The notes beneath the pieces were generated by a model. The model saw nothing but the letters and a program-made list of their open reading frames with translations, ran no database searches and was not told the DNA's origin. Shown here piece after piece: positions 1-37,870 of a stretch of DNA of 37,870 bases. Origin of the DNA: Acetobacteraceae bacterium (lineage in GTDB: Bacteria > Pseudomonadota > Alphaproteobacteria > Acetobacterales > Acetobacteraceae); NCBI GenBank assembly GCA_025352995.1, contig JANXRN010000374.1:1-37870 (forward strand), read 5' to 3'. The translations under genes were made by a program, and so were the position numbers. Numbering within the stretch: position 1 is the stretch's first letter; each line of letters begins with the position of its first letter.

Positions 1-740
1 TGTGGCGACTGTGCTGGAGCCTCGCCTGGCTCGACATCCGTTTGCGCTACCGGGGATCGATGCTCGGGCCGTTATGGCTGACCTTGTCCACCGGGCTGAT
101 GGTGGGGGCGATGGGGGCGCTTTATGCCGTTATTCTGCATATTCCAGCGCGGGACTACGTGCCGTATCTGGCGCTGTCGCTGGTGCTGTGGAATTTTCTG
201 TCGGTGCTGGTGACCGATAGCTGCTTTGGTTACACCTTGGCGGAAGGTATGATCCGCACCGTGCGGATGCCCTATTCGCTCTATGCCGCGCGCATCGTGC
301 TGCGCAATTTGCTGGTGCTCGGGCATAATATCATCGTGGTGCTGGTGGTTGATCTGGCGTTGTGGCGCTGGCCGGGGCCGGTGGCCGTGCTGGCATTGCC
401 GGCGATGGCGCTGTGGTTGATCGATGCGCTCGCGGTGGCGGTGCTGCTTGGCGTGCTGTGCGCCCGGTTCCGCGATATTCCGCCGATCGCGACATCGGTG
501 CTGCAAATGGCCTTCATGGTCAGCGCGGTGATTTTCCGCCCCGAACTACTTGGTGACCAGCAATGGCTGCTGGCCTTCAATCCGTTTTTCACCGTGCTCG
601 ACGTGCTGCGCGCGCCGCTGATGGGCGATGTGCCGCGCTGGGACAGCTATGTTTCGGCGGTTTTGTTTTCCGCCGCTTTGTGCGTCGCCGCCTGGGCGCT
701 GTTCGTCCGGGTGCGCGGTCGCATCGCGTTCTGGATTTAG
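1..740 (+). CDS. ABC-2 type polysaccharide export permease (5' truncated)
   Basis: The reading frame is open from base 3 and runs into the window edge, so the true start lies upstream; 245 residues are visible. The N-terminal stretch LDIRLRYRGSMLGPLWLTLS (about residues 10-30) is the cytoplasmic signature of ABC-2 permeases of the KpsM/Wzm/TagG type, and five or six hydrophobic segments follow, ending in RVRGRIAFWI. Such permeases form the inner-membrane channel that exports lipid-linked polysaccharide (O-antigen, capsule or teichoic-acid type) with a dedicated ATPase. The next gene, 3 bases downstream on the same strand, is that ATPase. Family assignment is strong; which glycan is exported cannot be told. 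The internal TTG at base 42 is unlikely to be the start because the conserved sequence begins before it. Confidence 0.88.
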   Translation, partial: WRLCWSLAWLDIRLRYRGSMLGPLWLTLSTGLMVGAMGALYAVILHIPARDYVPYLALSLVLWNFLSVLVTDSCFGYTLAEGMIRTVRMPYSLYAARIVLRNLLVLGHNIIVVLVVDLALWRWPGPVAVLALPAMALWLIDALAVAVLLGVLCARFRDIPPIATSVLQMAFMVSAVIFRPELLGDQQWLLAFNPFFTVLDVLRAPLMGDVPRWDSYVSAVLFSAALCVAAWALFVRVRGRIAFWI

Positions 741-743
741 GCG

Positions 744-1490
744 ATGGCCGCCAGCATCACCCTGTCCGGCGTCAGCATCGATTTCCCGCTTTATCACGGC
801 AATGCGCGCAGCCTGAAGAAGCTGGTGTTTTCGTCCGTTTCGGGGCGGATGAGCGCGGATGCTAGGCATCGGGTCGTGGTCGAAGCGGTGCGCAATGTCA
901 GCTTCTCGCTCGCATCGGGCGATCGGCTTGGGCTGGTCGGCCGCAACGGCGCCGGCAAAACCAGTCTGTTGCGCGCGCTTGCCGGCATTTATGAGCCGGT
1001 GGCGGGTGCGCTGCGGGTGGTTGGCAGCATCAACGCCCTGCTCGACCCCAATCTGGGGATGAATATCGACCTGACCGGGCGGGAGAACATCGTGCTGCGC
1101 GGGCAATACAACCGGCTTAACCGCGCCGAGATCAAGCGATTGGCCGATGATGTCGCCGAATTTGCCGAATTGGGCGATTTCCTCGATTTGCCGGTGCGGA
1201 TTTACAGTTCCGGCATGCTGGTACGGCTCGGCTTTGGGCTGGCCACCGCGATCAAGCCGCAAGTGCTGCTGATGGATGAATGGCTGCTGGCGGGGGATGC
1301 CAACTTCCTCGGCAAGGCGCGGGCGCGGTTGGAAGACCTGGTGCGCGGCGCGGAAATCCTGGTGCTGTCCACCCATTTGCCAGATGTGGTGCGGGATTGG
1401 TGCACGCGGGTGATCTGGCTGGATCAAGGTCGGGTGCGGGCCGATGGTCTGCCGGACGTGGTGTTGGGCGAGTATTTGGCAAGCGGCTAG
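744..1490 (+). CDS. Polysaccharide ABC exporter ATP-binding protein (KpsT/Wzt-like)
   Basis: A 248-residue ABC ATPase. Walker A is GRNGAGKT at residues 66-73, followed by the signature-like YSSGMLVRLGFGLA and Walker B VLLMDEWLLAGD, with an STHLPD switch-histidine region. The degenerate signature (SSGM rather than LSGGQ) is typical of polysaccharide and teichoic-acid exporters. It energises export of a lipid-linked glycan through the permease encoded just upstream; the genes are 3 bases apart and clearly co-transcribed. It lacks the C-terminal carbohydrate-binding domain of the long Wzt proteins that recognise a modified O-antigen end, so it resembles KpsT/RfbB-type ATPases. It is followed by a strong hairpin at 1499-1522. 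Confidence 0.92.
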   Translation: MAASITLSGVSIDFPLYHGNARSLKKLVFSSVSGRMSADARHRVVVEAVRNVSFSLASGDRLGLVGRNGAGKTSLLRALAGIYEPVAGALRVVGSINALLDPNLGMNIDLTGRENIVLRGQYNRLNRAEIKRLADDVAEFAELGDFLDLPVRIYSSGMLVRLGFGLATAIKPQVLLMDEWLLAGDANFLGKARARLEDLVRGAEILVLSTHLPDVVRDWCTRVIWLDQGRVRADGLPDVVLGEYLASG

Positions 1491-1498
1491 CGCGCGAT

Positions 1499-1522
1499 CG
1501 CTTTGGTGGCTTCACCAAAGCG
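1499..1522. terminator. Perfect 10-bp hairpin between convergent genes
   Basis: Arms CGCTTTGGTG and CACCAAAGCG enclose the loop GCTT. An outer GCGAT/ATCGC pair can extend the stem with a small bulge. It lies between the 3' ends of the ABC ATPase gene (plus strand) and the HTH gene (minus strand). There is no long T tract, so its role as a terminator in both directions is inferred from position and stem strength. Confidence 0.6.
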
Positions 1523-1546
1523 TGAATCGCCCGCTCAAACAAAGAT

Positions 1547-1792
1547 CTAGCGCAATCGTTTGTGTCGGCCGGTTTGGCGGTAAAGCAGCATCAGCCGCGC
1601 CTTGACGGTCGGCACGCACACACCAAGCTCGGTTGCGATGGCCCGGCATGACCACCCTTTCTGCAACAGCACAAGAATGTCCTGCCGGTTGAGATCGTCT
1701 GGAGTGGCCACACTCATCGCCGCGGTTGCGTCAGTGTCGTGCGCCAAAGCCGCAATGAGCGCCGTGCCTTCGGCCAAAATCAAAGCTTGCAT
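1547..1792 (-). CDS. Small helix-turn-helix protein
   Basis: This 81-residue protein has one recognisable part, residues about 35-75, reading as a helix-turn-helix: DILVLLQKGWSCRAIATEL followed by GVCVPTVKARL and then a basic tail ending GRHKRLR. The spacing resembles the GerE/LuxR C-terminal DNA-binding domain (QGxSNKEIAxxLxISxxTVKxHL), but no receiver or ligand domain precedes it. The start is supported by AAAGGA seven bases before the ATG. It is convergent with the ABC ATPase gene and downstream of the TPR gene on the same strand, after a 170-base AT-rich gap likely to hold its own promoter. A DNA-binding role is inferred; no target is known. Confidence 0.55.
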   Translation of the reverse strand: MQALILAEGTALIAALAHDTDATAAMSVATPDDLNRQDILVLLQKGWSCRAIATELGVCVPTVKARLMLLYRQTGRHKRLR

Positions 1793-1962
1793 GGCGAGGT
1801 CCTTTCCACGGCTTCGGCTTGCCTGGGGAGCAACATAGGCAGATCGGACCCACCAAAGAAAGCTGTGAATCGTCTAATTCACGCAACTGTGATGATAAAT
1901 AAAATATAAAAAATTAAGTCTTTTCTGACTGTTTGACCATTTCGTGAAGTTTTGTGCCCAAC
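1793..1962 (-). promoter_or_regulatory. AT-rich upstream region with a short inverted repeat
   Basis: This gap precedes the small HTH gene. It contains the most AT-rich patch of this part of the window (about 1891-1922, rich in A and T runs) and a 6-bp inverted repeat GTGAAT(6)ATTCAC at 1865-1882, between that patch and the HTH gene start. The arrangement fits a promoter with an operator downstream, possibly for autoregulation. I could not place a convincing -35/-10 pair. Confidence 0.35.
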
Positions 1963-3705
1963 TCAGGTCGCCTGAAGCGCCATCTGCATCTGCGCGATCG
2001 GGGTTGCCCAATCTCCCGCGATCGGTTGGCGAAACTGGCGCAAACTGCCGTACCAGACCGAGCTGTCCCCGGTAACCAGCCAGCGCCAGTCGCAATCAAA
2101 CCGGTTGAGCAGCCAGACCGGCCGCCCCAGCGCGCCGGCAAGATGGGCCACGGCAGTATCAACGCTGATCACCAAATCGAGCGTCATAATCAGGGCCGCA
2201 GTTTCAGCCATGTCCGACAGATCGGCCGTCCAGTCGCTGATCGGAAAGCCCGCGACCTGCGCGCTGGCCGGACCTTTTTGCAGCGACACCAATGATACGC
2301 CCGGCAACGCCAACGGGTGGAAATGCGCCAGCCGGACCGATCGGCGCAGATCGGCGCGATCATAAGACGTGCCGCCGAGGCGCGGATTGCCGGCCCAGAC
2401 GAGACCGATTTTTCGACCCGGTAAGCTGGCGAGCCGGGCTTGCCAATGCGCCACCCGGTCAGCCGGCGCCTGAAGATAGCAAGCAGCCGCCGGGATTTCG
2501 CTGCCCAAAACATACGGCAAGCTCATCAACGGCAGATGCCGGGTGATCGCCGGCAATTTGTCCCCACGGGCGATGACCGCCTCCGGGCCAGGCAGATCGG
2601 CGAGCAATCGCCGCAAGGGCGGCTGCACCTGCAACACCACCCGGGCGCGCTGGGCGGCCAGCGCCACGAAGCGGCTGAACTGGATCGTGTCGCCCAAACC
2701 TTGCTCATCATGCAGCAACACCACGCCGCCATCGGCCGCGTCGCCGGTCCAGGCCGGCACGGCAAAATTCTGCACCTGCTTCTGGAAGGCGGCCGTCTGC
2801 CAGCGCCATTCCATTTCCGCCCAGCCTTCGCGGTATTGCCCGCCGAGCAGCAAGGTCAGCGCCAGATTATAATGCGGGTCGGCGGCACTGGGATCGGCCG
2901 CGATGGCCGCCCGGTAGCTCGCGACGGCGTCGCCAAGCTCCCGCCGTCCGGTCTGGGCGACGCCGAGATTGTTCAGCGCCTGGGCATGGTTGGATGCGAC
3001 GACCAATGAAGCGCGATAGCTCGCCACCGCGGCATCGAGGTCCCCGGTCGCACGCTGCGCCACGCCGAGGCTGTTGAGAATATCCGGGTCCGTCGGCCGC
3101 AGTGTCAGCGCGGTCCGATATTGCGCAATCGCCGCATCGATCTCCCGCAGTTCGAACAACGACACGCCGAGATTATGCTGGTGGTCGGCATCATTCGGCT
3201 GCAAAGCGATGCCGCGCCGATAAATGGCGATGGCGGCATCGGTCTGGCCCTGGCCTTGCAGCGCGTTGCCCAGCACCAGCAGCATCGCCGCATCATCCGG
3301 CGTTTGCAGCAGGCCCACCAGTTGGCTGGCTACCGCATCTTCATACCGCTTGGCGGCGACCAAGGTGCGGCCAAGCTCGCGGCGGATTTCCGCTTCATCC
3401 GGTTTCAGGCGCAGCGATTTTTGCCAGATATGGATCGCCATATCCGGCTTGCCGCGCGCCACCGCGATGCGGCCGAGATTGCCCAGCGCTTCGGGAAAAT
3501 CCGGTTTGGCGTCGATGGCGCGGCGGGTCAGGATTTCCCCTGCCTCAAGTTCGCCCTCCACCAGATGGATCATCCCGCGCAAATAAAGTGCGTCGGGGCT
3601 ATCCGGCATCGCGGCCAGCACGGTGTCATAGCCCGCTTTGGCGTCAGTCAGATTGTTGGCGCGATGGGCGGCAAGCGCGGCGTTGAGCGCGTCGGCGATG
3701 ATCAT
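1963..3705 (-). CDS. TPR-repeat protein with C-terminal glycosyltransferase-9-like domain
   Basis: A 580-residue protein starting at the ATG at 3705, which shares ATGA with the stop of the upstream metallo-hydrolase gene. Roughly the first 300 residues are tetratricopeptide repeats; recurring cores include NLGVSLFELREIDAAIAQY and NSLGVAQRATGDLDAAVASY. The C-terminal 270 residues resemble the nucleotide-sugar-binding half of GT9/GT41-like proteins: GLVWAGNP, then VSLQKG, then DLVISVDTAVAHLAGALGRP and a VWLL strand. Such proteins are common near glycan genes in alphaproteobacteria and are thought to glycosylate proteins or surface polymers, though the acceptor is usually unknown. No signal peptide is visible, so it is probably cytoplasmic. 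The nearby glycan exporter makes a role in surface polysaccharide plausible but unproven. A longer reading to 3804 is rejected because it runs into the upstream gene. Confidence 0.82.
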   Translation of the reverse strand: MIIADALNAALAAHRANNLTDAKAGYDTVLAAMPDSPDALYLRGMIHLVEGELEAGEILTRRAIDAKPDFPEALGNLGRIAVARGKPDMAIHIWQKSLRLKPDEAEIRRELGRTLVAAKRYEDAVASQLVGLLQTPDDAAMLLVLGNALQGQGQTDAAIAIYRRGIALQPNDADHQHNLGVSLFELREIDAAIAQYRTALTLRPTDPDILNSLGVAQRATGDLDAAVASYRASLVVASNHAQALNNLGVAQTGRRELGDAVASYRAAIAADPSAADPHYNLALTLLLGGQYREGWAEMEWRWQTAAFQKQVQNFAVPAWTGDAADGGVVLLHDEQGLGDTIQFSRFVALAAQRARVVLQVQPPLRRLLADLPGPEAVIARGDKLPAITRHLPLMSLPYVLGSEIPAAACYLQAPADRVAHWQARLASLPGRKIGLVWAGNPRLGGTSYDRADLRRSVRLAHFHPLALPGVSLVSLQKGPASAQVAGFPISDWTADLSDMAETAALIMTLDLVISVDTAVAHLAGALGRPVWLLNRFDCDWRWLVTGDSSVWYGSLRQFRQPIAGDWATPIAQMQMALQAT

Positions 3706-4577
3706 GCCACCGGATCGCAGCGGAACCCGTCGCCCCAGCGTTTGATAAGGCTGACTGACGGCGACGGGAAATGCGCCATGCAGCACAAGGTCGCGGTGTC
3801 GCAATAACCTTCAAGGAACGCGCGCCGCGTCGCCACCGCCTGCACCGGATCGAAATCCACCCGCATTTGCAGTTCCGGGTAGCGCGCCTGCAAGGGCGAA
3901 TGGATCAGATCGCCGGTCACCACCGCGTCGGTCTGGATACCTCGGCCGATTTGAACCGCGAAATGGTCCGGCGTGTGGCCAGGGGTGGGTTGCAGGCGGA
4001 TATGGTCCCCGAAGGCTGAGTCCGACCGCACCACATCCGCCCGCCCGGCCGCCACGATCGGCAGCACGCTATCGACCATCGGGCCAATCGGGGTGTCGGC
4101 GTTGCGCGCGGTCCAATATTCCAGCTCGCGTTCGGCAAACAAATAGCGCGCATTGGGGAAGGTCGGCACCCACTGCCCGTCTTCCAGCCGCGTGTTCCAG
4201 CCGACGTGATCGACATGCAGATGCGTGCACATCACCGCATCGATGTCCCCCACCCCGAAGCCGGCGGCGCCAAGTGCCGCCATGTAGCGGGTCGATTTAT
4301 TCTGGTGCCAGGCGCCCCGCCCCGGCCGTTCCTTGTCATTGCCGACGCAAGTATCGATCAGGATTTTATGGTGCGGCGTGACGACGAGGTAGGACTGGAA
4401 GCAGAAAATCAGCTGGTCGGTGACCGGATCCATCGCCGCCGGCGCCATCCAGGACCGGCTTTCCGCCAGTTGCTGGGCGGTCAGGTTGGGCAGGAAGCTG
4501 CTGGCGGCCTCAAACGGGGCTTCATCTTCGACAATGCGGTGGATGGTGACGTCGCCAATCTGGTACATGGTGGACAT
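3702..4577 (-). CDS. MBL-fold metallo-hydrolase
   Basis: A 291-residue metallo-beta-lactamase-fold protein. The zinc motif HLHVDH is at residues 119-124; a further histidine follows in the TPGHTPDH segment, an aspartate in VTGDLIHSP and a final histidine in CCMAHFP. This is the layout of the AHL-lactonase/glyoxalase II-like branch, so hydrolysis of a small ester, lactone or thioester is likely; the substrate is not evident. I chose the ATG at 4577 because GGAG lies eight bases upstream and the sequence from MSTMYQIGDV matches the start of the fold; 13 extra codons upstream are possible. Its stop overlaps the start of the TPR/glycosyltransferase gene (ATGA), so the two are probably translationally coupled. 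Confidence 0.85.
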   Translation of the reverse strand: MSTMYQIGDVTIHRIVEDEAPFEAASSFLPNLTAQQLAESRSWMAPAAMDPVTDQLIFCFQSYLVVTPHHKILIDTCVGNDKERPGRGAWHQNKSTRYMAALGAAGFGVGDIDAVMCTHLHVDHVGWNTRLEDGQWVPTFPNARYLFAERELEYWTARNADTPIGPMVDSVLPIVAAGRADVVRSDSAFGDHIRLQPTPGHTPDHFAVQIGRGIQTDAVVTGDLIHSPLQARYPELQMRVDFDPVQAVATRRAFLEGYCDTATLCCMAHFPSPSVSLIKRWGDGFRCDPVA

Positions 4578-4739
4578 GCGCAAGGCTCCGGCCGGTGATG
4601 AAGGCAGGATGCCCAAGCCGGTGCCGCTTGGCTACTGGCGGTCGGACGAGCCAGCCAAGAAACGTCTTTTCCCGCGCCCCCGATGTGCTAGCGTCCCGCC
4701 GGTTAATGGCGGAAAATTGTACCTTATGGGAGTTTTAAG
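4578..4739 (+). promoter_or_regulatory. Divergent promoter region of the MBL and isomerase genes
   Basis: This 162-base gap separates two divergent genes. On the plus strand, TAGCGT near 4689 could be a -10 of the alphaproteobacterial type. A short CCGCC(7)GGCGG inverted repeat follows at about 4697-4713, and GGGAG sits seven bases before the ATG at 4740. The -35 is not clear, so the promoter call is tentative. Confidence 0.35.
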
Positions 4740-5348
4740 ATGACCGTTTGCGCTGAATTTCATTTCGATTTTGGCAGCCCCAATGCGTATCTGGCGCATA
4801 AACTGCTACCCGCGATAACCGCCCGCACCGGCGTCGCGTTTATTTATGTGCCTGTCCTGCTCGGCGGGGTGTTCAAGGCGACCAACAATGCCTCGCCCAT
4901 GGTGCAGTTCCAGGGGGTACGAAACAAGAACGAATATATGCGGCTGGAAATGCAACGCTTCATCAAGCAGCACCAGATTCCGTTCGCGCGCAATCCGCAT
5001 TTTCCGGTCAATACCATCACCATCATGCGCGCTGCGGTGGCGGCTGAAATGGACGGCAATATGGCGGACTACGTCGATGCAGTGTTCGATCTAATGTGGA
5101 AAACCCCGAAAAAGCTCGATGATCCAGCGATCACCAAGGCGGCCCTGAACGAAGCCGGCTTCGACGGCGCGGCGATCCTGGCGCGCACCCAGGATCAGGC
5201 GGTGAAGGACCGGCTGCTGGAAAATACCGAAGCGTCCGTCGATCGCGGCACCTTCGGCAGCCCGACTTTTTACGTCAACGGCGCGATCTATTTCGGCAAG
5301 GATCGGCTGGCCGAGGTCGAACAGGCCATCATCGCGGCAAAAGGATAG
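4740..5348 (+). CDS. 2-hydroxychromene-2-carboxylate isomerase-like (kappa-GST/DsbA-fold) protein
   Basis: A 202-residue thioredoxin-fold protein. It opens with FHFDFGSPNAYLA, where Ser13 matches the serine that positions glutathione in HCCA isomerase and kappa-class GSTs. It closes with GTFGSPTFYVNGAIYFGKDRL, the cis-proline strand and the family's 'fGxDRL' ending. Characterised members use glutathione to isomerise 2-hydroxychromene-2-carboxylate in naphthalene breakdown, but many close homologues have other or unknown substrates. It is cytoplasmic. The gene ends six bases before the enoyl-CoA hydratase/isomerase gene, and the pair looks like an operon for catabolism of an aromatic or unsaturated acid. 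GGGAG seven bases before the ATG supports the start. Confidence 0.87.
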   Translation: MTVCAEFHFDFGSPNAYLAHKLLPAITARTGVAFIYVPVLLGGVFKATNNASPMVQFQGVRNKNEYMRLEMQRFIKQHQIPFARNPHFPVNTITIMRAAVAAEMDGNMADYVDAVFDLMWKTPKKLDDPAITKAALNEAGFDGAAILARTQDQAVKDRLLENTEASVDRGTFGSPTFYVNGAIYFGKDRLAEVEQAIIAAKG

Positions 5349-5353
5349 ACGCC

Positions 5354-6145
5354 ATGGACCACAAGGCCCTGACATTTGAGATTGCCGACGGCATCGCCAC
5401 CATCACCATGACCCGCCCAGCGAGCTTCAACGCGCTCGATATGCAAATGTCGATCGAACTGCTCGATGTCGCCAATATCTGCTCGACCGATCCCGCCGTG
5501 CGCTGCGTGGTGCTGACCGGGGCGGGCGAAAAAGCCTTCTGCGCCGGCGGCGATGTCGCGGGCTTCGTTGCCGCCGGGGACAAGGTGCAGCGTTTGGTGC
5601 AGGACATGACGACCAATTTGCACATGGCAATTTCCCGCTTCGCCTGGATGCGCGCGCCGGTGATCGCCGCGGTGAACGGGGTCGCCGCCGGGGCTGGCCT
5701 GTCGATCATGGCGTTTTGCGACCTCGCCATCGCTGCCGACCATGCCCGCTTCACCAGCGCCTATACCCGGATCGGCCTGACGCCGGATGGCAGCTCAACC
5801 TTCTTTCTGTCCCATTTGATCGGAAGGCGGCGGGCGATGGAAATGTATATGACCAACCGCAATCTGACCGCCGCTGAAGCGCTCGATTGGGGCCTGGTCA
5901 ACCGCGTGGTGCCGGCGGCCGACCTGATGGCCGAAGTTGGCGCGTTGGCGCGTCAGCTTGCCGATGGCCCGACCGAAGCCCATGGCGGCATCAAGCGGAT
6001 GCTCAATTCGGCGTCAACCGAAAGCCTGGAAAGTCAGATGGAACTCGAAACCCGCACCATCGTTGCCATGGTGGCAACTGCGGATGGGCGGGAGGGCGTG
6101 CGGGCTTTTGTAGACAAAAGAAAGGCAAAGTTTGAAGGCAAGTAG
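5354..6145 (+). CDS. Enoyl-CoA hydratase/isomerase family protein (PaaG-like)
   Basis: A 263-residue crotonase-fold protein. The oxyanion-hole segment AFCAGGDV lies near residues 59-66 and the second glycine segment, GVAAGAGLS, near residue 115. The active-site strand reads YTRIGLTPDGSSTFFL. There the catalytic glutamates of classical enoyl-CoA hydratases are absent and an aspartate follows the proline, as in PaaG-type ring-1,2-epoxyphenylacetyl-CoA or delta3-delta2-enoyl-CoA isomerases (IGLVPDSGGTWFL). An isomerase is therefore more likely than a hydratase. It follows the HCCA-isomerase-like gene by five bases. A large hairpin element begins six bases after its stop. Confidence 0.88.
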   Translation: MDHKALTFEIADGIATITMTRPASFNALDMQMSIELLDVANICSTDPAVRCVVLTGAGEKAFCAGGDVAGFVAAGDKVQRLVQDMTTNLHMAISRFAWMRAPVIAAVNGVAAGAGLSIMAFCDLAIAADHARFTSAYTRIGLTPDGSSTFFLSHLIGRRRAMEMYMTNRNLTAAEALDWGLVNRVVPAADLMAEVGALARQLADGPTEAHGGIKRMLNSASTESLESQMELETRTIVAMVATADGREGVRAFVDKRKAKFEGK

Positions 6146-6150
6146 CCGTC

Positions 6151-6231
6151 GTAGGGTGTCAGTCCCGCTTGGGACTGCACCAAATGGCGTCGTCAATCAT
6201 GGTGCAGTCCCGAGCGGGACTGACACCCTAC
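6151..6231. repeat. Nested palindromic element, 32-bp arms (GTAGGG-ended)
   Basis: Left arm 6151-6182 and right arm 6200-6231 are reverse complements with a single mismatch, around a 17-base loop. Each arm is itself a palindrome: CAGTCCC(4)GGGACTG occurs at 6160-6177 and again at 6205-6222. The DNA can therefore form one long hairpin or two smaller ones. It fills almost the whole gap between the convergent ends of the enoyl-CoA isomerase and methyltransferase genes. This is REP/BIME-like architecture, and a terminator role in both directions is plausible. Confidence 0.85.
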
Positions 6232-6241
6232 GCCTCAATCT

Positions 6242-7264
6242 TTAGACCGGCGCCAACCGATAATGGCTCACCGCCCATTCCTGACCATCGCGATAGCCAA
6301 ACAACCCTTCGGTGGCCAAAAAGAAAATCCGCCAACGCCGCGCCCACATCGCGGCGTCGGCGCCGTAAACCTGGCGCAGAATCCCGTCAATCGCCGGGCG
6401 ATTGCGATCGAAATTATCCAGCCAGGCACGCGCGGTTTGCGCGTAGTGCGTGCCACCCCACCGCCAATCGGCTTCGACGGCGAACAGATCACCAAACTGC
6501 CCCGCCATGGCGTGGCTCGGCATGATGCCACCAGTGAAGAAATGCTGGGCGATCCAGTCGGATTGATCGTCGGTTTCGAAGCTGTAGGGCGTGGTGCGAT
6601 GGCTGAAAACATGCAGGAACAGGCGCCCGTCCGGCCTGATCCAGCCGCGCACCTTGCCGAGCAAATCGCGCCAATTTGACATATGTTCAAACATTTCGAC
6701 CGATACGATGCGGTCGAACCGGGCACCCGGCTCGAAGACATTCATATCCGCGGTGATCACGCGCAGGTTCGCCAGGCCCCGCGCGGCGGCTTCGGCTTCG
6801 ATATAAAGCCGCTGCGGGCGTGAGTTCGAAACAGCCGTGATTGTTGCGTTGGGGTACTTGGTTGCCATCCATAGGCTCAGCGATCCCCAGCCGCAGCCGA
6901 GTTCCAGAATATCCTGCCCGTCATGCAAATCGGCATGGGCGCAGGTTTCGGCAAGCGCGCGGGCCTCGGCGTCGGCCAGGCTGTCGCCCGGCGCATAGAA
7001 GCAGCTTGAATATTTGCGATTTGGCCCGAGGCAGAGCGCGAAGAATTCCGGCGGCAATTCATAATGCTGGGCATTGGCCGCGTCAGTGTGCACGGCAATC
7101 GCACGATGCCCCATGCTGGCGACGAAATCCGCCGTGGCACTTGCAGGACTTGCCCCCAGTTCGCGGGCGGTACGGGCGCAAAGTGTTGTGATCGCCGTGC
7201 GCAGCACCATATCTGGCAGCGGCAGATGGTCGGCGGCGGCGAAAGCGAGACGTCGGAAATTCAT
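6242..7264 (-). CDS. Cyclopropane-fatty-acyl-phospholipid synthase-family methyltransferase
   Basis: A 340-residue SAM-dependent methyltransferase. The SAM site is ELGCGWG at residues 121-127. Before it comes the family's substrate loop QHYELPPEFF followed by YSSCFY, and after it SVEMFEHMSNW and HVFSHR. These are landmarks of CFA synthase and mycolic-acid cyclopropane synthase relatives, which methylate double bonds of membrane lipid acyl chains. The start at 7264 is chosen because the conserved region begins shortly after it and the upstream extension would overlap the divergent gene. It is divergent (71 bases) from a DUF6134 gene. In alphaproteobacteria, relatives of this methyltransferase often accompany DUF6134 genes, which suggests membrane lipid remodelling. 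Confidence 0.83.
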   Translation of the reverse strand: MNFRRLAFAAADHLPLPDMVLRTAITTLCARTARELGASPASATADFVASMGHRAIAVHTDAANAQHYELPPEFFALCLGPNRKYSSCFYAPGDSLADAEARALAETCAHADLHDGQDILELGCGWGSLSLWMATKYPNATITAVSNSRPQRLYIEAEAAARGLANLRVITADMNVFEPGARFDRIVSVEMFEHMSNWRDLLGKVRGWIRPDGRLFLHVFSHRTTPYSFETDDQSDWIAQHFFTGGIMPSHAMAGQFGDLFAVEADWRWGGTHYAQTARAWLDNFDRNRPAIDGILRQVYGADAAMWARRWRIFFLATEGLFGYRDGQEWAVSHYRLAPV

Positions 7265-7335
7265 GGCGGCGCCTTGTTTGCGTGGGATCGTTGGGCCTAC
7301 GCGCGGGGATGGATCGCAGATGCGAAGGGGGTCAG

Positions 7336-7971
7336 ATGGGGTTAATCGGACGACGCGCAATGTTGGCGGGGCTAGGGGTGATTGGTGCGGGCGCAGAGGC
7401 CGCACCGGCACAAAACCTCATGTTCCGGGTCATGCGCAAGGGCGATGATATTGGCCGCCATAGTCTGAGTTTCGCCGGTGACGCGGGCGATCTGCAGGTC
7501 GCGATCAACGTCGATATCAGGGTCGGGCTCGGGCCGATCACGCTTTACCGCTATGGTTTGCGGGCCACCGAGCGCTGGCGCAACGGGGTGCTCCTGGAAA
7601 TGACCGGCACCACCAATGATGACGGCACCAAGGATTTCGTCAATGCACGACGCCAGAATGATCGGCTGGCCGTGGAAGGGTCTGCTGGGCCCGCCTATGT
7701 CGCACCGGTCGGCACGATTGCCGCCAGCCACTGGAACCGTGCCGAACTCGCCGGCCCGATGGTGAATATCCAGGACGGCGCCTTGCTGAATTTCCAGGTC
7801 ACCCAAAAGGGCCGGGAACAGATCACCGCGCGCGGTCAGTCAGCGGCCGCAGATCACTACGTGTTGCAAGGCAAGGAACATCTCGAAATTTGGTATGATA
7901 CGGCTGGCATGTGGGTTGGGTTGACCGCGATTGGCCGCGACGGATCGTTGATTAGCTATGAACAGATCTAG
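7336..7971 (+). CDS. DUF6134-family secreted protein
   Basis: A 211-residue protein with an N-terminal export signal: twin arginines at residues 6-7, a hydrophobic run to about residue 20 and a likely cleavage after APA (residue 25). The mature part is rich in beta strands (FRVMRKGDDIGRHSLSF, then DLQVAINVDIRV) and ends near EHLEIWYDTAGMWVGL, which I recognise as DUF6134. Its function is unknown. The start at 7336 is supported by a GGGGG run just upstream and by the signal peptide. It is divergent from the CFA-type methyltransferase gene and 12 bases upstream of the DUF4239 gene, so a periplasmic role in lipid or envelope modification is a guess from context. Confidence 0.72.
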   Translation: MGLIGRRAMLAGLGVIGAGAEAAPAQNLMFRVMRKGDDIGRHSLSFAGDAGDLQVAINVDIRVGLGPITLYRYGLRATERWRNGVLLEMTGTTNDDGTKDFVNARRQNDRLAVEGSAGPAYVAPVGTIAASHWNRAELAGPMVNIQDGALLNFQVTQKGREQITARGQSAAADHYVLQGKEHLEIWYDTAGMWVGLTAIGRDGSLISYEQI

Positions 7972-7983
7972 CGTTTTCACGCG

Positions 7984-8745
7984 ATGAACCCCACTGCGAT
8001 CAGCCTGGCGGTTGCGTTTTTTGTTTTCGCCGGCGCCGCCATCGGGTTGGTGCTCCATCGGGTGGTGCCGGCTTCCCATCTGACCAAGGAAACCCAGGAC
8101 GTTGTCCGGCTGGGGACGAGCATGTTGTCGGTCATGGCATCCCTGGTGTTGGGCCTGCTGATTGCCACGGCGAAGACCACGTACGACCGCACCGAGCACG
8201 ATATTCGCGGTTACGCAGCCGAACTCATTCTACTGAACGAAACCCTGCGGGATTATGGCAACGACGCTGCTGCACCGCGGGCGTTGCTGCGCAAATATAC
8301 CGCCATGTTGCTGGAAGATAGTTGGCCGACCGGCGATAGCCGCCCCGCCCAGGTCGAAAACCCGTTGACCGGGGCAATGCTGGAACATGTCCGGGAGGCG
8401 ATCCGGGCGCTTTCCCCCATCGACGCCGGACAGCGCTGGCTGCAAGACCAGGCGCTGCAAATCAATATCGGGTTGCTGCGCCAGCGCTGGCTGCTGATCG
8501 AACAAAACGGCCCCAGCGTGCAGCCGGTGGTCATCGTCATCCTGGTGCTATGGATTGCGCTGATCTTCGCGAGCTTCGGGCTGAATGCGCCGCGCAACGC
8601 GACCGTGGTGATCGCCTTTCTGGTGTGTTCATTGGCAATTGGTGGCTCGATCTTTCTGATCCTCGAAATGGATGATCCGCTTGGCGGAATGCTGCGGATA
8701 TCAAGCGGGCCGATGGTGAGCGCGCTCGGCCATATGGTGCCATAA
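7984..8745 (+). CDS. DUF4239 (bestrophin-like) membrane protein
   Basis: A 253-residue membrane protein with two N-terminal transmembrane segments (about residues 5-24 and 43-62), a cytoplasmic or periplasmic helical section of about 115 residues, and two C-terminal segments (about 178-198 and 206-226). The conserved VRLGTSMLSVMASLVLGLLI and the closing EMDDPLGGMLRIS match DUF4239, which is distantly related to bestrophin channels. Function is unknown. It follows the DUF6134 gene closely without a clear Shine-Dalgarno sequence. Its stop is four bases from the convergent end of the aminopeptidase gene. Confidence 0.75.
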   Translation: MNPTAISLAVAFFVFAGAAIGLVLHRVVPASHLTKETQDVVRLGTSMLSVMASLVLGLLIATAKTTYDRTEHDIRGYAAELILLNETLRDYGNDAAAPRALLRKYTAMLLEDSWPTGDSRPAQVENPLTGAMLEHVREAIRALSPIDAGQRWLQDQALQINIGLLRQRWLLIEQNGPSVQPVVIVILVLWIALIFASFGLNAPRNATVVIAFLVCSLAIGGSIFLILEMDDPLGGMLRISSGPMVSALGHMVP

Positions 8746-8749
8746 CGCG

Positions 8750-10513
8750 CTACCTGATCGGCGCGCAGGCGGCGGTGAGCCATATGTGGGCGGCGCCCGT
8801 CAGATGCGGGGCGACAATGGCCGCAACTTTGGCGTGATAGGCATTGATCCAGGCGATCTCGGCTTCTGTCAGCAAGCTGCGGTCGATTAGCCGCATGTCG
8901 AACGGCGCCCAGGTCAGCGTTTCAAAGCCCAGGAACGGTTTCAGCGCGCCAGGAAATTGTCGTTCTTCGACCAGAAGGAGATTTTCCAGACGGATGCCAT
9001 AATGGCCGGGCAGATAATATCCAGGCTCGTTCGATAGCACCATGCCTGCGGCGATCGGCACCGGCTTGGCAGCACGGGAAATGCTGACCGGGCCTTCATG
9101 GACCGATAAATAGCTGCCCACGCCGTGGCCGGTGCCGTGATCGAAATCCAGCCCGACCTGCCACAGGGCGGCGCGGGCGAACCCATCGATATGCGCGCCG
9201 CAAACCCCGACCGGGAAAATCAGGGTTGCGATGGCGATATGACCTTTGAACACGCGGGTAACATGATCGCGCAAGCCCGCCGGCGGCGCGTCAGGGCCAA
9301 GCCAGACGGTGCGGGTGATGTCAGTTGTGCCATCGGAATATTGCGCACCGCTATCGATCAGATAAGGCTCGTTCGGGTTCAGCGCACGATTGGTTTCGGC
9401 ACTGACCCGGTAATGGATGATGGCGCCATTTTCGCCGGCGCCCGAAATCGCCGGGAAGCTTTCGCCACGGAACAGATCAACTTCCGACCGAAAGCCAATC
9501 AACCGTGCCGCGGCTGACATTTCGGTTTCGCGGCCACCGGCGGTTTCCAGCCAATGCAGAAAGCGGCAGACCGCGACGGCGTCACGGGCATGGGCGTTGC
9601 GAAAGCCTTGCTGTTCAACCGGGTTTTTGGTCGCCTTGGGCAAGATGCAGGGGTCCGTCCCGCCCACCACATCGGCGCCAACGCTGCGCAGTTGCTGGGC
9701 GAACCAGGCCGGTGACCCGGCGCTATCGACGCGTACTTTCTTGCCGCGCAACCGGGCGAGCGCCCCAGGCAACGCGCTACGATCCTGAACCGAAACGCTA
9801 TTGCCGAGCCAGGTCCGGGTGGCTTCGGGGATTTTGCTCGGCGCCATGAACAGTTCGGTGCCGCCATCGGCGTGGACCAGCGCAAAGCCGAGCGCAAAAG
9901 GCGTGAACGGGACATCATCGCCGCGAATATTGAGCAGCCAGGCGATCGACGCCGGATCGGTCACCACCGCCGCATCTTGTTTCGCATCGCGCAGAATGGC
10001 GGCAACGTCCTCGCGCTTTTGAGCGGCAGTTTTGCCGGCATAGGCAATCGGGTGCGGCAAAGCGGGCGCCATCGGCGGGTCGGGGCGGTCAGCCCAGACC
10101 ACATCGATCGGGTTGCGCTCAACCGGCACCATCACCAAACCGGCATCGCTATAGCGCTGCACGGCATCTTCGGAGAAATGCAGCGCGTCATAGCCGATGC
10201 GGGCGCCCGGTTTGGTGTGGGCGGCGATCCAGGCCGGCGGCGGTTCATCAATCAAATGCCGCCTTTCCCACAGCGCGCCATCGGTTTGCGCCGCCAGTTG
10301 CAGCACGTAGCGGCCATCGGTGAAGGCGGCCGCGCGATCGGCCAGCACCACCGCCAGCCCGGCGCTACCGGTAAAACCGGTGAGCCAGGCGAGCCGTTCG
10401 GCATTGGCCGGCACATACTCCCCGAGATGTTCATCCGCACGCGGCACGAGCAGCCCGTCGAGCCCCTGGCGGCGGATTTCTTCACGCAATTGGGTCAGAG
10501 ATGCGGCGGACAT
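8750..10513 (-). CDS. Xaa-Pro aminopeptidase (M24B, long three-domain form)
   Basis: A 587-residue cytoplasmic metallopeptidase that removes an N-terminal residue preceding proline. The length and two creatinase-like N-terminal domains (residues 1-300) match the eukaryote-like APP form common in alphaproteobacteria rather than E. coli PepP. The pita-bread catalytic domain shows all five metal ligands: Asp387 and Asp398 (LIDSGAQYSDGTTDITRT), His463 (HGTGHGVG), Glu496 (SNEPGYY) and Glu510 (IRLENL). The start MSAASLTQLREEIRRQGLDG is typical. It is divergent from the DUF1127 gene and convergent with the DUF4239 gene, so it is probably transcribed alone. Confidence 0.93.
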   Translation of the reverse strand: MSAASLTQLREEIRRQGLDGLLVPRADEHLGEYVPANAERLAWLTGFTGSAGLAVVLADRAAAFTDGRYVLQLAAQTDGALWERRHLIDEPPPAWIAAHTKPGARIGYDALHFSEDAVQRYSDAGLVMVPVERNPIDVVWADRPDPPMAPALPHPIAYAGKTAAQKREDVAAILRDAKQDAAVVTDPASIAWLLNIRGDDVPFTPFALGFALVHADGGTELFMAPSKIPEATRTWLGNSVSVQDRSALPGALARLRGKKVRVDSAGSPAWFAQQLRSVGADVVGGTDPCILPKATKNPVEQQGFRNAHARDAVAVCRFLHWLETAGGRETEMSAAARLIGFRSEVDLFRGESFPAISGAGENGAIIHYRVSAETNRALNPNEPYLIDSGAQYSDGTTDITRTVWLGPDAPPAGLRDHVTRVFKGHIAIATLIFPVGVCGAHIDGFARAALWQVGLDFDHGTGHGVGSYLSVHEGPVSISRAAKPVPIAAGMVLSNEPGYYLPGHYGIRLENLLLVEERQFPGALKPFLGFETLTWAPFDMRLIDRSLLTEAEIAWINAYHAKVAAIVAPHLTGAAHIWLTAACAPIR

Positions 10514-10709
10514 GGCGGCGTATCCTCACGGCTGAATCTACAAAAACACATACCTACAATCGTAATCATGCATTAAACGCATGGCTGGACGGGGAATCCG
10601 GCAGTTTATCCACAGGTTCGGCGCGCCTATGTTGCAGTGCATCAAAACCGCGCGACGAACTGCATCGACGCACAACGCCCACCACGGTTTGCCTACCAGG
10701 ATACTTAAC
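10514..10709. promoter_or_regulatory. Divergent intergenic region (aminopeptidase / DUF1127)
   Basis: This 196-base gap must hold promoters for both flanking genes. Visible features are an inverted repeat CATGC(7)GCATG at 10567-10583 and one exact DnaA-box consensus, TTATCCACA, at 10606-10614. AGGA lies ten bases before the DUF1127 ATG. A single nonamer match is weak evidence for DnaA control. Confidence 0.35.
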
Positions 10710-11048
10710 ATGACCATCCGTTACGCGACTGACGAACTTGCCCTCATGATGGCGACCAGCATGTCGAGCTATTTCACCCCATCCGATCGCGGCTTCAACT
10801 CGGAATACGCCGCTTTTTACTTTGACACCCCTGTCCCGACACGTCCTGGCATTGTGGCGCGCATCAGCGCCTGGCTGAAGCGTCGCGCCGCGGTGAGCGA
10901 GCTTTCCGCCCTGACCGACCATGAACTCGCCGATATCGGCCTGAGCCGAGGCGAACTGGCGACCGCGTTCGACCAGAATGTCGTCGCTGCGCGCAATGCC
11001 GAACGTTTCGGCACCAAGCTGCAAACCGGGCGTATCCAGCACGCCTAA
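10710..11048 (+). CDS. DUF1127 domain protein
   Basis: A 112-residue protein. The last 60 residues hold the DUF1127 motif: ARISAWLKRRAAVSELSALT, then DHELADIGLSRGELATAF. DUF1127 proteins are small, basic and frequent in alphaproteobacteria; studied members bind RNA or affect phosphate and stress responses, but most are uncharacterised. The first 45 residues are not conserved in any way I recognise. The start at 10710 has AGGA in front and no longer reading is convincing. Its stop overlaps the prmA stop by three bases on the opposite strand. Confidence 0.8.
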   Translation: MTIRYATDELALMMATSMSSYFTPSDRGFNSEYAAFYFDTPVPTRPGIVARISAWLKRRAAVSELSALTDHELADIGLSRGELATAFDQNVVAARNAERFGTKLQTGRIQHA

Positions 11049-11935
11049 CTTGCCTTGCGTAGCACGAGGGTCGCCCAGCGACCCTCGTGCAGCGTGCGTT
11101 CGATCACCAACCCGGCACGACGATGGGCCGATAGCACCCAGGCACGCTGACTATCCAATAAGCCCGCCAGAATGGCAGTGCCGCCCGGCGCCAGATGGCG
11201 CGCCAGATCAGCCGCCATGCTGCACAGCGGCCGCGCCAGAATATTGGCGAAAATCAAATCATACGGTGCCGGCTTGCGCACTGTCGTCGCCTGCCAGCCA
11301 TCGGCGCGGACAGCGCGAATTTGGCGGCCCAAGCCATTGCGCACCGCGTTTTCGCGCGTCACCCGCACCGACCACGGATCGATATCGGTCGCCAGCACTG
11401 GGCGGTGCAAATATTTCGCCGCCCCCATCGCCAGAATCCCTGATCCAGTGCCCAAATCCAGAATACGCTGCGGCCGGCGATGCGCGACAGTTTCGAACGC
11501 TCGCAGGCAGCCGCGGGTGGAACCATGCTCGCCCGAGCCAAACGCAATCCCGGCATCAAGCACGATGGTCAGCCGCCCCGGAACCCGCTTTTCCTTGATA
11601 TGGGTGCCGCGTACCGCAAAGCGCTTGCCAACCAGCTGTTCGGGGAAGCTTTCCTGGTTGCGGGCGAGCCAGCCTTCGGATTCGGTGGGCCGGCGGGTCA
11701 AGGGCGCATCGAACCCGGTCACCAAAGCCGCCAACGCCAGGGCGCCAGCAAGCTCGACCTCATCAGCGCCCTGATCCTTTACCCCTTCGAGGGTCCAGAT
11801 CCGCGTCGCCTCATCAAGGAAGAACCCGACCGTGCCGCAGGCGGTGGCCAACGCGCTTTCATAGGCATCGAGCGCGTATTCCGGCACCACAATTGTGATG
11901 GTTTCAAGCTGAATGGCGTGGCGTGCGGGCTTCAT
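11045..11935 (-). CDS. prmA: Ribosomal protein L11 methyltransferase
   Basis: A 296-residue SAM methyltransferase. The PrmA hallmarks are present: AFGSGEHGSTRGCL before the SAM site, motif I LDLGTGSG at residues 159-166, ATDIDPWSV, and the catalytic-loop FANILARPL. PrmA trimethylates ribosomal protein L11 in the cytoplasm. The N-terminal substrate-recognition domain (residues 1-100) is divergent, as is usual in alphaproteobacteria. Its ATG shares ATGA with the stop of the upstream helicase gene, which suggests coupled translation with uvrD. Confidence 0.92.
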   Translation of the reverse strand: MKPARHAIQLETITIVVPEYALDAYESALATACGTVGFFLDEATRIWTLEGVKDQGADEVELAGALALAALVTGFDAPLTRRPTESEGWLARNQESFPEQLVGKRFAVRGTHIKEKRVPGRLTIVLDAGIAFGSGEHGSTRGCLRAFETVAHRRPQRILDLGTGSGILAMGAAKYLHRPVLATDIDPWSVRVTRENAVRNGLGRQIRAVRADGWQATTVRKPAPYDLIFANILARPLCSMAADLARHLAPGGTAILAGLLDSQRAWVLSAHRRAGLVIERTLHEGRWATLVLRKAS

Positions 11936-14121
11936 GCGGTGGCGTCGGTCACAAAGCGATCAATCACCCGCTTGCTACCGGCCTTATCGAATTCGATGTT
12001 CAATTTGTCGTCCTCGACGGATGTGACGGTGCCATAGCCGAATTTATCGTGGAACACCCGTGCGCCACGGGCGAATTTTTTCGTGGCCGTCGGGCGGGCG
12101 GGCTGCTCCCAGGCCGCGACTTCGCGGGGTTTGGCCGCGTAGGTGCTGCGCGCCACCAGCGGGAACACCGTGGTGAAGCTGGTGACCTGCTTGACCGATT
12201 GCGAACCACCGATCTCGATCTCGTCTTCCGGCAATTCGCCGATGAAGCGGCTCGGGATGTTGGACTGCCAGTTGGCGTAAATCCGGCGATTGGCAGCATG
12301 GCTGATGATGGATCGCCGGCGCGCCCGGGTCAGCCCGACATAGGCAAGCCGGCGTTCTTCCTCCAGTCCCTTGCCGCCGCTTTCATCCATGCTGCGCTGG
12401 CTCGGGAACAGCCCGTCCTCCCATCCTGGCAGGAAAACCGTGTCGAACTCCAACCCCTTGGCGCCATGCATGGTCATCAGATTGACCTTGTCGCTGTCAG
12501 CGTTTTCTTCGTTGTCCATCACCAGACTGACATGGTCGAGGAAGGCGCCAAGGCTTTCGTAATCGACCAGCGCGCGGACCATTTCCTTGAGATTGTCGAG
12601 CCGGCCGGGCGCTTCGGGGGATTTGTCGGCCTTCCACATCCCGGTATAGCCGCTTTCATCCAACATCCGGGCGACGGTTTCGACATGGCCATCGCGGTCA
12701 AGCCCGGCGCGCCATTGGTCGAACTGGTCAAGCAAATTGCCGACCTCGGCGCGCACCTTGCCGCGCAAACCGCTTTCCGCGACCAATGCCGCGGCGGCCA
12801 GCGTCAGCGGGATTTGGGCCGCGCGCGCCCGTTCATGCATGGTGCGCAGCGCCTGTTCGCCGACGCCACGGCGCGGCAAATTGACAATACGCTCAAACGC
12901 CAGATCATCGGCGGGCTGGTTGAGCACCCGGCAATAGGCGATGGCATCGCGGATTTCGGCGCGTTCGTAAAAACGCAACCCGCCGATCACGCGATAGGGC
13001 AGGCCGAGGGTGATCAGCCGCTCCTCGAACGCGCGGGTCTGAAATCCGGCGCGCACCAGCACTGCCATTTCCGACAATTTATGGCCGTCGCGGCGGAGAT
13101 TTTCCATCCGGTCACCAACCATGCGGGCTTCCTCGTCCGAATCCCACAGCCCGATGACCTGCACCTTGTCGCCTGACGCATCATTCTTGCCGCTGCGCAG
13201 GGTTTTGTCATGGCGGCCAGAATTATGCGCAATCAGGCCGGCGGCGGCGGCCAGGATCGGCGCCGTCGAGCGATAATTGGCTTCGAGCTTGACGATCTTG
13301 GCGCCGGGAAAATCCTTTTCGAAGCGCAAGATGTTTTCGACCTCCGCCCCGCGCCAGCTATAAATCGACTGATCATCATCGCCGACGCAGCAGATATTCT
13401 TGTGGCCCTGGGCGAGCAGGCGCAGCCAGAGATACTGCACCAGATTAGTGTCCTGATATTCATCGACCAGGATGTAGCGGAAAGCGCGATGATATTGCGC
13501 CAGCACGTCCGGATGGGTGCGCAGGATTTCGGTCATGTGCAGCAGCAGATCACCGAAATCGACGGTGTTGAGGGTGCGCAGACGTTCCTGGTAGGCGGCG
13601 TAAAATTCCCGCGCCCGGCCATTGGCGAAGTCGCTATCCTCCGCAACGGTTACCTTGTCGGGCGTGATGGCGCGGTCCTTCCAACGCTGGATAATCGCCA
13701 TCAACGCCGGCGGCGGGAAGCGCTTAAGGTCGAGCCGCGCCGCTTCCATCACCTGCTTCAGCAGGCGCAACTGATCGTCGGCATCAAGAATGTTGAAGCT
13801 GCTGGTCAGCCCGACCAGGTCGGCATGGCGGCGCAGCATGCGGGCGCAAAGTGCGTGGAAGGTGCCCAACCACAGCCCTTCGGCGGGGTGGCCCAAAATC
13901 GCGGCGACGCGCTCGCGCATTTCCCGCGCCGCTTTGTTGGTGAAGGTGACGGCAAGCACCTGGTTGGGAAACGCCCGCTTGGTCAACAGGATATGGGCGA
14001 AGCGGCTGGTCAGCACCCGGGTTTTACCCGTGCCGGCGCCAGCGAGCACCAGCACGGGGCCATCGACGGTCTCGACGGCTTCGCGCTGTTCAGGGTTCAG
14101 GCGGGTGAGGTAGTCGGTCAT
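11932..14121 (-). CDS. uvrD: UvrD/PcrA-family 3'-5' DNA helicase
   Basis: A 729-residue superfamily-1 helicase used in nucleotide-excision and mismatch repair and in clearing RecA or stalled forks. Seen in order: Q motif LNPEQREAV, Walker A GAGTGKT (residues 28-34), motif Ia AVTFTNKAAREM, Walker B VDEYQD (219-224), motif III VGDDDQSIYSWRGA, motif IV YRST, motif V TMHGAKGLEFDTVF and motif VI RLAYVGLTRAR. The C-terminus has a Tudor-like FARGARVFHDKFGYGTV segment, as in PcrA/UvrD, that contacts RNA polymerase. It overlaps prmA by four bases. A 67-base gap upstream separates it from the toxin gene. Confidence 0.94.
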   Translation of the reverse strand: MTDYLTRLNPEQREAVETVDGPVLVLAGAGTGKTRVLTSRFAHILLTKRAFPNQVLAVTFTNKAAREMRERVAAILGHPAEGLWLGTFHALCARMLRRHADLVGLTSSFNILDADDQLRLLKQVMEAARLDLKRFPPPALMAIIQRWKDRAITPDKVTVAEDSDFANGRAREFYAAYQERLRTLNTVDFGDLLLHMTEILRTHPDVLAQYHRAFRYILVDEYQDTNLVQYLWLRLLAQGHKNICCVGDDDQSIYSWRGAEVENILRFEKDFPGAKIVKLEANYRSTAPILAAAAGLIAHNSGRHDKTLRSGKNDASGDKVQVIGLWDSDEEARMVGDRMENLRRDGHKLSEMAVLVRAGFQTRAFEERLITLGLPYRVIGGLRFYERAEIRDAIAYCRVLNQPADDLAFERIVNLPRRGVGEQALRTMHERARAAQIPLTLAAAALVAESGLRGKVRAEVGNLLDQFDQWRAGLDRDGHVETVARMLDESGYTGMWKADKSPEAPGRLDNLKEMVRALVDYESLGAFLDHVSLVMDNEENADSDKVNLMTMHGAKGLEFDTVFLPGWEDGLFPSQRSMDESGGKGLEEERRLAYVGLTRARRRSIISHAANRRIYANWQSNIPSRFIGELPEDEIEIGGSQSVKQVTSFTTVFPLVARSTYAAKPREVAAWEQPARPTATKKFARGARVFHDKFGYGTVTSVEDDKLNIEFDKAGSKRVIDRFVTDATA

Positions 14122-14188
14122 AGGGCGCGGGATTCCATGGCTGCTTGGGCAGGGTATAGAACAGGCGGGGAACGCGGCAAGGTGGGGA

Positions 14189-14620
14189 TTAGAACGTCCC
14201 AGGTGGCATTCGCCCGTGCAGAACCAAAAAGTCGCGCGCGGTGATGATTTTGGTGCCGGCGAAAACGTTGAGTGCCAACAGGTCGCGCTTGTCGCCGGTC
14301 ACCACAAAATTGGCAGCGCCAAGCTGAGCCATGGCGAGAAGATAATTGTCATACGGATCGGGTGACACGCTTACCACGGGCAAATCGGTCATCATGATCG
14401 CGATGCCGCGCAGTTCGTTGATAAGCTGACCCGCCAGTTGCGGGGATAGGCGCTGGCGTATTTTCGGATAGCGGGTCAGGCGCATCAGTTCATCGAGTTG
14501 CGCCGCGGACGTCAGCAGATCGAAATGGCCCGCCCGCCACAGCACGATCAAATATGCAGGGAGGGATTTGTCCGACAGCAGCGCGCTGATGAGGATATTG
14601 GTGTCAACGACCAGCCGCAC
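14189..14620 (-). CDS. PIN-domain toxin
   Basis: A 143-residue PIN-domain nuclease. The acidic active-site residues are visible: Asp6 in LVVDTNILISALL, Glu44 in QLDELMRL, Asp91 in DPYDNYLLAMA and Asp110 in TGDKRDLL. It resembles the COG1569 branch annotated as toxin component of toxin-antitoxin systems; such toxins cleave RNA. The gene begins three bases after the stop of a small ribbon-helix-helix-like gene, the usual antitoxin-then-toxin order. It looks intact. Toxin activity is inferred from family and pairing. Confidence 0.82.
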   Translation of the reverse strand: MRLVVDTNILISALLSDKSLPAYLIVLWRAGHFDLLTSAAQLDELMRLTRYPKIRQRLSPQLAGQLINELRGIAIMMTDLPVVSVSPDPYDNYLLAMAQLGAANFVVTGDKRDLLALNVFAGTKIITARDFLVLHGRMPPGTF

Positions 14621-14623
14621 GCC

Positions 14624-14887
14624 CTATCCGGCCCGCGCCGTTGCGCCCTGTCGGGTTGCGGCCACGGCTTCGCCAATCAGGCTGTCCAGTGCCTCGGGCG
14701 GCATATCGGCAAATTTGCTGCGCGCATCGGCCATGGTCTGATCGAGCACGCGCCACTTCACCGCATCTTCGATGAATTTCGACAGATCGCCCTTTTTCAT
14801 GCCGCGCTGGGCCAGATAGGTCCGCACGGCGATGTCGGTCGATTTGGCAACCGACACGGTCCATCTTGTGGTGGTCGTAGCTGACAT
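14624..14887 (-). CDS. Ribbon-helix-helix-like antitoxin
   Basis: An 87-residue protein with a strand-helix-helix pattern near the N-terminus: TRWTVSVAKSTDIAVRTYLA, then KGDLSKFIEDAVKWRVL. This fits the RHH DNA-binding fold of antitoxins. The remaining helix, DQTMADARSKFADMPPEALD, probably wraps the toxin. A perfect AGGAGG lies six bases before its ATG. It is immediately upstream of the PIN toxin gene. Autorepression through the TAAGC repeats upstream is likely but not shown. Confidence 0.75.
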   Translation of the reverse strand: MSATTTTRWTVSVAKSTDIAVRTYLAQRGMKKGDLSKFIEDAVKWRVLDQTMADARSKFADMPPEALDSLIGEAVAATRQGATARAG

Positions 14888-14904
14888 GGGGGGCCTCCTG
14901 ATAG

Positions 14905-14940
14905 GCGCTTATGTCGTTAAGCTTCTATCATGTAAGCCGC
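14905..14940 (-). promoter_or_regulatory. Candidate operator of the toxin-antitoxin operon
   Basis: GCTTA at 14907-14911 and TAAGC at 14918-14922 form an inverted repeat with a 6-base spacer. TAAGC recurs at 14933-14937. Tandem and inverted 5-6-base boxes just upstream of an RHH antitoxin gene are the usual operator form. The site also lies within 60 bases of the divergent transporter gene. Confidence 0.4.
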
Positions 14941-14959
14941 GATTGACCGAGGAGCAAAA

Positions 14960-15916
14960 TTGGGAACCGCAGTAAGTCGAGGATTAGCCTGGTCGGCGCG
15001 CTACGGAGGAGTTCTGCTCGGGGCTGGGGTGTTTCTCGGCGTGCTGGTGCCGCCGTTGGCGCGCCTGTTCCACCCGATCATCGCGCCATCGATCATGGGG
15101 CTGATGACGTTGGTGCTGCTGCGGGTCGATATTCCGGCGGCGATCGGGCATTTGCGCCGGCCAGGGCGGTTGGCGGTGATCGTTGGGTTTCACGCATTAG
15201 TCTGCCCGGTAATCGCCTGGGCGGTGGTCGAAGCGCTCCGGCTCGATGCTGGGATTGCCGCAGGCGTCGTGATTTTCGCCACTGGGTGTGCCGCGACTTC
15301 GGGTGCCGCCTTTGCCCGCATGGTCGGGCTGGACCCGGAATTATCGCTGATCGCAACCCTGGTCACCACAATCCTGGTGCCGCTGACCGCGCCGCCGATG
15401 GTGTACGCGCTAATCGGGGTCGATCTGGCGATTTCGTTGCAGTCTTTCGCAGGGCGGCTCGGGCTGGTGGTCGGCTTGCCGTTGCTGCTGTCGATGGCAT
15501 TGCGGCGGGCAATCGGTGCGGAACGATTGGCGCCGCACGGGCCGGCGGTCGATGGCGCAGTGGTGTGGCTGGTGATCATTTACGGCGTCGGCGTCATGGA
15601 CGGGCTGGCAACGCGTTTGCTGGATGATCCGTGGTGGGTGGTGCAAGCACTAACAGCGGCGGTGATTGCGGATTTCGGGTTGAATTTGGTCTCGACGCTC
15701 GCCTTGGCGCCGTTCGGCTGGCGGGAAGCGGCGTCCGCCGGAATGCTCAGCGGCAATCGCAATATGGCGCTGTACCTGGCGGTTTTGCCGGCGGCCGCCG
15801 ATCCAAGGCTGGCGCTGTTCTTCGCACTTTGTCAGTTCCCGCTGTTCCTGTCCCCGTTCCTGCTGCGGCCGATCTATCGAAGGATGGGCTTGTCACCTGC
15901 GTTGGGCGCCGATTAA
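14960..15916 (+). CDS. Bile acid:sodium symporter (BASS)-like membrane protein
   Basis: A 318-residue integral membrane protein with about nine or ten hydrophobic segments and little else. The segment FATGCAATSGAAFARMVGLD and the later LSGNRNMALYLAV are like the two substrate- and sodium-binding crossover regions of BASS-family carriers (the family typically has NxxP/GNxxL-type motifs there). The substrate cannot be told; family members move bile acids, pantoate, pyruvate or other organic anions. TTG at 14960 is the chosen start because GAGGAG sits five bases upstream and no ATG fits. It is divergent from the toxin-antitoxin pair. Confidence 0.72.
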   Translation: MGTAVSRGLAWSARYGGVLLGAGVFLGVLVPPLARLFHPIIAPSIMGLMTLVLLRVDIPAAIGHLRRPGRLAVIVGFHALVCPVIAWAVVEALRLDAGIAAGVVIFATGCAATSGAAFARMVGLDPELSLIATLVTTILVPLTAPPMVYALIGVDLAISLQSFAGRLGLVVGLPLLLSMALRRAIGAERLAPHGPAVDGAVVWLVIIYGVGVMDGLATRLLDDPWWVVQALTAAVIADFGLNLVSTLALAPFGWREAASAGMLSGNRNMALYLAVLPAAADPRLALFFALCQFPLFLSPFLLRPIYRRMGLSPALGAD

Positions 15917-16205
15917 CCTCTTCCCAAACAGGAGCGTGACGTGATCCCCAACCCACCAGGCTTGCCGCGCCGAACCGGCCTCCGCCGTATATGGTTGCGG
16001 GACAATATGTGTCGGAAGGTCTTCTTTTTGTGAACAAAAAGAAGCAAAAAAACTTCATCCATGTACTGCCTGCCCGTTGGGTTGGGTCCATCCGCAATGG
16101 CACGGTGGCCGTAACTAAGTGAGAAAAAGTTTTTTTGGTTCTTTTTGTTCACAAAAAGAACTGCTTGCCTTAAAAAATACTTGCCCTAGCCCGAAAGTTC
16201 CCACC
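15917..16205. other. Intergenic region before the amidohydrolase cluster
   Basis: The 289-base gap between the BASS gene and the first M20 gene. The first hundred bases show nothing I recognise. The rest is occupied by the first composite palindromic element (16015-16171). A promoter for the M20 cluster must lie here or inside the element; I could not place one. Confidence 0.6.
16015..16171. repeat. Composite palindromic element, copy 1
   Basis: Two near-identical palindromes in opposite orientation bound the element. CTTCTTTTTGT(GA)ACAAAAAGAAG at 16021-16044 is followed by CAAAAAAACTT. GTTCTTTTTGT(TC)ACAAAAAGAAC at 16138-16161 is preceded by AAGTTTTTTTG. The right border reads CTGCTTGCCTT. 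Between them lie about 80 bases, of which the right-hand part (ending AAGTGAGAAA) matches copy 2. Short false reading frames run through it and would extend the N-terminus of the downstream M20 gene. Confidence 0.85.
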
Positions 16206-17408
16206 ATGAACGCAGACATGCTCGCCGACATCGCCCAGGACCATGCCGAATTGACCGCGATCCGCCGCGACATCCACGCCCATCCGGAACTTGGTCTGGA
16301 AGAAGTGCGGACGGCGGCTTTGGTGGCGGCCAAACTGCGCGAATGGGGGGTGGAAGTGACCGAGCAGGTTGGCGTCACCGGAATCGTCGGCGTCATTCGT
16401 GGCACCCGCCCGGTAGGGCCAAGCAATCGCGAACGCGCCATCGGGCTGCGCGCGGACATGGATGCGCTGGCGATCATTGAACAGACCGGGGTGCCTTATG
16501 CCTCGGAAAACCCTGGCGTGATGCATGCTTGCGGACATGACGGCCACACCACGATGCTGCTGGGGGCCGCGAAATATCTGGCCCGCAACCGGGATTTCGC
16601 CGGCACGGTCAATTTGATCTTCCAGCCTGCCGAGGAAGGGCGCGGCGGCGCGCTGGCGATGTTGAAGGACGGGTTATTCGATCGTTTCCCGTGCGACGCG
16701 ATTTACGGCATGCATAACTCGCCCGGGCAAACGGTCGGCACTTTTGCCATCCGCAAAGGCCCGATGCTGGCCGCTGCCGGTAGTTGGAAAGTGATATTTC
16801 ACGGCACAGGCGGGCATGGCGGGGCAACGCCGCATCTGGCGACCGATGTCAGCATTGCCCAGGCGCAATTTATCTTGGCGTTGCAAACTGTGGTCAGCCG
16901 CAACGTGCCACCGATTGAAACAGCGGTGATCAGCGTTGGCTCAATCCATGGCGGATCGAACCAGGCGTCGAACGTCATGCCGGCGGACATCGAAATCACC
17001 GGCACCATGCGCGCCTATAACAAGTCCGTCATGGAAACCATCGGCACGCGGTTGCGCGCCATCGCCCAGGCCACCGCCGATTGCAATCAGGTGCGCGCTG
17101 AGGTCACCACCGATTGGGGCTTCACCCCGTTGATCAACCGCGCTGAACAAACCGACATTGCCATCGAAGCCGCCACCGCCACGGTCGGCAGTGATGCCGT
17201 AGAACCCAACGTCCCGCCGATCACAGCGGGCGAGGATTTCGCCTATATGATGGAACAGCGGCCCGGCGCCTTTATGTTCATCGGCAACGGCCGTGCGCCG
17301 GACGGCAAAGTGCATCAGGTGCACACCCCGCTGTTTGATTTCAACGACGCAGCGATCCCCTATGGCGTGGCCTACTGGGCGCAGCTTGTGCAGCAAGAAC
17401 TCGGCTAA
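16206..17408 (+). CDS. M20-family amidohydrolase, copy 1
   Basis: A 400-residue metallo-amidohydrolase of the M20D (hippuricase/IAA-amino-acid hydrolase) type. Metal ligands are visible: Cys109 and His111 in HACGHDGHT, Glu143-Glu144 in QPAEEGRGG, His170 in YGMHN and His370 or His373 in VHQVHTP. A lid domain (about residues 185-300) contains GTGGHGGATPH. Such enzymes cleave N-acyl or N-aryl amino acids to free amino acid and acid. The start at 16206 is taken because the two paralogues begin the same way; a longer reading would start inside the repeat element. It is followed 13 bases later by copy 2. The active-site loop reads ALAIIEQTG, whereas copies 2 and 3 have ALAIPEQTG. Confidence 0.9.
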   Translation: MNADMLADIAQDHAELTAIRRDIHAHPELGLEEVRTAALVAAKLREWGVEVTEQVGVTGIVGVIRGTRPVGPSNRERAIGLRADMDALAIIEQTGVPYASENPGVMHACGHDGHTTMLLGAAKYLARNRDFAGTVNLIFQPAEEGRGGALAMLKDGLFDRFPCDAIYGMHNSPGQTVGTFAIRKGPMLAAAGSWKVIFHGTGGHGGATPHLATDVSIAQAQFILALQTVVSRNVPPIETAVISVGSIHGGSNQASNVMPADIEITGTMRAYNKSVMETIGTRLRAIAQATADCNQVRAEVTTDWGFTPLINRAEQTDIAIEAATATVGSDAVEPNVPPITAGEDFAYMMEQRPGAFMFIGNGRAPDGKVHQVHTPLFDFNDAAIPYGVAYWAQLVQQELG

Positions 17409-17421
17409 AAAGGAAAATCCC

Positions 17422-18630
17422 ATGAACGCCACCGACATGCTTGCCGACATCCGCACCGACCATGACGAACTCACCGCGATCCGCCGCGACATTCACGCCC
17501 ACCCCGAAATGGGGTTGGAGGAAGTTCGCACCGCCGCCTTGGTTGCGGCGAAACTGCGCGAATGGGGGGTGGAGGTCACCGAGGGCGTCGGGATCACCGG
17601 CGTTGTCGGCGTGATCCGTGGCACGCGGCCGGTGGGGCCGTCCAACCGCGAACGCGCCATCGGGCTGCGCGCGGATATGGATGCGCTGGCGATCCCGGAA
17701 CAGACCGGGGTGGAATATGCCTCGCAAAACGCCGGCGTCATGCATGCGTGTGGGCATGACGGGCACACAACGATGCTGCTGGGGGCCGCGAAATATTTGT
17801 CGCGCAATCGCGATTTTGCCGGCACGGTAAATTTAATTTTCCAGCCCGCCGAAGAAGGCCGCGGCGGTGCGGTGAAGATGCTGGAAGACGGGCTGTTCGA
17901 TCGTTTCCCGTGCGATGCGATTTACGGCATGCACAACATGCCGGGCTACCAGGTCGGCAAGTTCGCCATCCGCACCGGCCCGATGCTGGCGGGAACCGGG
18001 GTGTGGAAAGTGACCTTCCACGGCACGGGCGGGCATGGCGGGGCGTATCCGCATAAGGCGACCGATGTCAGCATAGCGGCCGCCCAGTTCATCATGGCGG
18101 TGCAGACGGTGGTCAGCCGCAATGTCTCACCACTGGAAACCGCAGTGATCAGCGTCGGCTCCATCCATGGCGGATCGAACCAGTCCCCCAACGTGATGCC
18201 GGCCGACATGGAAATCACCGGCACGATGCGGGCATTCGATAAATCGGTGATGGCGATCATCGACCAGCGTTTGCCGGCTTTGGCCAACGCGATGGCAATG
18301 GCGGTGGGCTGCACGGCGGACGTTACGATGCGCTGGGGCACTACACCTTTGGTCAACGCGCCCGACCAAACCGACCAATGCGTGGCCGCAGCCCAGGCGC
18401 TGGTCGGGCCGGCTTCGGTGAACGCCAACGCGGCCGCCAGCACGGGGGGCGAGGATTTCGCCTTCATGATGGAACAACGCCCAGGCGCGATGGTCTTGAT
18501 CGGCAACGGGGTGAATGCGGACGGCCCAACCCATCAGGTCCATACCCCGCATTATAATTTCAACGATGACATCATTCCGCACGGCGTCGCCTTCTGGGCG
18601 CAGATCGTGCAACAGGAATTAGCGAGTTAA
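17422..18630 (+). CDS. M20-family amidohydrolase, copy 2
   Basis: A 402-residue paralogue of the preceding gene, very similar over the full length, especially the catalytic half (HACGHDGHTTMLLGAAKYL and QPAEEGRGG are unchanged). The lid has GTGGHGGAYPH and the last ligand region reads HQVHTPHYNFND. All metal ligands are present, so it should be active. AGGA is placed nine bases before the ATG. The lid segment around residues 275-330 (MAMAVGCTADVTMRWGTTPL) differs most from copy 1, which suggests a different acyl group or amino acid is accepted. A solute-binding protein gene follows 33 bases later. Confidence 0.9.
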   Translation: MNATDMLADIRTDHDELTAIRRDIHAHPEMGLEEVRTAALVAAKLREWGVEVTEGVGITGVVGVIRGTRPVGPSNRERAIGLRADMDALAIPEQTGVEYASQNAGVMHACGHDGHTTMLLGAAKYLSRNRDFAGTVNLIFQPAEEGRGGAVKMLEDGLFDRFPCDAIYGMHNMPGYQVGKFAIRTGPMLAGTGVWKVTFHGTGGHGGAYPHKATDVSIAAAQFIMAVQTVVSRNVSPLETAVISVGSIHGGSNQSPNVMPADMEITGTMRAFDKSVMAIIDQRLPALANAMAMAVGCTADVTMRWGTTPLVNAPDQTDQCVAAAQALVGPASVNANAAASTGGEDFAFMMEQRPGAMVLIGNGVNADGPTHQVHTPHYNFNDDIIPHGVAFWAQIVQQELAS

Positions 18631-18663
18631 CTGGCGAGCTAAGCTCAGCCTCAGGGGGAAACA

Positions 18664-20250
18664 ATGACAAAAAAATCAGGATTGCGGCGGCGCACGCTGC
18701 TGCAAGGCGCGGCGGCGGCCGCGTTGGCGATGCCGGCAATTGCCCAGGACACGCGGGCGCGGACCTTGCGGCTGATCCCGTCGGCCAACCTGTCCTTCAT
18801 CGACCCGACCATCACCACCGCCGGCGTATCGATCAATCACGGCTTTGCGGTGTTTGACTGCCTCTACGGGATCGATGCGCAAAACCAACCGCACCCGCAA
18901 ATGGTCGAAGGCCATACGGTATCGGACGACAAGCTGACCTGGCGTTTCACCTTGCGCCCCGGCCTCAAATTCCATGATGGGGAGCCAGTGCGCGGGCGCG
19001 ACTGCATCGCCAGCATCAAGCGCTGGTCAGCACGCGATAGTTTCGGCCAGGCGCTCGCCGGCTTTACCGACCGGATGGACGCGCCCGACGACCGAACCTT
19101 CCGCATCATCCTCAAGCGGCCAATGGGGGTGGTGATCGAAGCGCTCGCCCATGCCGGACCGATCCCGCTTTTCATCATGCCCGAACGGCTGGCCGCAACC
19201 GATCCGTTCAAGCAGGTAACGGAAATGGTCGGCTCCGGCCCGTTCAAGTTCCTCGCCAACGAATTCGTCTCCGGCAGCCGCGTGGCATATGCCCGCAACG
19301 AGGCGTACGTGCCGCGCGATGAGCCATCCAACTGGCTCGCCGGCGGCAAGCGGGCCTATTTCGATCGCATTGAATGGACTGTGATCCCCGATCAGGCGAC
19401 GGCGGCGGCGGCACTCAGCAAGGGCGAGGTGGATTGGTACGAAGTCGCCCTGCTCGATCTGGTGCCGCAGCTCAGCAAAAATCCCAATCTGGTCGTGCGC
19501 GATTCAAGCCCGTTCGGGCTCGAGTCAATTGCGCGCTTCAACTTCCTGCATCCGCCGTTCAATAATCCGGCGATCCGCCGGGTGGTGCGCGACGCGGTGA
19601 ACCAGGTCGACTACATGCGGGCGATCCATGGCGATGATAACGGCTTCACCGAATGCCACGCGATGTTCCTCTGCGGCCTGCCGGGGGTGACCGACTATGG
19701 CCTGAAAACCCCAAAGGACCTCCCCACGCTGCGCGCCGAACTCAAAGCTGCCGGCTATAATGGCGAGAAGGTGGTGATCATCAATCCCACCGATTACAGC
19801 TTCATTTCGAGCCAAGGCCAGCTGACCGCCGACCTGCTCGGCAAGATCGGCTTCAATGTCGATCTGCTCGACATGGATTTCGGCACCTTGCTCCAACGGC
19901 GCAACTCCAAGGCCACCCCCGACAAAGGCGGCTGGAGCATGTTCCATACCAGTGCGGCGGCACTCACGGTGTCCAATCCGGCAGAAAACTACAACACCCG
20001 CGGCCCGGCCGAGGGCGGCTGGGCGGGCTGGTATGTCAGCGCAGAAGCCGAAAAACACGCCGAAGCCTGGATGGCCGCAAGCGATCCGGCCGCGCGCCAG
20101 GTAGCCTTCGATGCCGCACAGCGCACCGCCTTCGATGAAGTGCCGTACGTGCCGCTCGGCTTCTGGAAACCCAAAACCGCTTACCGGCGCGATCTGATCG
20201 ACATGATCCATACCGGCTACGCCTTGTTCTGGAACGTCCGCCGCGCCTGA
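18664..20250 (+). CDS. ABC transporter substrate-binding protein, family 5 (peptide type)
   Basis: A 528-residue periplasmic binding protein of the DppA/OppA family. It begins with a probable Tat signal, RRRTLLQG at residues 8-15, then an alanine-rich core and a cleavage site after AIA (residue 27). Family landmarks follow: KLTWRFTLRPGLKFHDGEPV, then VGSGPFKF and a long family-5 body ending with FWKPKTAYR. These proteins bind di- or oligopeptides, or other amide-containing ligands, for an ABC importer. No permease or ATPase gene is present in the window, so it either works with components encoded elsewhere or moved without them. Its place between amidohydrolase genes suggests that it delivers their amide substrates. 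Confidence 0.9.
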   Translation: MTKKSGLRRRTLLQGAAAAALAMPAIAQDTRARTLRLIPSANLSFIDPTITTAGVSINHGFAVFDCLYGIDAQNQPHPQMVEGHTVSDDKLTWRFTLRPGLKFHDGEPVRGRDCIASIKRWSARDSFGQALAGFTDRMDAPDDRTFRIILKRPMGVVIEALAHAGPIPLFIMPERLAATDPFKQVTEMVGSGPFKFLANEFVSGSRVAYARNEAYVPRDEPSNWLAGGKRAYFDRIEWTVIPDQATAAAALSKGEVDWYEVALLDLVPQLSKNPNLVVRDSSPFGLESIARFNFLHPPFNNPAIRRVVRDAVNQVDYMRAIHGDDNGFTECHAMFLCGLPGVTDYGLKTPKDLPTLRAELKAAGYNGEKVVIINPTDYSFISSQGQLTADLLGKIGFNVDLLDMDFGTLLQRRNSKATPDKGGWSMFHTSAAALTVSNPAENYNTRGPAEGGWAGWYVSAEAEKHAEAWMAASDPAARQVAFDAAQRTAFDEVPYVPLGFWKPKTAYRRDLIDMIHTGYALFWNVRRA

Positions 20251-20261
20251 GGGAGATTGAA

Positions 20262-21413
20262 ATGGCCAAGAACCACATCGCCGGCACCGTCGCGCCGGGC
20301 TTCGAAAATGTCCGCGACGCCTTCATCGAAAATTTCAGCCGCGAGGGCGATGACCGCGAAATCGGCGCAGCCCTCGCGGTCTATGTGCACGGGCGCTGCG
20401 TCGTCGATCTCTGGGGCGGGCATCGCGACGCCGCCGAAAGCGAACCCTGGGCGCGCGACACGCTGGTCAATGTCTGGTCAGCAACCAAGGGCGTGACCGC
20501 GATCGCGCTCGCCATGCTGGTGGATCAAGGCCGGCTGAGCTACGACGACAAGGTGGCGCAGCATTGGCCGGGCTTCGCCGCCGCTGGCAAGGCGGACATC
20601 ACCGTCGGGCAACTTGTTTCCCACCAGGGCGGGCTGAACGGCTTTGACGTCCCGGCCAAAACCGAAGATTTGTTCGACTGGTCGCTCTCCACCCGCCGGC
20701 TCGCCGCCCAGTCGCCAGCCTGGGTGCCCGGCACCGCCGCATCCTATCACGCCATCACCTTCGGCTTCCTGGCCGGCGAACTGGTGCGCCGCATCAGCGG
20801 GCAAGATGTCGGCGGCTTCATCCGCGATGCGCTGGCGGGACCGCTCGGCGCGGATTTCCATGTCGGACTGCCGCTCGCGCATGATTGGCGGGTGGCGGAA
20901 ATGATCGGGCCCAACGTCGCCGGCGGATCGGCCGCCATCGGCGCTGGGCAACCGGCGGTCGCCATGCGGGCCGTGGGGAACCCAAGGCTCGATGCCACCG
21001 CGCCCAACCGCCGCGACTGGCGGGCCGCGCAAATCCCGGCGGCCAACGGGCAATCCTCGGCGCACGGGCTCGGCCGCATCTACGCCGCCATTGCCAATGG
21101 CGGGGTGCTCGATGGCATCAAAATCATCTCCCCCGCCGGCATCGATCGGCTGCGCGCGATGCGCTATCCCGGCCCTGACATGCTGCTCGGCCCGCGCCCC
21201 TGGGCGGCCGGGGTCTCGCTCAACATGGCGACGAACTGGGGACCGCACCCCGAAACCTTCGGCCATTCCGGCTGGGGTGGCGCTTACGGCTGCGCCAATG
21301 TCGAACGCAGCGTGGCAATCGGCTACGTGATGAACCGGATGAGCGGCAGCCTGATCGGCAACCTACGCAGCAGCAGCCTTGCCGCTGCAGTCTTCGCCGC
21401 AATAGACCGCTAA
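20262..21413 (+). CDS. Beta-lactamase-fold serine hydrolase (EstB-like)
   Basis: A 383-residue serine hydrolase of the class C beta-lactamase/esterase family. The nucleophile motif SxxK is SATK at residues 73-76 in NVWSATKGVTAIA, and the second-motif tyrosine is Tyr162 in SYHAITFGFLAGELV. A later HSGWGGAYG replaces the KTG box, as in EstB-type esterases. No signal peptide is seen, so it is probably cytoplasmic and an esterase or amidase rather than a resistance beta-lactamase. It lies 11 bases after the binding-protein gene and 20 bases before the third amidohydrolase, in an apparent five-gene operon. Confidence 0.86.
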   Translation: MAKNHIAGTVAPGFENVRDAFIENFSREGDDREIGAALAVYVHGRCVVDLWGGHRDAAESEPWARDTLVNVWSATKGVTAIALAMLVDQGRLSYDDKVAQHWPGFAAAGKADITVGQLVSHQGGLNGFDVPAKTEDLFDWSLSTRRLAAQSPAWVPGTAASYHAITFGFLAGELVRRISGQDVGGFIRDALAGPLGADFHVGLPLAHDWRVAEMIGPNVAGGSAAIGAGQPAVAMRAVGNPRLDATAPNRRDWRAAQIPAANGQSSAHGLGRIYAAIANGGVLDGIKIISPAGIDRLRAMRYPGPDMLLGPRPWAAGVSLNMATNWGPHPETFGHSGWGGAYGCANVERSVAIGYVMNRMSGSLIGNLRSSSLAAAVFAAIDR

Positions 21414-21433
21414 CGCGCTTTCCAGGAGCCACC

Positions 21434-22642
21434 ATGACCCTCGCCCACATCATCGCCGACATCGAACAAAATGATCACGCCGAACTAACCGCCATCCGCC
21501 AGGACATCCACGCCCATCCGGAAATGGGGCTCGAAGAAGTCCGCACCGCAGCTTTGGTCGCCGCCAAGCTGCGCGAATGGGGGATCGAGGTCACCGAAGG
21601 CGTCGGCGGCACCGGCGTCGTCGGCGTCGTGCGTGGCACCAAACCAGTCGGCGCCTCCAACCGCAGCAGCGCCATCGGCCTGCGCGCCGATATGGACGCC
21701 CTCGCCATCCCCGAACAAACCGGCGTGCCCTATGCCTCGCAAAACCCCGGCGTGATGCACGCCTGCGGACATGACGGGCACACCACCATGCTGCTCGGCG
21801 CGGCCAAATACCTCGCCCGCAATCGCGACTTCGCCGGCACCGTCAACCTGATCTTCCAACCCGCCGAAGAAGGCCGCGGTGGCGCCATCAACATGCTGAA
21901 CGACAAACTGTTCGACCGCTTCCCGTGCGACGCGATCTACGGCTTGCACAACATGCCGGGCTACGAACAAGGCAAATTCGCCATCCGCAAAGGCCCGATG
22001 ATGGCCGGCGGTGGCAAATGGCGCGTCGTCTTCCGCGGCACCGGCGGCCACGGCGGCGCCACCCCGCATAAAGCCACCGACGTCACCATCGCCCTCGCCC
22101 AATACATCATGGCGCTGCAAACCGTCGTCAGCCGCAATATCTCGCCGCTCGAAACCGCCGTCATCAGCGTCGGGTCCATCCACGGCGGCTCAAACCAATC
22201 CTCCAACGTCATGCCGTCCGAAGTCGAAGTCACCGGCACCATGCGGCACTACACCGCGGAAACCAAAGATATCATCGACCGCCGCATGTCCGACCTCGCC
22301 CACGCCATGGCCGCCGCCAACGGATGCACCGCAGAAATCGAAATGGGCTGGTTCGCCACCCCCCTGTCCAACGCATCCGACCAAACCGACATCGCCATCA
22401 GCGCCGCCCAAACCCTCGTCGGCAGCCCCAATGTCACCACCGCCAACCAAACCACCGGCGGTGAAGACTTCGCCTACATGATGGAACAACGCCCCGGAGC
22501 CTTCATCTTCCTCGGCAACGGCGTCACCTCCGCCGACGGCAAAATCCACCAAGTCCATACCCCACACTACAACTTCAACGACGCCATCATCCCCACCGGC
22601 GCTGCATACTGGGTCAGCGTCGTGCAGCAGGAGTTGGGGTAG
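21434..22642 (+). CDS. M20-family amidohydrolase, copy 3
   Basis: A 402-residue third paralogue, with the same ligands (HACGHDGHT, QPAEEGRGG, YGLHN, HQVHTPHYNFND). Its codons favour C at the third position more strongly than copies 1 and 2, so it is not a very recent copy. The stop codon TAG is contributed by the palindromic element that begins at 22639. AGGAG lies seven bases before the ATG. Position at the end of the run and the shared N-terminal half point to tandem duplication with later divergence of the lid region. Confidence 0.9.
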   Translation: MTLAHIIADIEQNDHAELTAIRQDIHAHPEMGLEEVRTAALVAAKLREWGIEVTEGVGGTGVVGVVRGTKPVGASNRSSAIGLRADMDALAIPEQTGVPYASQNPGVMHACGHDGHTTMLLGAAKYLARNRDFAGTVNLIFQPAEEGRGGAINMLNDKLFDRFPCDAIYGLHNMPGYEQGKFAIRKGPMMAGGGKWRVVFRGTGGHGGATPHKATDVTIALAQYIMALQTVVSRNISPLETAVISVGSIHGGSNQSSNVMPSEVEVTGTMRHYTAETKDIIDRRMSDLAHAMAAANGCTAEIEMGWFATPLSNASDQTDIAISAAQTLVGSPNVTTANQTTGGEDFAYMMEQRPGAFIFLGNGVTSADGKIHQVHTPHYNFNDAIIPTGAAYWVSVVQQELG

Positions 22643-22820
22643 GGTTCGGAAGGCAAGCAAGCAAGGCGCTGGGGCGCTGCCCCCTCGACCCCCGCCGGGG
22701 TGGGACCCCGGACCCCTATCCTAAGAAAGCGACTTACCCTTAAAGGGTTTGGCGTCCAGGGACCTTCCCTGGCGGGGTCTGGGGCAGCGCCCCAGCGCTT
22801 GCTTGCCTTCCGAACCCTAC
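22639..22820. repeat. Large imperfect inverted repeat with GTAGGG ends
   Basis: Left arm from GTAGGGTTCGGAAGGCAAGC (22639) pairs with the right arm ending GCTTGCCTTCCGAACCCTAC (22820). The outer 40 bases match except for a 5-base insertion in the left arm. Pairing continues inward through CGCTGCCCC and GACCCC/GGGGTC segments, giving arms of about 75 bases. Internal palindromes include CCAGGGA(2)TCCCTGG at about 22756-22772 and ACCCTTAAAGGGT near 22737-22749. It fills the gap between the convergent amidohydrolase copy 3 and metF genes and provides the TAG stop of each. Confidence 0.85.
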
Positions 22821-23755
22821 CCAACACCCGCAGCCCGAGGCCGGACCCCAAGGATGTGGGCGATGGCGTTGGTTAGGTCGGGTCGGTTGAGGGTATAGAA
22901 GTGGAATTCGTCGATGCCGTTGGCTTGCAGTTGGCGGACTTGTTCGGCGGCGACGACGGCGGCGATCATGCGGCGGATTTCGACGTCATCTTCGACGCCG
23001 TCGAAGTATGCGCCGAGCCAGGCGGGGACATGGACGCCGGAGGTCGCGGAGAATTTAACGATCTGGGTGTAGTTGGACACGGGCATGATGCCGGGGACGA
23101 TGGGGGCGGTTATGCCGGCGGCGAGTGCGAGGTCGAGGAAGCGGAGGAAGGTTGCGTTATCGAAGAAGTAGTTGGTGATGGCGCGGGTGGCACCGGCGTC
23201 GAGTTTGCGTTTGAGCACTTCGAGGTCGGCGAGCGGGCTTGCAGCGGTTGGGTGGATTTCCGGGTAGGCGGCGACGGAGATTTCGAAGGGGGCCACTTTA
23301 GCCAGGCCGGCGACGAGGTCGGACGCGTAGGCGTAGCCTTGTGGGTGGGGGATATAGGGTCCGCCGCCGGGGACATCACCGCGGAGGGCGACGATGTGGC
23401 GGATGCCGGCGTCCCAGTAGGCGCGCGCGATGTCGTCGATTTCCCCCCGCGAAGCGCCCACGCAGGTAAGGTGCGCGGCCGGGGTAAGGGTTGTTTCGGT
23501 GACCATTCGGGCGACGGTTGCGTGGGTGCGGGCTTGCGTACTGCCGCCCGCGCCATAGGTAACGGACGCGAAGCGCGGGGCAAGCGGTTCAAGTTTGCGG
23601 ATGCAGGCCCAGAGCTGGGTTTCCAGCGCGTCGGTGCGTGGCGGGAAGAATTCGAACGACAGTTTCGGCGGCGCCTGATCGTGGGCGCGATCGGGCAGCC
23701 GATCGAAGCGTGGGCCGGACAACCAGCGGGCGAGTGTGGGGGATGACGCGTTCAT
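22817..23755 (-). CDS. metF: 5,10-methylenetetrahydrofolate reductase
   Basis: A 312-residue FAD enzyme that reduces methylene-THF to methyl-THF for methionine synthesis. Landmarks: LSFEFFPPRT, whose Glu35 matches the catalytic glutamate of E. coli MetF; FASVTYGAGGST; HLTCVGASR; ALRGD; and NYFFDNATFLRFLD. The last residues (FHFYTLNRPDLTNAIAHILG) are the usual end, and the following VRPRAAGVG tail leads to a TAG that belongs to the palindromic element. It is divergent from mlaA across 181 bases. I saw no convincing SAM or SAH riboswitch in front of it. Confidence 0.94.
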   Translation of the reverse strand: MNASSPTLARWLSGPRFDRLPDRAHDQAPPKLSFEFFPPRTDALETQLWACIRKLEPLAPRFASVTYGAGGSTQARTHATVARMVTETTLTPAAHLTCVGASRGEIDDIARAYWDAGIRHIVALRGDVPGGGPYIPHPQGYAYASDLVAGLAKVAPFEISVAAYPEIHPTAASPLADLEVLKRKLDAGATRAITNYFFDNATFLRFLDLALAAGITAPIVPGIMPVSNYTQIVKFSATSGVHVPAWLGAYFDGVEDDVEIRRMIAAVVAAEQVRQLQANGIDEFHFYTLNRPDLTNAIAHILGVRPRAAGVG

Positions 23756-23936
23756 TGCGCGATATTGGCGATCTTGCGGCCGCGCGCAAGTCTCCCGGCC
23801 GGCGGGTTGGCAGGTAAATTTATTGCAATCTGCCCGCCACTGGAAATTCGGGCGTAAACGTGGTCAGTTCGCTACGATTTCGCCATATGCTTATGCCATT
23901 CATCACCCATGACAGGGTGTATTTCAGAGGCTTTCG
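23756..23936. promoter_or_regulatory. Divergent intergenic region metF / mlaA
   Basis: The 181-base gap must hold promoters for both genes. A small hairpin CACCC(6)GGGTG is seen near 23905-23920, shortly before the mlaA start, and GGCAG/CTGCC boxes flank an AT-rich stretch near 23811-23837. No -35/-10 pair is convincing. Confidence 0.3.
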
Positions 23937-24716
23937 ATGCAGCGCATAGTTCAATCTTTCTCCCAGGCTGTGGTCCTGGTGGCGGCACTGGTGATGGCCG
24001 GGTGCGCGACGGCGCCGCCGGCGGATGATCCTGATGCGGTGGCGGAATTCAAGCAGACCAACGACCCGATTGAGCCGGCGAACCGGGTGGTTTATGCGGT
24101 AAATGACAAGATTGACCAGGTGGTTCTGCGTCCGGTGGCGGTTGGCTATAACTACGTTCTGGCGCCGGGGGTGCGGTCGCACATCCATAATTTGCTGGAT
24201 AATCTTGGCAATCCGGTCACCTTGATGAACGATATGCTGCAGGGCAAACCGCGGCGCGCGGGCGACACGCTGATGCGCCTGGTGCTGAACACCACGATCG
24301 GGGTTGGCGGGTTTTTCGATGTCGCGACCGGCTGGGGATGGCCCGCGCATGATGCCGATCTCGGGATGACATTCGCGGTATGGGGTGCGCCGGAGGGACC
24401 GTATTTGATGCTGCCGATCTTCGGCCCGTCCAATCCGCGTGATGGGATTGGGATGGTGGGTGACATGGCCGCGACGCCGACCGGCTATTTGCCGCATGGG
24501 TTGGAAAATACGGTTTTCGGTTACACCAAGACAGTTGTGGGCGCCGTCGATGCGCGGGCCGGGGTGGTTGACGATCTCGACAAGATCAAGGCCCAGGCGC
24601 TCGACCCGTATGCGACCATTCGCAGCCTGTGGCGCCAGCATCGGCAGTCGCAGATAGACGAGGCGAAGAAGCCCGAGATTCTAACGCAACCTTCGGCATG
24701 GGGCGGTTCAAAATGA
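23937..24716 (+). CDS. mlaA: MlaA (VacJ) outer-membrane lipoprotein
   Basis: A 259-residue lipoprotein. The signal peptide ends in the lipobox VMAGC with the lipidated Cys23. The MlaA core follows: DPIEPANRVVYAVND, then NLLDNLGNPVTLMNDMLQGK, NTTIGVGGFFDVAT and the proline/glycine-rich GPYLMLPIFGPSNPRDGIG. MlaA sits in the outer membrane as a ring and removes mislocalised phospholipids from the outer leaflet, handing them to MlaC. The mlaC gene overlaps its stop (ATGA), so the two are coupled. The inner-membrane MlaFEDB genes are not in the window. The C-terminal extension after about residue 225 is charged and not conserved. Confidence 0.92.
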   Translation: MQRIVQSFSQAVVLVAALVMAGCATAPPADDPDAVAEFKQTNDPIEPANRVVYAVNDKIDQVVLRPVAVGYNYVLAPGVRSHIHNLLDNLGNPVTLMNDMLQGKPRRAGDTLMRLVLNTTIGVGGFFDVATGWGWPAHDADLGMTFAVWGAPEGPYLMLPIFGPSNPRDGIGMVGDMAATPTGYLPHGLENTVFGYTKTVVGAVDARAGVVDDLDKIKAQALDPYATIRSLWRQHRQSQIDEAKKPEILTQPSAWGGSK

Positions 24717-25336
24717 CAATCCAAGGATCGCAGATGTTGGGACGTCGGGGGTTGGCGGGGTTTGGGTTGGCGATTGGCCTATTGGCGCCGTTTGCGGCAT
24801 GGGCCGACGATACCGACCAGGCGGAGAAATTCGTCGATAAATTGCTGAAGGATTTGTCCGCGGTTGTGAATGGCGGCAAGCCGGTTGATGCCCAGAAGGC
24901 GGCGATGCGGCAGATCGTGTTTGAGGCCGTTGATATTGATGGGGTGGCGCGGTTCTGCCTCGGGCGATTCTGGCGCACCGCTACGCCGCAGCAGCAGAAA
25001 GACTACACCGAGATTTTCCGCAACGTGATGGTATCGAACATCACCGGCAAGGTTGGTGAATACCAAGGCGTTTCATTCGCCCTGGGCAAGGGTCAGGCCC
25101 GGGTGGAGGAAATCTCGGTGGCCAGCACGGTCAACCGGCCGGGCAATGCGCCGAACAAGGTGGATTGGCTGGTGGCCAATGTGGGCGGCAAGCCGAGAGT
25201 GATTGACGTGGTGGCCGAGGGCACCAGCCTTCGCCTGACCCAGCGAAACGATTACAGCGCGTTCCTGCAGCGCAACAATAACGATGTTCAGGCGTTGATC
25301 GATGCGCTGAAGAAGCAGGCCGTTGCTGCCAATTAA
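24713..25336 (+). CDS. mlaC: MlaC/Ttg2D-family periplasmic lipid carrier (HpnM-like)
   Basis: A 207-residue secreted protein. The signal peptide (residues 1-31, with a twin arginine at about 11-12 and cleavage near AWA) is followed by the MlaC fold: VDIDGVARFCLGRFWRTATP, QQQKDYTEIFRNVM, and RNDYSAFLQRNNNDVQALIDAL. MlaC ferries phospholipids between MlaA and the inner-membrane complex. A close relative, HpnM, is tied to hopanoid loci; hpnH lies 1.6 kb downstream, so a hopanoid-carrying role is possible. The ATG at 24713 overlaps the mlaA stop, and an internal ATG seven codons later could also serve. Its 3' end overlaps the next gene by about 14 bases. Confidence 0.9.
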   Translation: MTIQGSQMLGRRGLAGFGLAIGLLAPFAAWADDTDQAEKFVDKLLKDLSAVVNGGKPVDAQKAAMRQIVFEAVDIDGVARFCLGRFWRTATPQQQKDYTEIFRNVMVSNITGKVGEYQGVSFALGKGQARVEEISVASTVNRPGNAPNKVDWLVANVGGKPRVIDVVAEGTSLRLTQRNDYSAFLQRNNNDVQALIDALKKQAVAAN

Positions 25337-26231
25337 CGCGTTGCGGGTTCAGACCGCGACGCTCGATATCGCCTATTGCGCATTTGGCCCGGAGGCCGGG
25401 CCGGCGGTGGTTCTGCTACATGGGTTTCCCGATGATATAGGGGCCTATGCGACGGTCGCCCCGGCGTTGGCGGCTGATGGGTACCTTGTGTTGGTGCCCT
25501 GGTTACGTGGCTATGGCCCGACCCGGTTTCGGTCGGCCACGACCCCGCGATCGGGCGAACAGGCGGCACTAGGTGCCGATTTGCGCGATTTTCTGACGGC
25601 CCTTGGCATCGATCGCGCAATTCTTGGGGGCTATGATTGGGGTGGCCGCGCCGCGTGCGTCGTGGCGGCCTTGTGGCCGGACCGGGTGCGCGGGCTGGTA
25701 ACGATCGGCGGCTACAATATCCAGCATATCGCGTCCGCCCGGACGCCCCTGCCGGCGGAGGATGAGGCACGGCTGTGGTACCAATGGTATTTCCAGACCG
25801 CCCGCGGTCGGGCCGGACTGGAAGCTGATCGTGCCGGGATAGCGCGGCTATTATGGCGCCTGTGGTCGCCGAACTGGGCATTTGATGACGCGACTTTCGC
25901 CCGCGCGGCAGCAAGCTTCGACAATCCCGATTTCGTGGATGTGGTGATCCATTCCTACCGCCACCGCCATCAGAATGCGCCCGGCGATCCGGCTTTGGCC
26001 GATATCGAGGCAGCCTTGGCGCGGCAACCGGCGATTTCGGTGCCGACAATCGCGCTAGAGGGGGCGGCGGACGGGGTGCGCACCCCGGACCTTGCCGACC
26101 CGGCACGACATCGATTTACCGGCCCCTATCGGCGGGCGATTCTACCGACCGTCGGTCATTTCCTGCCGCATGAGGCACCTGGGGCTGTGATCGCGGCGGT
26201 GCGCGAACTTGGTCAGGCGCCGAACACGTAG
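25323..26231 (+). CDS. Alpha/beta hydrolase (haloalkane dehalogenase / epoxide hydrolase-like)
   Basis: A 302-residue alpha/beta hydrolase. The oxyanion-hole motif HGFPDD begins at residue 33. The nucleophile elbow is GGYDWGG with Asp105, so it belongs to the aspartate-nucleophile group (epoxide hydrolases, haloalkane dehalogenases) rather than serine esterases. An aspartate in GAADGV and the histidine in VGHFLPHEAP complete the triad. The start is uncertain: TTG at 25323 overlaps mlaC by 14 bases and another TTG is at 25341; neither has a good Shine-Dalgarno sequence. It is probably co-transcribed with mlaAC. Its 3' end overlaps the convergent tetR-type gene by 19 bases. Confidence 0.83.
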   Translation: MLPINALRVQTATLDIAYCAFGPEAGPAVVLLHGFPDDIGAYATVAPALAADGYLVLVPWLRGYGPTRFRSATTPRSGEQAALGADLRDFLTALGIDRAILGGYDWGGRAACVVAALWPDRVRGLVTIGGYNIQHIASARTPLPAEDEARLWYQWYFQTARGRAGLEADRAGIARLLWRLWSPNWAFDDATFARAAASFDNPDFVDVVIHSYRHRHQNAPGDPALADIEAALARQPAISVPTIALEGAADGVRTPDLADPARHRFTGPYRRAILPTVGHFLPHEAPGAVIAAVRELGQAPNT

Positions 26232-26869
26232 CCGGCGAGGAGACGCTTAGCCTCCGCCAGGACCTGTGCCCGCGCCGCCAGATCGGGCTGATCGAAAGCG
26301 AAGGACAGCAGCCGGTCCCCCACTTCAGTGGCGATCCGTAACCGCAAGGTGAAATCGTCGCTTGGCGTCAGATCGAACGCTTCGACCAGGAATTCCTTGA
26401 CCATTTCGGCGACCTGCCCGGACGTCGCCTCGGCGTCGCGGGTTGGGCGGCTGACGGCGCGGCCGGGCAAACCGGTTGCCGCACCATAGGCGACGGTGCG
26501 GAAGTCCGGGTTGATGTCGAGATAGGCAACGAATTCATCGACCACCAGACCGAGAAACGCGCCCGGATCGGCGGGAAAGGCCGTCATCAGCCGCAGACCC
26601 AGGGTTTCCTGGAATAATTCCATATGCCGCAAGGCTATCGCATCGACGATCGCCTGCTTGTCAGGGAAAAACCGATAAAGCGCGCCGATGGAAAGCCCGG
26701 CTTCCCCCGCGATGCCCGCCGTGGTCAGCGCTTCGACCGTCACGCCACGGGCGAGCAACGCGGACGCCGCCGTCAGCACGCGCTGCACGGTTTCCTGGCT
26801 GCGGCCCTGCACCGGCGCGCGCCGCCCGCGGGCGCTGTCTTGAACGATATCGTCACTCATGAACCGCAT
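26213..26869 (-). CDS. TetR-family transcriptional regulator
   Basis: A 218-residue repressor. The N-terminal TetR HTH reads QRVLTAASALLARGV, then TTAGIAGEAGLSIGALYRFF and PDKQAIVDAI (about residues 28-78). The remaining helices form the ligand domain, which is not conserved enough to name an effector. The ATG at 26869 and that at 26860 are both possible starts. It is divergent from hpnH across about 100 bases that contain an 11-bp inverted repeat, so it may control hpnH and itself. Its 3' end overlaps the convergent hydrolase gene. Confidence 0.88.
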   Translation of the reverse strand: MRFMSDDIVQDSARGRRAPVQGRSQETVQRVLTAASALLARGVTVEALTTAGIAGEAGLSIGALYRFFPDKQAIVDAIALRHMELFQETLGLRLMTAFPADPGAFLGLVVDEFVAYLDINPDFRTVAYGAATGLPGRAVSRPTRDAEATSGQVAEMVKEFLVEAFDLTPSDDFTLRLRIATEVGDRLLSFAFDQPDLAARAQVLAEAKRLLAGYVFGA

Positions 26870-26920
26870 GTAACCCCGATCCGGCAGCGATACCAGTTGA
26901 CATTGGCATGGCCGATAGCC

Positions 26921-26952
26921 AAAAAGCGAACGCGACGTCCTGTTCGCGTTTT
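26921..26952. promoter_or_regulatory. Inverted repeat upstream of hpnH (operator or attenuator)
   Basis: AAAAAGCGAAC (26921-26931) and GTTCGCGTTTT (26942-26952) pair at 10 of 11 positions around a 10-base spacer. A TTGACA hexamer lies just upstream at 26897-26902, though no good -10 follows it. The site ends 16 bases before the hpnH ATG. It could be the operator of the divergent TetR regulator. As RNA, the GC stem followed by TTTT resembles an intrinsic terminator, which would make it an attenuator. Confidence 0.5.
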
Positions 26953-26968
26953 ATCTGGAGACTGCTCG

Positions 26969-28132
26969 ATGGGTATCCCGCTGCACCAGGCCGTTCGCGT
27001 TGGCGCCTATGTCGTCAAACAGCATCTGATCGGCCGCAAGCGCTACCCGTTGGTGCTGATGCTGGAGCCGTTGTTTCGCTGCAATCTGGCGTGCTCGGGC
27101 TGTGGCAAGATCGACTATCCTGCGGAAATCCTCAATCAACGCCTGTCGGTGGCGGAATGCCTGCAAGCGGTGGACGAATGCGGCGCGCCGGTCGTGGTGA
27201 TCGCCGGCGGGGAGCCGCTGCTGCACAAAGAAATCGATGAGGTTGTGCGCGGCATCATTGCCCGCAAGAAATACGTCATCGTCTGCACCAACGCGCTGCT
27301 GCTGGAAAAGAAGATGGAATTGTTCAAGCCGAACAAATTCTTCTCCTGGTCGGTGCATCTTGATGGCGACGAGGGCGACCATGACCGGTCAGTTTGCCAG
27401 GACGGGGTTTACGATCGCTGCGTGTCGGCGATTGCCATGGCCAAGGCCGCCGGCTTTCGCACCATTATCAACGCGACCTTGTTCAACAATGCGGACGCCG
27501 AACGCACGGCGAATTTCTTTGATGACGTGATGGAAATGGGCATTGACGGCATCAGCGTGTCGCCCGGTTACGCCTATGAACGCGCGCCGGATCAGCAGCA
27601 TTTCCTCAACCGCCTGGCGACCAAGGAATTGTTCCGCAACATCTTCGCGCGCGGCAAAGCCAAGCAGGCGGCCAATCCGAAGCACAAGAAATGGCAGTTC
27701 AACCAGTCAAGCATGTTCCTTGACTTCCTGGCCGGCAATCAGACCTTTCATTGCACGCCGTGGGGCAACCCGACGCGCAATTATTTCGGCTGGCAACGGC
27801 CGTGTTATTTGCTCGGCGAAGGCTATGCGTCATCCTTCAAGGAGTTAATGGAAACCACTGAGTGGGACAAATACGGCGTCGGCAACTATGAAAAATGCGC
27901 CGACTGCATGGTCCATTCCGGTTTCGAAGCAACGGCCGTCGCCGCATCCGTCAGCAATCCGTTCAAGGCGCTGAAGGTTGAATTGTCTGGCATTCGCACC
28001 GATGGCGACTTCGCCCCGGAAATCCCGCTCGATCGCCAGCGCCCGGCCGAATACAGCTTCAGCCGCCACGTCCAGCAGGCGATGGACAAAATCAAGCACA
28101 AGAAGCCCGATCTGGTTGACGCTGGCGAATAA
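26969..28132 (+). CDS. hpnH: Adenosyl-hopene transferase, radical SAM
   Basis: A 387-residue radical SAM enzyme. The iron-sulfur cluster motif is CNLACSGC with Cys38, Cys42 and Cys45 (CX3CX2C), followed by the SAM-binding GGEPLL near residue 83. The C-terminal half has the HpnH-typical FLAGNQTFHCTPWGNPTRNYFGWQ region and a late CADC pair. HpnH joins a 5'-deoxyadenosyl group to diploptene, the first step of extended-hopanoid side-chain synthesis. I take the ATG at 26969 because GGAG lies eight bases upstream and MGIPLHQAVRVGAYV is the normal family start. It is preceded by an inverted repeat and a divergent TetR gene. Its last 41 bases overlap the 3' end of flhG on the other strand. No other hpn gene is in the window. 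Confidence 0.94.
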   Translation: MGIPLHQAVRVGAYVVKQHLIGRKRYPLVLMLEPLFRCNLACSGCGKIDYPAEILNQRLSVAECLQAVDECGAPVVVIAGGEPLLHKEIDEVVRGIIARKKYVIVCTNALLLEKKMELFKPNKFFSWSVHLDGDEGDHDRSVCQDGVYDRCVSAIAMAKAAGFRTIINATLFNNADAERTANFFDDVMEMGIDGISVSPGYAYERAPDQQHFLNRLATKELFRNIFARGKAKQAANPKHKKWQFNQSSMFLDFLAGNQTFHCTPWGNPTRNYFGWQRPCYLLGEGYASSFKELMETTEWDKYGVGNYEKCADCMVHSGFEATAVAASVSNPFKALKVELSGIRTDGDFAPEIPLDRQRPAEYSFSRHVQQAMDKIKHKKPDLVDAGE

Positions 28133-28859
28133 GCGCCTGCACCACCGCTTCAACATCTTGCGCGGCTTGGCTGTTGGGGTGGCGGGTGAATAGCGGCGTC
28201 TGGCGACGGATGCAGTCTGGCACATGATCGTCGCTGCGGATGATCCCCGCCAGCGCCGGCGTGTGGCCAAGAAATGCCTGACAAGCGCGTGACAAGGTCG
28301 CATAGGTGCGCGCGCCGGATGACGTCGATTTTGCCCGGTTGACGAGGATCCGGCCGCGCCCGGCATCGCCATCGCGGCCGTGCAGCTTCAGCACCGCATA
28401 GGCGTCGGTCAGGCTGGTAGGCTCATCGGTTACCACCACCATGAGCTGATCAACATAGGCCGCCATGCGCCGCACCACCTGATCCAGCCCGGCGGCAAGG
28501 TCGCATATCACGTAGTCGTAACGGTCGGCACAGCTACGGACCCCATCCAGCAGGATCTCCAGCGACGCCGCATCCAGCCCCGAAATGGCGCCGGTGCCGG
28601 AACTCCCTGCCAGAATGTCGAGGCAAGCGGCGAAATGGGTGATCGCCCCGGCAAGCGGTAGGCCCTGCTGCAGCACCTGGGCAAGGTCGCATTGCGGCAT
28701 CAACCCGAGCTGCACATCAAGATTGGCCAATCCAAGATCCCAATCCACCAGCAACACACGCTGCCCAGACCGCGCCAGCCCGTGCGCCAAGGTGATTGCA
28801 AACCAGGTTTTACCAACGCCGCCCTTGCCCGACGCGACGGCGATGATGTGGCCGGTCAT
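28092..28859 (-). CDS. flhG: FlhG/FleN-type MinD-like ATPase
   Basis: A 255-residue P-loop ATPase of the MinD/ParA family. The deviant Walker A GKGGVGKT is at residues 11-18, LLVDWDLGLANLDVQLGL follows, and DYVICDLAAGLD carries switch II. FlhG limits the number of polar flagella, working against FlhF. It lacks the N-terminal DQA-containing helix of long FlhG proteins, so activation of FlhF may differ. The identity rests on placement: its ATG overlaps the flhF stop (ATGA), as in other flhF-flhG pairs. Its 3' end overlaps hpnH by 41 bases tail to tail. Confidence 0.86.
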   Translation of the reverse strand: MTGHIIAVASGKGGVGKTWFAITLAHGLARSGQRVLLVDWDLGLANLDVQLGLMPQCDLAQVLQQGLPLAGAITHFAACLDILAGSSGTGAISGLDAASLEILLDGVRSCADRYDYVICDLAAGLDQVVRRMAAYVDQLMVVVTDEPTSLTDAYAVLKLHGRDGDAGRGRILVNRAKSTSSGARTYATLSRACQAFLGHTPALAGIIRSDDHVPDCIRRQTPLFTRHPNSQAAQDVEAVVQALIRQRQPDRASCA

Positions 28860-29734
28860 TTCGAAAATGCTCCTGGTGAACGGCGCGACAGCAAACGTTC
28901 GGATAGAAATTGCGGCGAAAGCGGCGACAGTCCGTCAGCAGCGTTGGCGCTGATGCCGGCTTCGGTCATCGTCAACCCGACCGCCGCCGCAGCCAGCACC
29001 CCGCCAATCCGCCGGGCGATATCAAGCTTGGTTGCGATCAACAATGAAGCCCCGGCGGCAGCAAACGCGGTGGCGGTATCTTGCGATTCCATCGCGTCCT
29101 GCCCGGCCGGCAGAACCAGTGCGATCCGTGCCGCGGCACGCTTGCCGATCGCGGCGAGTTCCCCGAGCCCGACCGGATCGTAAGGGCTGCACCCAGCAGT
29201 ATCGATCAGCACCGGCCCGGATCCACCGGACAAGACCTGACCAATATCGGTGGGTTTGTCGATTGCTATGAACTTCACCCCCAATATTTCGGTAAGTGCC
29301 TGCAACTGCGCATTGGCGCCCGCCCGGCATCCATCGGTCGACAGGACCAGGGGGGTTTGTCCGGCGAGTACCAGCCGCGTCGCCAGGCGAACGATGGTCA
29401 GGGTTTTGCCGGCGCCGGGCGGCCCGACGCACATAAGCGGCGGCGCACCTGCGAGGTCGAGCCGGGCGAAACGAAACCCCACCTGCAACGCAAATGGCAA
29501 TGGCCCGGTCTGCAATTTCGCGCACATCGAAGCGGGCAAGCCGTGCCAGGCGAGCTGGCCAGGCCGATCAGGCTCCAAGGCTGGCGCAGGTGTGATTGGT
29601 TCAACGCCGGCGGTGACCTCGACGCCTGACTTTGTCCGACGGGTGGACAGAATTAGGGCTTCCACACCTAGCTCGGCGCGAATGTCCTGCATGGCGTCTG
29701 CGACGGTGGCGGATTGGAAGATTTTTAGGCGCAT
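28856..29734 (-). CDS. flhF: Flagellar SRP-like GTPase FlhF
   Basis: A 292-residue SRP-family GTPase that places the flagellum at the pole. The N-terminus MRLKIFQSATVADAMQDIRA, then ALILSTRR, is the FlhF B-domain start. The G domain shows P-loop GPPGAGKT (residues 104-111), DGCRAGANAQLQAL, DTAG and TKLD. It is shorter than typical FlhF (often 350 or more) because the linker between B and N domains is brief. The ATG at 29734 is certain from the conserved start, yet no Shine-Dalgarno is seen: the bases just upstream belong to a palindromic element. A false reading continues upstream through that element. Confidence 0.88.
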   Translation of the reverse strand: MRLKIFQSATVADAMQDIRAELGVEALILSTRRTKSGVEVTAGVEPITPAPALEPDRPGQLAWHGLPASMCAKLQTGPLPFALQVGFRFARLDLAGAPPLMCVGPPGAGKTLTIVRLATRLVLAGQTPLVLSTDGCRAGANAQLQALTEILGVKFIAIDKPTDIGQVLSGGSGPVLIDTAGCSPYDPVGLGELAAIGKRAAARIALVLPAGQDAMESQDTATAFAAAGASLLIATKLDIARRIGGVLAAAAVGLTMTEAGISANAADGLSPLSPQFLSERLLSRRSPGAFSK

Positions 29735-29735
29735 T

Positions 29736-29875
29736 AGGAAGCAGTTCTTTTTGTGAACAAAAAGAACCAAAAAAACTTTTTGACACTGGCGCACCACTGC
29801 CGGTGCGCACTCCGAACCAAAGTGAGAAAGTTTTTTTGCTTCTTTTTGTTCACAAAAAGAAGTCTTCCTTGCCTT
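29736..29875. repeat. Composite palindromic element, copy 2
   Basis: Outer palindromes GTTCTTTTTGT(GA)ACAAAAAGAAC at 29744-29767 and CTTCTTTTTGT(TC)ACAAAAAGAAG at 29839-29862 are in opposite orientation, each flanked inwardly by an A7/T7 tract. The core hairpin GCGCACCACTGCCGGTGCGC lies at 29789-29808. The borders read AGGAAGCAG and TCTTCCTTGCCTT. The element fills most of the flhA-flhF gap (29735-29895) and its left end is one base from the flhF ATG. Confidence 0.88.
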
Positions 29876-29895
29876 AACCTATCCTGCATGCCGCC

Positions 29896-31962
29896 TCAAA
29901 CGCTCCCAACGGTGCGAATGCGCGCGCGCGGCGCAATTTCAACCTGCGCCAACACCGGGATTTCCGGCCGCACCCGCTCGACAATCATGCGAATTTGCGC
30001 CCGGTTCACCGCGCTCGTCAGCAGCACCGGGCTATCGCCGCCGGCAATCGCGCCATCGACCGCGCCGCGAAACGCCTGCATGAATTCATTGAGCTTGCTG
30101 GGCACCATCGTCAGTTGGCGATCTTCCGCCGGGCCAATGATGGTGGTGGCAAATTCATGTTCCCATTCCCCCGACAGCGGAATGATCGGGATGTACCCGC
30201 GACTGCCGCGATGGGCTTCGCTGATCTGGCGCGCGAGGCGTACTCGCACCATGGCAACAATCGCCGCCGTGCCGCGCTGGCCGCCGGTGCACGCTTCCTG
30301 GATGCCTTCCAGGATGGTCGGCAGATCGCGGATCGAAACACGTTCGCATAGCAGGGCCTGCAACACGCGCTGGATGCCACCCGTGGCGATCAGCGCCGGC
30401 ACCAGATCACCGATCAGCTTTTGCTGCTCCTGCGGCAGGTCTTCCAGCAATTTCTGGGTTTCGGCATAGGACAGAAGTTCGGCCATGTTCTGCTTGACCA
30501 GTTCGGTCAGATGGGTGGTCAACACGCTGGCGGCATCGACCACGGTGCAGCCGGCGAACACGGCTTCATCGCGCAGTTCGGGCGCCACCCAAACCGCCGG
30601 CAGGCCGAACGTTGGCTCGATCGCTGGTTCCCCAGCCAGATCGGGCTGCTTGCCGGACGGGTCCATCACCAGCAGCATGGTCGGGCGCAAACTGCCACGC
30701 CCGGCCTCGATTTCCTTGATGCGGATCACGTAATCATCAGCCGCAAGCTGCAAATTGTCCTGGATGCGCACCGCAGGCATCACGAATCCCATGTCGCTGG
30801 CGACCGCGCGGCGCAGACCCTTGATCTGTTCGGTCAGGCGGGGCTGATCACCGCTGGCAAGGCTCAGCAATCCGAAGCCAAGTTCGATCCGCACCAGATC
30901 GAGCCGCAATGATTGGCTGATCGTCGGCTCGGATGGGCCAGTGTCCATCACTGCGTCACCATCCGGCTTCGGCGGTCTGGTATGGGCCAACCATGCGCCG
31001 CCGCCGGCAAGTCCGGCCAGCATCAGGAACGGGACGGCTGGCAGGCCGGGCATGAAGGCGAGCAGCACCGCGCCACCGGCCGCCATGGCGAGCGGTTTGG
31101 GGCGGCTCCCCAACTGCTCCATCAAGGCGGCGTCGGTCCCACCTTCCAACCCACCTTTTGTTACGACAATGCCGGCCGCGATTGATACCAGCAGCGCTGG
31201 GATCTGGCTGACCAGGCCATCGCCGACGGTGAGCGTGGTGTAGGTCGAAATCGCGTCACCGAAGCTCATATGATGGCGCAACAACCCGGTGGCGAAACCA
31301 CCGATGATGTTGATAGCCGTGATGATCACCCCGGCGATCGCGTCCCCCCGGACGAATTTTGCCGCGCCGTCCATCGCGCCGTAAAATGCGGTTTCTTCCT
31401 CAAGGTCTTTGCGCCGCACCCGGGCGGTGGCTTCGTTGATCGCGCCCGAGCCAAGTTCGGCATCGATCGCCATCTGCTTGCCGGGCATCGCATCCAGACT
31501 GAAACGGGCAGCAACTTCGGCGATGCGGCCGGACCCTTTGGTGATCACAACAAAATTTATGATCAGCAAGATGGCGAACAAGATTACCCCGATGACCACA
31601 TCGCTGCCCATCAGGAATGACCCGAAGGCTGCCACCACGCGCCCGGCGGCATATTTGCCTTCGCTGCCGTGGGCGAGGATCAATCGCGTGGTCGCAACAT
31701 TCAGCGACAACCGCAATAACGTAGTCAGCAGCAACAAAGTCGGGAAGGACGACAAATCGAGCGGTCGGCGCAGAAAGATCGCCACCATCAGGATCAGCAC
31801 CGACATTGTGATCGAAATCGACAGCGCGAAATCCAGCATCGGCCCAGGTAGCGGTACAATCAGGACCGCAACAATCGCGACCACGCCCATCGCCAGCACA
31901 ATATCGGCGCCCGGGGCGAAGCGGGTGATGCTGGGGGAAAATACCGGCAGGCGAAATGCCAT
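29896..31962 (-). CDS. flhA: Flagellar export gate protein FlhA
   Basis: A 688-residue membrane component of the flagellar type III export apparatus. The N-terminal half has about eight membrane segments and the FHIPEP-family landmarks LLLTTLLRLSLNVATTRLIL, then MPGKQMAIDAELGSG and GFATGLLRHHMSF. The C-terminal cytoplasmic domain, from about residue 330, docks chaperone-substrate complexes. It starts three bases after the flbD stop. The gap to flhF is 161 bases and contains the second composite element, so flhF-flhG expression may be partly uncoupled from flhA. Confidence 0.95.
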   Translation of the reverse strand: MAFRLPVFSPSITRFAPGADIVLAMGVVAIVAVLIVPLPGPMLDFALSISITMSVLILMVAIFLRRPLDLSSFPTLLLLTTLLRLSLNVATTRLILAHGSEGKYAAGRVVAAFGSFLMGSDVVIGVILFAILLIINFVVITKGSGRIAEVAARFSLDAMPGKQMAIDAELGSGAINEATARVRRKDLEEETAFYGAMDGAAKFVRGDAIAGVIITAINIIGGFATGLLRHHMSFGDAISTYTTLTVGDGLVSQIPALLVSIAAGIVVTKGGLEGGTDAALMEQLGSRPKPLAMAAGGAVLLAFMPGLPAVPFLMLAGLAGGGAWLAHTRPPKPDGDAVMDTGPSEPTISQSLRLDLVRIELGFGLLSLASGDQPRLTEQIKGLRRAVASDMGFVMPAVRIQDNLQLAADDYVIRIKEIEAGRGSLRPTMLLVMDPSGKQPDLAGEPAIEPTFGLPAVWVAPELRDEAVFAGCTVVDAASVLTTHLTELVKQNMAELLSYAETQKLLEDLPQEQQKLIGDLVPALIATGGIQRVLQALLCERVSIRDLPTILEGIQEACTGGQRGTAAIVAMVRVRLARQISEAHRGSRGYIPIIPLSGEWEHEFATTIIGPAEDRQLTMVPSKLNEFMQAFRGAVDGAIAGGDSPVLLTSAVNRAQIRMIVERVRPEIPVLAQVEIAPRARIRTVGSV

Positions 31963-31965
31963 CGT

Positions 31966-33291
31966 TCAGGCCGCGATGCCACTAACCGGCGGCGGAACCA
32001 CGAGGCCCTGAGCACTGTAGTCGCGCAATTTGTTGCGCAAGGCGCGAATGGAAATCCCCAGCATCACCGCAGCCCGGGTGCGATTGCCCAGCGTGTGCGA
32101 CAGAGTTTGCAAGATCAGGTCGCGCTCCACCGCATCAATCCGCATGCCAACCAGGCCCGCCGGTTCTTCCCGCACGGTGGCGCGCGTCAGCGATGGCCCG
32201 GCAAGGTCGATGGCATCCGGCGTAATGGCATCGCCTGCCGACAACAGCACGGCGCGATGCAGGCAGTTCTCCAATTCACGAACATTGCCGCGCCAGCTAT
32301 GGTTTTCAAGAACGCGATAAGCATCCGCGGTCAGCCGACGATGCGGCATCCCATTAAGCTCGGCATATTTGCGGGCGAAATGATCGGCAAGGGCTGCGAT
32401 ATCATCGCGCCGGTCGCGGAGCGGCGGCAGATGCAGGCGGATCACGTTTAGGCGGAAATAGAGATCGTCGCGGAACCGCCCGGCGGCGGCATCGGCAGCG
32501 AGATCGCGGTTGGTGGCGGCAAGGATGCGGACATCGATCTTCACCGGGGCGCTGCCGCCCAGCCGTTCGATTTCGCGTTCCTGCAACGACCGCAATAATT
32601 TGGTTTGCAAATTGATGTCCATCTCACCGATTTCGTCGAGCAGCAACGTCCCGCCATTGGCCGACTCGAACTTGCCAATCCGGCGCGCCAACGCGCCGCT
32701 GAACGCCCCCTTTTCATGGCCGAATAATTCGCTTTCGAGCAGGTTTTCCGGGATCGCCGCGCAGTTCAAAGCGACAAACGGGCCACCGGCGCGGCGCGAC
32801 GCGCGATGCAGATGGCGCGCCACCATTTCCTTGCCGGTGCCGGATTCCCCTGTAATCAACACCGATGCCTCGGCCCGTGCGACACGGTCGGCGAGCTTCA
32901 ACACGTCGCGCATCGCTGGATCGCGGACGATGAAATTCACCTGTTGCAGGCTTACCGCGGTCAGCAATTCCGCAATCATGTCGGCACTCGGCGGCAACGG
33001 TAGGAATTCGCGGGCGCCGGCGCGAATGGCGGTCGCGGCAACGTCTGGGTCAACATCGATGCCGCAGGCCACGACAGGCACGAAAATCCGCTCGGCTGCC
33101 AACGCGCGAACCATCGCCGCGATATCGTGCGGCAGTTCGCAAAACACCACGTTGATCGCGCCATTGCGCCGCAAAGCGGCCAAGGCGGCCTCGAGGGTCG
33201 TTGCGTGATCGACCGCCGCATGCTGCGCCCGCGCAATCCGCGCTGCCTCCCCCAGCGGACCCGACAACGCACCGATGATCAGAATGCGCAT
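31966..33291 (-). CDS. flbD: FlbD-type sigma-54-dependent flagellar regulator
   Basis: A 441-residue NtrC-family activator. A receiver-like domain (1-110) is followed by an AAA+ domain with Walker A GESGTGKE (148-155), ESELFGHEKGAFSGA (186-200) and LLLDEIGEMD, and by a Fis-type HTH (NRTRAAVMLGISIRALRNKL) near the end. The match to Caulobacter FlbD is close along the whole length, including VPVVACGIDVDP and AGAREFLPLP. FlbD activates late flagellar promoters with sigma-54 and represses fliF. Two positions are unusual: Glu52 stands where receivers have the phosphorylated Asp, and the sigma-54 contact loop is GAFSGA instead of GAFTGA. The gene starts five bases after fliN. Confidence 0.92.
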   Translation of the reverse strand: MRILIIGALSGPLGEAARIARAQHAAVDHATTLEAALAALRRNGAINVVFCELPHDIAAMVRALAAERIFVPVVACGIDVDPDVAATAIRAGAREFLPLPPSADMIAELLTAVSLQQVNFIVRDPAMRDVLKLADRVARAEASVLITGESGTGKEMVARHLHRASRRAGGPFVALNCAAIPENLLESELFGHEKGAFSGALARRIGKFESANGGTLLLDEIGEMDINLQTKLLRSLQEREIERLGGSAPVKIDVRILAATNRDLAADAAAGRFRDDLYFRLNVIRLHLPPLRDRRDDIAALADHFARKYAELNGMPHRRLTADAYRVLENHSWRGNVRELENCLHRAVLLSAGDAITPDAIDLAGPSLTRATVREEPAGLVGMRIDAVERDLILQTLSHTLGNRTRAAVMLGISIRALRNKLRDYSAQGLVVPPPVSGIAA

Positions 33292-33296
33292 CGGCG

Positions 33297-33617
33297 TCAG
33301 ACCCCCCGATCGGCTTTGACGATTTCCGTCATGGTGACGCCAAGGCGGTTGTCATCGACCATCACCACTTCGCCGCGCGCGACCAGGCGATTATTGACGT
33401 AAATATCGATCGCCTCTCCAAGTTTGCGGTCGAGTTCAACGACCGCGCCGCGGCCGAGCTTCAGCAATTGCGACACTTGCATTGTGGAACGGCCCAGCAC
33501 CGCGCTGACAGTTACCGGAATGTCGTACACCGCCTCCAGGTCCCGGGTGGAGCGTGGGGCGGAGGCATCGGCCGCCGGTTGCGGGGCGAAGTCACTGAGG
33601 TCGAGGTCATCAGCCAT
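33297..33617 (-). CDS. fliN: Flagellar motor switch protein FliN
   Basis: A 106-residue switch protein of the flagellar C ring. After an acidic, proline-containing N-terminal tail (about 30 residues), the SpoA domain reads DIPVTVSAVLGRSTMQVSQL, then GRGAVVELDRKLGE and VNNRLVARGEVVMVDDNRLGV. This is full length for FliN. It overlaps the end of fliH by eight bases. The C-ring partner FliM is not encoded in the window. Confidence 0.93.
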   Translation of the reverse strand: MADDLDLSDFAPQPAADASAPRSTRDLEAVYDIPVTVSAVLGRSTMQVSQLLKLGRGAVVELDRKLGEAIDIYVNNRLVARGEVVMVDDNRLGVTMTEIVKADRGV

Positions 33618-34272
33618 GTGCGTGTCCGATCAGGGTGCGGGTCGTGGGTTGTACCGGTTCCGGTTCAATGATCTCGTTCAATGTTAATATTTCCAGTATT
33701 TCGGCCCATAATTTGTCGGCGTTGCGATCTGCGCGACCATCTTTCCATCGCATGCTGGTGTCGCCGGGTTGCATCGCATCAACTGCGACAAAAATGATCT
33801 TGCTGCGCCCATCGTACGGCGTGGTCGCAAAATAGGCCTCCAGACTGGCTATCCCGGCCGAGCAAGCTCGGATTTCCACCTCCGGCTCGCTCACTAGCCC
33901 GTCAAGCACGCGCGCCACCATGTCTGCCGTCTCCGCCGGGCCATAGTCCCGGCACAGGCGCGGGAAGAATTTGCGCAACAGATCGAGCAATAATCTTGTC
34001 ATATGCAAAGCGTTCGCATCAGCCGTTTCGCACGCCGCATCGGTCACCGCACCGATTTCCAGCAGCAGCGCCTGCACCATTTCCTGAGTTTGGCGGACCC
34101 CGCTGGCAAGCGCGGTGGCGTGCCCATCCCGCAACCCGTTTGCGTAGGCGGCATCAACATCTTCTGCCGTGATCGGGGGTGGTGGCGCCGGCGCGTCGGG
34201 CACCATTTCCGCCTCGGTGCCCGGTTGGGGGGTGGTGAAGTCCTCGCCGAAAATTTCGAGATATCGTGCCAT
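33610..34272 (-). CDS. fliH: FliH/FlbE-type flagellar export regulator
   Basis: A 220-residue protein in the position of fliH (flbE in Caulobacter). Sequence is weakly conserved, as usual: an N-terminal proline-rich stretch, a helical, probably coiled middle (AYANGLRDGHATALASGVRQ and the next 60 residues) and a C-terminal domain with DMVARVLDGLVSEPEVEI. FliH binds the ATPase FliI and targets export cargo to FlhA. The ATG at 34272 begins one base after the fliG stop, which fixes the start; a TTG three codons earlier lies inside fliG. It overlaps fliN by eight bases. Identification rests mainly on gene order. Confidence 0.78.
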   Translation of the reverse strand: MARYLEIFGEDFTTPQPGTEAEMVPDAPAPPPPITAEDVDAAYANGLRDGHATALASGVRQTQEMVQALLLEIGAVTDAACETADANALHMTRLLLDLLRKFFPRLCRDYGPAETADMVARVLDGLVSEPEVEIRACSAGIASLEAYFATTPYDGRSKIIFVAVDAMQPGDTSMRWKDGRADRNADKLWAEILEILTLNEIIEPEPVQPTTRTLIGHAHG

Positions 34273-34273
34273 C

Positions 34274-35287
34274 TTAAGCAATCATCTCATCGTCTTTGCT
34301 CTGGCTGATCTGGATTTCGCCCTGGGCGGCGAGGTCCTTGGCCAGGGCCACGATCGATGCCTGGGCGTCATCCACATCACGCAGCTTGACCGGCCCAAGA
34401 TTGGCAATATCCTCGTGCAGCATTTTGCCCGCGCGCTCCGACAGGTTGGTGAAGAACATATCGCGCAGCTTTTCCGACGCTCCCTTCAGCGCCAACGGCA
34501 ATTTGGTTTTGTCCACGCTGCGCAACAGCACCTGCACCGCCTGGGCATTGAGCCGCTGCAAATCATCGAAGGTGAACATCAGCGACTTGATGCGATCAGC
34601 AGATTCGCGATTGCGTTCTTCCAGCGCCGACACAAACCGCGACTCCGCCTGGCGATCGAGATTGTTGAAGATATCGGCCATCATTTCATGCGCGTCCCGC
34701 CGCGTGCTGCGGGCAAGGTTGGACATGAATTCGAACCGCAACGTGCGTTCCACCCCATCCAACACGTCCTTCTGGATGCTTTCCATCCGCAACATCCGCA
34801 TCACCACTTCCATGGCGAAACTATCCGGCAGGATCGACAGAACCCGCGCCGCATGATCGGGGCGGATTTTCGACAAAACCACAGCTACGGTCTGCGGATA
34901 TTCGTTCTTGAGGTACGCGGCCAACACCGCTTCGTGCACGTTGCCGAGCTTGTCCCACATGGTGCGGCCGGCCGGGCCGCGAATTTCTTCCATGATCTGG
35001 CCAACCCGATCACGCGGCAGGGTTTTCAGCAGCAGCCGTTCGGTATTTTCCAGGCTGCCGACCAGGCTGCCAGCCCCGCCAAGCTGGTCGGTGAATTCGG
35101 TGCAAAGCCGCTCCACCAGGTCGGACCGAACCGCACCCAGCTGGGACATCGCCGAGGAAATTTCCTTGATTTCGTCTTCATGCATCATGCTGAACATGCG
35201 GGCGCATTGTTCTTCGCCGAGCGTCAGCAGCAGCACCGCTGCCTTCTGGGCGCCGCTCAGGCTTGCATAGTCGTGTGACTGCGGCAT
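34274..35287 (-). CDS. fliG: Flagellar motor switch protein FliG
   Basis: A 337-residue rotor protein that couples torque from the stator to the C ring. Landmarks in order: [19 protein letters not shown] (N domain), [20 protein letters not shown] (the EHPQ-type motif, here EYPQ), [10 protein letters not shown], and the C-terminal [19 protein letters not shown] with the charged helix that faces the stator, followed by [20 protein letters not shown]. It begins two bases after the fliF stop and ends one base before fliH. Confidence 0.95.
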
Positions 35288-35289
35288 CG

Positions 35290-36939
35290 CTAATTGGCTT
35301 CCCGCTGGATCCAGCCACGGATAATGGACAGCGTCTGGTCAGGATGTTGTTCAACAAGCTCCGACATGCGGCGTAACGATGACGCGCGAAGTTGGCCATC
35401 GACCTTGGCAAGCGTCACCATCGCGTCCAGCTCCCCACCGGCAGGCCCCGCCAGCAATCCCAGGCCGGTCGCTGCGTCCACCCCCATCGCGCCCCCGGCC
35501 GCGAGTGCCCCGCCCGCGGTTGCGAACCCAACGCTGGCGGTCGCTTCGGGTGCGCCCAGTGCGACTAACCGGTTCACCGTCGGCCGCACCACCACCAGCA
35601 ACGCGATCAACCCTGCTGCCGCCAACAGGCCGGTTTGCCCGAGGCGCATCAGATCAGCCTTGTCGAGTGAGGTGCCGAACAGCCCCGCCGGCGCTTCGGC
35701 GGCAGCATCGATCGGATTGCTGAAGCGCATCGTAACAACCTCGACACGATCGCCACGCGCCGCATCGTAGCCAATGGCCGACTGCACCAGCTTGGCGATT
35801 TTCGCGAGGTCCGCGGCCGGACGTTCTTGCCATTTGGACACCCCATCCGCCCCTTTTTCGTCTATCCCGTCCACCATCACCGCCAGGCTGATCTTTTTGA
35901 TCTGCGGCTGATCACGCAGCACCGTGCGCACGGTTTTGCCGATTTCGTAGTTGGTGGTTTCCTCCTGTTTCGCATTTTGGCTCCCGGTCGCGGCACTGCC
36001 GGCGTCGGCATTGGGCAAATTATTCTGCACCGAAATTGTCGGGTTGCTTTCCGAGGTTTTGCTGGTGTCGGTGGTGGTCTGCGTGCTGCGCACCACTTGG
36101 CCGTCGGGATCGTATTTCTCCTGAGTCTCCTGAACCCGCTCGAAATCCATCGCCACTGACGCTTCTACCCGCACCCGCCCGGCGCCGAGGCTGCGTTCGA
36201 GCATTTCCTCCACCGCCCGCGACAGCCGCGCCTCCGCTGCGCGCCTGATATCGTCCGGCGAGGTCGCGCCCGATGTGCCGGGCGCTGCTACCCCGGCGCG
36301 GGCCAGAACCGCGCCGTTGCTGTCCACCACGCTGACATTCTTGGCCCGCAATCCGCGCACCGCACCCGATGTCAGATTGACAATTGCCGCCACGGTTTCC
36401 TGATCGAGCCGGACACCGCGCGCGGTTGAAACCATCACCGACGCCTGGGCATCCTGCTGATCGAGTGAAAACGGTTCCCGCCGCGGCAGCACCAGATGCA
36501 CCCGCGCCGCCTTGATTCCGTTCATCGTGCGGATCGTCCGCGCGATTTCGCCTTCCAGCGCCCGCTGCTCGGCCATACGCTGCTGCGCTTGGGTCGCGGT
36601 CAGGCTATCGGCACGATCGAGCAGTTCGTACCCGATCGACCCACCACTCGGCAGCCCATCGCGCGCGAGCGAAATCCGCGCTTGCGAAACCTTGTCCGCC
36701 GGCACCAGAATTTGGGTGCCGTTGGCGCCAAGTTGGTACGGAATTTGTTGCCGATCCAGCGCATCGACCATTTGGGCTGCTTCCCGCCCATCAAGCTCGG
36801 CATACAGCAGCGCCATTTTCTCGGTCGGCGAGTGATTGGCCAGCACCACCAGCAGCCCGAACAAAGTCACCGCGACCAGCGCCATCGCCGCCAGCCGCGC
36901 CGGGCCGAGCGCCCGGAGCCCGTCGAGCAGCCCGTTCAT
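35290..36939 (-). CDS. fliF: Flagellar MS-ring protein FliF
   Basis: A 549-residue membrane protein that forms the MS ring, the base on which the flagellum is assembled. A membrane segment near residues 15-35 ([19 protein letters not shown]) is followed by the ring-building motifs [39 protein letters not shown] and [14 protein letters not shown] low-complexity loop (about 285-340, rich in T, S and N) comes before the second membrane segment near 440. The C-terminus ([11 protein letters not shown]) is the FliG-binding helix. It is the first gene of the flagellar operon. Its promoter should lie in the 116 bases upstream, where I found no clear sigma-54 or CtrA box. Confidence 0.95.
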
Positions 36940-37055
36940 GCCGCACCGTCCGATGGCAACTGATTAAAAAGACGCATTTTTTGTCCGACCAACCCCGCCC
37001 CGACGCCGCGCCGAAGCTGTGACACGGGTTGTAGCTGGGGACAGTTTCCGATCGG

Positions 37056-37583
37056 TTAATCGGGCGGCAAATCCTGCCGGGTGCGGCTTTCGTACATCAG
37101 CATCATTTCGCCATCACGGGTCCAGCTATCGCACTCAACCATGCCAATCCCGCCCAACACCTGGCGCGATCCGATATTGCTCGCCCGCGCCACCGCCACA
37201 ACGCGATCAATCCCGGCCCGATCTTGCGCAAAGCGCAGTGCGGCGCCGGCCGCTTCGGACGCATAGCCGCGGCCTTGCGATGCGGTGGTCATGGCAAAGC
37301 GGATCGCCATGCCTCGCCCGTCAGGCCGCGCATGCAGGCCGACCAGGCCGAGAAAGGAGCCATCCCCTGCCGCGCGCACCGCCCACATCCCAACCCCATG
37401 TTGGCCCCAGAATTGGATGTCAGCCGCCAGTTCGTCGGCAACTGCGACCACGCCGCGCACGCCGCCGAGCATGACCGCAAATACCGCCGGATCGGATTTC
37501 AGCGCGCGTAGATCGGGCAAGTCGAGGTATGAGACTGGGCGCATCAGCAGGCGGCCGGTGCGGATGATCCAGGACGGGTTCAT
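37056..37583 (-). CDS. GNAT-family N-acetyltransferase (RimJ/RimL type)
   Basis: A 175-residue acetyltransferase. The start IIRTGRLLMRPVSYLDLPDL is typical of the RimL-like branch. The acetyl-CoA loop is TTASQGRGYASEAAGAALRF, and NIGSRQVLGGIGM follows near the C-terminus. These enzymes acetylate N-termini of ribosomal proteins, antibiotics or small amines; the substrate is unknown here. The ATG at 37583 is placed by the conserved start, but it directly abuts a palindromic element and lacks a visible Shine-Dalgarno. The gene lies between ettA upstream and the fliF operon downstream, all on the minus strand. Confidence 0.88.
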   Translation of the reverse strand: MNPSWIIRTGRLLMRPVSYLDLPDLRALKSDPAVFAVMLGGVRGVVAVADELAADIQFWGQHGVGMWAVRAAGDGSFLGLVGLHARPDGRGMAIRFAMTTASQGRGYASEAAGAALRFAQDRAGIDRVVAVARASNIGSRQVLGGIGMVECDSWTRDGEMMLMYESRTRQDLPPD

Positions 37584-37584
37584 A

Positions 37585-37706
37585 GGAAGACAGCCGAAGT
37601 AAGGTCTTCTTTGTTTGAAAACAAAAAAGCAAAAAAACTTTCCAACTTGGCGCCGGGTGCGCACCGGCAGTGGTGCGCATTGGTCACAAAAAGACCAGCC
37701 TTCCTT
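37585..37706. repeat. Composite palindromic element, copy 3 (degenerate)
   Basis: It shares the pattern AAGGTCTTCTTTGTTTG, then AAAACAAAAAAGCAAAAAAACTT, with copies 1 and 2. It carries the core hairpin GCGCACCGGCAGTGGTGCGC at 37659-37678, the exact reverse complement of the copy 2 core. The right outer palindrome has decayed to TGGTC(7)GACCA at 37681-37697. The element exactly fills the space between the ettA stop codon (37707-37709) and the GNAT start codon (37581-37583). Confidence 0.8.
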
Positions 37707-37870
37707 CTACCGAACCAGCGGCCGATACTTAATCCGATGCGGTTCCGTCGCGTCCGATCCCAGCCGTCGTCGCTTATCCTCTTCATAGGCCTGGAAATTA
37801 CCCTCAAACCACTCAACATGGCTGTCGCCCTCGAAGGCCAGGATATGCGTCGCCAGCCGATCGAGGAACC
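37707..37870 (-). CDS. ettA: Energy-dependent translational throttle protein EttA (C-terminal end only)
   Basis: The minus-strand frame entering from the right edge encodes about 54 residues and then TAG. It reads FLDRLATHILAFEGDSHVEW, then FEGNFQAYEEDKRRRLGSDA and PHRIKYRPLVR. This is the characteristic end of the ABC-F protein EttA (H-loop region, then the acidic YEEDK helix and the HRIKY ending). EttA binds the ribosomal E site and gates the first peptide bond according to ATP supply. Only the last tenth of the gene is present; its start is outside the window. No ATG lies within the visible part in this frame, so an ORF finder that needs a start would miss it. Confidence 0.87.
   Translation of the reverse strand, partial: FLDRLATHILAFEGDSHVEWFEGNFQAYEEDKRRRLGSDATEPHRIKYRPLVR

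Follow-up and report, generated by a model that had tools for sequence, protein, structure and literature searches.

We found that the inverted repeat (quasi-palindrome) of about 180 bases that makes up the entire stop-to-stop gap between a convergent amidohydrolase gene and metF in a 37,870-nucleotide stretch of Acetobacteraceae DNA (the window) belongs, as judged from sequence comparison, to a modular family of quasi-palindromic intergenic repeats resident in this Acetobacteraceae genus, of which it is a shortened copy. The best explanation of the family, in which we place moderate confidence, is that a resident quasi-palindrome has been homogenized and inverted by template switching and has a putative RNA-hairpin role at gene ends. 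The features of the locus are collected in Table 1.

Table 1. Features at the junction between the amidohydrolase gene and metF (window coordinates)
Feature	Position	Strand	Basis or remark
Amidohydrolase-family gene, M20 type, third copy in the window	21434-22642	+	TIGR01891, 343 bits
Left outer arm	22637-22662	+	26 nt; contains the amidohydrolase stop 22640-22642; complementary to 22797-22822
Left GC-rich hairpin module	22663-22729	+	Matches the left module of other copies
Position of the central palindrome of full-length copies, absent from the window copy	22730-22739	+	Compared with L012 and other copies; sequence of 22720-22747
Right GC-rich hairpin module	22740-22796	+	Matches the right module of other copies
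Right outer arm	22797-22822	+	26 nt; contains the metF stop 22817-22819 (minus strand)
metF, methylenetetrahydrofolate reductase	22817-23755	-	TIGR00676, 313.6 bits, above its cut-off

Build of the element and its repeat family

The two outer arms are exact reverse complements over 26 bp (100%). The RNA fold predicted for 22632-22827 reached -152.1 kcal/mol, compared with a mean of -87.7 for shuffled sequences (z -14.5; 0 of 200 shuffles equally stable), and that of the opposite strand reached -153.1 kcal/mol (z -13.2). Perfect arms and a stable fold bear out the inverted repeat that an earlier note on this DNA had described between the two gene ends. Its estimate of a stem of about 75 bp was fair, the predicted fold having 79 pairs in total in a stem interrupted by bulges and mismatches, and its reading of GGG TAG GGT for both genes at the termini of the element was correct, with both TAGs inside the arms. 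The border motif that it had seen as common to this element and the composite elements of the window is visible by eye as an AAGN-type border, also seen by eye on the composite, AT-rich elements close to 16014-16166 and 29737-29862. AT-rich inverted repeats of the TTCTTTTTGTGAACAAAAAGAA type with AAGN-like borders lie at these two places and at 37599-37648; they form another repeat family, whose edges are those of the GC-rich family. A separate inverted repeat of 33 nt, 97% complementary and with a 17-nt loop, was found at 6150-6232. An Rfam search of the window gave no match at the gathering threshold, and a scan of 22400-23100 for terminators with a T run found none inside the element, its one site lying within the amidohydrolase gene (shuffles give 0.8).

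Other copies are abundant in the same draft genome, where scoring 40 of 51 candidates yielded at least 68 pieces, spread over 32 contigs, that the window element matches. The modular repeat family that the earlier note had suspected is supported. Full-length copies consist of outer AAGN arms, the left GC-rich module, the central palindrome and the right GC-rich module. Shorter copies that, like that of the window, have no central palindrome are present elsewhere too, and the window copy appears to have lost it. The full-length relative L015 found matches in all five genomes of the genus. Matches were also obtained in at least 33 of 80 genomes drawn from the family Acetobacteraceae, the own genome included and with up to 10 candidates scored per genome; outside the own genome they are short, so that kinship of the repeat beyond the genus is suggested only. 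A search of the open-licence literature found no named palindromic repeat family of Acetobacteraceae.

Matched arms, inverted interiors and their origin

Outer arms match each other within a copy far better than between copies. The arm match was 16.8 within a copy and 8.3 between different copies, a difference reached in 0 of 20000 permutations (29 copies, with orthologous sites counted separately). This test was made both on 29 copies and, with L010 added, on 30; L169 was skipped because its pattern was not found, L171 and L180 were retained with badly placed arms, and L152 was retained with paralogous flanks. The last of these (G001:C207) is an element lying between two convergent paralogous gene ends that are identical at 264 of 287 positions (92%). 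We also compared one representative for each of 19 sites, hand-chosen from 30 parsed copies (the left flank of L146 being just 54 nt). The innermost 10 nt had no excess identity (1965 of 4000 permutations), and beyond these 10 nt the identities were 0.74, 0.70, 0.70, 0.68, 0.64, 0.62 and 0.59, against 0.60 falling to about 0.55. At 20-50 nt the values of 0.70, 0.70 and 0.68 stood against 0.54-0.56. None of 4000 permutations reached the observed identity in any interval out to 50 nt, whereas 13, 30 and 130 did so in the intervals that follow. At 75-90 nt the identity was 0.59 against 0.55, and the excess thus fades over tens of nucleotides into the neighboring genes. Two-sided changes were found in 18 of 60 consensus pairs, mainly in the central stem.

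Element-side genes are G-rich over their final 24 nt, with a G content of 0.42 compared with 0.33 (24 versus 75 ends, P 7e-5), where the 24 ends are a hand-picked subset, one per gene, of 42 element-side ends. Terminal codons are not clearly rarer at these 42 ends than at 88 control ends: the difference was not significant when the final 3 or 5 codons were counted (P 0.25 and 0.20) and appeared only with the final 8 or 12 (P 0.015 and 0.036); this test was made without L010, L142 and L152, with L171R counted twice and orthologues taken separately. In the window, the amidohydrolase gene meets the element with GAG TTG GGG TAG. These three terminal codons are uncommon in the gene itself (2 of 21 Glu, 3 of 22 Leu and 5 of 46 Gly codons), and congeners have synonymous GAA, CTC or CTG, and GGA or GGC at the matching positions.

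Arm matching was also compared between species. The within-species match exceeded the cross-species match at 7 of 11 sites, three sites being negative and one zero, with a mean difference of 0.9; some of these pairs combine flanks that lie on different contigs of a genome, and at site S14 the second pair mixes one G001 flank with one G000 flank. Because this within-species excess is only slight, most of the arm matching would predate the species or have existed at the outset; the process may be largely an old one, or the sites may have begun as quasi-palindromes. The amidohydrolase end of the window scores 14.0 with the metF end of the element-free record L041, which equals the 14.0 obtained with its true partner.

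The interior of the element differs in orientation between copies at the same site. Among pairs of copies with orthologous flanks, the interior was flipped in 35 and the same in 34, in comparisons between draft assemblies of different species. Sites were identified by their flanks across G000, G001, G003 and G004 in a set of 65 whole or partial copies that excluded L010, L039, L176-L179 and L181, and the paralogous L143/L152 cluster was counted as flipped. Of 29 gene-end clusters present in at least two genomes, 19 were found beside both modules, and when the 29 were hand-merged into 16 sites and two ambiguous ones were set aside, 9 of the 14 unambiguous sites were flipped. Reads probably span a flank together with its outer module, as the two lie in one short stretch. 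The same module occurred on both flanks in three cases, namely L013/L024 and L157/L165, at contig ends, and L152 with its paralogous flanks.

Template switching between imperfect inverted repeats is described as homogenizing the arms and inverting the spacers (PMC8604942). We propose this process because a single mechanism would then cover the copy-specific matched arms, the flips, the two-sided stem changes and the arms that creep up to and past the stops. Against it stand the slight within-species excess of arm matching, the equal score of the L041 metF end, and terminal codons that are not clearly rarer beside elements. DNA polymerase switching templates inside the palindrome would copy one arm from the other, homogenizing the arms and inverting the interior of the element. 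It would also extend the matching outwards until coding constraint is met, with arms that reach and slightly pass the stop codons. More tentatively, transcription from either side is predicted to give both mRNAs a very stable 3'-terminal hairpin, and this hairpin may explain why elements are retained at gene ends; selection for a hairpin there is compatible with template switching. A broader version, which we regard as doubtful, is that the palindromes of the genus rewrite neighboring 3' gene ends, template switching copying one end, inverted, towards its convergent neighbor, so that gene ends across the genus would be imprinted, stops reached within coding constraint, and interiors flipped at fixed sites.

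It is rather unlikely that the arms match solely through selection for an RNA hairpin, acting as a two-way terminator or as a protector of mRNA 3' ends and with mutation bias uninvolved. Such selection would fit the very stable fold of both strands and the two-sided stem changes, and inverted repeats of E. coli are reported to be enriched behind stop codons (PMC6060812). It would also fit the closeness of stops to the core. Elements adjoin stops: of the 57 gene ends that face one, 52 have their stop 5-39 nt away from the GC core (75 flank sides scored, the search starting 75 nt before the core, orthologues counted separately, and with weak ends included at the tRNA sites L026, L147 and L161 and the doubtful frames L142, L155, L163 and L020). 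However, the element has no terminator-like T run, the excess matching extends into coding sequence, and hairpin selection by itself predicts no orientation flips.

Recombination between copies could account for the flips and is a rival explanation of them. As a source of both flips and arm changes, recombination or gene conversion between different copies, in place of template switching within a copy, has a low probability; near-identical modules common to the copies and the position of the element at a gene-order breakpoint speak for it, but it would not yield copy-specific arms matched to each other. Just as improbable, in our judgment, is a small mobile element of the MITE-like or REPIN-like kind, moved by a transposase and recently inserted in the window. 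The many copies and the relatives without an element behind either gene agree with mobility, but many sites are common to congeners. The copies also vary at their ends, with no constant terminal tag and no target-site duplication evident by eye beside them, and the L015 element had no match in 72,556 plasmid records. The sole transposase family searched, the REP transposase PF01797, gave no match in G000, G003 and G004 and one each in G001 and G002 (24.4 and 23.0 bits, at the cut-off of 23), all five being incomplete drafts.

The gene junction and its stop codons

Relatives have other neighbors behind both the amidohydrolase gene and metF. On contig C6 of the congener G004, the counterpart of window positions 1-22632 runs in descending order from 62056 to 28687, interrupted by gaps and paralogue cross-matches, and that of positions 22836-27597 runs in ascending order from 95237 to 99999, where the compared stretch ended; the two genes are 66 kb apart there. 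Because of these different neighbors and the separate mapping of the two halves of the window on C6, the junction appears to be new, by rearrangement or by misassembly. A single inversion was considered but is not borne out: the order fits, reverse up to the amidohydrolase stop and direct from metF, but the former neighbors are on two contigs. The CoA-transferase gene is on C319, where other DNA comes next, and oppF is on C345, where AT-rich repeats come next. The oppF-like gene, which lies 3' of metF in relatives, has its usual terminal residues in the own genome, with an AT-rich element immediately after it. At this locus (L189 2540-2840, G000:C345) the gene has no metF behind it, and its end abuts AT-rich palindromic repeats as a second breakpoint at repeats.

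Misassembly at the repeat is unlikely to have created the junction. The assembly is a draft of 558 contigs, the matches lie within 120 bp of an end on 22 of the 32 matching contigs, the two genes are 66 kb apart in G004, and both flanks of L010 (1-400, G000:C274), at a contig end, are reverse complements of each other at 87 of 88 positions, probably an assembly fold-back. Against this, a true junction is favored by copy-specific arms that match exactly: the window arms have 26 nt in common with each other, but the left one shares no more than 15 nt, and the right one no more than 12 nt, with the opposite arm of any of 26 other copies (a comparison of 27 copies, without L010, L152 and L171).

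The stop codons of both genes are, on comparison with relatives, ancestral, and the element adjoins them, because element-free relatives of both genes end in TAG at the same place. All four amidohydrolase orthologues of G001-G004 end in VVQQELG-TAG, and none has the window element there (by eye). Downstream of this stop, G003 apparently has the stop of the next gene with no gap, G004 a different hairpin and G001 a different repeat. In L121, L122 and L123, the site 3' of the amidohydrolase stop is a place where different palindromes settle. The nearest metF records are 95-96% identical to the window gene. Without the element, metF ends in GGG TAG in L040 and L041 and in GGA TAG in L054, so that all three records have Gly-TAG; L054 and G004 are probably one genome. 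The residues up to this glycine vary (RAAGVG in the window versus RAVSAG, RAASAG and RPLAAG), and in L040 and L054 the next open frame 3' of metF terminates within about 10 nt. An element of similar build lies directly 3' of the metF stop in seven more distant records among the 21 listed (L043, L044 and L046-L050; by eye).

The GTAG at the ends of the window element is thus the last codon joined to an ancestral stop. The earlier note had proposed that an insertion replaced both original stops with TAGs from its own ends, and this is hardly tenable: both stops do lie inside perfect arms, and GTAG-type REPs are reported as a frequent source of TAG stops (PMC3733652), but the comparison with element-free orthologues gave the outcome that the note itself had named as refuting, exactly for the amidohydrolase and in the last residue and stop for metF. 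The note had also suggested checking how often TAG ends a gene at such repeats, and TAG is not the rule beside other copies. The stops at the 57 gene ends facing an element were TGA in 23, TAG in 21 and TAA in 13 (orthologues counted separately), and with one end per gene, TAG was found at 12 of 24 ends versus 25 of 75 control ends, giving no significant preference (Fisher P 0.15). At one orthologous site in four congeners (L015, L142, L155 and L171), the stop of one flanking gene is TGA, TAA, TGA and TAG, respectively, and the preceding residue is always His.

Comparison with known repeats and meaning for the genus

BIME-type mosaic elements consist of several hairpin modules in variable combinations. 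The Acetobacteraceae element is a composite of hairpin modules as well, but its modules are not shown to be REPs, its outer arms are copy-specific, and its interior flips at fixed sites. Intrinsic (Rho-independent) terminators share with it a stable GC-rich hairpin just 3' of stops, whereas the Acetobacteraceae element is far longer and no T run was found in it. MITE-like elements have constant terminal inverted repeats and a target-site duplication; the terminal arms of the present copies vary, and no duplication was evident beside them by eye.

GTAG-type REPs are described as often providing TAG stops and as lying near gene 3' ends between convergent frames (PMC3733652), and they are the closest precedent for the idea that a repeat supplies stops. 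GTAG and CGTC REPs with RAYT transposases resemble the present element in being palindromic, intergenic, present in many copies and near gene 3' ends, with termini that may touch TAG stops (PMC3733652). They are units of 20-40 bp with a constant tetranucleotide at one end, unlike the Acetobacteraceae element with its variable ends, and CGTC repeats are stated there to be missing in Acetobacteraceae (PMC3733652). These REPs have an associated RAYT (Y1_Tnp, PF01797); PF01797 was not found in three of the five draft genomes of the genus and gave a single match at the cut-off in each of the other two. Template-switched quasi-palindromes are alike in arm homogenization, spacer inversion and clustered changes reaching coding sequence, but were seen in genes of yeast strains (PMC8604942); here the process is proposed for a whole interspersed bacterial family and its neighboring gene ends.

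If the pattern holds on long-read genomes, this one repeat family would supply a large number of natural replicates on which template switching could be measured in wild bacteria, and it would also show how far template-switch editing reaches into coding ends. Complementary gene ends and orientation differences would then require neither selection nor transposition, and such elements could mark gene-order breakpoints.
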